A stretch of 64,000 nucleotides of DNA from assembly GCF_003670115.1 (NCBI RefSeq), contig NZ_QQTY01000001.1, positions 992,001 through 1,056,000 of the forward strand, in the 5' to 3' direction. Below the pieces are notes generated by a model, which searched no databases, was not told the origin of the DNA, and saw only the letters and a list, made by a program, of their open reading frames with translations. Positions 1 through 64,000 of the stretch are shown here, piece after piece. A program made the position numbers and the translations under genes. This DNA comes from Natronorubrum halophilum (GTDB taxonomy: Archaea; Halobacteriota; Halobacteria; Halobacteriales; Natrialbaceae). The number at the start of each line of letters is the position of its first letter. Position 1 is the stretch's first letter.

Positions 1-1209
1 AACGTCTCGTTGCTTCCGCTCGAGGACGGGCAGTACCGCGGCGTCGCCGGCGTCGTTCGGAACATCACGGAGCGAAAGGATCGCGAACGCGAACTCGAGC
101 AGTACGAGACGATTCTCAGGACGATCCCCGACGAAGTGTACATGCTCGATGCGGACGGCTACGTGACGAACGTCGTTCCGCCGACCGGTTCCGAACTGAC
201 GACGACGGGGTATCGGCCGGCGGAACTCCGCGGCGAACACGTCTCGGTCATACTGAGCGACGACGACATCGCCAGAGGCGAGGTGGAGATCCGGCGACTG
301 TTGAAACGCGACGACCGCGAGAAGGCGTCGTTCGAGATGACTCCCATCACGAGAGACGGCGATCGCGTTCCGAACGAAAACCACATCGCCTTGCTTCCGA
401 CGGACGACGGAACGTTCCGCGGCACCGTGGGCGTCCTTCGAGATATCACCGATCGAAAGGAGCGCGAACGCGAACTAAAACGCCAGAACGAACGGCTTGA
501 GTCGTTCGCCAGTATCGTGAGCCACGACCTCCGGAACCCGTTGAACGTGGCACAGGGCCAACTCGAGCTGGCTCGAGAGGAGCACGACGAATCCCGTCTC
601 AGGACCGTTTCGAAGGCACACGAGCGCATGCAGCGGCTGATCGATGACATCCTACGGATTGCACGCGAGGACGACCCGGTAACGGAGACCGAACCGATCG
701 ACCTTGCGGCGTTCGCTCGCTCCTGTTGGCAACACGTCGAGACCGAGGATGCGACGCTCAACGCGGAAACGGACGCCGTCGTTCAGGCCGATCGGTCCAG
801 GTTCGAACGACTCGTAGAAAATCTGATTCGGAACGCCGTCGAGCATAGCTCGACGAGCCATTCGGTCGCCGACACTCCCGAAGACGCCGTCGAAAACAGT
901 GTTACGGGCCTCGAGTCGCAATCTCACAGCGGTGTCGTACAGGGGAACGAGCGCGACGGCGTTACCCTCACCGTCGGTTCGCTCCCGGGACGGGCGGGAT
1001 TCTACGTCGAGGACGACGGGCCGGGTATCCCGCCCGAGGACCGCGACGCGGTGTTCGAAACCGGCTACTCGACGACGACCGACGGCACCGGCTTCGGGCT
1101 CTCCATCGTCGAACGGATCGCCGATGCCCACGGGTGGACGGTGACCGTAGTCAACGGAGACTCCGGCGGCGCGCGGTTCGAGTTCCGCGACGTCGAGGTC
1201 CGTCGCTGA
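1..1209 (+). CDS. PAS-domain sensor histidine kinase (5' truncated by window edge)
   Basis: The reading frame is open from base 1, so the true start lies outside the window; 402 residues are visible. The order is the end of a PAS/PAC domain, a full PAS domain (about residues 30-155, ending in the DITDRKERERELK linker), a HisKA dimerisation helix with H-box SHDLRNPL (His codon 523-525), and a HATPase_c domain with N-box NLIRNAVEH, G1 DDGPGIP and G2 GTGFGLSI. It should autophosphorylate on that His and pass phosphate to a response regulator. No transmembrane helix is visible in this part and no receiver gene follows, so it looks like an orphan soluble kinase. Confidence 0.9.
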   Translation, partial: NVSLLPLEDGQYRGVAGVVRNITERKDRERELEQYETILRTIPDEVYMLDADGYVTNVVPPTGSELTTTGYRPAELRGEHVSVILSDDDIARGEVEIRRLLKRDDREKASFEMTPITRDGDRVPNENHIALLPTDDGTFRGTVGVLRDITDRKERERELKRQNERLESFASIVSHDLRNPLNVAQGQLELAREEHDESRLRTVSKAHERMQRLIDDILRIAREDDPVTETEPIDLAAFARSCWQHVETEDATLNAETDAVVQADRSRFERLVENLIRNAVEHSSTSHSVADTPEDAVENSVTGLESQSHSGVVQGNERDGVTLTVGSLPGRAGFYVEDDGPGIPPEDRDAVFETGYSTTTDGTGFGLSIVERIADAHGWTVTVVNGDSGGARFEFRDVEVRR

Positions 1210-1277
1210 GAGCGGTCAGATCGAACCGTGGTGGCTACGCCAGTAACGCGGAGGGAGGGCGCTCGAGTCGCGGGACG

Positions 1278-1841
1278 TTAGAGGGCGCGGTCGTGTTCGC
1301 TCTCGAAGTCGCGCTGGCGACGGTACTGCTCGACGAACTCGCCCACGTCGAACTCGAGCATCTGCGACTCGAAGTCGGTGACGGCGTCGTCGTCCTCGGC
1401 GTGGCTGATCGCGTGATCCATGAGTTCGACGACGAGTTCGACGATGATCTCGTGGAGACGGCGGGCGTCGAAGTCGGTCACCCACAGCATCGCGTAGCCG
1501 ACGGCACCGTCGTTGCTGGCGTCGTAGCTGACGACCTTCTCGGGAAACTCCTCGAGCACGACGCCCATCAGGTGGGGCGTGCCGAACTCGCCGAACTCGT
1601 CGTCGGTCTCGATCGTCTCCTGGAGGACGGCGACGAGCGACTCGGGGAAAAACCGGGAGGGCGGGTGAACGTCGGTGACGACGGCGTGATCCTCACCACA
1701 GCTACAGGTGTACTCGCGCATGCCGAGGTCGATCTCGTGTGGATCGAGCGTCGTCCCACAGGGAAGTTCGAGGCTCCGATCGCCGCCGGAACCCGGTACG
1801 CGGGGCTCTGCCATTGCGTGTGGTTCGGTCGGCGAAGTCAT
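1278..1841 (-). CDS. DUF5815-like conserved haloarchaeal protein
   Basis: 187 residues from the ATG at 1841; a second ATG at 1814 (MAEPRVPG) is an equally plausible start. The protein is acidic, with a small Cys motif (YTCSCGEDH, around residue 45) followed by a segment rich in hydrophobic and acidic residues. I recognise the pattern 'MREYxCxCGExHAVVTDVHPPSRFFPESLV' from a haloarchaeal family labelled DUF5815 from memory; no function is known to me. The two Cys and the nearby His could bind metal, but this is inference. It is convergent with the histidine kinase, 68 bp away. Confidence 0.75.
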   Translation of the reverse strand: MTSPTEPHAMAEPRVPGSGGDRSLELPCGTTLDPHEIDLGMREYTCSCGEDHAVVTDVHPPSRFFPESLVAVLQETIETDDEFGEFGTPHLMGVVLEEFPEKVVSYDASNDGAVGYAMLWVTDFDARRLHEIIVELVVELMDHAISHAEDDDAVTDFESQMLEFDVGEFVEQYRRQRDFESEHDRAL

Positions 1842-1949
1842 AAGGGCGACGACTCGGCGACCCGCGAACTCGAGGACCGGCACTCGAGAGGTCGGTTCGC
1901 CGAGTCGAACGCCCGGCCCCTCGGTTCGGGCTCGGCGGCGTCGCGCGGC

Positions 1950-2693
1950 TCACGCGGACAGCCGCATCGCGACGCTGTACATCTCGCCGACCGATTCGGA
2001 GCCGATCGCCGCCTCGAGCGCCTCCGCACGCTCCGTCAGCGCCGTCTCGAGGTCGCTCGAGAGCCGCTTCGCTCGCGAGCGCACGACGTTGGCGTGCGCT
2101 TCGACGTGCCGTTCGGTCCACGGAACCGGCGCTAACAGCGTCCGATGGCGGTCGAACTCCCACCCGCGGCCCGCGAACAGGTTCCGGAGCGCGTCCGCCG
2201 GGTAGAACGTCAGCATCGGCCGCCCATCGGCTAACTCCGCGGCCGCGTTCTCGAGGGCGAAGAGGGCTCGAATCGCGGCGTCGCTCGGAATCGGTTCGTA
2301 GTCGTCGACGACGAGGTGACAGCCCGGCGCGGCGACTCGAGTGAGTTCTTCGACGATCGCCTCGAGGTCGGCGGGCGGAACCACGTTGAACAACCCGTGG
2401 GCGGTGACGACGTCGACCGAGTCGGTCGGCAGCGGGAGGGCTCGGAGGTCGGCCTCGAGAGCGTCGAGTCGATCGCGACCGCGAGCGTCGGCATCGGGTA
2501 TCGCGATCTCGCCCGCCCGTTCGACGGTCGTTCGTGCGTGCTCGCTATCGTTCGTCACGGCGTAGACGCGGGCCGCGCCGTCGGCGAGCAGCCCGGCCGT
2601 CGTGTTGCCGACGCCGGCGCCGGCGTCGAGACAGACTGCCCCGTCGATCGGCCGGTCCTCGAGGGCGGTCGTTACCGTTCGCGGGACGTTCAT
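1950..2693 (-). CDS. Class I SAM-dependent methyltransferase
   Basis: 247 residues. The N-terminal Rossmann half carries the SAM-binding motif LDAGAGVGNTT (about residues 22-32), a downstream motif region around VYAVTND, and LRALPLPTDSVDVVTAHGLF, typical of Methyltransf_11-type enzymes. The C-terminal third is helical and Arg/Glu-rich and probably forms the substrate cap. The substrate is unknown. It lies 40 bp downstream of the aldo/keto reductase on the same strand, so the two may be co-transcribed. Confidence 0.85.
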   Translation of the reverse strand: MNVPRTVTTALEDRPIDGAVCLDAGAGVGNTTAGLLADGAARVYAVTNDSEHARTTVERAGEIAIPDADARGRDRLDALEADLRALPLPTDSVDVVTAHGLFNVVPPADLEAIVEELTRVAAPGCHLVVDDYEPIPSDAAIRALFALENAAAELADGRPMLTFYPADALRNLFAGRGWEFDRHRTLLAPVPWTERHVEAHANVVRSRAKRLSSDLETALTERAEALEAAIGSESVGEMYSVAMRLSA

Positions 2694-2733
2694 CGGAAAT
2701 CGGTTTCTCGGGCGGAAGGGCGTGGCGACGAGT

Positions 2734-3618
2734 TCAGTGGTGAAGCTGCTCGGGCACGGGACTCTCGTCGTGACGGGAGCGCTCGATCAGCGAGCGCCGT
2801 TCGCTCTCGGCCATCCCGTCGTATCGGCTCGCGGCGTCGAGAACCATCGCGACGAGCTTCGGATCGCCGGGCGTGACGACGGTCGTGAGCCCCTGCGACG
2901 CGGCGAAGTCGAACCGCGCCCTGATCGCGTCGGGCGTGTCGACGGGCTCGTACCAGTTCGCGTAGGGCCGGTCGGCTTCGGGCAATTCCTCCTCCGAGGG
3001 CCACGATCCCTTCGCGAAGGCCTTGATGCCGAGCGCGCCGATCCCCTCCTCGTCCGCGCGCTCGAGGACGGCCTCGTAATCGTAGTCGTCGTCATCCTTG
3101 CCGGCGACGACCGGGTTCATCGGGAACATCAGCGTCGAGAGGTCGTCGATCCGATCGATGGCGTCGAGGATGAGCTGTGGGTTCCCGTGGCTCGTGAGTC
3201 CGATGTCGCCGACGAGTCCCTCCTCCTTGGCGTCGCGAAATGCTTCGAGCGCGCCGTCCTCGCCCGTAATCGTCTCCAGTTCGTGCTCGTACTCGAGGCC
3301 GTGGATCTGATAGAGGTCGATGTGATCGACCCCCAGCCGATCGAGCGAGCGCTCGAGTTTCCGCCGCGCGCCCTCGTAATCGCGCTCCTGGGTCTTGCAG
3401 CCGAGATAGATCTCCTCGCGGTGCTGGCGCAGTTTGGGGCCGAGCTTGCGTTCGGCGTCGCCGTAGGTCGGGGCCACGTCGAAGTGGTTGATCCCGCGGT
3501 CGAGGACGAGTTCGACGAGTTGGTTCGCGCCCTCCTGCTCGAGCCAGTTGAGGGCGATCGCGCCGAAGGTCGCGACGGTGCTCTCATGGCCGGTATCGCC
3601 GAGGTTGCGCGTTTTCAT
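2734..3618 (-). CDS. Aldo/keto reductase family oxidoreductase
   Basis: 294 residues starting at MKTRNLGDTGHES. The open frame continues upstream, but the codons before 3618 are low-quality and a TATA-like ATTTATGT lies about 28 bp upstream of this ATG, which fits a leaderless start. Family signatures: GINHFDVAPTYGDAERKLG (Asp and catalytic Tyr), the Lys of LGCKTQERD, and a barrel segment with HIDLYQIHGLE carrying the catalytic His. It should reduce carbonyls with NAD(P)H. At 294 residues it is slightly shorter than many AKRs. The substrate cannot be read from sequence. Confidence 0.88.
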   Translation of the reverse strand: MKTRNLGDTGHESTVATFGAIALNWLEQEGANQLVELVLDRGINHFDVAPTYGDAERKLGPKLRQHREEIYLGCKTQERDYEGARRKLERSLDRLGVDHIDLYQIHGLEYEHELETITGEDGALEAFRDAKEEGLVGDIGLTSHGNPQLILDAIDRIDDLSTLMFPMNPVVAGKDDDDYDYEAVLERADEEGIGALGIKAFAKGSWPSEEELPEADRPYANWYEPVDTPDAIRARFDFAASQGLTTVVTPGDPKLVAMVLDAASRYDGMAESERRSLIERSRHDESPVPEQLHH

Positions 3619-3641
3619 ACCAGTATCCTCACTGACACCGC

Positions 3642-3649
3642 ACATAAAT
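3642..3649 (-). promoter_or_regulatory. TATA-like box of the aldo/keto reductase gene
   Basis: ATTTATGT on the minus strand is centred about 28 bp upstream of the ATG at 3618, the distance expected for a leaderless haloarchaeal transcript. It supports the chosen start. Confidence 0.5.
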
Positions 3650-3766
3650 CTCCACGTACTCGCAATCCGGGCTCGACCCGAAACTGACGGCAAAGCCGAT
3701 CGACGACGGACGGCAACCGACGCTCGCGGTCGACGATTCGACCACAACAACGACTCTCGTCGCGGC

Positions 3767-4159
3767 TCAGGGCCAGTCGTCTCGAACCGGTTCGGTGTCG
3801 TCGTCTTCGGTTTCGACCTCCGTCGCGACGATCCAGTCGGCGGCCTCGGCGGCGTCCTCGACGGCGAGGTACTCCCAGCCGACATCGTCGGCCAGTTCTT
3901 TATCCTCCTCGCTCGAGCCGATGAGGACGTACCGGTCGGTGTCGAACTGGTTTTTGACGCCCTCGAGACTCTCGGCTTTCCCGCGCGGGCCGGAGAAAAA
4001 GTCCTGCCGGATGCGGTTCTTGCGCGTGAAGTTCGTCACGACGTAGGTCGGTTTCTCGGAGACGACGCCGATGTACTCGGTCCAGCCTCTGGCGTCTTCG
4101 AACACGCGCTCGGGGGAGGCGAGTTCTTTCAGCGCCTCGAGTTCGAACGCTAGGGTCAT
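3767..4159 (-). CDS. Conserved haloarchaeal protein (DUF7124-like)
   Basis: 130 residues from MTLAFELEALKEL; an ATG 18 bp further upstream (4177) is an alternative. The N-terminal part (AFELEALKELASPERVFEDARGWTEYIGVVS) and the middle (RQDFFSGPRGKAESLEGVKNQ) are strongly patterned and the last 20 residues are an acidic tail. I believe it belongs to a haloarchaeal family listed as DUF7124, from memory and unverified. No catalytic motif is evident. It is a single-gene unit between the aldo/keto reductase and a small protein. Confidence 0.7.
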   Translation of the reverse strand: MTLAFELEALKELASPERVFEDARGWTEYIGVVSEKPTYVVTNFTRKNRIRQDFFSGPRGKAESLEGVKNQFDTDRYVLIGSSEEDKELADDVGWEYLAVEDAAEAADWIVATEVETEDDDTEPVRDDWP

Positions 4160-4266
4160 GTCGCTACCGCCGTTCATACGCTATCGAAGACGCGCACCGG
4201 GGAAAACGGCTTCGATACTTCTGACGACTCGAGCGGACGTGTCCGAAATCGATCGAGTTGACGCCC

Positions 4267-4488
4267 CTATATGCGTTTGACCCGATAGTAGTCCGTAAAG
4301 ACGATAACTTCACCGTCCTCGAGATCGGGATCCGCGCCCGGACCGGGGAGATCGTCTTCGAGCGTCGTGTAAAACGACTCCAGTGTCTCCGCGTCGAGTT
4401 GATCGACGTGACGGACGCTCGTCTCCGCTGTAACCGACTCGACTCGCTCGAGGCGTAGTGATCGATGGTGGAGTTCACTGGCAGCCAT
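4267..4488 (-). CDS. Small hypothetical haloarchaeal protein
   Basis: 73 residues from MAASELHHRSL (ATG 4488). The frame could start 30 bp earlier at 4518, but an AT-rich GTTATT stretch sits about 25 bp upstream of 4488 and favours the shorter form. The composition is acidic (LEDDLPGPGADPDLEDGE) with a hydrophobic/aromatic end, VIVFTDYYRVKRI. No domain recognised. A 17-bp repeat copy (4532..4548) lies just upstream. Confidence 0.6.
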   Translation of the reverse strand: MAASELHHRSLRLERVESVTAETSVRHVDQLDAETLESFYTTLEDDLPGPGADPDLEDGEVIVFTDYYRVKRI

Positions 4489-4531
4489 GTTCACTGTTAC
4501 CAAATGCCACAATAACACTTAACGGTTCCGG

Positions 4532-4548
4532 CTATAGTAGCCACTGAA
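4532..4548. repeat. Direct repeat, first copy (17 bp)
   Basis: CTATAGTAGCCACTGAA is identical to 4710..4726, which forms the outer edge of the inverted-repeat element at 4711..4835. The 161 bp between the copies code for nothing I can support, though they contain a perfect 7-bp hairpin (4675..4694). Confidence 0.8.
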
Positions 4549-4674
4549 TCAGCGGCGAGAGCGAGCCTCGAGACGGATCTCTCGGCAGGAAACGAGAGCG
4601 GACGGCGGTCCGTGCGCACTCGAGCGGGTCTCGAGAACGCGGCCGAACGTACCATCCGGCGATTCGCGGTCGAT

Positions 4675-4694
4675 CGGTCGCAACTGAGCGACCG
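4675..4694. repeat. Small hairpin in the intergenic region
   Basis: CGGTCGC and GCGACCG form a 7-bp perfect stem with a 6-base loop (AACTGA). It lies in the 344-bp gap 4489..4832, just before the larger repeat element. Confidence 0.6.
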
Positions 4695-4710
4695 GAAAAC
4701 GAGCGCGTAC

Positions 4711-4835
4711 TATAGTAGCCACTGAAAGTCAATGCACACCTGATCGCACGAGGGCAGCGCGGTTCGGAGCGAACGGAGTGAGCGAGAACCGCGGACTATG
4801 CGATCAGTGTGTAAATCGTTTCAGTTGCTACTCTA
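4711..4835. repeat. Intergenic inverted-repeat element A (MITE-like, nested hairpins)
   Basis: Outer arms 4711..4748 and 4799..4835 are imperfect inverted repeats: TATAGTAGCCACTGAAA... against the reverse complement of ...GTTTCAGTTGCTACTCTA. Both have a GATCGCA inner edge. Inside is a second perfect 8-bp stem, CGCGGTTC/GAACCGCG (4758-4765 and 4786-4793). The right arm reappears at 7029..7060 with four transitions in 32 positions, and a diverged form occurs near 38.7 kb. The end of the right arm contains the stop codon of the oxidoreductase gene (4833-4835). No protein is encoded. It could be a non-autonomous mobile element, a palindromic repeat unit or a bidirectional terminator. Confidence 0.75.
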
Positions 4836-6080
4836 CTGCTCTTGTTCCTGTGCCGGCGCGAGGTTATCGAGGTCGACGGACTGCTCGAGGAGCACCTCTG
4901 CCTGATCGGCGACGTCGCGCTGTTCGCGCATCAGCTGTTTGAACTTGCTCTGGGGCGAGAGATCGCCGATGAGGACGCCGCCGACGATCTTGCCGTCCTT
5001 GAAGGCGACGCGACGCCACTCGGTGTCGCTGTAGCGGCGCTCGGCGTGTTCGTCGCCGAGAGTCGGGTGGCCAAAGGAGAGGAACGGGAAGTCGAAGTGG
5101 GTGATGGAGTACGAGGAGACCCACTGGAACTCCTCCGCTTCGTCGGTGTCTGCAGCCATGTTGATCGCGGCGACCCGGCCCTGCTCCTTCGCTGAGCCCC
5201 ACGAGCCGTTCTGGGCCTGCTCGCCGAGCAGGACGTCGTAGAATCGGGTGATGTCGCCGGCGGCGTAGATATCGTCGACGTTCGTCCGCATGTACTCGTC
5301 GACGACGATCCCGTTGTTCTCCTCGAGACCGGCACCCCGGAGGTACTCGGTGTTGAACGACAGGCCGATAGCGACGCCCGCGAAGTCACAGTCGTAGCGC
5401 TCGCCGTTGGGATCGACAGCGGCGATGATGTGGCCGTCGTCGTCCGTTTCGAACCGATCGACGCCGCTATCGAAGACCGGCTCGACCCCGACTCCTCGCA
5501 TGCCGTCGTGCATGATCTCCGCGCCGTCCTCCGAGAGGGCGTAGCGCCACCACCGATCGCCGCGCATGAGGTAGTCGGCCTCGATCCCCTGCGCACCACA
5601 GACGGCCGCGAAGTCGATACCGAGCAGGCCGGCACCCACGATAACACCCGTATCGGAGCGCTCCGCGTGCTCGCGGATCCCGCGGGCGTCCTCGAACGTC
5701 CAGAAGTGGTGGACGCCGTCGGCGTCGCTGTTCTCGACCGGCAGCTGGGTCGGCGTTCCGCCGGTCGCGATCAGCAGTTTGTCGTACTCGAGGTCCCCGC
5801 GATCGTGCGTGTGGACGACCTTCGCGTCGGGGTCCACGCCGGTCACGTGCGTGTTGAGCGAGAGTTCGATCTCGCGGTCCTCGTACCACGCTTCATCATG
5901 GATCGAGATCGGAGCCTCGGGGAGTTTTCCTTTCGCGTGCTCTTTGATGAGAATCCGATTATACAATGGCTCCCCCTCATCGGTGATGACGGTAATCTTC
6001 GCATCCGGATCTTCCTCCCGGAGGGTCTCGGCAGCCGAACTGCCCGAGATCCCGTCACCGATGATCACGTACTGGGTCAT
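4833..6080 (-). CDS. FAD-dependent NAD(P)-disulfide-type oxidoreductase
   Basis: 415 residues. The N-terminal FAD-binding Rossmann fold is seen in YVIIGDGISGSSAAETLRE (residues 4-22). A second nucleotide-binding fold follows at GVIVGAGLLGIDFAAVCGAQGIEADYL (about 145-170), and the C-terminal FAD motif is DDIYAAGDITRF (about 265-276). This is the layout of rubredoxin/nitrite/ferredoxin reductase-like Pyr_redox_2 enzymes without a redox CXXC pair. It probably moves electrons between NAD(P)H and a small electron carrier; the partner is unknown. The C-terminal tail is Gln/Glu-rich and the stop codon lies in a repeat arm. Confidence 0.88.
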   Translation of the reverse strand: MTQYVIIGDGISGSSAAETLREEDPDAKITVITDEGEPLYNRILIKEHAKGKLPEAPISIHDEAWYEDREIELSLNTHVTGVDPDAKVVHTHDRGDLEYDKLLIATGGTPTQLPVENSDADGVHHFWTFEDARGIREHAERSDTGVIVGAGLLGIDFAAVCGAQGIEADYLMRGDRWWRYALSEDGAEIMHDGMRGVGVEPVFDSGVDRFETDDDGHIIAAVDPNGERYDCDFAGVAIGLSFNTEYLRGAGLEENNGIVVDEYMRTNVDDIYAAGDITRFYDVLLGEQAQNGSWGSAKEQGRVAAINMAADTDEAEEFQWVSSYSITHFDFPFLSFGHPTLGDEHAERRYSDTEWRRVAFKDGKIVGGVLIGDLSPQSKFKQLMREQRDVADQAEVLLEQSVDLDNLAPAQEQEQ

Positions 6081-6102
6081 ATTCTGATCGTTCGTAATGC
6101 GG

Positions 6103-6109
6103 GTTAAAG
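6103..6109 (-). promoter_or_regulatory. TATA-like box of the oxidoreductase gene
   Basis: ACTTTAAC on the minus strand lies about 26 bp upstream of the ATG at 6080, consistent with a leaderless transcript. Confidence 0.5.
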
Positions 6110-6322
6110 TGGGTTGCTATCTCGTCTATTATGCCTCACTCGCTGACCCACCGCTACAGTTGTAAACTGAATCCCTGTTCTGGTTACCAAAATATTAGTT
6201 CGTCCGGCGTTTTCACGCTGCTTCTCGAGGATGCAAGGTTTGCTGTTATCTCTGACGACCGGTGGCCGGGAGAAACTGACCACTTCACCGCTCGTTGGTC
6301 CGTCATCATCGTCCGAACCGCT

Positions 6323-6328
6323 CTTTAC
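6323..6328 (+). promoter_or_regulatory. TATA-like box setting the GTG start at 6351
   Basis: CTTTAC is centred about 26 bp before the GTG at 6351, the leaderless spacing. It argues for the GTG start rather than the in-frame ATG at 6231, which lies upstream of this box. Confidence 0.5.
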
Positions 6329-6350
6329 GCATCACTTCGTAAACGATGGC

Positions 6351-6947
6351 GTGAAACTCCACCAGAACGTCCGTCACTTCGCCTCGCGGGCGGCTCTCGA
6401 GACGCCGGTCGTCCGGTCGGCCGCCAAGTCCGGACTCGTCCGAATGCACACGAAAATCTTCCTCGGGAAAGCGGATCCGGAGTACGCGGAGGAGCGCAAA
6501 GCCCACCTCGATGCCCTCTTCGACGCGACCGTCGACACCTACCTGCGAGCGCTTCAGAAGGGGTACTCCGAGGCCGAGGCTCGGGAGATCACCCACATTC
6601 AGGCGAACTTCGACTTCTACAACCACGGCTGGACCGAGATGATGGAGATTCCGACCGACGAACTCGAGGCCCACTACGACCGATACCGGGGATTTTTCGA
6701 AACCTGGGAGATCACGATCGACGACCCGCTGGGCCAGTTCGCGCCGCCGGAGGGTCTCCCCGAGGCCCCCGCGACGCCGGAGCGCCTCGAGGATCCCGAA
6801 CACCCCCACGCCGCGGGCGGCTTCGCCGACGACGTCTACGTCGAGACCGACGACGGCGACCTCGTCGTTGGGGGGCAGGACGAACCTGCGGAAGCCGACA
6901 TCTCGAACGCGCCCGGAGTGCGTGACGAAGACCGCGACAAACACTGA
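6351..6947 (+). CDS. DUF6149-like conserved haloarchaeal protein
   Basis: 198 residues from a GTG codon (VKLHQNVRHFASRAALETP). The upstream extension to 6231 is low-complexity, and the promoter-like CTTTAC box lies inside it. Conserved-looking core: SGLVRMHTKIFLGKADPEYAEERKAHLDALFDATVDTYLRAL, then HIQANFDFYNHGWTEMMEIP, then an acidic Pro-rich tail. I recall this pattern as haloarchaeal DUF6149; no biochemical role is known to me. No signal peptide or membrane segment. Confidence 0.75.
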   Translation: MKLHQNVRHFASRAALETPVVRSAAKSGLVRMHTKIFLGKADPEYAEERKAHLDALFDATVDTYLRALQKGYSEAEAREITHIQANFDFYNHGWTEMMEIPTDELEAHYDRYRGFFETWEITIDDPLGQFAPPEGLPEAPATPERLEDPEHPHAAGGFADDVYVETDDGDLVVGGQDEPAEADISNAPGVRDEDRDKH

Positions 6948-7028
6948 TCGAGTACGAGGCAATCGCGTCGCTCGCGGTTTTCGTTCGCGGACCGCGAGGT
7001 GCGTTACACGCCGATCACACAGTCCCCG

Positions 7029-7060
7029 TGCGATCGGTGTGTGAATCGTTTCAGTCGTTA
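7029..7060. repeat. Repeat element B (right arm copy)
   Basis: Thirty-two bases match the right arm of element A (4799..4830) with four differences, all transitions. Upstream, 7010-7021 (ACGCCGATCACACAG region) is a partial inverted counterpart, and a CTCGCGGT/ACCGCGAG hairpin lies at about 6970-6998, mirroring the inner hairpin of element A. It is located between the DUF6149 gene and the deacetylase gene. Confidence 0.7.
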
Positions 7061-7113
7061 GGATAGCTTCGTCGAGGGGGTGGCGAATCCTCGACGCTGT
7101 TCCAGCAGCGAGA

Positions 7114-7121
7114 CAGTATAT
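7114..7121 (+). promoter_or_regulatory. TATA-like box upstream of the deacetylase lipoprotein gene
   Basis: GTATATAG about 80 bp before the ATG at 7196 is the strongest TATA match in the gap. It implies a 5' leader of roughly 50 bases if used. Confidence 0.35.
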
Positions 7122-7195
7122 AGGACCTGATTACTCCCGTTCAGCGGACAGTAACTCGGTGATAACAATGCCGGCTCCTGAACAGTTTACGGTAG

Positions 7196-8431
7196 ATGAA
7201 ACGACGAGCATACCTCGCGATGGCGACGGCAGGATCGCTGTCTCTGGCGGGCTGTACCGACACCAGTTTCGTCGACTCGAGTTCGAAAAACGGGGACGAC
7301 GGGAGCGACTCGAACTCCGAGGAGACATCGAACGAGTATTCCGGACCCACCGGGACCGACGACGACTTCGAAAACCTCGACGCGTGGACCGTCTCCGGCG
7401 GGACGCTGACGGCCGATCCGGACCGCGCACTCGTCGGCTCTCAAAGCGCTCGCATCGAGACCACCGCGGGCGGCCAGACCACCAGACTGGCGAAGACGTT
7501 CGCGGAACCGCGCGACCTCACCGACGTCGTCCCTGGCGTCGCGGCGACGGCGAACGATCTCTTCACCCCGTGGCTTCGACTGGTCGACAGCGGCGGCGAC
7601 TCGGTCGAGTACCGGCGCGGGATTACCGCCGACCTCCCCTTCATGCGGTACAACTTCGGCCTCGAGTCGATTAGCGACGGGTTCGATAGTACGGCCGTGC
7701 GCGAAGTGCAACTACAGTTCTGGTCGGGCGAGGGACAGGAGCGAACGGTCTGGTTCGACGATCTCCATTTCATCCCGCGTCCGGAGACTGGAAAAGTGAT
7801 GATCCAGTTCGACGACGTCCACGTCACCGATCATACGAAGGCGCTACCGATTCTCGAGGAGTACGGCTACCCGGCGGTAACGTTCGTCAACCCGAACTAC
7901 CTCGACCGGGACGCCGGCGGCGATCCCCGACTCTCGCCCGAGCAACTCCACGACCTCCACGATGCCGGCTGGTGTATCTCGAATCACTGTCTGAGCCATC
8001 CTCGGCTCCCCGAACTCAGCCGCGAGGAACAGCGGGACGAGATTCGCGGCGGGAAGGAGTGGCTCGTAGAGCAGGGATTCGAAGAGGGTGCGGAGTACTT
8101 CGCGTACCCGTTCGGCCAGTTCGACGAGACGACGATCGAACTCGTCGACGAGTACCACGAGATCGGTTTTGCCGGCGGGGGGCCCGTCCAGGGGTACACT
8201 ACCAACACGAAACTGGCCCCCCGAATCGGAGAACCGAGCGCCGAACGCGTCCGAACTGCGCTCGAACGAACGGCCGAAATGCGCGGTATCACGTCGGTTT
8301 TCTACCATCGCCTGGAGGGCGAGAATCTCGCGGCCTTCGAGACGTTCGTCGAAACGATCCACGAGTACGAATCGCAGGGCGATCTCGATGTCATCCTCCC
8401 GCAGGATCTCGGGCGGGAGTACCTGTTTTAG
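7196..8431 (+). CDS. Secreted polysaccharide deacetylase-like lipoprotein
   Basis: 411 residues. The signal peptide has twin Arg (MKRRAYL) and lipobox LAGC (Cys20), so it is probably Tat-exported and lipid-anchored. An acidic Ser/Asp linker follows, then a beta-rich module (about 55-200) resembling a carbohydrate-binding domain. A NodB-homology domain comes next (about 205-410) with QFDDVH (metal Asp), NHCLSH (HX3H metal pair) and YFAYPFGQFD. The metal triad is present, but motif 1 reads QFDD-V-H rather than TFDDG. It should act on extracellular N-acetylated or O-acylated glycans; the substrate is unknown. Confidence 0.85.
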   Translation: MKRRAYLAMATAGSLSLAGCTDTSFVDSSSKNGDDGSDSNSEETSNEYSGPTGTDDDFENLDAWTVSGGTLTADPDRALVGSQSARIETTAGGQTTRLAKTFAEPRDLTDVVPGVAATANDLFTPWLRLVDSGGDSVEYRRGITADLPFMRYNFGLESISDGFDSTAVREVQLQFWSGEGQERTVWFDDLHFIPRPETGKVMIQFDDVHVTDHTKALPILEEYGYPAVTFVNPNYLDRDAGGDPRLSPEQLHDLHDAGWCISNHCLSHPRLPELSREEQRDEIRGGKEWLVEQGFEEGAEYFAYPFGQFDETTIELVDEYHEIGFAGGGPVQGYTTNTKLAPRIGEPSAERVRTALERTAEMRGITSVFYHRLEGENLAAFETFVETIHEYESQGDLDVILPQDLGREYLF

Positions 8432-8534
8432 GATCACCCCCGCCGATCCGGGCACGTTCGCCACGGATATCCTGACGGTTTCCAAGCCGCTAAGTAGTCG
8501 GAGCGTCCCGGTTTCAGCAACGATTAGAGCGGAC

Positions 8535-9806
8535 ATGGCACTGCAACGTAACGATCGATCGATCGCGGGGTTCACGATGGCCGGACACGCGCTCGTCCAC
8601 TGGTTCGAGACGTCGATCCCGATCTTTCTGGTGGTCTGGCTCGCCGAGTTCGACGTCAGCGTCGCGTTGTTCGGCATCGTCGTCGCGCTCGGCTACGCGC
8701 CCTTCGGGATCGGTGCGCTCCCGGGCGGCATTCTCGCGGATCGCTACGGCACGAAACGGCTCATTCTCCTGTGTCTCGGGGGAATGAGCGCTGCCTTCCT
8801 CGTGCTCTCGCTCGCGACGTCGATCTACACCATCGCGATCGGGCTCGTGCTGTGGGGCGTCGCCGCCAGCGTCTACCACCCCGCCGGCCTCGCACTCATC
8901 AGCACCGGCGTCGAGGACCGAGGAACGGTCTTCGCCTGGCACGGCATCGCCGGCAACGCCGGGATCGCACTCGGCCCCTTCGTCGCCGCGACGTTGCTGA
9001 TCTTCCTCGAGTGGCAACTCGTCGCGGCGATCCTCGCCGTTCCCGGCGTTATCGCCGTACTGTACGGACTCAGCGCGGAGTTCGATCCGACGGCGGCCGT
9101 CGAGGACGGCGTCGACGCCGGAGCCGACGAGGCCCTATCGCTGTCGGCTCTCGTCTCGAACTCGCGGGCGCTGTTCGCGAGCGCCTTCGCGATCGTCTTC
9201 GTCATCGTCACCTTCGAGGGGCTCTACTACCGCGGGATGCTCACCTACCTTCCCGAGATCCTCCACGGCCTCGAGGCGATGGACGGACTCGTCGTCCCCG
9301 ACCGACTCGAGGGGATCGAGCCGGCCGACTACATCTACGTCGGTCTGCTGGTCGTCGGGATGGCGGGCCAGTACGCCGGCGGAAAACTGACGGATCGTAT
9401 CGCACCGGCGCAGGGCCTGGCGGGAATCTTCGCCGTACTTGTGCTTCTCGCACTCGCGTTCGTCCCGGTTACCGGGATGGGGCTGGCAGCGATCGCCACA
9501 CTCTGTGGCGTGTTCGGCTTTTTCCTCTTCGCGATTCAGCCGTTCTACCAGAACGCGGTGGCGGTGTACACCCCGCCGGATAGCCGCGGACTCTCCTACG
9601 GCTACACCTACCTCGGAGAGTTCGGGTTCGGTTCGGCGAGTATCGCCATCGGCGGGTTCGTTCTCGGCGGCGTCTCGCTCGCGGCGTTTTTCGCGGTCAT
9701 CGCGAGCTTCGCCCTCGCCGGCGCGCTGCTCTCGACGGCACTGCTCGTCGGCCTCGACCGGTTCGTCGATACGGACCGGCCCACGGACGCGGGCGCGGAC
9801 GACTGA
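8535..9806 (+). CDS. Major facilitator superfamily transporter
   Basis: 423 residues from MALQRNDRSIAG; the frame is open upstream but non-coding in character. About 12 hydrophobic segments, with the MFS loop 2-3 signature GGILADRYGTKRLI (about residues 65-78), a central acidic loop (about 180-205), and a weaker repeat signature GGKLTDRI in the second half. An inserted periplasmic stretch (EAMDGLVVPDRLEGIEPADY) sits between helices 7 and 8. The substrate cannot be predicted. It follows the deacetylase by about 100 bp. Confidence 0.88.
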   Translation: MALQRNDRSIAGFTMAGHALVHWFETSIPIFLVVWLAEFDVSVALFGIVVALGYAPFGIGALPGGILADRYGTKRLILLCLGGMSAAFLVLSLATSIYTIAIGLVLWGVAASVYHPAGLALISTGVEDRGTVFAWHGIAGNAGIALGPFVAATLLIFLEWQLVAAILAVPGVIAVLYGLSAEFDPTAAVEDGVDAGADEALSLSALVSNSRALFASAFAIVFVIVTFEGLYYRGMLTYLPEILHGLEAMDGLVVPDRLEGIEPADYIYVGLLVVGMAGQYAGGKLTDRIAPAQGLAGIFAVLVLLALAFVPVTGMGLAAIATLCGVFGFFLFAIQPFYQNAVAVYTPPDSRGLSYGYTYLGEFGFGSASIAIGGFVLGGVSLAAFFAVIASFALAGALLSTALLVGLDRFVDTDRPTDAGADD

Positions 9807-9956
9807 TAAGATGAGCATACGTCGTCGTTGGCGGTCTCGAGTTCCGGAACTCGCCGGTCGGTCGGCGGGCCGGTAGGTCGTTCCGTCGTCGGGACGGTTC
9901 CGTTCGGACCGTCGCGGTCCGCTACCTTTTTGCCTGCAGTCTCGGAAGGAATCGGC

Positions 9957-10838
9957 ATGCTCACCGTGCGGGCACCGGCGACGAGTGCGAACCTCGGGAG
10001 TGGCTTCGACGTCTTCGGTGTCGCCCTCGGAACGCCCGCCGACGTGGTCCGGGTCGAACGGGCACCGGAAACGCGGATTTCGATCACCGGGGCCGGGAGC
10101 CAGTACATTCCGGAGGATCCGAAACAGAACACCGTCGGGGCGGTCGCCGACGCCCTCGACGCACCGGCACACATCAAGATCGACAAAGGCGTGCGGCCGT
10201 CCTCAGGTCTCGGCTCGTCCGCCGCGAGCGCGGCCGCCGCGGCCGTCGCCCTCAACGCGCTCTACGACCGCGGCCTCTCGCGGGCGGAACTCGTCCCGAT
10301 CGCCGCCGAGGGCGAGGCGCTCGTCTCCGGCGAGGCCCACGCGGATAACGTCGCCCCCTCGCTTCTGGGCGGGTTCACCATCGTTACCGACGACGGCGTC
10401 ACCCAGGTCGACGCCTCGATCCCCCTCGTCGCCTGCCTCCCCGAGACGTCCGTTTCCACGCGCGACGCGCGCGGCGTCGTCCCCGACTCGGCGGCCCTCG
10501 AGGACGTCGTCGACACCGTCGGCAACGCCGCCACGCTCTCCGTCGGCATGACGCGCAACGACCCCGACCTCGTCGGGCGCGGCATGAACGACGCCATCGT
10601 CACCCCCGAACGAACCGCCCTGATCGACGGCTACGAGGGGGTTCGCGAGGCCGCCCTCGAGGCGGGCGCGACCGGCGTGACGGTCAGCGGTGCCGGGCCG
10701 GGCATCCTCGCGGTCTGTCACGGGCGTGACCAGAAGGCGATCGCCGGCGCGATGATCGACGCCTTCGAGGCCGCTGGCATCGAAAGTCGGGCCTACCAGA
10801 CGCGCGTCGGCGAAGGGGCGCGGCTGTACCGGGACTGA
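9957..10838 (+). CDS. thrB: Homoserine kinase (GHMP kinase)
   Basis: 293 residues. N-terminal MLTVRAPATSANLGSGFDVFG is the homoserine-kinase form of GHMP motif 1. The ATP-binding motif RPSSGLGSSAASAAAA is at about residues 80-95, and motif 3 ATGVTVSGAGPGILAV is near 240. It phosphorylates homoserine with ATP in threonine synthesis. The length matches archaeal ThrB. The neighbours are not threonine genes. A CTTTTTG tract about 28 bp upstream may be the TATA element. Confidence 0.93.
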   Translation: MLTVRAPATSANLGSGFDVFGVALGTPADVVRVERAPETRISITGAGSQYIPEDPKQNTVGAVADALDAPAHIKIDKGVRPSSGLGSSAASAAAAAVALNALYDRGLSRAELVPIAAEGEALVSGEAHADNVAPSLLGGFTIVTDDGVTQVDASIPLVACLPETSVSTRDARGVVPDSAALEDVVDTVGNAATLSVGMTRNDPDLVGRGMNDAIVTPERTALIDGYEGVREAALEAGATGVTVSGAGPGILAVCHGRDQKAIAGAMIDAFEAAGIESRAYQTRVGEGARLYRD

Positions 10839-10857
10839 TCGCCGACTCGAGTCGAAA

Positions 10858-11208
10858 ATGGGTGCCCGAACCGACGCGTTACTGACGATACTCGTTCTCG
10901 CGGCCGTGGGCATCGCGTTCGTTCTGGTCGACGCGTCGCTGTCGCCGCTCGCGCTCGCCCTCGGTGGACTCGGTACAGTGGTGTTCGAACTCGTGGCCGC
11001 TCGAGACGTGGCTACCGTTCGAGAGTACTGGGAGCGGCCGGTGATACAGGCAGCGTCCGTCATCGTCGCGCTGCTCGTCGTAGCCGCGGGTGCCGCTCTC
11101 GCGCCAACCGTGGTGCTATCGTTGTTCTGTGGAGGTGCGATAACGTACTTCGCGTTTCTCGGACTCGTCGGCGTGGGGCTCGTTCCGCCACCGCGGACGT
11201 GGTGGTGA
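10858..11208 (+). CDS. Small integral membrane protein, unknown function
   Basis: 116 residues with four likely helices: LLTILVLAAVGIAFVLVDA, LALALGGLGTVVFELVA, AASVIVALLVVAAGAALAP and LSLFCGGAITYFAFLGLVGVG. A charged loop (RDVATVREYWERP) separates helices 2 and 3. It starts 19 bp after thrB, so may be co-transcribed. No family recognised. Confidence 0.7.
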   Translation: MGARTDALLTILVLAAVGIAFVLVDASLSPLALALGGLGTVVFELVAARDVATVREYWERPVIQAASVIVALLVVAAGAALAPTVVLSLFCGGAITYFAFLGLVGVGLVPPPRTWW

Positions 11209-11228
11209 GACCCGCTGGTCGCGTCGGC

Positions 11229-12011
11229 TCACCGCTTCGAGCCGCGGGCCGTCTTCCAGCGACGGCCGTAGATCCGCGGGAGCGCATCGACCTTCGCCCC
11301 GCGAACGTTCCTCGGCACGGTCGACACGCGCGTGGAGACGCTGGCCGGCAGTGGACCGGAGGGAACCGACGACACCGCCGTCGGATTGTTCGAAACCGGC
11401 CGTCGGCCGGCGTAGCCCGAGCCGCGCTGTTTCGACTCGTACAGGTCTTCGAATTTCGAATGGCCCTCGAGAACCCCCTTGCGGGCCGTTTTCGCCGCCT
11501 TCTTCGCCTGCTGCTGGAGCGCCGCATCCGGCGCGTCAGCTTTCACGTCGTCGACGAACGACTCGACGTCGGCAGCCGCTTCGGAGTCGCCGGAGGAGTC
11601 GAGCAGATCCGGGCCGACGACGTCCTCGAGTTCGGATTTGAGCTGTGGCAACTCCTTTTGAAAATCGACGACGTCGACGGTGTTCCAGAGCTCTCGTAGA
11701 TGAATGACGTGTCGGATCGTGCTGAGATCCAGCGCCAGATCCGGATCCCGCTCGCGAATCGCTTCCGGGAGTTCGTCCAGGTCGAGGAGATCCGGCAGCG
11801 CCGACACCTCGACGACGTCCGGCAGCTTCTCGAGGTCGATCGTCTCGAAGATATCGTCGACTTCCTCGACGACGTCCCAGAGCTCGGCTGCCGTCGCCGA
11901 CAGCGTCTCGTCCGACTCGTCGGCGGTGGTTTCTTCGAGCAACCGTGTGGTTCCCGCTTTGAGCCGGGTGGACAGTTGTTCGACGGGAGACTGGGACGTC
12001 GTCTGAGTCAT
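11229..12011 (-). CDS. Hypothetical haloarchaeal protein, acidic helical N-half with basic tail
   Basis: 260 residues, no signal peptide or membrane segment. Residues 1-150 are acidic and leucine-patterned (ELWDVVEEVDDIFETIDLEKLPDVV, ALPDLLDLDELPEAI), suggesting amphipathic helices. Residues 155-185 are Lys/Ala-rich (QQQAKKAAKTARKGVLEG) and the last 70 residues are basic and probably disordered. The sharp charge switch suggests a nucleic-acid or membrane contact, but this is inference. No domain recognised. Confidence 0.7.
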   Translation of the reverse strand: MTQTTSQSPVEQLSTRLKAGTTRLLEETTADESDETLSATAAELWDVVEEVDDIFETIDLEKLPDVVEVSALPDLLDLDELPEAIRERDPDLALDLSTIRHVIHLRELWNTVDVVDFQKELPQLKSELEDVVGPDLLDSSGDSEAAADVESFVDDVKADAPDAALQQQAKKAAKTARKGVLEGHSKFEDLYESKQRGSGYAGRRPVSNNPTAVSSVPSGPLPASVSTRVSTVPRNVRGAKVDALPRIYGRRWKTARGSKR

Positions 12012-12109
12012 ACGAGGGAGTAGGCGCTACACGGAGAAAGCGAAGCTGCTTGCCGATCGGTTGCGGTTCGGAACCGTCAGAATAGCGCGTCGGTTTTCGC
12101 CGCAGTCGT

Positions 12110-13021
12110 TTAGACGCCTCGACCCTGCATCTTTTCCTCTTCGGCGAGATCGGCGTTCGCGTCGCCTTTCATCCCCTTGCCGAGGTTCTTCGAGATTTCG
12201 GCGAGCGTCTCGGCGTCGTCCCAGTTGTTGGTCGCCTCGACGATCGCCTCGCCCATGGCGGGCGGGTTCTCCGCCCCGAAGATCCCGCTGCCGACGAAGA
12301 TGCCGTCGCACTCGTGGTGCATCATGAGCGCCGCGTCGGCGGGCGTCGCGATGCCACCTGCCGCGAAGTTGACGACCGGCAATCGCCCCATCTCGGCGGT
12401 CTCGTGGACCAGTTCCGCGGGGGCTTCGATCTCGCGGGCGTAGGCCTCCCGCTCCTCGTGTTTCATGCCCTCGAGTTCGCGGATCGCGCCCTTGATCGTG
12501 CGCTGGTGGTGGACGGCCTGGTTGACGTCGCCGGTGCCGGCTTCGCCCTTGGTCCGGATCATGGCCGCGCCCTCGTCGATGCGACGGAGCGCTTCGCCGA
12601 GGTTCCGTGCGCCGCAGACGAAGGGAGCCGTGAAGTCGCGCTTGTCGATGTGGTAGGCGTCGTCGGCGGGCGTCAGCACCTCGGACTCGTCGATCATGTC
12701 GACGCCGACGGCCTCGAGAATCTGGGCCTCCTTCGTGTGGCCGATCCGGGCCTTCCCCATGACGGGGATGGAAACCTCGTTGACGATTCCCTCGACGTCC
12801 GCGGGGTCCGCCATCCGGGCGACGCCCCCGCGCTTGCGGATGTCTGCCGGAACCGCTTCCAGGGCCATGACGGCGACTGCACCCGCGTCTTCGGCGATCC
12901 GAGCCTGTTCTTTGTTGACGACGTCCATGATGACGCCGCCTTTCTGCATCTGGGCGAACCCTCGCTTGATGAGATCCGTCCCTCGTCGTAGTTCCTCGAG
13001 ATCGGTCTCCGTGTCGGACAT
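12110..13021 (-). CDS. pdxS: Pyridoxal 5'-phosphate synthase lyase subunit PdxS
   Basis: 303 residues. Diagnostic PdxS segments: [30 protein letters not shown] near the N-terminus, [47 protein letters not shown] (with the active-site Lys), and [31 protein letters not shown]. It combines ribose 5-phosphate, glyceraldehyde 3-phosphate and ammonia (from PdxT) into PLP. pdxT is not beside it in this window. The length is usual for the family. Confidence 0.95.
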
Positions 13022-13107
13022 AGTGCGGCGTTAGGACCCATCGCACTTACGCGTGTCCGTTCCCCACAGCGCGTCCGCTGGCGTGACAGTTCGGCTCGCG
13101 TCGCGGT

Positions 13108-13896
13108 TCACGACCCGACTCGCTCACCGTCGGAGAGCCACGCGCGAACGCGAGAGCCGTACAGGCTCGCGATCGGTCGGGTCCGGCAGCCGAGGGTTGC
13201 CCGCAGGTCGGGATCGATCTCGAGCGTCGTCCCGAGCCCGGTTCCGACGGCGATCTCGCCCCGAATTCGAGCGCGCGTTCGCACCAGATCACCGTCCATC
13301 GTCGTGTAACTCCACAGCGTCCGATCGCTGTCGCCGATTCGGGTGCGCGGCCGCGGGACCTCGAGGCGGACCGTTTCTCCCGTCTCGCCGTTGCGGACCA
13401 CGGTTCGGAGCCCCCGCGGGCCGTCGGTCACCGTGATGTCGGCCCGTTCTTTGGGGTAGCCCCAGATCTCGCGCCCGAGCGCGACCGACGGATCGGTCGT
13501 GACGGGCAGCCAGTGGACGTACCCGCCGATCTCGCCGTCGAGCAACTGTGCAACCGGGCGGTCCGTCCGACCGCCGCGGACCGCGGGGACGATGACGGCG
13601 AACTCGTCGTAGGGCTCGAGGCCGGCAGCAGCGCTGCCGGCTGCCGAGTCGGCATCGGGGCTCGTCGCGTCACGACCGCCGCCGACGCGGTGGTACTGGA
13701 TGCCGACGAACGTCACGCAGCCGATCCCGGGTGCGATCGCGAGCGAGGAGAGCGCATCCGGCAGGAGCGCCTCGAGTCGGTCTCGCCTCGCGGGGACCGT
13801 CACGCCGCCCATCGCGAACTCGAGGTCGAGCGGCAACGCGATTTCGTGGCCGGTCGAGAGCGTCACTCGAGTTCGATCGCCGGTTCCGCGGTGCAT
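13108..13896 (-). CDS. Acetoacetate decarboxylase-like protein
   Basis: 262 residues from the ATG at 13896; an in-frame TTG at 13956 would add 20. The central segment GREIWGYPKERADI matches the Schiff-base region of the acetoacetate decarboxylase (ADC) superfamily. Lys149 of this start corresponds to the catalytic Lys, but the next residue is Glu rather than the Lys found in clostridial ADC. Other family-like elements are EFAMGGVTVPARRDRLEALLP and YHRVGGG. It may decarboxylate or hydrate a keto acid, or have another superfamily activity. A Ser/Ala/Asp-rich insert lies at about residues 78-92. It is divergent from the DUF1405 gene. Confidence 0.75.
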   Translation of the reverse strand: MHRGTGDRTRVTLSTGHEIALPLDLEFAMGGVTVPARRDRLEALLPDALSSLAIAPGIGCVTFVGIQYHRVGGGRDATSPDADSAAGSAAAGLEPYDEFAVIVPAVRGGRTDRPVAQLLDGEIGGYVHWLPVTTDPSVALGREIWGYPKERADITVTDGPRGLRTVVRNGETGETVRLEVPRPRTRIGDSDRTLWSYTTMDGDLVRTRARIRGEIAVGTGLGTTLEIDPDLRATLGCRTRPIASLYGSRVRAWLSDGERVGS

Positions 13897-14000
13897 ACGT
13901 CGACCAACGACGGGGAGCCGGTAAGTGTCTGCGGGTGACCGGTTCGGAGTCGACAATCGCTACTGTTTTGCGGGTGTCGTTCCTCACGCTGGATGAAACG

Positions 14001-14726
14001 ATGTCCACGACGCCCGGGGTGCCCGATCGGGATCCACTGCCGACGTATCTCGCGCCCGTTCCGAAGACGCTCGAGGACCTCGGCCTTCGGTTCGCGTGGC
14101 TCGTCGTGGCGATCAACCTCGCGGGGACGGCCTTCGGGTTCTGGTACTACGCGCCGCAGTTGTCCGAGACCGCGACGGTCATGTGGCCCTGGGTCCCCGA
14201 CAGCCCGCTGGCGACCCTGTTTATCGCGCTCGCGATCGCCTGCTGGAAACTGGGGTACGAACAGCCGTGGCTCACGTCGCTCGCGTTCTTCGGAAACGTC
14301 GTGTTGGGCCTGTGGACGCCGTTTACCCTGCTCGCGTTCGCCGACGCGTACGGCTACCTGCACCCGCTGATGTTTCAATTCCTCTTCTGGAGTCACCTCG
14401 CGATGGTCGTCCAGGCCTTCGTCCTCCACCGAATCACCGACTTCCCCGTCTGGGGGGTCGCCGTCGCGTTCGTCTGGTACGCCAGTAACCTGCTCGTCGA
14501 CTACTTCGCGCCGATCGTCGGCGAGCCACACCACACCGCGATCCCCGTCGCCCGAGACACGCCGATGTTCCTCGGGGCGGACGCACTGGACGTTATCGCC
14601 GCGGGAGAAGTCGCGTTCGTGTTCCTCGCGCTCTTTCTCGCTCTCGCGACGAGGATCAAAACGCTCGAGGCGGCCCGCGATCGAGATTCCCGCCGCGAGT
14701 CGAGCGAACAGCGACCGACGCCGTGA
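14001..14726 (+). CDS. DUF1405 family membrane protein
   Basis: 241 residues from MSTTPGVPDRDP. About six or seven membrane helices: FAWLVVAINLAGTAFGFWYY, LATLFIALAIACWKLGY, LAFFGNVVLGLWTPFTLLAF, FLFWSHLAMVVQAFVL and DVIAAGEVAFVFLALFLAL among them. The pattern NLAGTAFGFWYYAPQL and GLWTPFTLL is what I associate with DUF1405 (YpjA-like) membrane proteins. No function known. The last 25 residues are charged and cytoplasmic. It ends 9 bp before the convergent valS stop. Confidence 0.8.
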   Translation: MSTTPGVPDRDPLPTYLAPVPKTLEDLGLRFAWLVVAINLAGTAFGFWYYAPQLSETATVMWPWVPDSPLATLFIALAIACWKLGYEQPWLTSLAFFGNVVLGLWTPFTLLAFADAYGYLHPLMFQFLFWSHLAMVVQAFVLHRITDFPVWGVAVAFVWYASNLLVDYFAPIVGEPHHTAIPVARDTPMFLGADALDVIAAGEVAFVFLALFLALATRIKTLEAARDRDSRRESSEQRPTP

Positions 14727-14735
14727 TCGGCCCGA

Positions 14736-17426
14736 TCAGGCGTCCTCGAGGATGACGACCGCCGACTCTGTCTCGATCATCTCGCCCGCGCCGGAGTAGC
14801 TCCGCTCGAGTTCGACCTCGAACAGGTCGTCCTCGAGTTCCTCGTCGGCGACTCGAAGGACGCGCGACTCCGCGCCGTCGTCGATCTCGTACTCGCCGCT
14901 CTCGATGCCGGCGTCGATATCGCCGACCTTCGAGCCGAACTTCGGCCCGAGCGTCGCGTAGTCGAGGTCGATCGAGGCGACTTCGGTCGTCACCTCGGGC
15001 TCGTCCTCGAGAATCGTCAGCTCCCGGACGTGCATCACGTTCTGGATGGCGTCCTCGAAGCCGTCGATGGGGCCGTAGACCGAGACCGCTTCGAGGGCTT
15101 CGTTCAGGGGCAACTGGTTCTCGCTCTTGTAGCGTCGCAGCGCCGAGATGACCTCCATCGCGGTCTCGCCGGCCTCGAGGTCTGCTTCGTAGCCCTGCGG
15201 GGCGGGCCACTCGCGCGTGTGGAGACTCTCGAGTTCCGAGGCCGGACTGGTGGCATAAACCGCCTGCCAAATCTCCTCCGTGACGTGGGGCAAGAACGGT
15301 GCCCACACCTCGAGGAACGTGCGGTGTGCCGTTCGAAGCGCGTACTGCGTCGACGGCTCGTCTTCCCGAGTCTTGGCGATCTCGAGGTAGTCGTCACAGA
15401 ACGTGTTCCAGAAGAAGGTTCTGAGACGGTCTCGAGCCTTCGCGAACTCGTATTCTTCGAAGTGTGCGGTGAGATCCTCGACGGCGTCGTCCAGCTCGGC
15501 GAGCAGCCAGCGATCGATCGCCTCGAGGTCGGCCGGCTCCTCGGGATCGGCGGGCGCGAGCGTGTCGACGAGCTTCGAAGCGTTCCAGAGTTTGCGCAGG
15601 AGCTTCTCGCCCGCGGTCAGATCCTTTTCCTGATACGGGAAGTCGTCCCCGACGGCCGCGCTGGCGGACCAGAACCGGACGGCGTCGACGGGGTACTCCG
15701 AGAGCACCTCGTCGGGCGCGACGATGTTACCGCGGGATTTGGACATCTTTTCGCGGTTCTCGTCGAGCACGTGGCCGTTGATCATCGTCGCGTCGAAGGG
15801 CACCTCGCCCGTGTGCTCGTAGCACTTGACGATCGTGTGGAACAACCAAAACGAGATGATGTCGTGGCCCTGCGGCCGGAGATCGAAGGGGTACAGTTCG
15901 GGGTTGTCCATGGAGAACTCCTCGCTCTCCTCGTCCCAGTCCCAGCCGGCGTTGATCAGCGGCGTCAGCGAGGAGGTCGCCCACGTGTCGAAGACGTCCT
16001 CCTCCGGGACGAACTCGTCGTGACCACACTCGGGACACGCATCGACTGGTGGCTCGTCCGAGAGGGGATCGACAGGGAGTTCCTCGCGCTCGGCCATGAT
16101 TTCGTGATCGCACTCCGCACAGTACCAGACCGGGAACGGAATCCCCGAGTCGCGCTGGCGCGAGATCAGCCAGTCCCACTCGAGGCCCTCGATCCAGTGT
16201 TTGTAGCGCGTGAACATCTTCTCGGGGTACCAGTCCATCTCCCGGCCGGCCTCGAGGTACTCCTCCTTGTGGTCCAGAATTTCGACGTACCACTGCTTGG
16301 AGACGCGGTACTCGACCGGCGTATCGCAGCGCTCGTGGACGCCGACGGCGTGGGTGATCGCCCGGCGGTCGCGCAGGGAGCCTTCGTCCTCGAGGTCCTC
16401 GACGATGGCCTCGCGGGCCTCTTCGGTGGACAGTCCCTCGTAGTCGCCGGCGAGGTCGGTCATCGTCGCGGACTCGTCGATGGCGACGCGAAGCGGCAGG
16501 TCGTGGGCCTGGTACCACTCGATGTCGTTCTGGTCGCCGAAGGTACAGCACATGACGACGCCGCTGCCTTTCTCCATGTCGACGCGCTCGTCTTCGATGA
16601 TCGGCACCTCGTGACCGAAGAGCGGAATGCGCGCGGTTTCGCCGACGAGATCCTGGTTCGCCTCGTCGTCGGGATGGACGAAGACGGAGACGCAGGCCGG
16701 AATGAGTTCGGGTCGCGTCGTCGAGATGACGAACTCCTCGCGCGGCGCGCCGGCGCCCACGAGTTCGAACGCGATATCGTTGAAGTGCGACTCCCGTTCG
16801 TCGTCTTCGGTCTCGACCTGCGAGATAGCCGTCTCGCACTCGGGACACCAGATCGCGGGGGCCTTCTTGCGGTACTCGCGCTCTTTCTCGTAGAGATCGA
16901 GGAAGGAAAGCTGCGAGATGCGCTGAACGCGGGGTTCGATCGTCTTGTAGGTGTTATCCCAGTCGATCGAACAGCCCAGGCCTTGCATCTTCTCCGTGAA
17001 CTCCGCCTCGTACTCCGCACAGACCTCGCGACAGAGTTCCTGGAACTCGCGGCGCTCGTAGTCCTGGTGGCGGATGTCCAGTTCCTCCTCGGTCAGACGC
17101 TCGCTCGCGATCCCGTTGTCGTCGTAGCCGAAGGGAAAGAGCACGTCGCCGTCGTGCATCCGCTGGAACCGGGCGGCGAAGTCCTGCAGGGTAGAGCCGT
17201 AGAGGTGGCCCATGTGCAGGCTGCCCGAAACCGTCGGCGGCGGCGTATCGATCGCGTAGGTCGTGTTCGGATCCTGTCCCGGATCGCCGTCGTACGCGTA
17301 GACGTCCTCGTCGAGCCAGCGCCGTTGCCAGCGCGTCTCGACCGCCGCCGGATCGTAGCCGCCCTCGAGGGTCGGTCCGTCGTCCCCGGCGTCGTCCGCC
17401 GCTCGCTCAGGCGCATCCGTACTCAT
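14736..17426 (-). CDS. valS: Valine--tRNA ligase
   Basis: 896 residues from MSTDAPERAADD (ATG 17426); the frame extends to a TTG at 17534 but that part looks non-coding. Class I signatures: GSLHMGHLYG (HIGH motif), the editing (CP1) domain with a Cys pair WCPECETAISQ, a second zinc-type pair YCAECDHE...CPECGHDEF, and EKMSKSRGN (KMSKS). The anticodon-binding domain follows and a coiled-coil-like tail is not obvious. It charges tRNA-Val and edits mischarged Thr. Acidic insertions are typical of halophiles. Confidence 0.97.
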   Translation of the reverse strand: MSTDAPERAADDAGDDGPTLEGGYDPAAVETRWQRRWLDEDVYAYDGDPGQDPNTTYAIDTPPPTVSGSLHMGHLYGSTLQDFAARFQRMHDGDVLFPFGYDDNGIASERLTEEELDIRHQDYERREFQELCREVCAEYEAEFTEKMQGLGCSIDWDNTYKTIEPRVQRISQLSFLDLYEKEREYRKKAPAIWCPECETAISQVETEDDERESHFNDIAFELVGAGAPREEFVISTTRPELIPACVSVFVHPDDEANQDLVGETARIPLFGHEVPIIEDERVDMEKGSGVVMCCTFGDQNDIEWYQAHDLPLRVAIDESATMTDLAGDYEGLSTEEAREAIVEDLEDEGSLRDRRAITHAVGVHERCDTPVEYRVSKQWYVEILDHKEEYLEAGREMDWYPEKMFTRYKHWIEGLEWDWLISRQRDSGIPFPVWYCAECDHEIMAEREELPVDPLSDEPPVDACPECGHDEFVPEEDVFDTWATSSLTPLINAGWDWDEESEEFSMDNPELYPFDLRPQGHDIISFWLFHTIVKCYEHTGEVPFDATMINGHVLDENREKMSKSRGNIVAPDEVLSEYPVDAVRFWSASAAVGDDFPYQEKDLTAGEKLLRKLWNASKLVDTLAPADPEEPADLEAIDRWLLAELDDAVEDLTAHFEEYEFAKARDRLRTFFWNTFCDDYLEIAKTREDEPSTQYALRTAHRTFLEVWAPFLPHVTEEIWQAVYATSPASELESLHTREWPAPQGYEADLEAGETAMEVISALRRYKSENQLPLNEALEAVSVYGPIDGFEDAIQNVMHVRELTILEDEPEVTTEVASIDLDYATLGPKFGSKVGDIDAGIESGEYEIDDGAESRVLRVADEELEDDLFEVELERSYSGAGEMIETESAVVILEDA

Positions 17427-17708
17427 GCTCTCACCGCCCGTCTCGGGCGTCGTCCGTGCGTCGTCGTCCCGTCGAAACTGTGTTCGTTCATTGGAAATAC
17501 CGGTCGTTGCTCGGTGAATGCTGGTCGCCGACAATACATCCGTCGAAACGGGGTGGGGAAAGGGGGCTATAGCGCCCCTACGAAAACGGTCTCGCGTGCG
17601 CGGCGGAACTCGAGAGCGCGGCTACGGCCACCGTCGCAGCGACAGCCAGCGCCAGTGTCGAGCATATGTAACTGTACCGGGGGGAACGGTGTTAGGTGTT
17701 TCGTCGTC

Positions 17709-18356
17709 TCACGGATCGGGCGCGCCATCGAAGTGAATCACGGCCCGCGAGTCGCCGACGACCGTTAGCTCGCCGTCGAGGTACGTCGCCAGTCGCTCGA
17801 GCGAGGGGCCGCCGTCGTCAGGGTCGACCCTGACGACCGTAATTCGCTCGTGCTGGGTCGCGTCGTACGTCCCTTCCATGATGACCGAGAACAGTTCCCG
17901 CGACGTGATCGGCTCCCCGGCGTCCAGTCGCGCGGCGATGCCCTCGAGCGAGGATTCGACCGTCGTCTCGACGTCGAACGTGACGTCCACGGAGACGGCC
18001 GCGTTCTCGTCGGTGGCCGCGAGATACTCCTCGGAACTCCTGATCGCGGGGACGATGACGTCTTCGAAGTCGACACCGTAGGTCTCGGTACCGAGGTAGA
18101 CGAACGCGACCATCGCCCGGAGGCCGTCGAGAAACGCCTCGTCGGTCGTCGTTTTCTCGAAGGTCTGCTTGCGATCCTTCTCGGGGAGCGCGTGCAAGAG
18201 CAGATCGAAATCGAGCGTCGCCGCCAGAATTCGCCGGCGGATTCGGGCTTCGGCGTTGCGTTTCGACTGTTCGTGGCTCATCTCCCGTTCGCCGAGCAGA
18301 TAGGCTCGGTCCGCGGGGCTGAGTATCCCGCGTTCGCGATCGATGTCCGTGTTCAT
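17709..18356 (-). CDS. Conserved haloarchaeal protein with ILSPADRAYL N-terminus
   Basis: 215 residues from MNTDIDRERGILSPADRAYLLGE; an ATG 24 bp upstream (18380) is in frame. The N-terminal block RGILSPADRAYLLGEREMSHEQSKRNAEARIRRRI recurs in several haloarchaeal proteins of unknown function in my memory. It is followed by a predicted helical domain and an acidic beta-rich end. A TATAATC stretch lies only about 16 bp upstream of the ATG, too close for a normal leaderless promoter, so the promoter is unclear. It is divergent from the MMPL gene. Confidence 0.7.
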   Translation of the reverse strand: MNTDIDRERGILSPADRAYLLGEREMSHEQSKRNAEARIRRRILAATLDFDLLLHALPEKDRKQTFEKTTTDEAFLDGLRAMVAFVYLGTETYGVDFEDVIVPAIRSSEEYLAATDENAAVSVDVTFDVETTVESSLEGIAARLDAGEPITSRELFSVIMEGTYDATQHERITVVRVDPDDGGPSLERLATYLDGELTVVGDSRAVIHFDGAPDP

Positions 18357-18460
18357 AATCCAAATCCGATTATACAACATCGGTTTCGATCCGAACTGCT
18401 ATCACGCTGCCGGTCCGAAGGGACGGCAATGAACACGGCTGTTACTCGAAACGGTGGGAC

Positions 18461-21070
18461 ATGAGCGGGCGCATCGCGGGCCGATACGCGGATTGGATCG
18501 TCTCACACAGCCGTCTCGTCGTCGTGCTCGTCTTACTGCTCACCGCCGTCGTCGCCGCCGGTGCAGCGATCGGCGAGAGCGAGGACGGCGAGATCGGCCA
18601 GTTCGAGACCGACTCCGAAGAGACCGAGGCGCTCGAGGAGATCGAAGCGACCTACGGCACCGACGAGGGTGTCGTCGCCCAGGTCGTCGTCCGCGAGGAG
18701 GGCGGTGACGTCCTGACCCGCGAGTCGCTGCTCAAGGGGCTGCGGCTCCAACAGGAGATCCGCGAGGACGAGGACCTGAACGCGACGCTCGACGAGCAGG
18801 GAGTCGTCGGCCTCGAGAACGTCGTCGGGACGGCCGCGGTTTTCGAGGACCGGGCGGCGGCGAACGGCCAACCCGAGACGAACGAGCCGACGCTCGAGGA
18901 GCAGATCGACGCCCTCGAGTCGCGCTCGAACGCAGAGGTCGGGGAACTGCTCGCCGACGTGCTCGACCCCGACGCCGAACGGGGCGGTGAAGACGCCTAC
19001 GAGTTCCTCCCGACCGACTACGAACCGGGCTCCACCGAAGCCGAGTCGCGGATCACGTTCGTGTTTCAGGTCGACGACGGCGGTCCGGGCGAGGAGCCAC
19101 AGGCGACGTACGACGCACAGGTCGAGATCGCCGAGCGCGTCGACCAGCGCTTCGACGACGCGTTCGTCTTCGGACAGGGGATCGCCGACGAGGCGTCGTC
19201 GAACGCCGTCGGCGACAGCTTCGCGATCATCACCCCCGTCGCGCTCGCGCTCGTCCTCGGCGTCCTCGCGATCACGTATCGCGACGTCGCCGACGTCCTC
19301 GTCGGCGTCTTCGGCATCGCCGTCGTGATGGCCTGGCTCGCTGGCGTTCAGGGCTGGCTCGAGATTCCCTCGAGTCAACTGCTTATCGCCGTCCCCTTCC
19401 TGTTGATCGGGCTGAGCATCGACTACGCGCTCCACGTCGTCATGCGCTACCGGGAGGCGAGGGCGGGGGAACTCGAGGACGGACGCACACCGACGGAAGC
19501 GGGCGGTGGCGAGGCCACAGCCGAGACCCGGCGCGGGACGGACGGCGGCAAAAACGGAACGCGATCGGGGATGCGACTCGGACTCGCGGGCGTCGTCCTC
19601 GCGCTCGCGGCGGCGACGGTCTCGACCGGCGTCGGCTTCCTCTCGAACGTCGTCAGTCCGCTCCCGGCGATCCGGGACTTCGCGATCCTCAGCGCCGGCG
19701 GCATCCTCGCGACGTTCGTCGCCTTCGCCGTGCTCGTTCCGGCGCTCAAAGTCGAGGTCGACGAGGTCCTCGAGACCCGGTTCGGCCGCGACCGGGCGAA
19801 ACCGCCGTTCGGAACGGGGACCAGCGTCGTCAACCGCGCGCTCTCGCGGTTCGTGACGCTGGCTCGTCGAGCACCGGTCGCGGTCGTGTTCGTGGCACTC
19901 GTCCTCGCCGTGGGCGGTGCCTACGGGGCGACGACGATCGATACCGAGTTCAACCAGGCGGATTTCCTCCCCGAAGACGCTCCCGAATGGGCCAAGTCAC
20001 TGCCCGGCCCGCTCGCACCCGGTACCTACACGATCAGCGACGACGTGGCCTATCTCGGCGAGAACTTCGCCGAACGGGGCGAGGGGAGTCAAACGCAGAT
20101 CCTGATACGCGGGGACGTGACCGATCCCGAGGCGCTCAGGGCGATGGCCGACGCCGGCGGCGGCGTCGGCGAAGACAGTACGATCATCGTTCGGCCCGGT
20201 GGCGAGGCCGCGATCGACGGCCCGCCGACGGTCATTCGAGAGCTCGCTGCGGAGAACGAAACCGTCGCGGCTGCCCTTGAGGAGAGCGATACGACCGACG
20301 ACGGCCTCCCGAACGAGGACGTCGCCGGGTTCTACGACGTGCTGTTCGAGGCCGATTCCGAACGGGCGTCCGACGTGCTCTATCGAACCGACGACGGCGA
20401 GTACGAGTCCGCCCGCCTCCTGGTGAGCGTGCAAGGCGATGCCGCCGCACAGACCGTCGCCGACGATACTCGCGACGTCGCGACCGGGATCGAGAGCGAC
20501 GGTCCCGTCACCGCCGTCGCGACCGGCGGCCCGGTGACGACGGCCGTCGTGCAGGACGCGCTCCTCGAGACGCTCGTCCAGGCCTTCGCGATCACGCTGG
20601 TCGTCATCCTGGTCTTCCTGACGGCGCTCTACTGGGTTCGCCACCGCGCGCTCTCCCTCGGCGCGATTACGCTGGTGCCGGTGGTCGCGGCGCTCGCGTG
20701 GTTGCTTGGCACGATGGCGGTACTCGGCCTGCCGTTCAACAGCGAGACGGCCGTTATCACGAGTCTCGCGATCGGTCTCGGCGTCGACTACAGCATTCAC
20801 GTCGGCGAACGGTTTCTCGCCGAAAAAGAAGCGCGCGAATCGCTCGAGGACGCCCTCGCCGCGACGGTCACCGGGACCGGCGGGGCGCTGCTCGGCAGCG
20901 CGGCGACGACGGCGGCCGGGTTCGGCGTCCTCGCGCTGGCGCTCGCGCCGCCGCTCCAGCGGTTCGGGCTGGTGACCGGGATGAGCATCATCTTCGCGTT
21001 CGTCGCCTGTCTCACCGTCCTGCCGTGTCTGCTCGTGCTCCGGGAGCGGGTGCTCGCTCGAATGGGGTGA
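18461..21070 (+). CDS. MMPL/RND superfamily exporter
   Basis: 869 residues with the two-fold RND layout: helix 1 (about 19-41), an external loop of about 200 residues, a five-helix bundle (about 250-420), then helix 7 (about 470-490), a second external loop, and a second bundle (about 700-865). Both bundles carry the conserved Gly/Asp segment (GLSIDYALHVVMRY and GLGVDYSIHVGERF), the proton-relay-type motif of MMPL and SSD proteins. A Gly/Thr-rich cytoplasmic insert lies at about 335-370. It probably exports lipids or other hydrophobic compounds using the proton gradient. No adaptor gene is adjacent. Confidence 0.88.
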   Translation: MSGRIAGRYADWIVSHSRLVVVLVLLLTAVVAAGAAIGESEDGEIGQFETDSEETEALEEIEATYGTDEGVVAQVVVREEGGDVLTRESLLKGLRLQQEIREDEDLNATLDEQGVVGLENVVGTAAVFEDRAAANGQPETNEPTLEEQIDALESRSNAEVGELLADVLDPDAERGGEDAYEFLPTDYEPGSTEAESRITFVFQVDDGGPGEEPQATYDAQVEIAERVDQRFDDAFVFGQGIADEASSNAVGDSFAIITPVALALVLGVLAITYRDVADVLVGVFGIAVVMAWLAGVQGWLEIPSSQLLIAVPFLLIGLSIDYALHVVMRYREARAGELEDGRTPTEAGGGEATAETRRGTDGGKNGTRSGMRLGLAGVVLALAAATVSTGVGFLSNVVSPLPAIRDFAILSAGGILATFVAFAVLVPALKVEVDEVLETRFGRDRAKPPFGTGTSVVNRALSRFVTLARRAPVAVVFVALVLAVGGAYGATTIDTEFNQADFLPEDAPEWAKSLPGPLAPGTYTISDDVAYLGENFAERGEGSQTQILIRGDVTDPEALRAMADAGGGVGEDSTIIVRPGGEAAIDGPPTVIRELAAENETVAAALEESDTTDDGLPNEDVAGFYDVLFEADSERASDVLYRTDDGEYESARLLVSVQGDAAAQTVADDTRDVATGIESDGPVTAVATGGPVTTAVVQDALLETLVQAFAITLVVILVFLTALYWVRHRALSLGAITLVPVVAALAWLLGTMAVLGLPFNSETAVITSLAIGLGVDYSIHVGERFLAEKEARESLEDALAATVTGTGGALLGSAATTAAGFGVLALALAPPLQRFGLVTGMSIIFAFVACLTVLPCLLVLRERVLARMG

Positions 21071-21117
21071 GGCGAAAACCGATCCGCTCGCCGCGAAAGC
21101 GGCGCTCGAGTCGCCGA

Positions 21118-22281
21118 TTACTGCTGTGACGGGTCGCCGAGCGCGACGTCGATTCGGTCGTGGAGCGCGCCGTCTCGGTCCCTGAGGTGGCCCGGCGACC
21201 GGTCATTGTGGACGGCGAGCAGTTCCGAGACGATGCTCATCGCGATCTGGTACGGCGCACCGCCCCCCAGGTCCAGCCCGATCGGCGTGTAGACGCTCGA
21301 GAGCTCCGCCCGCGTGAACGCTCGGTCCTCCTCGTCGAACGCCTCGAGCATCTCCTCGAAGCGTTTGTGGGGTCCCATCAGCCCGATGTAGGGCACCGGC
21401 GACTGCACGAGTTCCTCGAGGGCGATCCGGTCGTCGACGAAGTTGTGGGTCATCACGACGGTGTACGTCCGCTCGTCCAGGTCGAGTACGTCGCGGACTT
21501 CCGCGGGGGACGCCGAGACGACGCGATCCGCGTCCGGGAACTTCTCGCCCGTCGTGACGGCTCCCCGGAATCCGACGACGGTTACCCGGAAGTCGGCCAG
21601 CGTCGCCAGTTCGACGACGGGCGCGACGTCGTGTCCCGATCCGAAGACCACCAGCTCCGGCGGCGCGGCGATCCCGTCACAGAAGAGCGTCACCGCCGAG
21701 CCGGCGACGTCGACGGTGACCGTTTCCGCGTCCCCGGTCGTCGCGAGCGACGAGACGGCGTCCTCGAGTCGAGTCGTCACGTCGTCCGGCCACGTCCCGA
21801 CCAACTCGCGGAACTCGCCGGCACCCTCGTGGTAGTACGCGCGGTCCCCGCGGTCGAACGCGTCGGTCTCGCTGTCGAGGACCGTGACGACCGTCCCGCT
21901 CTCGCCGTCGGCGAACGCGCTCAGCGCGGGCTCGAGCGCGTCGGTGAGCGGCTCGAGGAGGATGTCTATCACGCCGTTACAGCCGATTCCGAGGCCCCAC
22001 ACGTCGTCGTCTCCGCTCAGGTCGAATCGTTCGATACGGGACTGGCCCGATTCGAGGACGGCCGTCGCCAGCGACCGAACCTCGTCCTCGAGACAGCCCG
22101 CGGTGAGGCTCCCCACGCCGTCGCCGTCGCTATCGATGAGCATTTTCGTCCCCGGTCGGCGGTAGGCGCTCCCCTCCACGCGGACGATCGTCGCAAGGAC
22201 CGCTCGCCGGTCCGACCGGCAGGCGTCGTAGATCGCACTGAGAACGGCCGTTTCGGGAACGCTCCAGTCTCGAGAAGACAT
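21118..22281 (-). CDS. XdhC/CoxI family molybdenum-cofactor maturation protein
   Basis: 387 residues from MSSRDWSVPE (ATG 22281). The N-terminal XdhC_CoxI domain shows TIVRVEGSAYRRPGTKMLI and GSLTAGCLEDEV, with the Cys implicated in sulfuration of the cofactor in this family. The C-terminal XdhC_C Rossmann domain shows VVFGSGHDVAPVVELA and YIGLMGPHKRFEEML. It binds and protects the Mo cofactor and helps insert it into hydroxylases. It lies downstream of vwa and moxR on the same strand and faces the Mo-hydroxylase operon, so it probably serves that enzyme. It has its own TATA-like box at 22304..22311. Confidence 0.9.
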   Translation of the reverse strand: MSSRDWSVPETAVLSAIYDACRSDRRAVLATIVRVEGSAYRRPGTKMLIDSDGDGVGSLTAGCLEDEVRSLATAVLESGQSRIERFDLSGDDDVWGLGIGCNGVIDILLEPLTDALEPALSAFADGESGTVVTVLDSETDAFDRGDRAYYHEGAGEFRELVGTWPDDVTTRLEDAVSSLATTGDAETVTVDVAGSAVTLFCDGIAAPPELVVFGSGHDVAPVVELATLADFRVTVVGFRGAVTTGEKFPDADRVVSASPAEVRDVLDLDERTYTVVMTHNFVDDRIALEELVQSPVPYIGLMGPHKRFEEMLEAFDEEDRAFTRAELSSVYTPIGLDLGGGAPYQIAMSIVSELLAVHNDRSPGHLRDRDGALHDRIDVALGDPSQQ

Positions 22282-22303
22282 ACCGTGTGTTGGGCGCTCA
22301 CGC

Positions 22304-22311
22304 AATTATAC
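22304..22311 (-). promoter_or_regulatory. TATA-like box of the xdhC gene
   Basis: GTATAATT on the minus strand, about 27 bp upstream of ATG 22281, in the 88-bp gap after the vwa gene. It suggests xdhC can be transcribed independently. Confidence 0.5.
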
Positions 22312-22369
22312 CTTCTGTCAGTCGAGCGATCCGCGTCCCGTCTCGACGGCCGAACTACCGCGACCGATC

Positions 22370-23674
22370 CTACGGGACACCCGCGCCGACGGTATACTCG
22401 TGGCCGATCCGACCGTGAACGCCGCGAAGCGTGAGCTGTCTGGCGATTTCCTCGAGATCGTCCGATCGGGAAAACCCGAACAGTCCGTCGATGAACGGGG
22501 ACGCGGTCGCGAGTCCCCGGCACGTCGGTTCGTATTCCGCGTCGGTCGCGAGCGGGTTGAGCCAGAGAACGGACGCCGCTCGAGTCGAGAGCCAGGTCAT
22601 CCCCCGCTCGAGCCGATCGAGTTTCCCGACCTCGAGGCCGTCGCTGATCACGAGGACGGCCGTCTCCCGATCGACGGCCGCCGGGTAGTCGGTCCGGAGG
22701 GTCGAAATCGCGTCGCCGATCCGGGTCCCGCCGCCCCACTCGGTCTCGGCGCGCTCGAGGGCGGCGATCGCGCGGTCCGACGTCGGTTCGTCGAACTGCG
22801 CGGTGACCTCCCGCAGGCTGGTATCGAAAAAGAATATTCGAACCGATCGCCAGTCGGCGTGCATCCGCTGGAGCACGCCCAGCAGGAATCCGCGATCGAT
22901 GCTGTCGAGGACCGACCGGCTGACGTCCACGAGAACGACGGCGTTCACCGCCGTCCGGTCGTAGCTCCGTCGCTCGAACTCGAGGACGGTGCCGCCGGTC
23001 CCGAAACTCCGTCGGAGGGTCCGACGGACGTTCAACGCGGCACCCGCCGGTGCGTCTTCGAAGCGTCGACTCCGCTTTCGCCCCAGCGCCCGGCCGATTC
23101 GCTCGAGCGGTTCGCGAACGTCCGCCTCGGGTAGCGTCACGTCGTCGACGGCGACCGGTTCGGAGCGACCGGTTCGGGTCGACAGCGCGCGAAAAACGCG
23201 CCCCTCGTCCCGTTCGGAGTTCGATTCGTCGTCTCCGTCCGCAGTCGCGCTCGATTCCGCTGCGGACGACTGCGTGGATGCCGCCCGCTCGAGTGGCTCC
23301 GGAGACTCGGGGCTTCCGCCGCCCGCGTCCCGATCCGGTTCGCCGGACTGCGGCACTGCGAAGGGCTGCGCCGTGCTGTCGGCGGCGGACGGTTCGTCGC
23401 TTCCATCGCCCGTGAGTCGAGCCCAGAAGGCCGGAAAGAGCCGTTCGAACGCGTCGAGGTCCGATCGCTGGGAGACGAGCGCAGTGCGGAGGGCGGCGCG
23501 GACCGCCGTCTCGTCGGGGTCGGGGAGTTCCGCGACGGCTCGAGCGGCCGTACTGCTCGCCGTCGGCGGGACGGCCGCGCCCTCGGTACGGAGCGCGTCG
23601 GCAAAGCGCACGATCTCGCCGATCACGTGGTCGCGGACGGTATCGAGCCCGCCGGACTCCGGGTTGGTAGTCAC
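22370..23674 (-). CDS. VWA domain protein (CoxE-like)
   Basis: 434 residues from a GTG at 23674 whose GTGA overlaps the stop of the upstream moxR gene. The N-half is helical, with a low-complexity Ser/Glu/Asp linker at about 110-165. The C-half is a von Willebrand A domain with MIDAS motif VVLVDVSRSVLD, a second site GGGTRIGDAISTL and VLVISDGLEVGKLD. The MoxR-VWA pair corresponds to CoxD/CoxE, which mature the metal centre of Mo-dependent hydroxylases in aerobic carboxydotrophs. Confidence 0.88.
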   Translation of the reverse strand: MTTNPESGGLDTVRDHVIGEIVRFADALRTEGAAVPPTASSTAARAVAELPDPDETAVRAALRTALVSQRSDLDAFERLFPAFWARLTGDGSDEPSAADSTAQPFAVPQSGEPDRDAGGGSPESPEPLERAASTQSSAAESSATADGDDESNSERDEGRVFRALSTRTGRSEPVAVDDVTLPEADVREPLERIGRALGRKRSRRFEDAPAGAALNVRRTLRRSFGTGGTVLEFERRSYDRTAVNAVVLVDVSRSVLDSIDRGFLLGVLQRMHADWRSVRIFFFDTSLREVTAQFDEPTSDRAIAALERAETEWGGGTRIGDAISTLRTDYPAAVDRETAVLVISDGLEVGKLDRLERGMTWLSTRAASVLWLNPLATDAEYEPTCRGLATASPFIDGLFGFSRSDDLEEIARQLTLRGVHGRIGHEYTVGAGVP

Positions 23675-24639
23675 TGCGCCTCCGCCCGCTCTCGGGCGTC
23701 GCTGGCCGCCCGAGCGAGGGTCTCGAGCAGATCGTCGTCGATTCGAGAGACGTCTTCGACCTCCTTCAGCAGACACGAGAGCGTTCGATCGATCAACTGC
23801 GGCGATAGCGCGGTGTCCGGATCGCCATCGTCGGTCGCAGCGCTGTCGTCGTCGGTCCCCGATCGGAGCGCGAGGAGCGCGCGGGACCAGTCGAGCGTCT
23901 CCGCGATGCCGGGCTGTTTCAACAGCGGTTCCTCGCGCAGTCGCTGGACGACGCCGCAGATCTCCGCGGCCGTCGGCCCGTCCAGCTCCGGGGCCTTTCG
24001 CCGGACGATCTCTCGTTCCTTCTCGAACGACGGCGGCTCCACGTGGAGGTACAAACAACGTCGCTTGAGCGCGTCGCTCAACCCCCGCGTCCGGTTCGAC
24101 GTGAGGAGGACGATCGGCGGCACCGACGCCTCGACCGTTCCCAGTTCCGGCACCGTCACCTGGAAATCGGAGAGGAACTCGAGGAGCAGCGCCTCGAACT
24201 CCTGATCGGCCCGGTCCACCTCGTCGATGAGGAGGACGGCGGGCCGGTCGCGATCGCCCGACAGCGCCCGGAGCAGCGGTCGCTCGAGCAGGTACTCCTC
24301 GTCGAACACCGACCCATCGTCGGTGACGCCGCGCTCTCCGGCCTGCACCGAGAGGAGTTGCTTCGTGTAGTTCCACTCGTAGAGCGTGTTCTCGGCGGCC
24401 AGTCCCTCGTAACACTGTAACCGAACCAGTTCGGTCTCGAGACCCGCCGCCAGCACCTTCCCCAACTCCGTCTTCCCGCTCCCGGGGTCGCCCTCGATGA
24501 GCAGCGGTTTCCCGAGTCTGAGCGCGAGCAACACCGGGATCACGATGTCGTCCTCGGCGACGTACTCCTGGCGATCGAAGAGCCGTCTGAGATCCGACTC
24601 GGTGAACGTCTCGAACGGGGTCGCGGTCGTCTCACTCAT
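23671..24639 (-). CDS. MoxR-family AAA+ ATPase (CoxD-like)
   Basis: 322 residues from MSETTATPFETFTESDL. Walker A is GDPGSGKTELG (about 50-60), Walker B AVLLIDEVDRADQEFE, sensor 1 PPIVLLTSNRTRGLSDALKRRCL with an arginine-finger region after it. The C-terminal lid is helical. It should remodel the Mo-hydroxylase active site together with the VWA partner, whose GTG start overlaps this stop codon. No clear TATA box was seen upstream. Confidence 0.9.
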   Translation of the reverse strand: MSETTATPFETFTESDLRRLFDRQEYVAEDDIVIPVLLALRLGKPLLIEGDPGSGKTELGKVLAAGLETELVRLQCYEGLAAENTLYEWNYTKQLLSVQAGERGVTDDGSVFDEEYLLERPLLRALSGDRDRPAVLLIDEVDRADQEFEALLLEFLSDFQVTVPELGTVEASVPPIVLLTSNRTRGLSDALKRRCLYLHVEPPSFEKEREIVRRKAPELDGPTAAEICGVVQRLREEPLLKQPGIAETLDWSRALLALRSGTDDDSAATDDGDPDTALSPQLIDRTLSCLLKEVEDVSRIDDDLLETLARAASDARERAEAQ

Positions 24640-24916
24640 GGTGCGCTCCGACGAGCGGGCGTCGTTCCGCGGATCGTCCACCGAGGGCCGCCGATTCTCG
24701 AATCCATTGGGTTCGTGTCGTTCCGAAGCGCTCCAGACGGTAAACGTTCACTCGAGGAGCCACCAACGTTCTGATAGATATTGCCGAGCGTCACTGTCTG
24801 CAACTCCGGTGGCAAAGCTATTTACCTCGATCTGGTATCTAGCACATGTGAGTTCCTGGCACGAGAGTTGGGAACAATACTCGTGGAATTCGAGGCGCAT
24901 ACTCCGAGGTCAATGA
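24640..24916. promoter_or_regulatory. Divergent control region between moxR and coxS
   Basis: 277 bp without a supportable gene. GCTATTTACC at about 24818-24832 is the best TATA-like stretch for the rightward cox operon and would leave a leader of about 60 bases. No obvious leftward TATA box was found. Confidence 0.35.
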
Positions 24917-25396
24917 ATGTCAGAACACAGTATATCGGTAACGGTCAACGGAACGCAACACGAGCTAACCGTCGAACCGCGGACGTTGCTCGTCTCGGCG
25001 CTTCGAGACGAACTCGGCTATACCGGTGCGAACGTCGGTTGTGAGACGGGTCGGTGCGGTGCCTGTACCGTCAGGGAGAACGGCGAGACGATCAAATCCT
25101 GCACCCGCCTGGCGGTCCAGGCCGACGGGGCGGAGATCGAGACGGTCGAGGGACTCGCCGACGACGGTGACCTCTCGGCCCTGCAGGAACGATTTCAGGA
25201 ACACCACGGTCTCCAGTGTGGCTACTGTACGCCGGGGATGCTCATGTCCGCCGACACCTTCCTGCGGGAGAACGACGATCCAAGCCGCGAGGAGATTCGG
25301 GAGGCGATCGAGGGCAACCTCTGTCGGTGTACCGGCTACCAGAACATCGTCGACGCGATCGAGGCCACGGCCGACCAGTTGGGGGAGCAACGATGA
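24917..25396 (+). CDS. Mo-hydroxylase small [2Fe-2S] subunit (CoxS-like)
   Basis: 159 residues. It has a plant-type ferredoxin fold with CETGRCGACTV (three Cys) and the later SCT, followed by the helical all-alpha [2Fe-2S] domain with CGYCTPGM and CRCTGYQNI. Two 2Fe-2S clusters link the Mo site to FAD in xanthine-oxidase-family enzymes. The length (about 160) is the usual one. The stop TGA overlaps the ATG of the large subunit (ATGA), showing tight coupling. Confidence 0.95.
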   Translation: MSEHSISVTVNGTQHELTVEPRTLLVSALRDELGYTGANVGCETGRCGACTVRENGETIKSCTRLAVQADGAEIETVEGLADDGDLSALQERFQEHHGLQCGYCTPGMLMSADTFLRENDDPSREEIREAIEGNLCRCTGYQNIVDAIEATADQLGEQR

Positions 25397-27816
25397 GCGA
25401 CGCGGATGCGGACGGACCGACCGAGACGGTCGGCGAAGTCAGAGCGGACGGGGGATCCAGCGACGACAGCGGCGGAGCCTTCGGTTCCGCGATCGAACGC
25501 GGCGAGGACGTTCCGCTGCTGACGGGTTCCGGGGAGTACACCGACGACATCTCCCTGCGAGGAACGACGCACCTGGCGATCCGGCGGTCCGAGCACGCAC
25601 ACGCGCGCATCGAGGGCGTAGATACCAGTGACGCGGAAGCGATAGACGGCGTGATCGCCGTATTCACCGGCGAGGACGTCGTCGAGAGCGGCGTTCCGAA
25701 CACGATTCCGACCGCGTGGGACCTTCCCGGGCTCGTCCAGCCGCAGTATCGGATGCTCGCCACGGACAAGGTCCGCCACGAGGGAACCGCCGTCGCCGCC
25801 GTCGTCGCGGAGACGCGACACGCGGCCCACGACGCCATCGAACACGTTTCGGTCGAGTACGAGCCGCTCGAGCACGTTACGGACCCCGTCGAGGCCGTCG
25901 AGCGAGACGTGCCGCCGGTTCACGAGGAAGCCGAGGACAACGTGGCCTTCGACTTCGAACTCGGCGACGCGGACGCCACCGACGAGGCGTTCGCCGACGC
26001 CGACCGGGTCGCGAGCGTCGACCTGCGACAGCCCCGCATCATTCCGAACGCGATGGAGCCGCGGGCGGCCCTCGCCGACTGGGAAGAGGCGACGGGGAAA
26101 CTCCGCCTCTGGATGACGAGCCAGAACCCCCACCTGCATCGAATGCTGCTCTCGGCGGGGACGCTCGGGCTCCCGGAGAACAAGATTCAGGTGATCGCCC
26201 CCGAGGTCGGCGGCGGCTTCGGGAGCAAGATCTACCACTACCCGGACGAGGCCGTGACGGCCTGGTGTTCGATGCAACTCGGTCGACCGGTGAAGTGGCA
26301 GGCGACGCGCTCGGAGAGCTACCTGACCGACTGTCACGGCCGAGACCACGTGACGACCGGCGAGATCGCCCTCGACGACGACGGGACGATCCGCGGGGTT
26401 CGCGTCGAGACGCACGCCGGACTGGGCGCACAGCTTTCGCAGTTCGGGACGGCGACGCCATCGTATCTGTACGCGACCGTGCTATCCGGCCAGTACACGA
26501 TCCCCGCCATCCACTGCCGCGTCGTCGGCGCGTTCACGAACACGACGCCCGTCGACGCCTATCGCGGCGCGGGTCGGGCCGAGGGAATATACGTGATCGA
26601 ACGGCTCGTCGACGTCGGCGCGCGGGAACTCGAGATGGATCCGGCCGAACTGCGACGGCGGAATCTCGTCCAACCCGACGAGTTCCCGTACGAGTCGGCG
26701 GCGGCGCTGGTCTACGACAGCGGCGAGTACGAACGCGCGATGGATCTGGCGCTCGAGCACGTCGACTACGACGCGCTGCGCGAACGCCAGCGCGAACTTC
26801 GAGACGAGGGACGGTACCTCGGGATCGGGATCGGCAACTTCATCGAATCGGCCGGCCTCTCGCCCTCGGGGCTGGCGGGCGATCTCGGCGCACAGGCGGG
26901 CGGCTGGGAGAGTTCGATCGTTCGCTTCGACTCGACGGGATCGGTGACGGTCCTCGCGGGAACGGCCGACCAGGGACAGGGCCACCGAACGACCTACGCT
27001 CAGGTCGCCGCGGAGGAACTCGGCGTCTCCGTCGACGACGTCACGGTCGTCGAGGGCGACACGGATCGAATTCCGCAGGGGATGGGGACCTACGGCAGCC
27101 GCAGCGCCTCGGTCGGCGGCGGCTCCATCGCCCGCGGCGCTCGCGAGGTTCGGGAGAAGGCTCGCCGGATCGCCGCCCACCAACTCGAGGCGAGCGTCGA
27201 CGACATCGAGTTCGACGAGGGCGAGTTCCACGTCGCCGGCGCGCCGGATCGCTCGCTGCACATCCAGACGATCGCTCACGAAGCCTACCTCGGCCACGAC
27301 CTGCCCGAGGGGATGGACCCGGGTCTCGAGGAGACCAACTTCTACGATCCGGAGAACTTCACCTACCCCTTCGGCACCCACGTTGCGGTCGTCGAGGTCG
27401 AGCCCGAGACGGGCGAGATCGAGATCGAACGCTACGTCGCGGTCGACGACTGCGGCGAGATCATCAATCCGATGATCGTCGAGGGGCAGGTCCACGGCGG
27501 GATCGCACAGGGAATCGGGGCCGCGCTCTACGAGGGAGCGGCCTACGACGACGAGGGCCACCTCCGAACCCGGCGGATGGACGAGTATGCTGTCCCGCAC
27601 GCGACGCAGTTGCCCGACTTCGAGACGGACAACACGGTGACGCCGAGTCCGCACAACCCGATCGGGGTGAAAGGCGTCGGCGAGTCGGCGACCATCGCGG
27701 CGACGCCGACCGTGGTGTCGGCCGTCGCGGACGCGCTCGAGCCCTTCGGCGTCGAGCACCTCGACATGCCGATCACGCCGGAGTCGGTCTGGCGGGCCAC
27801 GGAGGGTGATCGCTGA
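25393..27816 (+). CDS. Form II molybdopterin hydroxylase large subunit (CoxL-like)
   Basis: 807 residues. Mo-cofactor motifs: VGGGFGSK, GTADQGQGHRTTYAQ, GTYGSRSASVGGG and the C-terminal GVKGVGESATI with the catalytic Glu. The active-site loop reads AYRGAGR (residues 389-395), the form II pattern; form I CO dehydrogenases have AYXCSFR with the Cys-S-Cu centre. CO oxidation is therefore not supported and an aldehyde, purine or aromatic substrate is more likely. The first 35 residues are acidic Ser/Gly-rich. Operon order is S-L-M, with ATGA and TGATG overlaps. Confidence 0.92.
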   Translation: MSDADADGPTETVGEVRADGGSSDDSGGAFGSAIERGEDVPLLTGSGEYTDDISLRGTTHLAIRRSEHAHARIEGVDTSDAEAIDGVIAVFTGEDVVESGVPNTIPTAWDLPGLVQPQYRMLATDKVRHEGTAVAAVVAETRHAAHDAIEHVSVEYEPLEHVTDPVEAVERDVPPVHEEAEDNVAFDFELGDADATDEAFADADRVASVDLRQPRIIPNAMEPRAALADWEEATGKLRLWMTSQNPHLHRMLLSAGTLGLPENKIQVIAPEVGGGFGSKIYHYPDEAVTAWCSMQLGRPVKWQATRSESYLTDCHGRDHVTTGEIALDDDGTIRGVRVETHAGLGAQLSQFGTATPSYLYATVLSGQYTIPAIHCRVVGAFTNTTPVDAYRGAGRAEGIYVIERLVDVGARELEMDPAELRRRNLVQPDEFPYESAAALVYDSGEYERAMDLALEHVDYDALRERQRELRDEGRYLGIGIGNFIESAGLSPSGLAGDLGAQAGGWESSIVRFDSTGSVTVLAGTADQGQGHRTTYAQVAAEELGVSVDDVTVVEGDTDRIPQGMGTYGSRSASVGGGSIARGAREVREKARRIAAHQLEASVDDIEFDEGEFHVAGAPDRSLHIQTIAHEAYLGHDLPEGMDPGLEETNFYDPENFTYPFGTHVAVVEVEPETGEIEIERYVAVDDCGEIINPMIVEGQVHGGIAQGIGAALYEGAAYDDEGHLRTRRMDEYAVPHATQLPDFETDNTVTPSPHNPIGVKGVGESATIAATPTVVSAVADALEPFGVEHLDMPITPESVWRATEGDR

Positions 27817-28703
27817 TGTACACGAACGACTTCGAGTACTACCGCGCCGACAGCGTGGATAGCGCGCTCGAACTGCTCGGCGACCACGACGGTGCCGAAC
27901 TGATCGCCGGAGCCCACGGCCTGCTGCCGCGGATGAAGACCGGCGACGAGTCGCCGCCGGCGCTCGTCGACATCGGGCGGGTGAGCGGGCTCGACACGAT
28001 CGAATCGTCGGACGGCGATAGCGGCGGTGACGGTGACAGCATTTCGGTCGGCGCGCTCGCGACTCACGCCGAGATCGCCGAATCGGAACTCGTCCACGAA
28101 CACGCGACGGCGCTCGCCGACGCCGCGTCCGAGTTAGGGGATCCGCAGGTGCGAAACGGCGGCACGATCGGCGGGAACCTCGCCCACGGAGACGCGCGCT
28201 CGGATCCGCCGGCCGCCCTCCTCGCGCTCGAGGGCTCGCTCGAGGTCCGCGGTCCGGACGGCGAGCGAACGATCGACGCGACCGATCTCTTCGAGGGGCC
28301 GTTCGAGACGGCGGTCGCCGACGACGAGATCGTTACTGCGGTCCGGATTCCGACCGACGACGACGCCGTAAGCGGCTACCGCAAGCGCCGCGATCCGCTC
28401 TCGGGCTACGCGATGGTCGGCGTCGGCGTCTGGCTCCAAATCGACGACGAAACGATCGAGGCAGCCCGGGCTGCCGTCACCGGCGCGACGACGACGCCCT
28501 CGAGACTGCCGGCCGTCGAGGACGAACTCGAGGGGAGTGCAGTCTCCGAGGAGACGATCACTGCGGCGGCAGCCGAGGCCGGCACCACGCTGGAGGCCGA
28601 CGCGTTCGTCTCGGACGTCCGAGCGAGCGCCGAGTACCGCGAGCACCTGCTGACGATCGACACCGAGCGGGCGTTGTACGACGTACTGGACGTCGATCAG
28701 TAA
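27816..28703 (+). CDS. Mo-hydroxylase FAD-binding subunit (CoxM-like)
   Basis: 295 residues. PCMH-type FAD fold: LIAGAHGLLPRMKTG (pyrophosphate loop; usual AGG is AGA here), and NGGTIGGNLAHGDARSDPPAAL, the second FAD loop. The C-terminal CO_deh_flav_C domain follows (YRKRRDPLSGYAMVGV onward). It passes electrons from the Fe-S clusters to a quinone or other acceptor. The start overlaps the large-subunit stop (TGATG). Confidence 0.92.
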   Translation: MYTNDFEYYRADSVDSALELLGDHDGAELIAGAHGLLPRMKTGDESPPALVDIGRVSGLDTIESSDGDSGGDGDSISVGALATHAEIAESELVHEHATALADAASELGDPQVRNGGTIGGNLAHGDARSDPPAALLALEGSLEVRGPDGERTIDATDLFEGPFETAVADDEIVTAVRIPTDDDAVSGYRKRRDPLSGYAMVGVGVWLQIDDETIEAARAAVTGATTTPSRLPAVEDELEGSAVSEETITAAAAEAGTTLEADAFVSDVRASAEYREHLLTIDTERALYDVLDVDQ

Positions 28704-28838
28704 CCGATCGTCGTCGTTCTTCGGAGGAGTCCACGCGGGGACGAGGATCCCGGGAGAACGACGAACCGGCGGTGTTCGCCCTCGCCAATCACGGCACGGA
28801 CCGTTACGTCCTCCCCGCGAAAGCCGTCGAGAGAGGCG

Positions 28839-29129
28839 TCACACGAAGGTATTGAAGGACACGATACCGACTGCGAGCATCAGGAAACCGAGAGCGACCG
28901 TAATGACGGCACCGCCCCAGTTGCCGACGCGGTAGGCCAACGAATGCTTCCGATCGAGATCCTCCCTCGTGTGGATGCTGACGAGCCCGTTCACCAAGAC
29001 GAACGTCGCCGGGAGCACGAGAATGGTGTAGGCCACTAACCCGGCGAGTACGAGGCTGGCGACGACCACCAGACTCCCGAGTAGTGCCAGTCCGTAGCCG
29101 ACGGCGTAGAGCTGCCAGGACTTCATCAT
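28839..29129 (-). CDS. Small membrane protein, unknown function
   Basis: 96 residues; ATG codons at 29129 and 29126 are both possible. Three hydrophobic stretches: AVGYGLALLGSLVVVASLVLAGLVAYTILVLPATFVLVNGL (two close helices) and GGAVITVALGFLMLAVGIVSF. A charged loop, HTREDLDRKHSLAYR, separates them. It stands between the Mo-hydroxylase operon and the biotin-carrier gene. No family recognised. Confidence 0.65.
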   Translation of the reverse strand: MMKSWQLYAVGYGLALLGSLVVVASLVLAGLVAYTILVLPATFVLVNGLVSIHTREDLDRKHSLAYRVGNWGGAVITVALGFLMLAVGIVSFNTFV

Positions 29130-29314
29130 CAAATTGGTCTGACACTACAGTCACGACCGGCATGTATCTGCCGGTCACGTGTCCCCCGAAACTGACCGAC
29201 ACCCTCTACGTGCAGACGGTACTCGCAACGACCTCGCGCGACTTCGGCTCGCGGTGGAGTTCAACGGAGTTTGCACCGACGGTGTTCGCCGTCGGTCGAC
29301 GATGCCAGACGGCG

Positions 29315-29560
29315 TTAGTTGGTCTCGAGAACCAGCAGGTCGTCGCCGGCGTCGACTTCCTGTTCGTTTTCCGCGAGGAATTCGGTGATCGTGCCGTCGG
29401 CCGGCGCCGTGATATCGTGGAAGTTCTTCATGACGCCGACCAGTCCGATGACGTCTCCCTCGGAGACCTCGTCACCTTCGTCGGCGAACGTCGCTTCGTC
29501 CGGGTCCGGTCGCGTGTAGAAGACGCCGGGCATCGGCGATTGGATGTGTTCTGTCGTCAT
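29315..29560 (-). CDS. Stand-alone biotin/lipoyl carrier protein (BCCP)
   Basis: 81 residues, a bare biotinyl domain: SPMPGVFYTRPDP at the start, GDEVSEGDVIGLVGVMKNFHDITAPADGTI in the middle. The presumed biotin-accepting Lys is Lys45 in GVMKNF; most BCCPs have AMKM. It is divergent from pxpB/pxpC/accC over a 187-bp control region, which suggests it is the carrier for that biotin carboxylase. Lipoylation instead of biotinylation cannot be excluded from sequence. Confidence 0.85.
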   Translation of the reverse strand: MTTEHIQSPMPGVFYTRPDPDEATFADEGDEVSEGDVIGLVGVMKNFHDITAPADGTITEFLAENEQEVDAGDDLLVLETN

Positions 29561-29747
29561 TTACGAAATCTTACCAGTAAGTACGACCCCTGAGCATATA
29601 GGTTTTGACAAAGCTATACCACTCCCTACATCATTGTAAACTCTCGCAACCCGCATTGTTTACGAGAAGATGTAATTATCTTAGTGTGTATCCTATCCTA
29701 CTCTAGTCGGCATCTATACAGTGGTAACCGTTCTCCTACACGGTAGG
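29561..29747. promoter_or_regulatory. Divergent control region with GTAAAC/GTTTAC inverted repeat
   Basis: AT-rich by local standards. GTAAAC (29636-29641) and GTTTAC (29658-29663) form an inverted repeat with a 16-base spacer, and both are preceded by CATT. TATA-like stretches are CTATATGC on the minus strand (near 29595-29602) and CATCTATACA (29711-29720) on the plus strand, about 32 bp before pxpB. The repeat sits between the two promoters and is a plausible operator. Confidence 0.5.
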
Positions 29748-30650
29748 ATGAGTGACCGAACGATAACGAGACAGGAGCTTCCGTCTCCGCGGTACGAATA
29801 CGGCGGTGACGACTGGGTGTTCGTCGAACTCGACGAGGCGATGAGCTTCGACGCGAACTTCAAGGCACAGGCGATGACACAGGAGATCCGCCGGAACAGT
29901 CTCGAGGGACTGATCGAGGTCGCGCCGTCGAACGCCTCCTACCTGATCCAGTTCGATCCGGGCGTGTTGCATCCGGACGAACTGATCGAAGAGTTGCGAT
30001 CGCTCGAGGACGAGATCGACGTCTCCGACTACCAGTGGGAGGCGCGGGTGTTCGACATCCCCGTCTTCTACGACGATCCGTGGACCCACGAGACCCTGAT
30101 GGACTTCCGGGAGCGCCACCAGGACCCGGATTCGACGGACCTCGAGTACTCCGCAGAGATCAACGGCTTCGACTCCGTCGAGGCGTTCATCGACCACCAC
30201 GCCGGTGCGCCGCACATGGTGACGATGATCGGGTTCGTCCCCGGACTGCCGTTCTGTTTCCAGATGGTCCCTCGAGACGAGCAGATCGAGGTGCCGAAGT
30301 ACGAACAGCCGCGGACGGCGACGCCGAGTCGCGCGATCGGATTCGGCGGCGCGTTCACCGCCATCTACCCCGTCCCCGGGGCCGGCGGCTACCAGCTCTA
30401 CGGTCGAACGCCCGTCGAAGTACTCGACGTCGATCAGGAGCTGTCGGCCTTCGAGGAATCGATGGTGCTCCCGAACCCGGGAGACATCCTCAACTTCCGC
30501 CGGATCGACCGCGAGGAGTACGATTCGATCCGCGAGGCGGTCGAAGACGGCAGCTACGAGTACAACTACGATCGAGTCGACTTCGAGCCCCAGGCGTTTT
30601 TCGAGGATCCACGCGGGTACAACGCGAAGCTTCTGGAGGTGCTCGAGTGA
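29748..30650 (+). CDS. pxpB: 5-oxoprolinase subunit B-like / AHS1 carboxyltransferase half
   Basis: 300 residues from ATG 29748 (MSDRTITRQ); a GTG 27 bp upstream is less likely. AHS1 (KipI-like) core: HMVTMIGFVPGLPFCFQM, then VPKYEQPRTATPSRAIGFGGAFTAIYPVPGAGGYQLYGRTPVEVLD. In bacteria PxpB works with PxpA and PxpC in ATP-dependent cleavage of 5-oxoproline; the same fold is half of the carboxyltransferase of urea carboxylase. TGATG overlap with pxpC indicates coupling. Confidence 0.88.
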   Translation: MSDRTITRQELPSPRYEYGGDDWVFVELDEAMSFDANFKAQAMTQEIRRNSLEGLIEVAPSNASYLIQFDPGVLHPDELIEELRSLEDEIDVSDYQWEARVFDIPVFYDDPWTHETLMDFRERHQDPDSTDLEYSAEINGFDSVEAFIDHHAGAPHMVTMIGFVPGLPFCFQMVPRDEQIEVPKYEQPRTATPSRAIGFGGAFTAIYPVPGAGGYQLYGRTPVEVLDVDQELSAFEESMVLPNPGDILNFRRIDREEYDSIREAVEDGSYEYNYDRVDFEPQAFFEDPRGYNAKLLEVLE

Positions 30651-31615
30651 TGCGAATTCTCGACGGCGGACTCGTCACGACCGTTCAGGACACCGGCCGC
30701 TACGGCCACTACCACATCGGCATGCCACCCTCCGGCGCGATGGACCAGTTCGCCCACAAAGTCGGCAACTGGCTCGTCGGCAACGACGAATCCGACGCGA
30801 CGCTCGAGATGACCTACATGGGTGCGGACGTCGAGTTCGAGGACGACGCCGTCTTCGCCGTCACCGGCGCGGACATGGAGCCGTCGCTCGAGAACGAGCC
30901 GATCCCGACGTGGACGGCCGTCCGAGCCGAGGCCGGCGACACGCTCAGTTTCGAGTTCGCGACGGAGGGCGCGCGAACGTACCTCGCCGTCGCCGGCGGC
31001 ATCGATATCGAGCCGGTGATGGGGAGCCGGTCGACGTACACCCTGATCGGCATCGGCGGCCACGAGGGCCGCTCGCTCGAGGCGGGCGACGAACTGCCGA
31101 CCGGCGAGCCGGCGGGGGACGCCGACGCGATGGTCGGCACCTCGATCGACGAGGCGGACCGACCGGATTACTCGACCAACGAGATCAACGTCGTGATGGG
31201 GCTCTGTGACTATCGCCTCACCGACGAGGGCCGACAGCGGTTCCTCGACGCCGACTGGAAGGTTTCCGACGAGGCCGACCGGGTCGGCTACCGGTTCGAA
31301 GGGCCCGACATCACCGACATGTTCGAAGAGCGCGAGCAGCCCTTCGGTGCCGGAACCGACGTCACCAACGTCGTCGACCTCGGCTACCCCGTCGGCTCCA
31401 TCCAGATGGCCGGCCAGCCGATCATCCTGATGCGAGACGCCGTGACCGGCGGCGGCTACGCGACCGTCGGAACCGTCGTGAGTCCCGACCGCGGCGCGCT
31501 CTCGCAGTGTCGAACCCACAGCACCGTAGACTTCAACGCCGTCGACGTCGAGGAAGCGCTCGAGATCCGTCGCGAGCGAGACGACCGCCTCGAGCGCATT
31601 CAGAACTCCCTGTAG
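30650..31615 (+). CDS. pxpC: 5-oxoprolinase subunit C-like / AHS2 carboxyltransferase half
   Basis: 321 residues. AHS2 (KipA-like) signature GLVTTVQDTGRYGHYHIGMPPSGAMDQFAHKVGNWLVGN at the start, GARTYLAVAGGIDIEPVMGSRSTY in the middle and GGYATVGTVVSPDRGALSQ near the end. It is annotated in databases as the biotin-dependent carboxyltransferase family as well as PxpC. It starts on the stop codon of pxpB and ends 16 bp before the biotin carboxylase gene, so the three form one operon. Confidence 0.9.
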   Translation: MRILDGGLVTTVQDTGRYGHYHIGMPPSGAMDQFAHKVGNWLVGNDESDATLEMTYMGADVEFEDDAVFAVTGADMEPSLENEPIPTWTAVRAEAGDTLSFEFATEGARTYLAVAGGIDIEPVMGSRSTYTLIGIGGHEGRSLEAGDELPTGEPAGDADAMVGTSIDEADRPDYSTNEINVVMGLCDYRLTDEGRQRFLDADWKVSDEADRVGYRFEGPDITDMFEEREQPFGAGTDVTNVVDLGYPVGSIQMAGQPIILMRDAVTGGGYATVGTVVSPDRGALSQCRTHSTVDFNAVDVEEALEIRRERDDRLERIQNSL

Positions 31616-31631
31616 TCCGAACTTCCAATAG

Positions 31632-32984
31632 ATGATCAACAAAGTACTCGTTGCGAATCGAGGCGAAATCGCGGTTCGCGTGATGCAAGCGGCGACCGAA
31701 CTCGGAATCGAAACCGTAGCCGTCTACAGCGACGCCGACGAGACGGCCAAGCACGTCCGGCGCGCCGACGAAGCCGCGCACGTCGGCTCCTCCGTCGCCG
31801 GCAAGAGCTATCTCGACCAGGAGTCGCTGCTGGAGGCGGCGACCGAAACCGGGGCCGACGCGATCCACCCGGGCTACGGATTCCTCGCGGAGAGCGAATC
31901 GTTCGCCCGCCGGGTCGAAGACTCCGAGTTCATCTGGGTCGGGCCGCCGGCGGACGCGATGGCCGACTTCGGCGAGAAGACCAAGGCGCGGGCCATCATG
32001 GACGAGGCCGGCGTTCCGATCGTTCCCGGGACGGACGAGCCGGTCGACGATCCGTCGCAGGTGCAAGCCTTCGGCGACGAACACGGCTACCCGGTCGCGA
32101 TCAAGGCCGACGGCGGCGGCGGCGGTCGCGGGCTGAAAGTCGTCGCTGGTCCCGAAGAAGCCGAGGAAGCCTTCAAAAACGCCAAACGCGAGGGCGAGGC
32201 GTACTTCGACAACGACGCCGTCTACGTCGAACGCTTCCTCAAGAACCCGCGACACATCGAGGTGCAGGTCATCGGCGACACCCACGGCAACGTGCGCCAC
32301 CTCTACGAACGCGACTGCTCCGTCCAGCGTCGCCAGCAGAAACTCATCGAAGAGACGCCGTCGCCGGTGCTCGACGAGGAGACGCGGGAGGAGCTCTGTG
32401 AAGCCGCCCGATCCGGCGTCGGCGAAGCCGGCTACAGCAACGCCGGAACCGTGGAGTTCCTCTACGAGGACGGCGAGTTCTACTTCCTCGAGGTGAACGC
32501 CCGGATTCAGGTCGAACACACGATCACCGAGGCGGTGACGGGCATCGACATCGTCAAGGAACAGTTCCGCGTGGCCGCGGGCGAGGAGCTGTCGTTCGAG
32601 CAGTCCGCGGTCGACCCCCGAGGTGCGGCGATGGAGTTCCGCATCAACGCCGAGGATCCGTTCAACGACTTTTCGCCGACGCCGGGTACCCTCGAGACCT
32701 ATCGACCCCCCACGGGGATGGGCGTCCGCGTCGACGACGGCGTCGACCAGGGCGACAGGATCAGCCCGTTCTACGACTCGCTCGTCGGGAAGTTCATCGT
32801 CACTGGACAGGACCGAAGGGAAACGCTCGAACGCAGCGAGCGCGTCCTCGAGGAGACGGAGATCGAGGGTATCTCGACGACGATCCCGTTCCACCTCGCG
32901 GTGCTCGAGGACGACGCGTTCGTCGACAGCGAGCACACGACGAAGTACCTCGACGAGCAGTTCGAGGGGCTGGACGAACCCTGA
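31632..32984 (+). CDS. accC: Stand-alone biotin carboxylase subunit
   Basis: 450 residues, the size of a bare biotin carboxylase; haloarchaeal acyl-CoA carboxylase alpha chains are longer because they carry a fused BCCP. ATP-grasp features: [14 protein letters not shown], the Gly-rich loop [28 protein letters not shown] and [24 protein letters not shown], which retains the catalytic Arg. The Biotin_carb_C domain ends the protein. It should carboxylate biotin on the 81-residue carrier encoded at 29315..29560. It is co-directional with pxpB-pxpC. Confidence 0.93.
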
Positions 32985-33017
32985 CCGCACGGCGAGGGTG
33001 ACGATTCGAGGGGCGAA

Positions 33018-33779
33018 TCAGACCAGTTCGTCCAACCGAGCCAGTTCGATCCTCTCCGCCTCGAGTCGGTCGTGGATCGTCTCGAGCAGTTCGACCGAAT
33101 TCGGGCCGTCGCCGTGGATACAGATCGACGACGCGGGGACGTCGATCGTCGTTCCGTCGACGGCCTCGACCTCGCCGCGGGTTGCGATGGAGACGACGCG
33201 ATCCGCGACCAGGTCGGGATCTTTCGGCTCGACCGATTTCTCGACGATCAGGGTTCGGTCAGGGTTGTAGTCGAGGTCGACGTAGCCCTCGAAGACGGCG
33301 TCTAGCTCGTCGTACTCTTGGGCGACCTCGTAGATGTTCATGTCGGTCGCCAGGTAGACGAGGTCGGGGTCGACCTCGAGGATGCCCTCCATGACGGCGC
33401 GGGAGTGCGCCTCGCTCTCGGAGAGCATCGAGTACATCGCGCCGTGGGGTTTGACGTGCTGGACGGTCGCCCCGTGGCGCTTTGCAAAGGCCGTCAACGC
33501 GCCCAACTGGTAGACGACGTAGTCGCGTACTTCCTCGGGCGTCGCGTCCATCGTCCGGCGGCCGAACCCCATCTTGTCCGGGAGACCGGGATGGATTCCG
33601 ATCCCCACGTCGTGTTCCGCTGCGAGTTCGACGGTCTCGCGCATGACGTGCGGGTCGCCCGCGTGGTAGCCGCCGGCGATATTCGCGGAAGTGATGTAGG
33701 GCATCACCTCGCTATCGCGCCCCATCGTCCAGTTGCCGAAACTCTCTCCCATGTCGCAGTTGATATCGATTGCAGTCAT
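33018..33779 (-). CDS. pxpA: LamB/YcsF family 5-oxoprolinase subunit A
   Basis: 253 residues. Family signatures are all present: DINCDMGESFGNWTMG at the N-terminus, SANIAGGYHAGDPHVMRETV, GIGIHPGLPDKMGFGRR and VQHVKPHGAMYSML. PxpA is the YcsF subunit of the prokaryotic ATP-dependent 5-oxoprolinase and has a TIM-barrel fold. It is convergent with accC (33-bp gap), so it has a separate promoter but belongs to the same functional cluster. Confidence 0.93.
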   Translation of the reverse strand: MTAIDINCDMGESFGNWTMGRDSEVMPYITSANIAGGYHAGDPHVMRETVELAAEHDVGIGIHPGLPDKMGFGRRTMDATPEEVRDYVVYQLGALTAFAKRHGATVQHVKPHGAMYSMLSESEAHSRAVMEGILEVDPDLVYLATDMNIYEVAQEYDELDAVFEGYVDLDYNPDRTLIVEKSVEPKDPDLVADRVVSIATRGEVEAVDGTTIDVPASSICIHGDGPNSVELLETIHDRLEAERIELARLDELV

Positions 33780-33914
33780 CGGTGGATTGGTACCGTATCA
33801 CGTCCTTCGTCGTCGATCTACTTGAGGTATCGTGACCGTGACGGATCGTAGCCCCCATCGCCGCGCCGGCGAATCGAAGCCGACCGAGACCGACCGCCGG
33901 TTTCGCGACCGCGC

Positions 33915-34826
33915 TCAGTACTGGGCGTCGGAACTGCTGTCGGAGTGCGCCCGCACCCACAGTTCGCCGATCCGCGAGAGTCTGGTTCGATAGGATTTGC
34001 CGTGTTCCTCGCGTTCGATGTACCCCTTGCCGCCGGGACCCAGCCGATCGACGTTGTAGATGACTTTCGAGCGAAAGCTGTCGGTGTACTCCTCGTTCAA
34101 CTCGCGGGCGAGCGCCTCGGCGAGTTCCGAGACCGAGTCGAACTCGCCGTCCTCGCCGAGTTTGTAGAGGATGAGTTCCTCGAACGGCTTGACGTTCGAG
34201 AACGTGGCGACCGGTAACTCGACGATGTGACGGCCGTCGATCTCCTTCGCGCCGATCGTCGTTCCGCGCTCGTCGAACTCCGAGAGGAGATCCCGCGCGC
34301 TCTCGAGGCGAGCGTCGATCCGATCGCCGTCGATGGTCGCTTCCTGCGCGCCGAGGTCCTCGAGCAACTCGATCTGTTCGCGCAGTTCCTCGGCGAGTTC
34401 CGTCTCGAGGTACTTCTCGGGGGCGGTGTAGTAGGTGTGGATGCCCTCGCGGTCCTCCTGGCGCTCGACCATCAGGGAGTGGGCGGCGTTGGCGAACGCG
34501 AAACTGACGGTTCGCGGCATCGCGGCGACGTTCACCCAGACCTCGTTGCCCCGGTCGAGTTCGGCGGTGATCAGATCGTAGGCCTGCTCGAAGGCCGCGT
34601 CGTAGTCGTAGACGTCCTCGAGGACGAATCGCTCCGTACTCGCCCCCAGCAGGTTCCGGAAGTCGGTCTCGAGTTTCTCCGAGAGGTGTCTGGAGTACTC
34701 GACGTTGGCTTCGCTCCCGACGGCACCCTCGAGGAGGATGACGCTGTCGACGTCGATCTGATCGCGCACCAGCGGCGCGATCAGCCGGTCGTAATCGAAA
34801 CCGACCGGGACGATGTGGGTTTGCAT
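33915..34826 (-). CDS. HFX_2341/DUF6293-type regulator: CARF-like domain plus winged helix
   Basis: 303 residues from MQTHIVPVGFDYDRL; a TATA box 27 bp upstream supports this start. The N-half has the Rossmann look of CARF domains: HIVPVGFDYDRLIAPLVRD, an acidic middle, then VWVNVAAMPRTVSFAFANAA in the place of the CARF ligand-loop motif. The C-half contains a winged helix (FEELILYKLGEDGEFDSVSELAEALARE...SKVIYNVDRL), then a Lys/Arg-rich wing. I know this family as HFX_2341/DUF6293. It may sense a nucleotide or metabolite and control neighbouring catabolic genes (inference). Confidence 0.82.
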   Translation of the reverse strand: MQTHIVPVGFDYDRLIAPLVRDQIDVDSVILLEGAVGSEANVEYSRHLSEKLETDFRNLLGASTERFVLEDVYDYDAAFEQAYDLITAELDRGNEVWVNVAAMPRTVSFAFANAAHSLMVERQEDREGIHTYYTAPEKYLETELAEELREQIELLEDLGAQEATIDGDRIDARLESARDLLSEFDERGTTIGAKEIDGRHIVELPVATFSNVKPFEELILYKLGEDGEFDSVSELAEALARELNEEYTDSFRSKVIYNVDRLGPGGKGYIEREEHGKSYRTRLSRIGELWVRAHSDSSSDAQY

Positions 34827-34848
34827 ACGTGGTACAGCGGGTCGGTAG

Positions 34849-34857
34849 TTATAAAAA
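34849..34857 (-). promoter_or_regulatory. TATA box of the CARF-like regulator gene
   Basis: TTTTTATAA on the minus strand is centred 27 bp upstream of ATG 34826, an excellent leaderless promoter fit. Confidence 0.65.
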
Positions 34858-34880
34858 CTGCCAGTCTCGCGACCGTTCGG

Positions 34881-34901
34881 GCGGACGGCATCGCCGTCCG
34901 C
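34881..34901. repeat. Perfect hairpin between divergent regulators
   Basis: GCGGACGGC and GCCGTCCGC form a 9-bp perfect stem with a 3-base loop. It lies in the 300-bp gap between the two divergent regulator genes. It is too close to the leftward TATA box to be a terminator for either gene, so an operator or a chance palindrome is more likely. Confidence 0.55.
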
Positions 34902-35094
34902 GCGCCGCTTCGGACGTCGCGAGAACCGACGGATCCGGAGATCGAGAGAACCGAAGCGGTCCACGATCGAACTCGAAGAGACCGCGGCGGGCCGATTCGG
35001 GGGTCTCGGTGGGCCGACTCGTGAACGTGTTCACATCTCGGCGGGCGGGCGCTCGGACGATTCGACGCCCGAAACGCCGGTCTACGGTCTGGTG

Positions 35095-35103
35095 TTTATT
35101 TAT
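35095..35103 (+). promoter_or_regulatory. TATA box of the HTH-10 regulator gene
   Basis: TTTATTTAT is centred about 28 bp upstream of ATG 35127, a leaderless promoter arrangement. Confidence 0.6.
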
Positions 35104-35126
35104 CGCCGTCTCCCGTAGCGCCACCT

Positions 35127-35855
35127 ATGGTGACTCGCTTTCCGAGCGTCGACGAGCACGTCGAGGGATCACGGTTGCAACTCGACATCTGGCACCCGGA
35201 GTGCTGGACGCTCGAGGTCACCGACGGCGCGCCGGGCGGGTTGCTCGGACACGGCGTGTACGCCATCGACGGAAAGGCCACCGGCCGATTCACCGCGTAC
35301 GGCCGATCGGTCGACGATCTGGAGGAACTCCTCGCGGCCATCGAGGCGTCGCCGTTGACCGACGAGGTGCGGGAGGCCGACCAGCACTACGCCACCGACG
35401 TCGGGACGCCCGATCCCGAGAACGCGACGACCGGGCTCGTCGTGCAGTACGAACTGACGAACAGCATCAACGACGCGCTCGTCTCGCGGGGGTTCATTCC
35501 CGACGAACCCGTCCGGATGACCGACGGCCGCGAGTACTGGACGGTCGTCATCCACGAGGATCGGGCGACGATCGCCGATCGCCTCGACGAGATCCGCGAG
35601 GAGAAATCGGCGACCGTCGAGGTCGAGACGGTACGATCGCTCCACGAGGGGGTGACGAACGGCGTGTTCCGGACCGACTGCCTGTCCGAGCGACAGCGCG
35701 AGGTGTTCGAACTCGCGCGCACCAGGGGATACTACCGCTGGCCACGCGAAACGACGGCGGCCGACCTCGCCGCGGAACTCGACATCGCCGAGGCGACGCT
35801 GCTCGAGCACCTCCGAAAAGCCGAATCGAAACTCCTCGATCCCGGCGCGGTGTGA
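35127..35855 (+). CDS. Bacterio-opsin-activator-type HTH-10 regulator
   Basis: 242 residues. The C-terminal HTH_10 domain (about 187-238) reads LSERQREVFELARTRGYYRWPRETTAADLAAELDIAEATLLEHLRKAESKLL, characteristic of Bat-type regulators. The N-terminal 180 residues form the usual alpha/beta ligand or effector domain of this group, without a PAS or GAF motif. It precedes the APC permease by about 80 bp and may regulate it. Confidence 0.88.
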   Translation: MVTRFPSVDEHVEGSRLQLDIWHPECWTLEVTDGAPGGLLGHGVYAIDGKATGRFTAYGRSVDDLEELLAAIEASPLTDEVREADQHYATDVGTPDPENATTGLVVQYELTNSINDALVSRGFIPDEPVRMTDGREYWTVVIHEDRATIADRLDEIREEKSATVEVETVRSLHEGVTNGVFRTDCLSERQREVFELARTRGYYRWPRETTAADLAAELDIAEATLLEHLRKAESKLLDPGAV

Positions 35856-35935
35856 CCGGGACGCGACCGTCGACGCTCACCCCTCGCTATCTAGGGAGGG
35901 GGTTGATTTCCGGCGAATTCATGGTACTAACAGTC

Positions 35936-37363
35936 ATGGGACCAGATGCCACAGAATCGGATCGAAGCCTCGCCCGCGATATCGGTCCCCTCGGCGCGAT
36001 CGCCACCGTCGTCGCCGGGACGCTCGGGGCCGGGCTGTTCGTCACGCTCGGGACGGCCAGTTCGACGACGGGACCCAGCGTCATCCTGATCATCGCGCTG
36101 TCGGGAGTGATCGCGATGGCCATCGCGATCAACTACAGCTGGCTGGCGACGATCTTTCCCGCGGCCGGATCGACGTACTCGTACGTCACGCGAGTGTTTC
36201 GCAACCGCCTGTTCGGGTTCGTCGCGACGTGGTCGCTCTGGCTGGGGTACATGGCTGCCGTCTCCGTGCTCGCGCTCGGGTTCGGCAGCTACCTGCAGGT
36301 GTTTTACCCCGGCGTCGACCCGCAGTGGGCCGGGATCGTCCTGATCACCGTCCTGTTCGCCGTGAACATGCTCGGAGCCCGCAGATACAGCATCTCACAG
36401 AACATCATCTTCATCCTGCTGATCGTCTCGATACTGGTGCTTGTCGTTCCGGGAACGTTCACCGTCGAGGCCGGCAACTACACGCCGTTCTTCACCGGCG
36501 GGTTCGACGGCGCGCTCGCGGCCGCCGTCCCGCTGTTCTACGCCTACATCGGGATCGCCGTCGCGGGCGAGATCGGCGCCGAGGTCAAGAACCCCTCGAG
36601 AAATCTGCCGCTCGCGATGGCCGGCGGGACGCTCATCCTCATCGCCCTCTACATGTGGACCGCCGCGGTTATCTACGGCGTCGTCGGGGACTACACCGTC
36701 CTCGCGGGCTCTGACCGGCCGCTCTCGACCGCCGCGGAGACGTTCCTTCCGGTGAACGCGACCGCCATCGTCGGCATCGGCGGACTGCTGGCGACCGCCT
36801 CGAGCGTCCACGCCGTGATGGCCGCGGGGATCAAACTGCCGTACTGTTGGGCCTGGGACGAGGTGTTCTCGACGCGGTTTTCGGAGGTCAACGAGCGCTG
36901 GCGGACGCCCCACTGGTCGCTGTTCACCCTGTTTGCGGTCTCGGTCGGCCTGACCTTCTGGACGGGCGGGCTGGACCAGGTGATCGCAATCGCGACGTTC
37001 AGCTACCTGATCGCCTACGGGGCGACGTCGTTCACGGCGATGTACCTCTACCTCGAGCGGCCGGCGATGCGCGAAGAAGCGGCCTTCGATCCCGGCAGGT
37101 GGATCTTCGTTCCGGGGCTGCTCGGGCTCGGCGGCTGCGTGCTCTTGCTGTCCCAGGCCTACCAGGGATCGATGACGGTCTACGTCCCGTGGCTCGCGAT
37201 CGGGCTCGTCGTATTCGGCGCGTACTGGTACAGAGGCAAGCGCTCCGACACGGACGTCGACGCGATCCTCGATACGCTGCCGGGCGTCCCGACCGACGAG
37301 TACAGTCCCGCGATCGCCGACGAACCGACGGTGGCCGACGACGGAACACCCGCAGACGATTAA
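35936..37363 (+). CDS. APC-superfamily amino acid permease
   Basis: 475 residues from MGPDATESDRSL (ATG 35936; an ATG at 35921 adds five). Helix 1 carries the unwound substrate motif VVAGTLGAGLFVTLG. About 12 helices are visible, and helix 6 shows VPLFYAYIGIAVAGEIGAEVKNPSRNLPLA, the conserved APC loop. A hydrophilic tail follows. It probably imports an amino acid or derivative by proton or sodium symport; the neighbouring 5-oxoprolinase-type and M20 genes suggest oxoproline or an acylated amino acid (inference). Confidence 0.9.
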   Translation: MGPDATESDRSLARDIGPLGAIATVVAGTLGAGLFVTLGTASSTTGPSVILIIALSGVIAMAIAINYSWLATIFPAAGSTYSYVTRVFRNRLFGFVATWSLWLGYMAAVSVLALGFGSYLQVFYPGVDPQWAGIVLITVLFAVNMLGARRYSISQNIIFILLIVSILVLVVPGTFTVEAGNYTPFFTGGFDGALAAAVPLFYAYIGIAVAGEIGAEVKNPSRNLPLAMAGGTLILIALYMWTAAVIYGVVGDYTVLAGSDRPLSTAAETFLPVNATAIVGIGGLLATASSVHAVMAAGIKLPYCWAWDEVFSTRFSEVNERWRTPHWSLFTLFAVSVGLTFWTGGLDQVIAIATFSYLIAYGATSFTAMYLYLERPAMREEAAFDPGRWIFVPGLLGLGGCVLLLSQAYQGSMTVYVPWLAIGLVVFGAYWYRGKRSDTDVDAILDTLPGVPTDEYSPAIADEPTVADDGTPADD

Positions 37364-37387
37364 CGCGAGCGACCGAACACGCACACC

Positions 37388-38602
37388 ATGAGCAAACGCT
37401 CTCACACCCCGGCAGACGGTATCGACCACGACGAGACGATCGCGTTGCTACAGGATCTCGTCCGGATACGGAGTCCGTACTTCGAGGAGGCAGAAATCGT
37501 CGAGTTCGTCTACGACTGGCTCGAGCAGGAGGGACTCGACCCGGAGTACCAGCCGGTGAGCGAGCCCGAGATCACCGGCTACGAGGGGAACAACGTCCTC
37601 GCGCGGCTCGAAGGCACGGATCCCGACGCCCCGACGCTGCTGTTGAACGCCCACGTCGACACGGTCCAGTTGGTCGAGGGGTGGGACGAGGACCCGCTCT
37701 CGGGACGGCTCGAGGACGGGAAGTGCTACGGGCAGGGCGCTTGCGACATGAAAGGCGGGCTCGCGGCGGTGCTCGTCGCGTTCCGGGCGCTCGCGGACCT
37801 CGAGCTTCGAGGCGACGTCGTCCTCGCGGCGGTCGTCGACGAGGAAGGCCCCTACGGGCTCGGCGCGAATCAGCTGCTCAGGGACGGTATCACGGACGAG
37901 TGCGACGCGGCCATCGTTACCGAGCCCGGCCCGATCCTCGCCCAGTCGGAACTCGAGAATCCGGCGCTGTTGCTCGGGGCGCGCGGACGATTTCTCTACG
38001 ACATCACGGTTCGGGGACGCGCAGCCCACGGCTCGCAGCCCGAACGAGGACGGAACGCGGTGGTCGACGCCGGCGCGCTGGCCGGCGCGCTCGCGGCGAT
38101 GGACGTCGGCTCGCATCCGAAACTTGGCGACGGCTCTGTCTGTCCGCTATCGATCGAAGGCGGTGGGGAGACGCTCTCGGTCCCCGAGCGCTGTCGCCTG
38201 TTGGTCGACCGCCACGTGGTGATCGGCGAGGACGCCGACTCCGTGCTGGCCGACGCCGAGCGCGTCGTCGCCGATCTCGGTCTCGACTCGGCGGTCGAAG
38301 TCGGGTTCCGCGAGGCACCCGCGACAGACGTTCGCTACGGACCGTACGTCACTGACGAGAATCACCCGCTAGTGCGTTCCTTGCGGACGGCCGCCGAGTC
38401 GGTCGCGGGACGACCTCCCGCGATCGGGTACTTCTCGAGCGTGGGCGACTTCAACTACTTCGGCCACCGCGCGGGCCTCCCGACGGTGATCGTCGGCCCG
38501 GACGGCGAGAACATTCACGGTGCTGGCGAGTTCGTCTACACCGACGAGGTCGTCGAGGTAACCCGCATTCTGGTCGACGCGGTGGCCGAGTTCGCGGGGT
38601 AG
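37388..38602 (+). CDS. M20 family metallopeptidase / ArgE-DapE-like deacylase
   Basis: 404 residues, 24 bp after the permease. Zinc-site segments: LLNAHVDTVQ (first His and Asp), YGQGACDMKGGLAAVL (bridging Asp), VVDEEGPYGLGA (catalytic Glu pair) and the C-terminal IHGAGEFVY (last His). The dimerisation domain is inserted in the middle (about 190-310). It removes acyl groups from N-acyl amino acids or cleaves small peptides. Coupled to the permease it would process the imported substrate. Confidence 0.9.
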   Translation: MSKRSHTPADGIDHDETIALLQDLVRIRSPYFEEAEIVEFVYDWLEQEGLDPEYQPVSEPEITGYEGNNVLARLEGTDPDAPTLLLNAHVDTVQLVEGWDEDPLSGRLEDGKCYGQGACDMKGGLAAVLVAFRALADLELRGDVVLAAVVDEEGPYGLGANQLLRDGITDECDAAIVTEPGPILAQSELENPALLLGARGRFLYDITVRGRAAHGSQPERGRNAVVDAGALAGALAAMDVGSHPKLGDGSVCPLSIEGGGETLSVPERCRLLVDRHVVIGEDADSVLADAERVVADLGLDSAVEVGFREAPATDVRYGPYVTDENHPLVRSLRTAAESVAGRPPAIGYFSSVGDFNYFGHRAGLPTVIVGPDGENIHGAGEFVYTDEVVEVTRILVDAVAEFAG

Positions 38603-38668
38603 GTAATTACGGAACGGTCCCGTCGGCCGGTTCGCCCGTTCGAATCGCGGATCGAGTGGCCGAGGTCG

Positions 38669-38743
38669 CACATCCCCTCGCACGACGGGTACGATAGCCG
38701 TGCGATGGGTGTGCGATGGCTGTGAACACAGTTTCAGGTGGTA
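38669..38743. repeat. Repeat element C (diverged inverted repeat)
   Basis: Left arm 38669..38684 (CACATCCCCTCGCACG) pairs with right arm 38699..38713 (CGTGCGATGGGTGTG) around a 14-base loop. After an 11-base insertion the right side continues to ACAGTTTCAGGTGGTA, matching the GTTTCAGTTGCTA end of element A. It overlaps the stop codon of the Bat-like gene (38734-38736), as element A does for its neighbour. It sits between two convergent genes. Confidence 0.5.
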
Positions 38744-40734
38744 CCATCGGGCTCGTCGAGGATCGCTCCGACGAGTTTCTTCTGGGCCGCTCGAAGGTGT
38801 TCGTGAAACGTCGCCGGCGTCACCTCCATCGCGGCCGCGACCTCCTCGCCCGAACTGTGCCGGGGCCACTCGAAGTAGCCGCCGTAGTAGGCCGTCTCGA
38901 GGGCCGTTCGCTGGCGATCGGTCAACGCCTCCGCCAGGCGATTCTGGAGTCGGTCGATCGATTCGCTCGAGGTGGAAATCTGTCTCCGGGCGACGGTCCG
39001 CGTACCGGAGTAGACGTCCACGATCTCGTCTACGACGGCACGGATGTCGGTCCCGGTGGGGAAGTGGACCGTCGTAGTGTACTCGCCGTCGTGGATGGCG
39101 GCCGCCTCGACGTAGCCGCCGTAGGCGTCGACGACGCCGAACATCGGTGGGTCGGTGATGGACAGTTCGAACGTCACGTCGCCGGCCGACCGATCGATCA
39201 CCGTCACCTCGTTCCAGTGGGGGACACACTCGACGAGTTCCTCGACCAGTGGAAGGGTCTCGGCGTCCGTCGTTCCGTACTCGAGATAGCGCTCGTCGTC
39301 GATCCGGATGACGCGATCGAACCAGACCGAATGACCGGTCATCGAGGGCGCGTCGAACATCTCGACGGCGTCGTCGATGACGAGTTCGAGTTCGATCACG
39401 TCGTCGCCGAGCAACACGCGTTTGCGCTCGAGGGCGGCGATCGCGTGCCCCAGAATTTCGCCGAGTTGGCCGACGACGTCTCGTTCCTCGTCCGTGAACG
39501 CGTTTCGGCGCGCACTCGTGACGCCGAGAACGCCGTACAGGACGCTATCGTGCGTGATCGGAATCGCCGCGGCCGACCTGTAGCCGTGCTCGCGGGCGTC
39601 CTCGTGCCAGGGCTCGAACGACGGGTCCTCGAGCACGTCGTTCGAGACCTGTATCGTCTCGGTTCGGATGGCCGTACCCGCCGGACCGCGCCCGGCCGAA
39701 TCGTCGGAATCTATCGAGAGCGGGATCGACTCGACGTAGCCGTCGACCCCCGCTTCGACGCGGTGAGAGACCGTGTTCGTCTTGGTATCGACGTCCGCGA
39801 TGAACGCGAACTCGTAGGACGGCGAGTCTGCCAACGACTCGCACGTGGCTCGCTCGAGGTGGTCCCGCGTCGAGCCGTTGACGATCGCATCGTTGATCTC
39901 GCGGACGACACCGTTGACGTGATCGAGCGCGGCCAGCCGTTCGCGGTGGTGTTCGAGTTGCCGTTCGCGCTGTCGGGCGTCGGTGACGTCCCGCAGGATC
40001 GAGAGATGTACGCCGGGCAACACGTCGGCGACGGAGTTGTACTCGACGACGCGTTCCGTCCCGTCCGGCCGGACCAGCGAGAACGAGCCGCGAAGCCGTC
40101 CCCGCTCGAGGAACTCCTCCCAGGCCGATTCGAGGTCGTGATCGTCGTGGATGAACTCCGCGAGCGAGCGGCCGCGCAGTTCCGATCGCTCGAGACCGAT
40201 CAACTCGCTTGCGGCCGGGTTGGCGGCGGATATCTCGTCATCATCGGCGACGAGGATCGCGTCGTGTGCGTCTTCGAAGATCGACCGGAGCCGTCTGTTT
40301 TCCTCTTCGAGCCGTCGTTTGCGCCGTTTGCGCTCGGTGACGTCGGAGACGACCACCGTCACGCCCGACTCGTCGGGGTAACATCGCGCCTCGAGCCAGC
40401 GGCCGGTGGGCTCGTGACGGTCCACGGCGGTGACCGGGTGCTGGCGCTCGAGGGCGGACTCGTGCGTCTCGCGAAAGAGCGACTCGAGGCCCTCGATCAC
40501 GGACTCGAGCGACGCGGATCCATCGGCTCGATCGGGTTCGGTGGCTCCGTCAGTTTCGTCGCCGGCAGACCGCTCGAGTAGGGCCCTGACTCGATCGTTG
40601 ACGGACGTATACTGCAGTTCAGCGTCGAGCGTGTAGACGGCGTCGTAGACGCGGTCGAACGCGCTCTCGGGATCGACGCACCGATCGACCGTCGCCTCGG
40701 GTTCGGTCTCACTCGCTCGACGCTCATCTCCCAT
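38734..40734 (-). CDS. PAS-PAS-GAF bacterio-opsin-activator-type regulator
   Basis: 666 residues. PAS 1 (about 22-130, ending VVVSDVTERKRRKRRLEEENRRL), PAS 2 (about 145-270, with DDHDLESAWEEFLERGRLRG and ILRDVTDARQRERQLE), a GAF domain (about 285-440, YRSAAAIPITHDSVLYGVLGV), the Bat middle domain (about 450-600) and HTH_10 (about 607-655, LTDRQRTALETAYYGGYFEWPRHSSGEEVAAAMEV). It senses a small molecule, redox or light cue and binds DNA directly. Starts at MGDERRASE; a leaderless TATA box lies upstream. Confidence 0.92.
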   Translation of the reverse strand: MGDERRASETEPEATVDRCVDPESAFDRVYDAVYTLDAELQYTSVNDRVRALLERSAGDETDGATEPDRADGSASLESVIEGLESLFRETHESALERQHPVTAVDRHEPTGRWLEARCYPDESGVTVVVSDVTERKRRKRRLEEENRRLRSIFEDAHDAILVADDDEISAANPAASELIGLERSELRGRSLAEFIHDDHDLESAWEEFLERGRLRGSFSLVRPDGTERVVEYNSVADVLPGVHLSILRDVTDARQRERQLEHHRERLAALDHVNGVVREINDAIVNGSTRDHLERATCESLADSPSYEFAFIADVDTKTNTVSHRVEAGVDGYVESIPLSIDSDDSAGRGPAGTAIRTETIQVSNDVLEDPSFEPWHEDAREHGYRSAAAIPITHDSVLYGVLGVTSARRNAFTDEERDVVGQLGEILGHAIAALERKRVLLGDDVIELELVIDDAVEMFDAPSMTGHSVWFDRVIRIDDERYLEYGTTDAETLPLVEELVECVPHWNEVTVIDRSAGDVTFELSITDPPMFGVVDAYGGYVEAAAIHDGEYTTTVHFPTGTDIRAVVDEIVDVYSGTRTVARRQISTSSESIDRLQNRLAEALTDRQRTALETAYYGGYFEWPRHSSGEEVAAAMEVTPATFHEHLRAAQKKLVGAILDEPDGTT

Positions 40735-40757
40735 ATGGGTACCCTGAGAGTCGGTCT

Positions 40758-40766
40758 CAATAAACG
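40758..40766 (-). promoter_or_regulatory. TATA box of the PAS-GAF regulator gene
   Basis: GTTTATTGA on the minus strand is centred about 28 bp upstream of ATG 40734. Confidence 0.55.
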
Positions 40767-40829
40767 TAGTGGGTAACGCGGTCTTTCGAACGCACGAGCG
40801 CGATCAGCGGCCGTTACGACTGTCGTCCG

Positions 40830-41483
40830 TCATTCGACAGCGTCGTGACCGGTACCGATATCGACCGTCCGAATCAAGTCCGCGATCGTCTCCCGGTCAC
40901 GCTCCGGATCGGCGTCGAGGCCGACTCTCGGTTCGTCCGCATCCGTCGTCCCGTCCCCGTCAGCGACGGGAGCACAGTCCTCGAGCGGCAGCGTTCCCCC
41001 GGCCATTCCGTAGCTCGTTTCGGTCGGCCAGACGGCGACGTGGGCCTCCGCGTCGAGCCGGTCGCCGCCGGACGCCGTCAGTTCGGACTCGACGGGAAAA
41101 CCCGCGTCGAGTACGAACCACGCGCCCGCCGCTCCGTTCGTCGCCTCGAACTCGAGCGTGTTCCGCGTCCCCTCGACGGTTACCCCCTCGCTCTCGAGGG
41201 TGTCGACGAACTGGGCCTTCGCTTTCGGCGCTGCCGTCGAGAAAAACGACCCCGGCGAGATGCCGAGGTCCGAGAGGGACGGAGAAACCGTCATCGTGAC
41301 CGCGAACAGCGAACGGATCGGGATCTCACTCGCGGAGATCGCCGAGAGTCGCTCGGCCCGGTCGATCGGTTCGTACAGCGTCGTCTCGGCGGTGACCGAG
41401 GCGAGCAACACGCTCGATTCAGCGGTACGTGTTCCGATCGGTTGCCACGACTCGGCCAACGACTCCGGCAGGTCGGACGTCAT
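40830..41483 (-). CDS. Hypothetical haloarchaeal protein
   Basis: 217 residues, no signal peptide or membrane segment. The first half (TRTAESSVLLASVTAETTLYEPIDRAERL, TMTVSPSLSDLGISPGSFFSTAAPKAKAQFVDTLES) is beta-rich with conserved-looking turns. The C-terminal third is acidic and probably flexible (VADGDGTTDADEPRVGLDADPERDRE). I recognise no family. It is transcribed in the same direction as the Tfx gene, 77 bp downstream of it. Confidence 0.7.
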   Translation of the reverse strand: MTSDLPESLAESWQPIGTRTAESSVLLASVTAETTLYEPIDRAERLSAISASEIPIRSLFAVTMTVSPSLSDLGISPGSFFSTAAPKAKAQFVDTLESEGVTVEGTRNTLEFEATNGAAGAWFVLDAGFPVESELTASGGDRLDAEAHVAVWPTETSYGMAGGTLPLEDCAPVADGDGTTDADEPRVGLDADPERDRETIADLIRTVDIGTGHDAVE

Positions 41484-41560
41484 CGCTCTCGCGTACGCGA
41501 CCGTCGCCTTTCGGTCTGCCGATCCGATAGCGGGCGTTGTGAGAGAGTCGGTACGGGTCG

Positions 41561-42019
41561 TTACTCCTGGTGGCGCACGCGAACCATCCCGTCGGAGGTA
41601 ACCCCGACGATCAGCGGCATTGCGACCTCGCGACCGGAGACCGCACGGCCCGCGGCGTCACTTACGACCTTCATCAGGTCCGGTGCGGTGTGATCGACCT
41701 TGACGCCCTTCTCGTCGCAGGCCTCGTAGACGAGCTGTGGAACGTCGTAGAGGTCGGTTCCGGCGGGGACGCGGACGCGAACCGGGGCCCGGAGCGCCTC
41801 CGCGAAGGCGACCGTCTCGCGAGCCTTCTCGAGATTCTCGCGCGCGCTCGACTCGACCGAGGAGACGTTCGCCCTCGAGGTGCCGAGTGACTCGGCGATG
41901 TCGGCCTGTGACACGCCGCGTTCGCGCAACGTGAGGACCTGCGCCTGTCGGTAGGTCAGCACGCTCGTCTCCGGCTCGAATCCGATTTCCGCGAGTAACT
42001 CCTCTACCTCGTCGATCAC
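41561..42019 (-). CDS. Tfx family DNA-binding protein
   Basis: 152 residues from GTG 42019. The N-terminal helix-turn-helix VLTYRQAQVLTLRERGVSQADIAESLGTSRANVSSVESSARENLEKARETVAF matches archaeal Tfx, first seen as a DNA-binding protein near methanogen formylmethanofuran dehydrogenase genes. The C-half (about 70-150) is an alpha/beta domain with DLYDVPQLVYEACDEKGVKVDHT. A 16-codon open frame (42016..42066) ends with its TGA overlapping this GTG. Confidence 0.85.
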   Translation of the reverse strand: MIDEVEELLAEIGFEPETSVLTYRQAQVLTLRERGVSQADIAESLGTSRANVSSVESSARENLEKARETVAFAEALRAPVRVRVPAGTDLYDVPQLVYEACDEKGVKVDHTAPDLMKVVSDAAGRAVSGREVAMPLIVGVTSDGMVRVRHQE

Positions 42020-42066
42020 GGCGACCGCCTCCGCTCCCGATCGGCTTCGGTGTCGCGTGCGCTCAT
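42016..42066 (-). other. Possible 16-codon leader ORF upstream of tfx
   Basis: ATG at 42066 opens a frame of 16 codons (MSARDTEADRERRRSP) ending at TGA 42016-42018, which overlaps the tfx GTG start in GTGA. The spacing would fit translational coupling. It could equally be the real gene N-terminus shifted by a sequencing error; there is no independent evidence it is made. Confidence 0.3.
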
Positions 42067-42296
42067 ACGAGTAGCTAAGACGGCGACGGGATCAAAGCTT
42101 CGCCGGTCCGGTCTCGAGCCCGGTTCCATCTCGCGGGAGGGAAACCGGTTGCGTACGGCCCGCTGCACCGTCGTCGTCGTTCATCGCTAGTGGAGACGCG
42201 TCGAACGGTCCGTCGGTCCGTGACGTGACGGGCGGACCTCGCCTCGAGCGAGTCACAGGACGAAGATCGTAGAACGGAAGCGAAGACGGCCGCGAT

Positions 42297-43298
42297 TCAG
42301 TATTCGAGTTCCCACCGCTTCTCGTCCATCGCGGCGAGTTCGTCGACGACGCCGGCGGCGAGCCGATACGTCGCCCCGTCACGGACGACGGTTCCCGCCC
42401 GTTCCAAGTGCTCGAGGTGGGCGTAGGACTCACCGGGGCCGTGAAGAATGTGGATGCTCTCGAGGTCGCCGAACAGGTCGTCGCTGACCGTCCAGGTGTC
42501 GCAGGGCCCCTTTCGGTCCAGCGCGTCGAGCACCCGCCAGGACCGTTCCTCGTGGTGGTCGATGATGTACTGCGCCCGATCGGCCGGATCGTCGATCGGG
42601 TCGCGGTGGCCCGGCCACGCCCGGTCGTAGTCGGCGTCGACGATCCGCCGGAGCGCCCGGAGATACTTCTCGAGCGGGTTGTCGACGCGGACGTCCGCGC
42701 CGCCGACGTTCGGGGTGTACACCGGAAGCAAGGCGTCGCCCGAGACGACCTCTCGGGGGGCATCGCCCCTACCGCCCGAGAGTTCGAACATGCAGAGTCC
42801 GGCGGCGTGACCCGAAGCGTGGACGACCTCGAGTTCGGTCCCGTTGACCGAGAACGAGTCGCCGTCCTCGAACGGAGTCACGCTCGGGGACTCCGTCGTC
42901 GCCTCTCCGTCGGCCATGAACTCGAGCAGCACCGCCCGTTTGTCCTCGGGCATCCCCCACTGTTCGAAATACCGCTCCTGTAACTCGTGTAGCTCCGCCC
43001 ACGCGTCCTCGTCCCCCGCCACGAGCGCCGCGTCGGCGGCGTGAACGCAGACCTCTGCGTCGCTTTCGACCTGAATCGTTCCGGCCAGGCCGGTGTGGTC
43101 GCCGTGCCAGTGCGTGAGAAAGATCCGATCGACGTCGGCCAGACCGAGACCTCGCTCGTCGAACGCCGCCTCGAGTTGCTCGCGGGTCGTCTCCATCCAG
43201 TCGCCGGTATCGATCAGTACCGTCTCTGCCCCGTCCGCGAAGAGGTACGCATTGTTGTCGCCTTCGAACGCCGAATTAGACAGGGAAATTCGCTCCAT
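42297..43298 (-). CDS. MBL-fold metallo-hydrolase
   Basis: 333 residues from MERISLSNSAFEG. Metallo-beta-lactamase motif TLTHWHGDHTG appears here as FLTHWHGDHTGLAGT (about 56-70), with later ligands VVHASGHAAGLC, VVSGDALLP and AWPGHRDPIDD. The C-terminal winged-helix-like extension (SIHILHGPGESYAHLEHLERAGTVVRDGATYRLA) is typical of the glyoxalase II/LACTB2-like group. It hydrolyses an ester, thioester or lactone; the substrate is unknown. N-terminal EGDNNAYLFADG fits the family. Confidence 0.9.
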   Translation of the reverse strand: MERISLSNSAFEGDNNAYLFADGAETVLIDTGDWMETTREQLEAAFDERGLGLADVDRIFLTHWHGDHTGLAGTIQVESDAEVCVHAADAALVAGDEDAWAELHELQERYFEQWGMPEDKRAVLLEFMADGEATTESPSVTPFEDGDSFSVNGTELEVVHASGHAAGLCMFELSGGRGDAPREVVSGDALLPVYTPNVGGADVRVDNPLEKYLRALRRIVDADYDRAWPGHRDPIDDPADRAQYIIDHHEERSWRVLDALDRKGPCDTWTVSDDLFGDLESIHILHGPGESYAHLEHLERAGTVVRDGATYRLAAGVVDELAAMDEKRWELEY

Positions 43299-43481
43299 GA
43301 GAGTATACCGCACATCAACTGCGAAAACTGTTGCGAGAGGGACGAGCGCATGCGCCGTATCGGTCCGGTAGCAGTTCGCAGGTGAAGGAATCCAAAATCC
43401 GCGCCTCGTCGGAGCGAAACGGGCGATCCATCGAGAGTGCTCCGCTGACTGTCCACTCGGCGGGAAGGCACTCGAGTCGGA

Positions 43482-43967
43482 CTACGAGCCCCAGAAGTTA
43501 TCGCGACTGCCGAGTCGTTCGCGCTGCTGTTTCGTGCCCGTCTCGTCCTCGTCGTCGGCCTCGTCGTTATCGCTGGCCGCAGCGGCATCGTCGTTGCTGT
43601 CCGAAGCCGCGTCGTCATCGTCCTCGTCCGACTCCATCGGCAGCAACTCGAGTTCTTCTGCACGCGCGTGGTTGCTGTGAACGCGGACGATTTCGACGCG
43701 AGCACGGGCCTCCGGGAGGACGCCGTCGACCATCACGATGAACCCGTCCTCGGTTCGGCCGACGCCGGCCCCGCTTTCGTGCATGTCGACGACGTCGACG
43801 ACGACCTCCTCGCCCTGTTTGACGGGCTGGGTTTTGAGGTCGTTGATCGGCTGGCTGTAGTGGTTACACCACTCTTTGCCGCCTCGATCACCGTAGTGTT
43901 GACACCCCATTCCAGAGATCCGTTCAGAAAAGCTCGGACAGTCGTCGGCAAGCGGACAGTCTGCCAT
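43482..43967 (-). CDS. TRAM domain protein with N-terminal four-Cys cluster
   Basis: 161 residues from MADCPLADDCPS. Cys4, Cys10, Cys22 and Cys34, with nearby His24 and His36, could bind zinc or an Fe-S cluster. A TRAM domain follows (about 48-106: VKQGEEVVVDVVDMHESGAGVGRTEDGFIVMVDG...), an RNA-binding fold shared with tRNA-modifying enzymes. The tail is strongly acidic with Asp/Ser repeats and a final KQQRERLGSRDNFWGS. Stand-alone TRAM proteins of archaea act as RNA chaperones; the Cys part is extra here. Confidence 0.82.
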   Translation of the reverse strand: MADCPLADDCPSFSERISGMGCQHYGDRGGKEWCNHYSQPINDLKTQPVKQGEEVVVDVVDMHESGAGVGRTEDGFIVMVDGVLPEARARVEIVRVHSNHARAEELELLPMESDEDDDDAASDSNDDAAAASDNDEADDEDETGTKQQRERLGSRDNFWGS

Positions 43968-44143
43968 ACGGCGTACTACCAGTGGCGTCGTTAAACCGTT
44001 TCCGTCTCGAAGATCGAACAGCCGCTCAAATAAAACGCTGGTAATATTTTGCCGGCATATCTGGCAGTTGCGTAATGGAAAACGAGAAAGTATGCGAAGA
44101 ATGGTAAATAAACGCGATCCATGAGACGGCCCGTTTCGAAAAG

Positions 44144-44149
44144 GTTTAC
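44144..44149 (+). promoter_or_regulatory. TATA-like box of the etfBA operon
   Basis: GTTTAC lies about 26 bp upstream of the ATG at 44172, in a gap with AT-rich stretches. Confidence 0.4.
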
Positions 44150-44171
44150 GGTACGGACGTAGCAGTGATAG

Positions 44172-44966
44172 ATGATGAAAATCCTCGTTACGGTCAAAGA
44201 AGTCGCGACCGTCGAAGACGAGTTCGAGATCGAGGGCACTGAAATCGCCAGCCAGTACCTCGGTGCCGACCTCAACGAGTGGGATGACTACGCCATCGAA
44301 GAGGCCGTCCAGCTTCAGGAGGACGGCATCGCCGACGAAGTCGTCACGGTCACCATCGGCCCTGAAGAGTGCGAACAAACTATCCGTCAGGCGCTCGCCA
44401 AGGGTGCCGACCGTGCCGTCCGCGTCTGGGACGACTCACTCGAGGGCGTCGATCTGCTCGACGTCAACGCGAAGACGGAGATTCTGAGCGGCGTCGTCGA
44501 AGCAGAGGACCCCGATCTCGTCCTTACAGGCGTCCAGGCCGGCGACGACAGCTTCGCCGCGACCGGCGTCTCCCTGGCCGAAGAGATCGGCGCACAGTGG
44601 GGAGCCGTCGTCAACCACCTGGAGCACGAGTTCGACGACGACCTCGCCTCCGTCCGGCGCGAACTCGAGGGGGGCGTCGAGGAGCTGACAGAGATCGAAC
44701 TGCCGGCGGTCCTGACGATCCAGACGGGGATCAACGAGCCGCGCTACGCGAGTCTGCGCGGCATCCGTCAGGCCCAGCGCAAGGAACTCGACGTCCAGAC
44801 GCTCGCCGACCTCGGCGTCGACGAGAGCGCGATCGACGCCGAACTCACCCTGACGGACATGTACGAGCCGGAAAGCGAGAGCGACGTGACGATCTGGGAG
44901 GGCAGCGCCGAGGAGACGGCCGCGGAGTTGGGTGACCTGCTCCGCGACAAGGGGGTGGCACCATGA
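44172..44966 (+). CDS. etfB: Electron transfer flavoprotein beta subunit
   Basis: 264 residues; two adjacent ATGs (44172 and 44175). ETF-beta features: KILVTVKEV at the start, LNEWDDYAIEEAVQL, VTVTIGPEECEQTIRQALAKGADRAVRV, VLTGVQAGDDSFAATG and LPAVLTIQTGINEPRYASLRGIRQAQRKEL (the ETF signature). It forms a dimer with the alpha subunit and carries electrons from acyl-CoA or other dehydrogenases to the quinone pool. Its stop overlaps the etfA start by four bases. Confidence 0.95.
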   Translation: MMKILVTVKEVATVEDEFEIEGTEIASQYLGADLNEWDDYAIEEAVQLQEDGIADEVVTVTIGPEECEQTIRQALAKGADRAVRVWDDSLEGVDLLDVNAKTEILSGVVEAEDPDLVLTGVQAGDDSFAATGVSLAEEIGAQWGAVVNHLEHEFDDDLASVRRELEGGVEELTEIELPAVLTIQTGINEPRYASLRGIRQAQRKELDVQTLADLGVDESAIDAELTLTDMYEPESESDVTIWEGSAEETAAELGDLLRDKGVAP

Positions 44967-45916
44967 CGGACGTCCTCGCGATCACGGAACACCGCCGCGG
45001 CGAGCTGCGCGACGTCAGCTACGAGATCATCACCGCGGGCCGCCAACTGGCCGACGAGACCGGCGGCGATCTGCACCTGGCCGTCATCAGCGGTACCGTC
45101 GACGAGTTCGCGGAGAAACTCAACCGCGACGGCGTCGAGGCCATTCACACCGTTTCCTACGGCGAGGAGTTCAACCACGACGTCTACACGCAGGCGATCA
45201 CGCAGCTCTACGACGAACTCGCCCCGCAGTACGTCCTCGCACCCAACAGCGTCAACGGACTCGACTACGCACCCGCCGTCGCAAACGCCCTCGACCTGCC
45301 GGTCGTGACCGACACGATCGACCTCGAGACGGACGGCGAGACCCTGATCGCGACCCGCGAGATGTACGGCGGCAAGGTCGAGACGACCAACGAACTCGAG
45401 GGCGAAGCCGTCGCCACGATCCGGAGCACCGAGTGGCCCCAGAGCGACGGAACGGGCGACGCCTCGATCGAGGCGTTCGACGCCGACATCGACGAGGACG
45501 CCATCGGCTCGAGCGTCAACGGCTTCGAGGAAGTCGCCGGCGGCGACGTCGATATCAGCGAAGCCGACGTGCTCGTCTCCGTCGGTCGCGGGATCGAAGA
45601 GGAGGACAACATCCCGCTCATCGAGGACCTCGCCGAGGCGCTCGGCGCGACGGTGTCGTCCTCGCGACCGATCGTCGACAACGGCTGGCTGCCCAAGAAC
45701 CGCCAGGTCGGCCAGTCCGGGAAGGTCGTCACGCCCGACGTCTACATCGCCATCGGGATTTCCGGCGCCGTCCAGCACGTTGCTGGGATGAAGGGCTCCG
45801 ATACGATCGTCGCGATCAATACGGACCCCAACGCGCCGATCATGGACATCGCGGACTACGCGATCCACGACGACCTCTTCGACGTCGTGCCCGCGCTGAC
45901 CGAAGAGTTCCAGTAG
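44963..45916 (+). CDS. etfA: Electron transfer flavoprotein alpha subunit
   Basis: 317 residues. The C-terminal FAD domain shows VGRGIEEEDNIPLIEDLAEALGATVSSSRPIVDNGWLPKNRQVGQSGKVVTPDVYIAIGISGAVQHVAGM and AINTDPNAPIMDIADYAIHDDL, the ETF-alpha signature. It partners the preceding etfB (ATGA overlap). No fixC/fixX or acyl-CoA dehydrogenase gene adjoins it in this window, so its electron donor is encoded elsewhere. Confidence 0.95.
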   Translation: MTDVLAITEHRRGELRDVSYEIITAGRQLADETGGDLHLAVISGTVDEFAEKLNRDGVEAIHTVSYGEEFNHDVYTQAITQLYDELAPQYVLAPNSVNGLDYAPAVANALDLPVVTDTIDLETDGETLIATREMYGGKVETTNELEGEAVATIRSTEWPQSDGTGDASIEAFDADIDEDAIGSSVNGFEEVAGGDVDISEADVLVSVGRGIEEEDNIPLIEDLAEALGATVSSSRPIVDNGWLPKNRQVGQSGKVVTPDVYIAIGISGAVQHVAGMKGSDTIVAINTDPNAPIMDIADYAIHDDLFDVVPALTEEFQ

Positions 45917-46068
45917 CGGTACCGAAAGCGGACGGGATTCTTTCGGTGTGTTGACCGAGAGTCGTCGTGCGAGGCGAGTGGGTCGCGGGGATCGCCGCGC
46001 TCACGGACCGTTCGCGCGGCGATGCCATCCACAAGGACTCTTGAAATAGTCGAACAGTATCTACTCCG

Positions 46069-46093
46069 CTTATATTTTTATCTCGAATATAAG
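46069..46093. repeat. CTTATATT/AATATAAG inverted repeat
   Basis: A perfect 8-bp inverted repeat with a 9-base AT-rich spacer lies 153 bp after etfA and 117 bp before the binding-protein gene. This 293-bp gap (45917..46209) is unusually AT-rich for the window. It could end etfA transcription or be an operator. Confidence 0.5.
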
Positions 46094-46177
46094 AATTATT
46101 ATGACTGTGAGCCAGATGGCAGTCGAAGCTCGGTAGAAGTGTTGCCGAATTTATGAATTATTCGGTGATTGTCCCGT

Positions 46178-46188
46178 ATTTATATATA
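46178..46188 (+). promoter_or_regulatory. TATA box of the binding protein-transducer operon
   Basis: ATTTATATATA is centred 27 bp upstream of ATG 46210. It supports this start over the in-frame ATG at 46153, which lies upstream of the box. Confidence 0.65.
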
Positions 46189-46209
46189 CTAGTGCTCAGA
46201 TACGAAGAT

Positions 46210-47478
46210 ATGTCATTCCGAACGAGGCGACGGGAGCTACTGATGGGGGTGGCCGCCGCTGGGTGCAGCGGTCTCGCTGGCTGTCTCAGTAGCGTTTCCG
46301 GACTCGACGTCGGTGATACCGACGACGGAGACGAAGATCGCACCGACCGAACGCTCAAACTGGGAATCATGCAACCGCTCACCGGTGATCTCGGTTCCGT
46401 GGGGAAGCCGATCCGTGACGCCGCGTTACTGCCGATCACCCAGGTCGAAGACGATATCGACCTCGAGATCGAGCACGAAGTGGTCGACACGGAGACGTCC
46501 GCGGCGACGGGCGTTCAGCGAGCGTCCCAGCTCGTCAACGCGGGCTATCCGATGGTCAACGGGCCGGCGGCTTCCGACGTGGCCCTGCAGGCGACCCAGC
46601 AGGTACTCATCCCGCACCGGGTCGTCAGCTGCTCACCGTCGGCGACGACGCCGACGATCACGGCGCTGAACGACGCCGGCCTCGTCTTTCGGACGGCACT
46701 GTCGGACTCGTTGCAGGCGGTCGTCCTCGCCGAGCAGGCCACGGCGGACCTCGGCCACGATACGGCGGCCACGATGTACGTCAACAACGACTACGGCTGG
46801 CAGCTGAGTCAGGCGTTTACGCAGGCGTTTGAAGCGACCCACGGCGGGTCGGTCTCGGTGCAGGTTCCGATAAACGAGGAGAGCGATTCCTACGCTGATG
46901 CACTCGAGCGGGCTCGAGCAGACGATCCAGGGCTGTTGATCGTGATCGGGTATCCGGAGACGGGCACGCAGTTATTTAGCGATCTGGGCGACGATATCGG
47001 CGACGTCGACGTGCTCGTCACGGACGGACTCCGAGACGGCGGCCTTCACGAGGAAGTCGATCACTCGATCGACGGAATCCGCGGAACGGCACCGCTGGTC
47101 GGCGGGCCCGGCGAGGCGTTTTTCTCCGACCTCTATCAGGAAACGTACGACGCCGAACCGGGAATTTTCACGGCCCACACCTACGATTCGACGGCCGTTC
47201 TCTTGCTCGCCAACGCCTACGCCGGGCAGAATGACGGGACGGCGATCAGAAACGCCATGCAGACGGTCACGAACGGACCCGGCGAGGTGATCGAGCCGAA
47301 GACGCTCGCCGATGGTCTCGAACTCGCGGCACAGGGGGAAAACATCGAGTACCGGGGCGCCTCGAGTGCGCTGTCGTTCGACGATAACGGTGACGTGATG
47401 GACGCAACGTTCGAATACTGGGAGTTCGATCAAGATGCAGAGGGTGGAATCGCCGAAATTGACAGGGTGACCACGTAA
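46210..47478 (+). CDS. Branched-chain-type amino acid binding lipoprotein (BasB-like)
   Basis: 422 residues from [13 protein letters not shown]. Twin Arg and lipobox GLAGC (Cys25) indicate a Tat-exported, lipid-anchored protein. The mature part is a Peripla_BP_6 fold: [61 protein letters not shown] and [20 protein letters not shown]. No permease or ATPase genes follow; instead its TAA overlaps the ATG of a chemotaxis transducer. That is the arrangement of BasB-BasT in Halobacterium salinarum, so it probably feeds ligand information to the transducer. Confidence 0.88.
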
Positions 47479-50006
47479 TGTCGGGAATCAAAAAACTGGT
47501 GCCGTCGTTCGTCAGACGGCGATACCTCGCGAAGTTCGTAATCTCGATTCTGGCGGTCGTCCTGGTCATCGCCCTGGTCGGTTTCATCAGTCACGGCGCG
47601 ATCGACGAAACGGTTAGAGCCGATTCGAACGAGCAACTCGAGTCGACTGCCGAGTTACAGGCGGACGGAATCGGCGACTGGGTCGAGTCGATGCGGGTCC
47701 AGACGCGGTCGGCGTCCTCCTCGCCGGTGTTACAGGAGGGTGATCCGCAGACGGTCCAGGGTGAACTCGTGGAGGCGCAAGCGAGGATGTCCGTCGACGT
47801 GCGGGCGATTCACTACGTCGACACCGAAAACGGCGAGGTCGTCACGAGCACGGACGCGGAACTCCGCGGCGAATCGCTCGACGACGTCGAGGATCCGTGG
47901 ACGACGACCGACTTCGCGAGCGAACTCGCGTTCGACGGCGCGGTCTGGAACTCCGAATCGGCCTACCAATCGCCGTCGCTCGACGACCAGGTGATGGCCT
48001 TCGCCAGTCCGGTAACCGAGCGCAACGACCGCGTCGTCGTCGTCATCGGCACGCTCGAGTACCGCGTCCAGCAACTCCAACAGGAAGGAGCGTCGTCGTC
48101 GACGGCCATCATCGACGCCAACGGAACGCCGGTCCTGCAGGCCGAAAACGCCTCGATCGACGAGACGTCGGTCGACGAGGATGCGCTCGAGGCCGCCCTC
48201 GGCGGTCGGCTAACGCGCATCGAGGACGAGGAGTTCGTTCGAGCGTACACGCCGGTCGGCGACACGCAGTGGGTCGCCGTCACGAGCGTTCCGACCGAAC
48301 AGGCCTACGGTGTCGCGAGCGACGTCGGTACCAACGTCATCGCGATGGTGCTCGTCAGCCTGATCACGCTCGGACTCGTCGGCGTCGTCCTGGGTCGACA
48401 GACCGTCGTTCCGCTGGCCGAACTGCGCGATCGGACGAAAGAGATGGAGCAGGGCAACCTCGGGGTCGATCTCGAGACGTCCCGGTCCGACGAGATCGGT
48501 CGGTTGTACGACGGGTTCGACAGCATGCGCACCTCGCTACGGGATCAGATCGAGGAGGCCGAAGCGGCGCGCCAGGACGCCGAACAGGCGCGCGCCGAGA
48601 CCGAGGCGATAAACCAGCACCTCGAGGCGAAAGCGGACGAGTACCGCGACGTGATGGCCCAGTGTGCCACGGGCGATCTGACCCAGCGGCTCGATCCCGA
48701 AAGCGAGAGCGAGGCGATGGCCGACATCGCCCGCTCGTTCAACTCGATGGTCGACGAGCTTGAGGAGACGACCGCACACGTCAAGACGTTCGCTACCGAG
48801 GTCGCGACCGCGAGCGAAGAGGTGACGACGAGCGCCGAGGAGGTCCGATCGGCATCCGAACAGGTGACCGAGTCCGTCCAGGAGATCTCCGACGGCGCGG
48901 ATCGACAGAATCAGCACTTACAAGCGGTATCGAACGAGATCAGCGGGCTTTCGACGACGACCGAACAGATCGCAGCGTCGTCGAACGAAGTCGCCGATCT
49001 CTCCGAACGGACGGCAGAAACGGGCCGACACGGACGGAAAGCGGCACAGGAAGCGATCGACGGGATGCACGAGATCGAGTCGGAATCGAACGAGGCCGTC
49101 GAGGCGATCAAGGCGCTCGAGGCGGAGATGGAACAGATCGACGAACTGGTCGAGTTCATCTCCGACGTCGCCCGCCAGACGAACATGCTCGCGCTGAACG
49201 CCAACATCGAGGCGTCACGCGGTGGGGCCGGTGGTGACGACGGGAACGGGTTCGCCGTCGTCGCATCCCAGGTCAAAGAGCTCGCCGAAGATACGAGAGA
49301 GACCGCCGAAGACATCGAGAAGCGACTCGAGCGAATCAACGAGCGGACGGATCACACGGCGACGGAGGTACAGAAGACCGCCGACCGGATCTCGACGCAC
49401 GTCGACTCCGTCGAGAACGCGGCTTCGGCGCTCGACGAGATCGCGGACTACGCGAGTCAGACCAACGACGGCGTTCAGGAGATCTCCGCGGCGTCCGAAG
49501 AGCAGGCCGCCTCGACGCAGGAAGTCGTCGCGATGACGTCGGCGGCGACCGGTATCTCCGAGACGACGGCACAGGAGGCCCAGCACGTGGCCGCAGCCGC
49601 CGAAGAGCAGACGTCGGCGCTCGCCGAGGTTTCGGAGAACGCGAACTCCCTCGCCGGACAGGCGGCACAGCTGAGCGAGGCGCTCGACCGCTTCGAGACC
49701 GACCGGGGAATAACCGCCTGGGAATCGGACGGCGACTCTGAACTGACCTACGAGGAGGGGACGTCCATACCCGAGGAGATCCCCGTAGAACCCGAAACGG
49801 ACGGTCAAACGTTTGACGGCGACGGAACGACGGGCATCGGTTCGAGCAACGCACCGATCGAGACGGACGAGAAAACTGCCGACGCAGAAGAGACGGAGGA
49901 CGACGCGGAGGGGACGAACGCCGACGCGACGGAATCGGAGGACGATGCGTCGACGTCTCCGAGCACCGATCAGCCGTTCTCGTTCGACGAAGTCGACGAG
50001 ACGTAG
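47478..50006 (+). CDS. Methyl-accepting chemotaxis transducer (BasT-like)
   Basis: 842 residues. Helix 1 (about 20-40), a Cache-like external domain (about 40-280), helix 2 (about 283-307), HAMP (about 308-360), a second HAMP-like region (about 385-445), and a long methyl-accepting coiled coil whose tip reads [25 protein letters not shown] Gly/Asp insertion ([16 protein letters not shown]) lies just after the tip. The last 110 residues are an acidic, disordered tail. It signals to CheA/CheW. It starts on the stop codon of the binding-protein gene. Confidence 0.94.
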
Positions 50007-50055
50007 CTTCGGCGGAACCGTCACGTACTTTTTACCCCCGTCCTAAGCGCTGGCA

Positions 50056-50898
50056 ATGGAACGGCTGGTGCGTCGTCGGGCGCTGATCGAGGAGCGACTC
50101 GTCGAGGTTATCGACGGCCTCGAGCCGGAGACGCTCAGGGATGAGGTTCGCCACACGGCGCTCTCGGGCGGGAAACGTGTCCGACCGATGGTGACGTTAC
50201 TGACCTGTGAAACCGTCGGCGGGACGGCCGAAGACGCGGTGGATTTCGGCGTGGGCATCGAACTGGTCCACAGCGCATCGCTGGTAATCGACGACATCAT
50301 CGATCGCTCGGAGCTGCGGCGTGGCACGACCAGCGCGTGGGCCGAGTTCGGACACGGTCCGGCGATCATCACCAGCGACGGCCTGCTCGGCGAGGCCTTC
50401 GCCCTCTTTTCTGCTGATCCGAACGCGACGCAGGTCGTCGCCGAAGCGATGGTCGAACTCGGTATTGGCGAAGCGACGGAGCTGTCGGCCAAGCCCGAGA
50501 CCGAAGCGGAGTACATGACGCTGGCCCGACGCAAGACCGGAGCCCTCTTTCGGGCTGCCGCGGAACTCGGAGCCATCGCCGCCAAATCGGACCCGGTTAT
50601 CGTCGAAGCAGTCGGCGAGTACGCCGAACGGGTCGGCGTCGCCTTCCAGATCAGAGACGACGTTCTGGACGCGATCGCCGCGCCCGAAGAACTGGGCAAA
50701 CCGACCGGCCACGATGCAGCCTTAGAGCGCCCGTCGGTCGTTCAGGTGACAGATCTCACGCCCGAGGAGGCCAACGCCCGCGCTCGAGCCGAGTCCGACC
50801 GGGCGATCAAGGCGCTGGACCGCGTCGAGGTCGCCGATCCGACATCGAGGGACTATCTCCTCGAGTTAGCGGAGTTCGTCGTCGAGCGCGAGCGATAG
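50056..50898 (+). CDS. Short-chain polyprenyl diphosphate synthase
   Basis: 280 residues. GGKRVRPMVTLLTCE near the N-terminus; first Asp-rich motif DDIIDRS (about 76-82); second motif region FQIRDDVLDA (about 195-204), with one Asp fewer than the usual DDxxD. The C-terminus is shorter than in most 330-350-residue GGPP synthases. It makes an isoprenoid diphosphate for archaeal lipids or quinones, but the reduced second motif leaves open a regulatory or different chain-length role. A CTTTTTACC stretch lies about 26 bp before the ATG. Confidence 0.85.
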   Translation: MERLVRRRALIEERLVEVIDGLEPETLRDEVRHTALSGGKRVRPMVTLLTCETVGGTAEDAVDFGVGIELVHSASLVIDDIIDRSELRRGTTSAWAEFGHGPAIITSDGLLGEAFALFSADPNATQVVAEAMVELGIGEATELSAKPETEAEYMTLARRKTGALFRAAAELGAIAAKSDPVIVEAVGEYAERVGVAFQIRDDVLDAIAAPEELGKPTGHDAALERPSVVQVTDLTPEEANARARAESDRAIKALDRVEVADPTSRDYLLELAEFVVERER

Positions 50899-50899
50899 C

Positions 50900-52030
50900 T
50901 CACACGCGCCCCATCTGTCGCGTGCCGTCGTCGGCCTCCTGGTCCTCGTCCGCCGACCCCGAAAACCGAGATTCGGCGACGGCGAAGGTAAGCGTGCTCA
51001 CGATACCGAGGAGCGTGCCCGCGGTCAGCGCCGCCGCGAGGTAGTTGATCTCGACTTCGTCGAGGAAGAAGGCGCTCACCGCGTAGAGAACGATGGCGAT
51101 CGAGAGGACGTAGAAGGGGGCGTTGAGATACCGCCACTCGAGGGTACCCGCGATGTACTCGTCGGTAATCTGGCCGAGGCTGGTGGTGATCCCCGCGGCA
51201 GCGAGCCACTGGATCGAGCCGTAGACGAGCGCGGCGACCATCACCGGGGCGCCGAGTTCGCCGGTGGTCGTGCGTTGTGCCTCCTCCAAAGCGTTCATCC
51301 CGCTCACACCGCCGAGGACGAACAACGCGGCGGCGACGACGTAGGCGAGCAGCGTCGTCCGACCGGCGTACAACGATCGGCGGGCGCGTTCGACCGCCTC
51401 GTCGAGGCGATCTCCCAGCCCGAGTCCGCGAGAGATGAGATACAGGCCGAGCAGCGCCGAGGTCGTTCCGAGGACGAAACCCGGCATCTCGAGGAGGGAA
51501 CCGATCAGCGCGAGCGGATAAATGAGGAGCAAAATCCCCAGCGGAATCAACACCGTTCCCCGCGTTTCGGGGTCGTTCAGCACCTGTTTGATCGTGTAGT
51601 ACATCGACTCCAGGTTCTGGGCCTGTCGGACGACGACGCGCCGGACGCCGTCGATCGGGACTCGAGAGCGGATGATCGGGATGACGGATTCGTCTTGTGC
51701 GCCGTCGGTGACGACGAGGACGGTAACGTCCTCCGCGGTCGAAAGGCTCGCGAGAACGGTGTCGACCTCGTCGCCGACCTCGCGGTTTGCGTTGACGTCT
51801 CCCTCGTCGTTGCCGGTGACGACGGCAACCTCGACGCTCTCGTCGCGTTCGTCGAGGTCGTCGTAGATGTGTAATCCCTGGAAGATCACGTTGACGTCGG
51901 AGTCCTCCGGATCCGCGGTTGCGAGCGCGACGGCCGACTCTTCGACGGGATCACGACCGATGACCGGAGTCGAAAAGCCGGTTTTTCGACCGAGGTCGTC
52001 GTCGAGGTCGACACAGAGGACCAGCAGCAT
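50900..52030 (-). CDS. DUF373 family membrane protein
   Basis: 376 residues from MLLVLCVDLDDDLGRKTG. The N-terminal soluble domain (about 1-150) has LLVLCVDLDDDLGRKTGFSTPVIGRD, VAVVTGNDEG and VVVRQAQNLESMYYTIKQVLND. About seven membrane helices follow (RGTVLIPLGILLLIYPLALIG onward). This is the DUF373 pattern; the function is not known, although the start resembles a nucleotide or hydrolase fold. A long extension of the open frame upstream to 53398 is antisense to the radical SAM gene and is not real. It is convergent with the prenyl synthase. Confidence 0.88.
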   Translation of the reverse strand: MLLVLCVDLDDDLGRKTGFSTPVIGRDPVEESAVALATADPEDSDVNVIFQGLHIYDDLDERDESVEVAVVTGNDEGDVNANREVGDEVDTVLASLSTAEDVTVLVVTDGAQDESVIPIIRSRVPIDGVRRVVVRQAQNLESMYYTIKQVLNDPETRGTVLIPLGILLLIYPLALIGSLLEMPGFVLGTTSALLGLYLISRGLGLGDRLDEAVERARRSLYAGRTTLLAYVVAAALFVLGGVSGMNALEEAQRTTTGELGAPVMVAALVYGSIQWLAAAGITTSLGQITDEYIAGTLEWRYLNAPFYVLSIAIVLYAVSAFFLDEVEINYLAAALTAGTLLGIVSTLTFAVAESRFSGSADEDQEADDGTRQMGRV

Positions 52031-52399
52031 CTGCCCGGACGTTCGAGCGCAGGGTATTTCCATCTTCTGGGGACGACAGAATTCAGCGGGTCTCGGAACG
52101 AACACCGCCGTCGATACCTCGAGGTCGCCGCCGGTTCGGCGACTGTGGTCGCCGTCACCGATCGGACGTCTGGGTCGCCATCGACACAGAGAACATCGGT
52201 CCGGGAGGACAGTAGATGACATCCCATTTCGATCCAGCGTATACCAGTATCCGCCTGAGCACCCCATCCGAGCGGCACAGTAGCGACAGGGATGACGTGG
52301 TGATCGGTATCGTGGGACCAGTACGCAGGTGTCGAGCCCCCGTATCCGACGTGTTCGTTTCGCACGGCTTTTGTGAGTCGGCCCAGTACGTACCGTTGA
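52031..52399. other. 369-bp gap between DUF373 and radical SAM genes
   Basis: No gene supported. A weak AT stretch (GGAAATACC on the minus strand, about 30 bp from ATG 52030) may serve DUF373. The rest is moderately GC-rich with no repeat I could identify; short open frames here look like shadows. Confidence 0.5.
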
Positions 52400-53395
52400 A
52401 TGATTTCGAAGGGCTGTGAGCAGTGCGCGAAAGGCGGAAAGATGGTCATGTTCGTCTACGGCTACTGTGACCAGCGCGACTGCTTTTACTGCCCGCTCGG
52501 TGAGAACCGAAAGAACGTCACCGACGTCTACGCCAACGAACGCCTCGTCGAGAGCGACGAGGACGTCCTCGAGGAGGCCCACCGGATGGACGCACTGGGC
52601 ACCTCGATCACCGGCGGCGAACCGCAGGAAGCGCTCGACCGAACCTGCCACTACCTCTCTCTGCTCAAAGACGAGTTCGGCGAGGATCACCACACCCACC
52701 TCTACACCGGCATCACCGGCGGCCGCGAGAACATGCGACGGCTCTCGGCGGCCGGCCTCGACGAGATCCGGTTCCACCCGCCCCTCGAGCAGTGGGGCGA
52801 CCTCCACGGCACTGAGTGGGAAGAGATCCTCTACGTCGCCCGCGAAGAGGGACTCACCCCGGCGTTCGAGATTCCCGGCATTCGACCCGAGGTGGAGTTC
52901 CTCGAGTTCCTCGACGAGGGCGCTGCCGAGTTCTGTAACGTCAACGAATTCGAGATGAGCGACGGGAACTACCGCCGGATGCAACAGGAGGGGTTCGAAC
53001 TCAAAGAGGACCACATGAGCGCCGTCGACAACGACCGCGACGAACTCCTCGAGGTGATGGGCGACCACGAGAAGGTCTACTTCTGTACCTCCGTCTTCAA
53101 GGACGCGGCCCAGCATCGCCGGCGACTCAAACGGATGGCCCGCAACGTCCGACGCGAGTTCGACGACGTCACCGACGACGGAACGCTCGTCTACGGCAAA
53201 ACGTACACGGATCCCGATCGCTTCGAAGCGCTCGGCGTCCCCGAGGAGTTCTACACCGTCAAAACCAACCACGTCGAGGTCGCCTGGTGGCTTCTCGAGG
53301 AGATGATCGAGGACGGTGACGTCGAAGAGGGCGAAATCGTCGAACAGTATCCGAGCTACGACGGGCAAGTCGTCGAACGGACGCCCCTGGCGTAA
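52400..53395 (+). CDS. Radical SAM protein with CX4CX2C cluster motif
   Basis: 331 residues from MISKGCEQCAKGGKM. The Fe-S motif YCDQRDCFYCPLG reads C-X4-C-X2-C instead of the canonical CX3CX2C. The SAM motif SITGGEP and later barrel strands (DEIRFHPPLEQW, AFEIPGIRPEVEF, AEFCNVNEFEMSD) are present. A CEQC pair precedes the motif. A helical C-terminal part follows. I know similar haloarchaeal proteins only as 'radical SAM protein'; the substrate is unknown. Its last 48 bases (with part of the stop) are repeated at 53500..53547. Confidence 0.85.
   Translation: MISKGCEQCAKGGKMVMFVYGYCDQRDCFYCPLGENRKNVTDVYANERLVESDEDVLEEAHRMDALGTSITGGEPQEALDRTCHYLSLLKDEFGEDHHTHLYTGITGGRENMRRLSAAGLDEIRFHPPLEQWGDLHGTEWEEILYVAREEGLTPAFEIPGIRPEVEFLEFLDEGAAEFCNVNEFEMSDGNYRRMQQEGFELKEDHMSAVDNDRDELLEVMGDHEKVYFCTSVFKDAAQHRRRLKRMARNVRREFDDVTDDGTLVYGKTYTDPDRFEALGVPEEFYTVKTNHVEVAWWLLEEMIEDGDVEEGEIVEQYPSYDGQVVERTPLA
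53347..53394. repeat. 48-bp direct repeat, copy 1 (3' end of radical SAM gene)
   Basis: Covers the last 15 codons and part of the stop of the radical SAM gene. An identical 48 bp occurs at 53500..53547, 153 bp later. Confidence 0.9.
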
Positions 53396-53426
53396 CACCG
53401 CGAGTGAGCGGAACGAACGAGCGGCC

Positions 53427-53447
53427 TTTTTTCATCGAAGTTTTTTT
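53427..53447 (+). terminator. T-rich tracts downstream of the radical SAM gene
   Basis: TTTTTT (53427-53432) and TTTTTTT (53441-53447) follow the stop codon by about 30-50 bp. Poly-T tracts end transcription in archaea. A GTGCGCC/GGCGCAC hairpin follows at about 53457-53473. Confidence 0.55.
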
Positions 53448-53499
53448 GCGCGAGCGGTGCGCCGTCGGCGCACCCGAGCGGAAAAAAGTTCGCGACGCG

Positions 53500-53547
53500 G
53501 TATCCGAGCTACGACGGGCAAGTCGTCGAACGGACGCCCCTGGCGTA
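53500..53547. repeat. 48-bp direct repeat, copy 2
   Basis: Exact copy of the 3' end of the radical SAM gene (53347..53394), lying in non-coding sequence after the T tracts. Flanking text also partly repeats (CCGCGAGTG after both copies). It may be a duplication remnant or the residue of a second gene copy. Confidence 0.9.
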
Positions 53548-53835
53548 GAGCAACACTCCGCGAGTGGCCGTCGGAAGCGAGTAGCGTTTGCGGTCGCGTT
53601 CTTTGTGAGCGGGGCTGGCGGATGGTGTGATCGATCCGGAACACGTGAACTCGCGTGAAAGATCGGATACGGCCGACTTCAGATCGTTGAGCGTACGGTA
53701 ACGATTGTTTCACCGCGTCCAAAATAGCGGAACCGACCGTCTCGAGGCCGTACTGTGCCGTCTCTTGATAGTTCTCGGAATCGCCGTTTATACAGGGTGT
53801 AGTAATAAGCGATTATCCCGGAAGAAGCAGCTACG
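53548..53835. other. Intergenic tail before the lipoprotein gene
   Basis: No gene supported. GTTTATACAG at about 53789-53798 is a TATA-like box that would give the lipoprotein gene a short leader. Confidence 0.4.
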
Positions 53836-54537
53836 ATGCAATTCCGAAACTATGCTGTCGTGGCGGTTGCACTCCTCGTACTCCTCTCGGGGTGCGGTGC
53901 ATTCGGGGTAACGCAGTCAGACGACCCGTCGAACGAGACGGACATCGAAGGCGACAACGCGGAGAACGGGTCGACGACCGACGACGGAGACGAGACCGAC
54001 GGTGAAGGAGACGACACTGACCACGAAGACGGGACGACCGATTCGGAGGACGAATCGACGGCGAACGCGGAGTGGAATCCGCCGGCGGAGCCGAACCGAC
54101 CGCTAGAAGACAAGCGCGAAGACCGGATCGAGAGCGTCGAGTTCGTGGACAAAGAGCCCGCGGCGAACGGGGACGGCTACTCGAACTTCAACCTCGAGGT
54201 GGTCGCCAACACCAGCATGGAGAACGTCGATCCGCCGGAACACGGTAACGTGATCGGTGAGCCGTACTTCTTCGTCAAGATCAACGAGGACGAGCAGAAG
54301 CTAATCGAACGCACCGGGCAGGTCAGTATGGACGAAAACGGCACGTACCACATCGAGGTTCGGCCGGCCGGAATCGAGGAGTTCGGCGACGGCCCGCTGA
54401 CCGTCGAAGTCTTCCTGATGGACGAGGACAAAGACTGGGACGACATCTACGACGCCGTGGGACAGGAGATCCACTTCAATCCGGACTCTGACGGCGACGC
54501 CGAGGAAGAGACCGACTCGGAGACGACCGAAAACTGA
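53836..54537 (+). CDS. Acidic secreted lipoprotein, unknown function
   Basis: 233 residues. The signal peptide NYAVVAVALLVLLSGC ends in a lipobox (Cys19), so the protein is likely lipid-anchored outside the cell. A long Asp/Glu/Thr-rich linker (about 28-80) precedes a globular part (about 90-215) that is beta-rich: NLEVVANTSMENVDPPEHG, YFFVKINEDEQKLIERTG and TVEVFLMDEDKDWDDIY. No family recognised. Confidence 0.78.
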   Translation: MQFRNYAVVAVALLVLLSGCGAFGVTQSDDPSNETDIEGDNAENGSTTDDGDETDGEGDDTDHEDGTTDSEDESTANAEWNPPAEPNRPLEDKREDRIESVEFVDKEPAANGDGYSNFNLEVVANTSMENVDPPEHGNVIGEPYFFVKINEDEQKLIERTGQVSMDENGTYHIEVRPAGIEEFGDGPLTVEVFLMDEDKDWDDIYDAVGQEIHFNPDSDGDAEEETDSETTEN

Positions 54538-54569
54538 GCGTCTCGGGCTGAAGCCAGCAACCGATCCGA

Positions 54570-55949
54570 TCAATCGAGTTCGGTCGGGTCGACTTCGGGA
54601 AGCGTAATGAGGTTCTCGCGACCGATTCGGAGTTTCTCTATGTCGCCGTCGTCGTCCATCTGTGAGAGCAATTGGGACACCTTCGCGTTCGACCAGCCGG
54701 TTTCCGTGACGATCGAGGCCTGTTTCATTCGACCGTTGTTTCGCGTGAGCATTCGAAGCACGCGCTCCTCGTCGCTCAACAGTTCGGGGTCGATCCCGTC
54801 GTCGACGTTCTCCTCGAACTCGAGGTACGTACCGGCGGCCGTCGGGGAATCGATATTCGAGGCTGACGCGGTCTCGGATCGTGAGCGGACTGCCGTCCCA
54901 CCATCGGCGCCTGCGCCACTCGAGTCTTGCCGGTGGTCCCGCTTGCCCTGATCGTTTCGATCGACGAGTCGAGAGCCGATACGGCCGAAGTACCCACCGA
55001 TTTCGAGCCGGGCGACGCGTTCGGCGAGTCGGTCGAGCGGAGCCGGCAGGTCGACGGTCGGCTTCCAGCGCGCGAGGAGGTAGCTGCTGGTCCCGACAAC
55101 GACGACGAGTACGAACAGGCCGCCGAGCAGCCATCCCGAAAGTCCGGGACCGGAGCTGGTACCGGTGCCGCTGCGAACGAAGACGATCTCGAGTTCATCA
55201 TCGCTAAACTGGTACGGGCCGGTCCACTCGAGTTGCGTCGGCGTCTCGAGGGCGAATCCGGACGGCGAGTCGATGACGAGGCGCTGACTATCGGCAAGCG
55301 TCGGCAGCCACGTCAGCGCATCGCCGAAGTAGATTCGATCCGCATCAACCGTGGCGAAGTTCGTCCACGTGAACGAGTAGGAGATGATGCCGACGCGGGG
55401 CTCCGTGCCTTCGGTGGAGTTGGACGCAGCGTGGCCCTCGATTCCCGCATCCTCGAGCGAGACGATACGCCCCTCGTTCCAGCCTTCGTTCTCGAGCGTC
55501 ATCTCGCGGCCGGTCGCCTGTTGTGCATCCCGTCGGAACGTGTCGAACTGCCGGGGGTCGTACGAGACGTCTCGCTGCCCGCTCGTGACTGCGTCAGCGT
55601 AGTCGATAAACTCCGCTTCTTCCTCCGCATCAGTCAGAAGGAACCGGCTCTCGATCGTCAACGTCGTATTACCGTTCTCGTGAACGTCGAGTCGAATCAC
55701 CTGTTTCGGATCGACGGAATCGAGCGAGGACTGGGTGACTGCCGGGTTCGATGACGCAGTCGCCGGAGATTGTGAGCCAGTCGAACTCGCGTAGGATGCG
55801 GATTCTAGTAGCGGCCGATCGGCGATCGAATTCGTCTGTGCGTGCTCGGGTGCAGGCGCAAACGCAGTCGGCGTGGCGGCCACCACCCCGAGGAGGGACG
55901 TCGCGAGGAGGACTGTGAGGGCGAGCGTAACGGCGGTGGATACCCGCAT
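54570..55949 (-). CDS. Membrane-tethered winged-helix protein
   Basis: 459 residues from MRVSTAVTLALTV. Signal peptide (1-25), an external domain (about 80-262), one membrane helix (about 271-294, WLLGGLFVLVVVVGTSSYLL), a cytoplasmic linker rich in Ser/Asp/Arg, and a MarR/DUF7343-like winged helix (about 390-452: LSDEERVLRMLTRNNGRMKQASIVTETGWSNAKVSQLLSQM). This suggests one-component signalling across the membrane to DNA. The upstream frame to 55997 is rejected because this ATG starts a clean signal peptide. It faces the secreted protein at 56162. Confidence 0.85.
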   Translation of the reverse strand: MRVSTAVTLALTVLLATSLLGVVAATPTAFAPAPEHAQTNSIADRPLLESASYASSTGSQSPATASSNPAVTQSSLDSVDPKQVIRLDVHENGNTTLTIESRFLLTDAEEEAEFIDYADAVTSGQRDVSYDPRQFDTFRRDAQQATGREMTLENEGWNEGRIVSLEDAGIEGHAASNSTEGTEPRVGIISYSFTWTNFATVDADRIYFGDALTWLPTLADSQRLVIDSPSGFALETPTQLEWTGPYQFSDDELEIVFVRSGTGTSSGPGLSGWLLGGLFVLVVVVGTSSYLLARWKPTVDLPAPLDRLAERVARLEIGGYFGRIGSRLVDRNDQGKRDHRQDSSGAGADGGTAVRSRSETASASNIDSPTAAGTYLEFEENVDDGIDPELLSDEERVLRMLTRNNGRMKQASIVTETGWSNAKVSQLLSQMDDDGDIEKLRIGRENLITLPEVDPTELD

Positions 55950-56161
55950 GCGTATCAACGGGTGGTTTCCGGGAGGAAAAAACACTTTCCATCGCAAAAT
56001 AAAACGTTACGGCTGGAACTGAACGGTCTCCGCGACGGAGATTGCATCTTCCAACGGCCGCAAAACGGGTAGAAACGCCCCGAATCGAGTGAGAGTGATC
56101 ACCAAGGCTACCCGTTACTAGTGCGACCAGTTTTTGTATCAGGGGTTCATACAGTGTGTCG

Positions 56162-57367
56162 ATGAACAGCGCGATACCTGCCCTCCTCGCGTTGCTTCTC
56201 GTCTCCTCGCTCGTCGCCATCCCCGTCGTGGCGGGACCCGGAGATGGGGTGCAAGACCGACCACAGGCAGCCCTGCAGGAACAGACGGTAACGAACGAAA
56301 CGGCGGCCGAGGGAACGACCAATCGGCTCTCGCTCGACGGAGAGATCAGAAGCGAGTACGTCGAATACGGAGCCGACTTCGGAACGCTACTCGCGAGTAC
56401 CGACGACGAGTTGCGTGACGATTACGAACAGTACACGATCCTCGACCGTCGCTTCGACGAAGTGACCACCGACGAACAAAAGCAGATGGTTCAGGCGGCA
56501 AACGAGAACATCGAAGACCGGGCGGACGAACTCGAGGAACGGGAGAGAAACGCCGTCAGAGACCACGCCTCGGGAGAGATGTCAACGACCGAATTGCTCC
56601 AGATCCTGTTGCGAAATTACCACGAGGCGGCGGTGCTCTCGGATGCCCTCGACGATATCGAGGGGCGAGCGGATCGGATTCCGGGTTACTCGTTGCCGAT
56701 CAAAGACAAACAGAACGAACTCGAGATGCACCGGACGCCGGTACGAACGTCCCTCGAAACGGCAGCACGCGGGCTTGAAGACGAAATTACCGTTGCTGTG
56801 GAAACCTCAGAAAGCGGATACACACTCACGACCCTCGACAACAACTACGTCCGCGAGGCAACTCGGTTCGACAATCGCAAGGCCGCGTGGGGTAGCGAGT
56901 TCGACGATATTACTGACGCCTACAACCACGCCGGCGAGTTGTATCCGTGGGTGTTCGAAACCGGCCGCTCACCGACAGCCAACGAACACACGTCGGTAAA
57001 CCTGTATCGAATTCAGGCGTCCCACGATCAGGGACGGTTCGAGGCGTATCTCGACGGCGGGACGGGTAACGTTCACCGAGAGGTACAGGAACTGAGCCAC
57101 AGATCGCTACCGATCGAGACCGAAACGCGCTGGTCCGAAAACGGTCTCAACGTGTCGCTCAGCGAGACGCCGAGAAACGGGCCGGCCGAGATCACGGTGA
57201 CTGACGCGGAAACCGACGAGCCCGAGACGGCGACGGTGACGGTCGATGGATTCGAGGTCGATCAAACCGACAATGATGGTGTCCTCTGGTTTACCCCACC
57301 GTCTGGAACGTACGACCTGGTGGTAGAGTCGGACTCGAACAGCGTCGAAATAACGGTTCCGGAGTGA
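56162..57367 (+). CDS. Secreted haloarchaeal protein (DUF7094-like)
   Basis: 401 residues from MNSAIPALLALLLVSSLVAIPVVAGPGDG, a Sec-type signal peptide. The mature part is long, acidic and helical in its middle (QKQMVQAANENIEDRADELEERERNAVRDHASGEMSTTELLQIL), with a beta-rich, Ig- or carboxypeptidase-regulatory-like end (PAEITVTDAETDEPETATVTVDGFEVDQTDNDGVLWFTPPSGTYDLVVES). I recall similar proteins as DUF7094, from memory. The divergent, membrane-bound winged-helix gene may respond to it or regulate it. Confidence 0.75.
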   Translation: MNSAIPALLALLLVSSLVAIPVVAGPGDGVQDRPQAALQEQTVTNETAAEGTTNRLSLDGEIRSEYVEYGADFGTLLASTDDELRDDYEQYTILDRRFDEVTTDEQKQMVQAANENIEDRADELEERERNAVRDHASGEMSTTELLQILLRNYHEAAVLSDALDDIEGRADRIPGYSLPIKDKQNELEMHRTPVRTSLETAARGLEDEITVAVETSESGYTLTTLDNNYVREATRFDNRKAAWGSEFDDITDAYNHAGELYPWVFETGRSPTANEHTSVNLYRIQASHDQGRFEAYLDGGTGNVHREVQELSHRSLPIETETRWSENGLNVSLSETPRNGPAEITVTDAETDEPETATVTVDGFEVDQTDNDGVLWFTPPSGTYDLVVESDSNSVEITVPE

Positions 57368-57510
57368 TAACGCGGAATCGCTCTCGCCGACATGAACGCC
57401 GCGCGGCAACCACGTAGCCGAACGCGCGTACCGTCCCGCCAGAGATCCGGTTCGATCCGTTCAGTCGGGTAGTAGTGAGCGAGACGACGACAAATTTACT
57501 CGGGCGAACG

Positions 57511-57517
57511 TTTATAT
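57511..57517 (+). promoter_or_regulatory. TATA box of the pilin-like gene
   Basis: TTTATAT centred 28 bp before the GTG at 57542 supports a leaderless GTG start. Confidence 0.6.
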
Positions 57518-57541
57518 CGGAACGAGCGGCCAGAGCGGTGC

Positions 57542-58048
57542 GTGAACGGAGGGGTGAGAGGAGCGTCATCGAACGTCCGCGACGGGGCGACCCGAGGGAT
57601 CAGCCCGGTCGTCGGCGTCGTCGTGCTGATTGCACTCACCGTCTGTCTAGCCACCGTGATCGCCGTCGGCGTCGGGGCGTGGTCGCTCGAGGCCGGCGGA
57701 CCGACCGCAGCGTTCGACCTCTCGGTCGACGGTGAGCAGTCGACGGTCGCCGTCGAGCATGTCAGTGGCGACCCGGTCGACGTCGGGCAGCTATCGGTGG
57801 TGATCACGGTGAACGACGAGGAACTGGCGGACCAGCCGCCCGTGCCGTTCGTCGGAGCAGACGGGTTCGTCGGTACGCCGAACGGACCGTTCAATTCGGC
57901 AACCGATCAGGAGTGGCGGGCGGGCGAGCGCGCGAGCGTTACCGTCGCCGAGGAGAACGATCCCGGTATTGAGGGTGGCGATTCTGTTACAGTCACGCTC
58001 ACCGTCGACGGTGATCGCGTGGCGATCCTCGAGACGACGGCAAGCTAA
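57542..58048 (+). CDS. Type IV pilin-like protein (archaeal pilin N-terminal domain)
   Basis: 168 residues from a GTG. A positively charged leader ends in RG before ISPVVGVVVLIALTVCLATVIAVGVGAW, the archaeal prepilin signature cut by PibD after the Gly. The hydrophobic helix would form the filament core. The rest is an acidic beta-rich head (about 60-168). No pilus ATPase or other pilin gene adjoins it, so it is an isolated minor pilin or adhesin. Confidence 0.85.
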   Translation: MNGGVRGASSNVRDGATRGISPVVGVVVLIALTVCLATVIAVGVGAWSLEAGGPTAAFDLSVDGEQSTVAVEHVSGDPVDVGQLSVVITVNDEELADQPPVPFVGADGFVGTPNGPFNSATDQEWRAGERASVTVAEENDPGIEGGDSVTVTLTVDGDRVAILETTAS

Positions 58049-58117
58049 GATGAAGAATCAGCAGCAGGGTGCGGTAGGGAACTTAGTAGGTTATCTGTGC
58101 GGCGGGGAATGTATGGG

Positions 58118-58741
58118 TTATTCGGGCGCGCGACCGATCGTCGTAATCGCAACCTCGGGGTCGTACGACGGTCCCATGAAGGCGTGTTTTACGTCCTCGA
58201 ACCCGGCTTGTTTGAACATTCGGTCGGCCTCGTACTCGTCGTAAAAGAGCATGATCGAATCGGCGAGTTTCTGGGCGATTACGTTGTCGGGATAGTTCGG
58301 GCCGACGACGAGTACCTGCCCGCCGGGTTTGAGTACGCGGCGGAACTCCCGGAGCGCGAGGATCGGGTTCGGCCAGTACTCGATCGAACCCGACGACCAG
58401 ACGACATCGAAGGTGTCCGTCGCGAAGGGGAGGCGTTCGGCGTCGCCGCGGTGGAAGTGGACCGGCGGTGCCGCCTTCCCGAACTTCGCGTAGGCCTGCT
58501 CGAGTTGGTGTTCGCTCTGATCGAGCGCGTACACCTCCTCGACGTGCTCGAGCAGTCCTTCGGTCGCAAAGCCGGTGCCACAGCCGACGTCGAGAACGGC
58601 CGTGTCGGCCTCGAGGTCGAGCAAGCGGAGGGCGTCGGCTCGCATCTCCTCGTTCCAGATGAAGGGATTGACCTGGTCGTACACCTTCGAGAGGTACTTG
58701 TAGAACAGTCGAGCACGGGCCTTGTTCTCGAGAACTCCCAT
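58118..58741 (-). CDS. VTE3-like quinone-type SAM methyltransferase
   Basis: 207 residues from MGVLENKARARLFYKYL; an ATG 18 bp upstream is less likely. The start FYKYLSKVYDQVNPFIWNEEMR closely resembles the equivalent region of plant MPBQ/MSBQ methyltransferase (VTE3). Then come VLDVGCGTGFATEGLLEHV (SAM motif I) and FDVVWSSGSIEYWPNP (motif II). It may methylate a menaquinone-type ring; haloarchaea are known to have methylated menaquinones. The substrate is inferred only. Confidence 0.8.
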   Translation of the reverse strand: MGVLENKARARLFYKYLSKVYDQVNPFIWNEEMRADALRLLDLEADTAVLDVGCGTGFATEGLLEHVEEVYALDQSEHQLEQAYAKFGKAAPPVHFHRGDAERLPFATDTFDVVWSSGSIEYWPNPILALREFRRVLKPGGQVLVVGPNYPDNVIAQKLADSIMLFYDEYEADRMFKQAGFEDVKHAFMGPSYDPEVAITTIGRAPE

Positions 58742-58898
58742 TGGGGATGCGTTTCGCACCGACCGGCATATGTCTGCTGTTCCCGTCGGTTACGAGAACT
58801 CGGTCGTCGGAATGAGCGGTCCGTGCGGTCGGCGGAACGCTGGATGACTTTCGCAACTACCATATACGCGCTCTTGCAAACGTTTACCCGCTTAGAGT

Positions 58899-59231
58899 AT
58901 GCCGAGGCCAGAGGTTCTCGAACGAATACAGTCGGCGGAGGAGGAAGCCGACGAGATCGTCGCATTGGCACAGAACGACCGCGACGAGCGAATAGCCGAG
59001 GCCCGGGAACGTGCCGAGGAGATTCGCACGGACGCGGAACAAGAAGCGCGGGATCTCAAAGAGCGCCGTCTCGAGGAGGCGCGCGAGGAGATCGACGAGG
59101 AGTGCGAACGCGTCCTCGAGGAAGGCGAACAGGAGCGCGAGGCGCTCGCCGAGCGCGCCCAGGATCGGGTCGACGAAGTGACCGCTCACGTCGTCGAGCT
59201 GTTCCAGGAGGACGTCCATGCTCAGACCTGA
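58899..59231 (+). CDS. atpH: A-type ATP synthase subunit H
   Basis: 110 residues, almost entirely coiled coil (ERIQSAEEEADEIVALAQNDRDERIAEARERAEEIRTDAEQEA), the peripheral-stalk subunit. It pairs with subunit E to hold the A1 head to subunit I. It is the first gene of the operon; TATA-like CATATAC at 58861-58867 is about 35 bp upstream. The stop overlaps the atpI start by 14 bp. Confidence 0.88.
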   Translation: MPRPEVLERIQSAEEEADEIVALAQNDRDERIAEARERAEEIRTDAEQEARDLKERRLEEAREEIDEECERVLEEGEQEREALAERAQDRVDEVTAHVVELFQEDVHAQT

Positions 59232-61458
59232 ACGGATGAGCAAGGTGTCGGTGACCGGTTCTCGGGGCGTCATGCCCACGGTCATCGAGGCGATTTACGG
59301 ACTGAATCTGGTCCATCTCTCGGACTACGACGGCAGCTGGGAGGGGTTCGATAACGGCAACCCGATCGAGGGAGCCGACAACGCCTCCGAGAAGCTGGTG
59401 ACGGTCCGCGCCCTCGAGAGCACCCTGGATCTGTCGGCCGACGAGGCCGAGCCGGGGACCCTCGAGGACGACTGGGAGGGACGAATCGAAGACATCCGAA
59501 ATCGAGTCAACGAACTCGACGACACCCGCAGCGAGGCCCGCGAGGAGCTCCGCCAGGTCGAAGAGAAGATCGGCCGCGTCGCTCCGTTCGCGGAACTGGG
59601 GATCGACCTCGACCTCCTGTCGGGGTACGAGTCGGTCGACGTCGTCGTCGGTGACGGGCCGCGAGAGCAACTCGAGGCAGCCGTCGCCGACTCCGAAGAG
59701 ATTCGGGCGTTCGAGCTGTTCACCGGTGGCGATATCGTGGCCATCGTGGCCGCGCCCACCGAAGACGCCGGCTCGACCCCGATCGACGACGCACTCGTCG
59801 GTGTGGAGTTTACCCGGCACCCGGTGCCGGAAACCGAGCAGACGCCGGGTGCGTACGTCGAGGAACTCGAGGAGCGCAAGCGCGAACTCGAGTACGAGAT
59901 CGAAGACATCGACGCGGAACTCGAGGAGATCAAGCACCGCGAAGCCGGCTTTCTCCTGCGCGTCGAAGAGGAGCTAACCGTCGAAGTGCAGCGTGCGGAA
60001 GCGCCGCTGCAGTTCGCGACCACGGATCGGGCGTTCATCGCGGAGGGTTGGATCCCGAGCGACGAGTACGAGAGACTCGTCGCGGCGTTGAACGATGCCG
60101 TCGGCGACAGCGTCGAGATCGAAGAACTCGAGCGCGCGAGCTACAACCGCCACGGCCAGATCCACACGGAGGATATCCAGCAGGGCGCACCGGCTGCGGC
60201 AGACGACGAAGACGATGCGGCGTCGGAGGACGGCCAGCAGCAAAAGGCCGTCACCGACGGTGGCTCGACCGTGACGATGGACGATCAGCCGCCGACGGTC
60301 CAGAACAACCCGTCGGGAGTCAAGTCGTTCGAAGTGCTGGTGCAGGCGGTCAACCGGCCCAAGTACAGCGAACTCGACCCGACGGTCTTCCTGTTCCTGA
60401 CGTTCCCGCTGTTCTTCGGCTTCATGATCGGCGACGTCGGGTACGGGATCATGTACATGGCCATCGGCTACTACATGTACTCCCAGTTCGACAGTCCGGG
60501 AGTCAGTAGCCTCGGCGGCGTCGCCATGTGGGCGGGCGCGTTCACGATCGTCTTCGGGATCATCTACGGGGAGATCTTCGGCTTGCACGTGCTCGGAGAG
60601 GTGCTCTGGCACGACACGCTGGGGGTCGACCTGTTCCCGTTCAACAAGGGACTCGAGCCGGCAGCCGCTGACTTCGCGCTCGGCTGGATGGTGATCAGCG
60701 TGCTGGCCGGGATCGTCCACCTCAACATCGGATATATCCTGGACTTCGTCGAACACCTGAGCCACGGCGTCAAAGACGCCCTCTTCCACAGCGGGTCGTG
60801 GATCCTGATGCTCAACGGCATCTGGATCTGGATCTTCTCGCTGCAGGCGGAGGCTTCGAAGCCCGACTTCCTGTTCACGACGTTCGCCAGCGACGGGCCG
60901 TTCCCGATCGGATTCACCGGGTTCCCGGAATGGGGGCTCGTGACGATACCGCTTCCGCTACTCGGGGACTTCCTGCTGACGGCTCCGCTGCTCGTCTTCC
61001 TGATCGGGCTCGTTATGCTCGGGGTCAGCGAACCAATCGAACTTATCGAATCGCTCGACGTCGTCGTCAACGTCTTCTCGTACACCCGGATGGGCGCAGT
61101 GTTGCTCGCGAAGGCCGGCATGGCGTTCGTGGTCAACCTGCTGTTCTTCGGCGGGTACCAGGACCCAGACGGCGCGTTCCACTTCCTTCGAAATCACGAT
61201 CCGAGCTACGTCGCCGAACACTACGGCGAGGGTGCGGAGGTCATCTTCGGCGGCCTCATGCACTCGGGCACCGCGGGCCTGCTCGGTGGACTTGTTATTC
61301 TCGTCGTCGGACACATAGTCGTGTTAGTGCTTGGCGTGACAAGCGCCGGCTTACAGGCTGTACGTCTCGAGTACGTCGAATTCTTTAACAAGTTTTATGA
61401 AGGCGGTGGGGAGAACTACGAACCGTTCGGACACGATCGAACCTACGGTGAAGACTAA
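59218..61458 (+). CDS. atpI: A-type ATP synthase subunit I (a subunit)
   Basis: 746 residues. The N-half is cytoplasmic and coiled-coil-rich (LEERKRELEYEIEDIDAELEEIKHREAGFLLRVEEEL), and the C-half has about seven or eight helices: FLFLTFPLFFGFMIGDVGYGIMYMAIGYYMY, AMWAGAFTIVFGIIYGEIFGL and VNVFSYTRMGAVLLAKAGMAFVVNLL, where the essential membrane Arg lies. It forms the proton path with the K ring. An acidic insert at about 320-350 is typical of halophiles. Confidence 0.95.
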   Translation: MLRPERMSKVSVTGSRGVMPTVIEAIYGLNLVHLSDYDGSWEGFDNGNPIEGADNASEKLVTVRALESTLDLSADEAEPGTLEDDWEGRIEDIRNRVNELDDTRSEAREELRQVEEKIGRVAPFAELGIDLDLLSGYESVDVVVGDGPREQLEAAVADSEEIRAFELFTGGDIVAIVAAPTEDAGSTPIDDALVGVEFTRHPVPETEQTPGAYVEELEERKRELEYEIEDIDAELEEIKHREAGFLLRVEEELTVEVQRAEAPLQFATTDRAFIAEGWIPSDEYERLVAALNDAVGDSVEIEELERASYNRHGQIHTEDIQQGAPAAADDEDDAASEDGQQQKAVTDGGSTVTMDDQPPTVQNNPSGVKSFEVLVQAVNRPKYSELDPTVFLFLTFPLFFGFMIGDVGYGIMYMAIGYYMYSQFDSPGVSSLGGVAMWAGAFTIVFGIIYGEIFGLHVLGEVLWHDTLGVDLFPFNKGLEPAAADFALGWMVISVLAGIVHLNIGYILDFVEHLSHGVKDALFHSGSWILMLNGIWIWIFSLQAEASKPDFLFTTFASDGPFPIGFTGFPEWGLVTIPLPLLGDFLLTAPLLVFLIGLVMLGVSEPIELIESLDVVVNVFSYTRMGAVLLAKAGMAFVVNLLFFGGYQDPDGAFHFLRNHDPSYVAEHYGEGAEVIFGGLMHSGTAGLLGGLVILVVGHIVVLVLGVTSAGLQAVRLEYVEFFNKFYEGGGENYEPFGHDRTYGED

Positions 61459-61467
61459 CTGATAACA

Positions 61468-61740
61468 ATGGTATTTGAACTCGGACCAGAACTGGCGGAT
61501 GTTGCACTGCAAGCAGGAGAAACGGCAGAAGGAGGCCCGGCGCTCAACGACGCGGGTGCCGCAGCGCTCGCCGTCGGTCTCGCGGCCCTCGCATCCGGAT
61601 ACGCAGAGCGCGGGATCGGCGCAGCCGCTGTCGGCGCGATGGCCGAGGACGACGACATGTTCGTTCGTGGCCTGATCATGACCGTCCTTCCTGAGACGCT
61701 CGTGATCCTGGCTCTAGTCGTCGTCTTCATCGTCGGATAA
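61468..61740 (+). CDS. atpK: A-type ATP synthase proteolipid subunit K (c ring)
   Basis: 90 residues with a hairpin of two helices: AAALAVGLAALASGYAERGIGAAAVGAM and GLIMTVLPETLVILALVVVFIVG. The ion-binding carboxylate is the Glu of LPETLVIL. Short N-terminal extension. It starts 9 bp after atpI. Confidence 0.93.
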   Translation: MVFELGPELADVALQAGETAEGGPALNDAGAAALAVGLAALASGYAERGIGAAAVGAMAEDDDMFVRGLIMTVLPETLVILALVVVFIVG

Positions 61741-61762
61741 CTTCGCCCCCCTTCTCTTACCA

Positions 61763-62344
61763 ATGAGTTTGGACACAGTCGTAGAAGACATTCGAGAAGA
61801 GGCCCACGCGCGTGCGGAGGACATCCGCGCCGAGGGCGAAGCGCGCGCCGAAGAGATCGAATCGGCCGCCGAGGAGGACGCCGAAGAGATCGTTACCGAC
61901 GCGGAGCAGGCGGCCGAGCGCGAGATCGAGCAGCTTCGCGAACAGCGACTCTCCAGTGCGAAACTGGAGGCGAAACAGAAGCGTCTGGAGGCTCGCCGAG
62001 ACGTCCTCGGCGACGTTCGCGAGCAGGTCGAGGACGAACTCGCCGCACTCGAGGGAGACACCCGAGCGGAGCTCACGCGAGACTTACTCGACGCGGCAAG
62101 CGACGAGTTCGACGCGGACGACGACGTCAGCGTCTACGGTCGCGACGGCGACGAGGAGCTGATCTCGTCGATCCTCACCGAGTACGACGGCTACGAGTAC
62201 GCCGGCGAGTACGATTGTCTCGGCGGCGTCGTCGTCGAGAGCGAACAGTCTCGAGTCCGAGTCAACAACACGTTCGACTCGGTTCTCGAGGACGTCTGGG
62301 AAGACAACCTCCGAACGATCAGCAACCAACTCTTCGAGCAATGA
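61763..62344 (+). CDS. atpE: A-type ATP synthase subunit E
   Basis: 193 residues. The first 100 form an Ala/Glu/Arg coiled coil (VVEDIREEAHARAEDIRAEGEARAEEIESAAEEDAEEI), the C-terminal domain (about 105-193) shows GGVVVESEQSRVRVNNTFDSVLEDVWEDNLRTISNQLF, the standard subunit E signature. It is the peripheral stalk partner of subunit H. Its stop overlaps the atpC start by four bases (ATGA). Confidence 0.95.
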   Translation: MSLDTVVEDIREEAHARAEDIRAEGEARAEEIESAAEEDAEEIVTDAEQAAEREIEQLREQRLSSAKLEAKQKRLEARRDVLGDVREQVEDELAALEGDTRAELTRDLLDAASDEFDADDDVSVYGRDGDEELISSILTEYDGYEYAGEYDCLGGVVVESEQSRVRVNNTFDSVLEDVWEDNLRTISNQLFEQ

Positions 62345-63408
62345 GTGTAGGTGCCTCGAATCCGGAATACGTGAACGCTCGCGTTCGGTCGCGCCGAGCC
62401 TCGCTGTTCGCGGACGAAGACTATCGGAAGCTGATCCGGATGGGGCCGAGCGAGATCGCACGGTTCATGGAGGAGACGGAGTACGAACGCGAGATCAACG
62501 CACTCGGCGCACGTTTTTCGGGTGTCGACCTGATCGAGTACGCGCTGAACCAGAATCTCGCAAAGCACTTCCACGACTTGCTCGACTGGTCGAAGGGGCG
62601 ACTCTACGACCTCATCTCCCGCTACCTCCGCAAGTTCGACGTCTGGAACCTCAAAACCATCATCCGCGGGATCTACACCGACACCGATGCCGAGGACATT
62701 CGGACGGACTTGATCATGGCCGGCGAACTCGAGGAGTCGACGATCGACCGACTGCTCGAGGCCGACGAGATCGAAGACGCGGTCGAGATGCTGAACCGGA
62801 CGATCTACTACGACCCCCTCACGAGTGCGTTCGAGGAGTTCGAAGAGACCGGCGCACTCGTCGCCCTCGAGAACGCGCTCGATCGGGAGTTCTACGAGCA
62901 CCTGCTCGAGGACATCTCGCGCGGACCGGGAGACGAGCCACAGGAGGGGCCGGAAGCGAAGTACGTCGAGTTCCTCCAGGCCGAAATCGACTTCCGGAAC
63001 GCCCGGAACGCGTTGCGACTCGCCCGCAGCGGTGCCGACCTCGATCCCGCCAGCTACTACATCGAGGGCGGCGTCCTGTTCGACCAGTCGGAACTGAGCC
63101 GACTCGTCGGCGACTACGACGCCCTCGTCGACCACATCGGCGAGAACAGGCGCTACGGTGACCGGCTCTCGGGAGCGATGGATCGGTTGCGCGATGCTGA
63201 CAGCCTTATCCAGTTCGAGCACGCACTAGACGCTGCGTTGCTCGAGTACGCGGATACGCTCTCGAGCATCTACCCGGCCTCCATCTCGGCCGTGCTGTCG
63301 TACATCCTCGCGAAAGAGCGCGAGGTCGAGAACATCCGTGCGATCGCGCGCGGTCGCGAGGTCGGACTTTCCGAAAGCGAGATCGAAGAGGAGCTGGTGA
63401 TCCTATGA
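62341..63408 (+). CDS. atpC: A-type ATP synthase subunit C
   Basis: 355 residues from MSVGASNPEYVNARVRSRRASLF. Mostly helical, with FDVWNLKTIIRGIYTDTDAEDI and the C-terminal ISAVLSYILAKEREVENIRAIARGREVGL, characteristic of the V/A-type C (d) subunit that links the central rotor shaft to the K ring. Its stop overlaps the atpF start by four bases. Confidence 0.95.
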   Translation: MSVGASNPEYVNARVRSRRASLFADEDYRKLIRMGPSEIARFMEETEYEREINALGARFSGVDLIEYALNQNLAKHFHDLLDWSKGRLYDLISRYLRKFDVWNLKTIIRGIYTDTDAEDIRTDLIMAGELEESTIDRLLEADEIEDAVEMLNRTIYYDPLTSAFEEFEETGALVALENALDREFYEHLLEDISRGPGDEPQEGPEAKYVEFLQAEIDFRNARNALRLARSGADLDPASYYIEGGVLFDQSELSRLVGDYDALVDHIGENRRYGDRLSGAMDRLRDADSLIQFEHALDAALLEYADTLSSIYPASISAVLSYILAKEREVENIRAIARGREVGLSESEIEEELVIL

Positions 63409-63740
63409 GTCAGGAAATCGCAGTCATCGGCAGTCCGGAGTTCACCACTGGCTTCCGACTCGCGGGAGTCCGCCGATCCGAGAACGTCCCGGACGACGAG
63501 AAAGACGCGCAACTGGACAACGCGGTCACCGACGTGCTCGACGACGAGGGCGTCGGTATCGTCGTCATGCACGACGACGACCTCGAGTATCTGTCGCGGA
63601 AGGTGCGCCAGAACGTCGAGACGAGCGTCGAACCGGTCGTCGTCACCATCGGCAGCGGAACGGGTGGAGGCGGACTGCGCGATCAGATCAAGCGTGCGAT
63701 CGGTATCGACCTGATGGACGAGGACGAACAAGCAAACTAA
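63405..63740 (+). CDS. atpF: A-type ATP synthase subunit F
   Basis: 111 residues. Starts EIAVIGSPEFTTGFRLAGVRR, typical of subunit F; IVVMHDDDLEYLSRKVRQNV and RDQIKRAIGIDLM follow. A small central-stalk subunit. It overlaps atpC by four bases and is followed 3 bp later by atpA. Confidence 0.93.
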   Translation: MSQEIAVIGSPEFTTGFRLAGVRRSENVPDDEKDAQLDNAVTDVLDDEGVGIVVMHDDDLEYLSRKVRQNVETSVEPVVVTIGSGTGGGGLRDQIKRAIGIDLMDEDEQAN

Positions 63741-63743
63741 ACT

Positions 63744-64000
63744 ATGAGCCAGGCAGAAGACACCCAGACCGTCGACGAAGACGGTGTAATCGAAAGCGTG
63801 AGCGGTCCAGTCGTGACCGCCGCGGACCTCGACGCCCGGATGAACGACGTCGTCTACGTCGGCGACGAAGGGCTGATGGGCGAGGTCATCGAGATTGAAG
63901 GCAACCTGACCACGATTCAGGTCTACGAAGAAACCTCCGGCGTCGGCCCGGGCGAACCCGTCGAGAACACGGGCGAGCCACTTTCCGTCGACCTCGGACC
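63744..64000 (+). CDS. atpA: A-type ATP synthase subunit A (3' truncated by window edge)
   Basis: Only the first 85 codons are visible, from ATG 63744. [27 protein letters not shown] and [31 protein letters not shown] are the N-terminal beta-barrel of the catalytic subunit; the Walker motifs lie beyond the window. It follows atpF as expected in the haloarchaeal operon. Confidence 0.95.

Follow-up and report, generated by a model that had tools for sequence, protein, structure and literature searches.

A gene cluster of Natronorubrum halophilum is predicted to encode a biotin-dependent lactam-opening system, with a probability of about 0.6 as judged from sequence comparison. It lies in the window, i.e. 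the whole 64,000-nucleotide stretch of DNA that was analysed, and its core is a five-gene module (BCCP, AHS1, AHS2, BC and a LamB/YcsF protein of the PxpA family). Pfam profiles found all five genes intact and with the identities that the preliminary description had given them. However, that description had overlooked the coxS-L-M genes (24917-28703) and the maturation genes (21118-24681), so its cluster extent held for the five genes only. As listed in Table 1, AHS1, AHS2 and BC form a closely packed run, with BCCP divergent upstream and PxpA convergent downstream.

Table 1. Genes of the five-gene module and of the neighbouring cox group in the window.
Feature	Positions	Strand	Evidence
BCCP, stand-alone, 81 aa	29315-29560	-	PF00364 Biotin_lipoyl, E 5.5e-16; NCBIfam NF005457 above cut-off
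AHS1 (CT subdomains C/D), urea-carboxylase type	29748-30650	+	PF02682 CT_C_D, E 2.5e-41
AHS2 (CT subdomains A/B), second CT half	30653-31615	+	PF02626 CT_A_B, E 1.6e-86; TIGR00724 above cut-off
Biotin carboxylase (BC), stand-alone, 450 aa	31632-32984	+	PF00289, PF02786, PF02785: three BC domains, none missing
LamB/YcsF (PxpA-family) metal-dependent hydrolase	33018-33779	-	PF03746, E 2.7e-87
coxS-like 2Fe-2S subunit, form II molybdenum hydroxylase	24917-25396	+	PF01799/PF00111; adjacency conserved
coxL-like molybdopterin subunit, form II	25474-27816	+	PF20256/PF02738; AYRGAGR motif; PDB alignments
coxM-like FAD subunit	27816-28703	+	PF00941/PF03450
CoxD/MoxR-like AAA ATPase, likely maturation factor	23671-24681	-	PF07728
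CoxE-like VWA domain, likely maturation factor	22487-23089	-	PF05762, 3e-38, in ORF 22370-24415
XdhC/CoxI, molybdenum cofactor maturation	21118-22305	-	PF13478/PF02625

The module was compared in a haloarchaeal set of 49 loci with AHS1, where the five genes were scored within about 10 kb, and in a wider set formed by the best 80 of at least 587 matching stretches in a genome collection. All five genes stood together in 42 of the 49 haloarchaeal loci, in six different gene orders, which bears out the co-occurrence that had been proposed as a check. Among the best 80 of the at least 587 matches, the five genes were together in 50/61 bacterial loci, and the module recurred in four bacterial phyla. 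Thus, the grouping is no product of chance. BCCP was absent nearby in the Natrononativus loci L053 and L093.

BC, a carrier with the MK motif and a carboxyltransferase (CT) are co-encoded in the module, as expected of a biotin-dependent carboxylase. The carrier motif reads VMKNF, with Lys45 as the predicted biotinylation site, and a motif of the type xVMK[NTS]F was present in nearly all of 125 collected BCCP relatives. Ligases of the biotin/lipoate family are encoded in the genome. In seven of the bacterial loci among the best 80 of at least 587 matches, the biotin transporter BioY was located within the cluster or next to it. In 60 long loci, BCCP was near AHS1 in 59 and BC in 51, versus six of 20 canonical PxpB loci for either gene; the same six have both nearby. 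NCBI models label the window BC as an acetyl-CoA carboxylase subunit, in line with a BC that serves acyl-CoA carboxylation and sits beside AHS1, AHS2 and PxpA incidentally. Such a role is very improbable: the genome holds only two BC genes, and the one outside the window is fused and near a PF01039 CT for acyl-CoA carboxylation, while the window BC remains with the module through rearrangements. This separate BC and CT disfavour acyl-CoA use of the window BC and partly answer the doubt raised at the outset, that the gene may serve acyl-CoA. A complete split biotin carboxylase with PxpA as follow-on hydrolase, as originally suggested, is backed by the CT clade described below and by the BioY loci. 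Hence, we regard it as quite probable that the module is a biotin-dependent amide or lactam carboxylase working with PxpA.

The reading of AHS1 as PxpB did not survive phylogenetic comparison. In the tree, module AHS1 groups with fused urea carboxylases, apart from true PxpB (support 100/99), and urea carboxylase 3va7 was the top PDB match of the window protein. AHS1 scored 80.8 bits and did not reach the TIGR00370 PxpB cut-off of 145.55, and the 210.5 bits of AHS2 were far under the PxpC equivalog cut-off of 500. Lys184 of the window AHS1 aligns with K1605, the general base of urea amidolyase (PMC5770610), and is predicted to play the same part. The equivalent position is Lys in 49/49 haloarchaeal AHS1 and in 82/82 AHS1 of the wider set, as opposed to Arg in all 19 canonical PxpB examined. 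Judged by the tree and the general-base Lys, the window "PxpB" is a urea-carboxylase-type carboxyltransferase. A rule by which Lys marks biotin enzymes and Arg marks the others fails, because six of the 20 canonical PxpB loci have BC and BCCP and PDB entry 9yx5 is of the Arg type; Lys is therefore unnecessary for association with biotin enzymes. Our literature search found no demonstrated activity for any enzyme of the module's CT clade.

Since the module CT clade is a sister of the urea carboxylases and has the general-base Lys in common with them, a split urea carboxylase supplying nitrogen was considered, and an amidase does lie close to the module in 11/49 haloarchaeal loci. But that amidase scored far below the allophanate hydrolase cut-off, nothing in the N. 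halophilum genome exceeded this cut-off (TIGR02713), and the constant partner of the module is LamB/PxpA. Moreover, two genomes (L216 and L217) contain a urea-carboxylase-like fused protein alongside the module. Urea is thus unsupported as the substrate, and a urea carboxylase role is decidedly improbable. No single chain of the window module reached the cut-off of full-length urea carboxylase (TIGR02712, 1303.85).

The hydrolase belongs to the LamB/YcsF lactam utilisation family by its PF03746 match and LamB fold; its structure model (pLDDT 88.8) is closest to 1v6t, and the protein passes the PxpA subfamily cut-off. This membership would suit a biotin-linked 5-oxoprolinase, as first proposed, in which the module carboxylates 5-oxoproline and PxpA frees glutamate. 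Canonical PxpB was found neither in the N. halophilum genome nor among the recovered haloarchaeal AHS1, so the module could fill the PxpB role there. However, Glu180 of the window PxpA stands at the position of an Arg invariant in canonical PxpA (Arg179 in PH0986 numbering); this position is Glu in 45/45 haloarchaeal module PxpA and never Arg in bacterial module PxpA. It is a guess that Arg179 binds a carboxylate. Arg168 and Cys35 are also changed in module PxpA, and the conserved catalytic residues, polar and metal-site-like, that it shares with PxpA are retained. Furthermore, 17 of 20 module-bearing bacterial genomes have a second, high-scoring PF02682 member typical of canonical PxpB, and those examined resemble ordinary PxpB. 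Six HyuA/OplA-type genes in the N. halophilum genome could handle 5-oxoproline, and glutamate as product would make the GABA transaminase and succinate-semialdehyde dehydrogenase (SSADH) of bacterial loci needless. With the failed PxpB and PxpC cut-offs, the coexisting ordinary PxpB, the lost Arg and the GABA-type and molybdenum hydroxylase partners, 5-oxoproline is probably not the substrate of the module, and the biotin-linked 5-oxoprolinase is unlikely.

The coxS-L-M order and the AYRGAGR motif identify the neighbouring hydroxylase as a form II CO dehydrogenase, as defined previously (PMC9765009). The motif [AS]YRGAG[RK] was present in the window coxL and 44 relatives, with S-L-M order in nearly all. 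The window coxL has this active-site motif in place of the Cys-containing CODH motif, and on these grounds a true CO dehydrogenase was rejected. For form II enzymes, CO is not believed to be the physiological substrate (PMC6794299). In several layouts, coxL was near the module in 11/49 haloarchaeal loci and in roughly half of the bacterial ones (29/61, among the best 80 of at least 587 matches), and a CoxD/MoxR-class AAA ATPase recurs beside the module in Bacilli. Because it is missing from most haloarchaeal loci, the hydroxylase is optional for the module; these neighbourhoods nevertheless make it likely that both work in the same pathway.

Besides the molybdenum hydroxylase, recurrent bacterial partners of the module are GABA transaminase and SSADH, whose cut-offs were passed by 4/5 of the cluster aminotransferases and 2/3 of the cluster dehydrogenases scanned. 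These partners suggest 2-pyrrolidinone, yielding GABA, as the likeliest lactam in bacteria. Neither enzyme was found in the window, and nothing in the N. halophilum genome passed the GABA transaminase cut-off, so that 2-pyrrolidinone is a weaker candidate in this species; as the substrate of the module in general, it is a tentative assignment. Some haloarchaeal loci contain dihydropyrimidinase (5/49), MMSDH (4/49) or amidase and thereby hint at another substrate there; a class III aminotransferase, not clearly a GABA transaminase, occurs in 19/49. Such loci would fit pyrimidine or hydantoin degradation, with the module and a neighbouring dihydropyrimidinase, the module acting on a cyclic or ureido amide, towards beta-alanine, class III aminotransferase and MMSDH. 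This is improbable, as the window has neither dihydropyrimidinase nor MMSDH near the module, and bacterial loci show GABA-type partners and no dihydropyrimidinase among the best 80 of at least 587 matches.

In the proposed lactam-opening pathway, the form II "CO dehydrogenase" would produce a lactam by hydroxylating a cyclic imine or N-heterocycle. BC, spending ATP, would load CO2 onto the biotin of BCCP, and AHS1/AHS2 would pass the carboxyl group on to the nitrogen of the lactam, much as urea carboxylase carboxylates urea. LamB/PxpA would then hydrolyse the activated N-carboxy-lactam, and the carbamate would shed CO2; a class III aminotransferase would take up the resulting omega-amino acid. 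It is somewhat short of an even bet that module-linked form II "CO dehydrogenases" in general are lactam-forming hydroxylases, and that the module is an extra, misannotated ATP-driven lactam opener (biotin N-carboxylation, then LamB) from haloarchaea to several bacterial phyla. Automatic annotation calls the module genes acetyl-CoA carboxylase and 5-oxoprolinase, and with at least 587 matching stretches in the genome collection so labelled, these names may conceal a pathway that breaks down stable cyclic amides. If true, the use of carboxylation to activate amides for cleavage extends past urea, and form II CO dehydrogenases, which lack an agreed physiological substrate, gain a concrete substrate class. 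A literature search, mostly of open-access journals, found no paper combining these parts.

Compared with known systems, the window coxSLM shares gene order and AYRGAGR motif with form II CO dehydrogenase and differs in being tied to a lactam module. PxpABC has homologous AHS1, AHS2 and LamB/YcsF subunits, whereas the module CT belongs to a different clade, carries Lys in place of Arg, has constant BC and BCCP, and is accompanied by a PxpA without Arg179; in bacteria, the module coexists with canonical-type copies. Aspergillus LamA resembles urea amidolyase, and we know of no molybdenum hydroxylase in the lactam utilisation of A. nidulans lamA/lamB. These fungal genes function in lactam catabolism, and their regulator also controls gatA (PMC8016842). 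LamB is of the same family as module PxpA, and lactam catabolism is co-regulated there with GABA transaminase, although the lam biochemistry is not established. PDB entry 9yx5 holds mycobacterial AccA3 (BC-BCCP) together with split AHS1 and AHS2 ("allophanate hydrolase" subunits 1/2), but its AHS1 is Arg-type and its carrier is a subunit shared with acyl-CoA carboxylase. Urea carboxylase (KlUC/KlUA; bacterial Uca) is one chain partnered by allophanate hydrolase, in contrast to the four separate chains of the module and their LamB/PxpA partner; both have BC, BCCP, a two-part CT and the general-base Lys.

All five genes of the preliminary description, encoding the carrier BCCP, the two-part carboxyltransferase AHS1 and AHS2, biotin carboxylase (BC) and LamB/YcsF (PxpA), were found intact where it had placed them, with gaps of a few bases between AHS1, AHS2 and BC and with Met44-Lys45 of the carrier inside VMKNF. 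The extent of the cluster was revised, as that description had missed a form II "CO dehydrogenase", a molybdenum hydroxylase encoded by coxS, coxL and coxM directly upstream, and the CoxD-, CoxE- and XdhC-type genes preceding it. An HFX_2341-family transcriptional regulator, a candidate regulator, adjoins PxpA and is retained in several relatives. An amino acid permease and an ArgE/DapE-type M20 hydrolase lie downstream, and no sign of their conservation with the module was seen in the relatives' loci.

Positions of the module genes and their neighbours in the window
Feature	Position	Strand	Orientation
coxS, coxL, coxM	24917-28703		
BCCP	29315-29560	-	divergent from AHS1-AHS2-BC run
AHS1	29748-30650	+	
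AHS2	30653-31615	+	
BC	31632-32984	+	
LamB/PxpA	33018-33779	-	convergent to AHS1-AHS2-BC run
HFX_2341-family regulator	33915-34964		
Amino acid permease	35984-37363		
ArgE/DapE-type M20 hydrolase	37388-38602		

AHS1 scored 80.8 bits against the PxpB model (cut-off 145.55) and 109 bits against urea carboxylase, and AHS2 reached 210.5 bits where the PxpC equivalog requires 500. Yeast urea carboxylase 3va7 was the best solved relative of AHS1, aligning nearly end to end. K1605, the general base of urea amidolyase (PMC5770610), aligns with Lys184 of the window AHS1, and lysine occupies this position in 49/49 haloarchaeal AHS1 and in all 82 main AHS1 copies of the wider set. Arginine was found there in all 19 canonical PxpB (of the ordinary 5-oxoprolinase PxpABC) extracted from 20 control loci, and also in PH0987, KipI and the mycobacterial AHS1-type chain of PDB 9yx5. 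In the maximum-likelihood tree the window AHS1 and its kin joined the fused urea carboxylases (100/99), away from canonical PxpB, whose finer order is unsure because of long branches. In several Bacilli loci (L136, L143, L144, L148, L150, L152, L154, L162, L171 and L133) the module is followed downstream by another AHS1/AHS2 pair, which frequently has a PrdR-like sigma-54 regulator next to it; this pair formed a clade of its own, suggesting two substrates with one common BC, BCCP and PxpA. Four Arg-type PxpB clusters (L220, L231, L233 and L237) are nevertheless adjoined by BC and BCCP, possibly as a second biotin-linked branch.

PF02682 was detected at scores exceeding its family cut-off in 47 of 391 Halobacteria genomes. 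Co-occurrence of the five genes across haloarchaea, a comparison proposed in the preliminary description, was borne out in 42 of 49 loci taken with flanks, in six gene orders; two of the seven exceptions were contig ends. A genome-contig scan gave at least 587 related stretches, and the best 80, a set biased towards the query, included Rubrobacter and other Actinomycetota, many Bacillota, Chloroflexota, and Alpha- and Betaproteobacteria. In 60 loci of about 20 kb from these best 80 of at least 587, BCCP was found in 59, PxpA in 58 and BC in 51, and around canonical PxpB, BC and BCCP were found in 6/20 control loci; Fisher-test p-values on such counts overstate the evidence because the loci share descent. 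The biotin transporter BioY lies in or beside the module in seven bacterial loci (L113, L115, L116, L122, L128, L135 and L140), and a rhizobial plasmid holds the five genes as a single run with an ABC transporter. Two Natrononativus loci (L053, L093) have the module without any BCCP nearby, for which a carrier encoded elsewhere and decay are candidate readings. In loci L066 and L068, AHS1, AHS2 and BCCP occur with neither BC nor PxpA in the surrounding 10 kb or so. Genome G352 holds the full module and, at L064, an additional AHS1/AHS2 pair that lacks BC, BCCP and PxpA.

The window genome contains one PF02682 gene, two biotin/lipoate ligase family genes, six HyuA/OplA-type genes and two BC genes, the other BC being fused and near a PF01039 carboxyltransferase; neither allophanate hydrolase nor GABA transaminase was detected in it above cut-off. 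An amidase-family match in the same genome (L240, C2:1067390-1068658) carries an in-frame TGA. An additional PF02682 copy with more than 160 bits, a score characteristic of canonical PxpB, occurs in 17 of 20 bacterial genomes that have the module.

The structure model of the window PxpA was confident, and its first match was 1v6t, named lactam utilisation protein. Canonical and module PxpA have in common, among others, Asn6, Asp8, Glu11, Asn32, His38, Asp41, His62, Lys109, His111, His223 and Asp225 (PH0986 numbering). All 20 canonical sequences have Arg179; in its place, the 45/45 haloarchaeal module PxpA carry Glu, and the bacterial ones almost always Thr, Glu, Ala or Asp. One natural interpretation, with a putative role for this Arg, would be that the substrate lacks the carboxylate group found in 5-oxoproline.

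Gene order S-L-M together with the motif AYRGAGR is the definition of form II CO dehydrogenase (PMC9765009), and CO is thought not to be its physiological substrate (PMC6794299). The motif [AS]YRGAG[RK] was present in all 45 large subunits examined. Only two large subunits of the coxL kind are encoded in the window genome, and the probability that one of the two would lie 5 kb or less from the module by chance is about 0.4%. Such a hydroxylase lies near the module in 11/49 haloarchaeal and 29/61 bacterial loci (the latter from the best 80 of at least 587), in several layouts: a single run AHS1-AHS2-BCCP-BC-PxpA-coxS-L-M in Bacilli, coxS-L-M ahead of AHS1 in Brevibacillus, and coxS-L-M-PxpA-AHS1 in Janibacter. 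The closest solved structures were CO dehydrogenases, followed by quinoline 2-oxidoreductase, whose product is a cyclic amide.

Unbiased clustering of neighbour genes in the haloarchaeal loci picked out a class III aminotransferase (19 loci), an Lrp-type regulator (14), an amidase (11), a dihydropyrimidinase (five) and an MMSDH-type dehydrogenase (four). The aminotransferase of these haloarchaeal loci could not be clearly assigned as a GABA transaminase. In bacteria, the class III aminotransferase exceeded the GABA transaminase cut-off in loci L122, L147, L162 and L170. In two of these, L147 and L170, the dehydrogenase next to it exceeded the cut-off for SSADH; in L137 both enzymes were below their cut-offs.

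Beyond the observed gene content, clade, conserved residues and linkage, we infer that BCCP would be biotinylated and that the form II hydroxylase would supply a lactam, itself putative in identity. The module may then N-carboxylate this lactam, and LamB/PxpA would hydrolyse the carboxylated product. The core of the preliminary description, a biotin-dependent carboxylase working with PxpA, is retained; its substrate, 5-oxoproline, is revised as probably wrong. The chemical model is urea carboxylase with allophanate hydrolase, in which a nitrogen is carboxylated and the amide then cleaved. Opening of a lactam would fit two further points: fungal lamA/lamB act in lactam catabolism and share their regulator with gatA (PMC8016842), and ycsF is related to lamB (PMC3412718).
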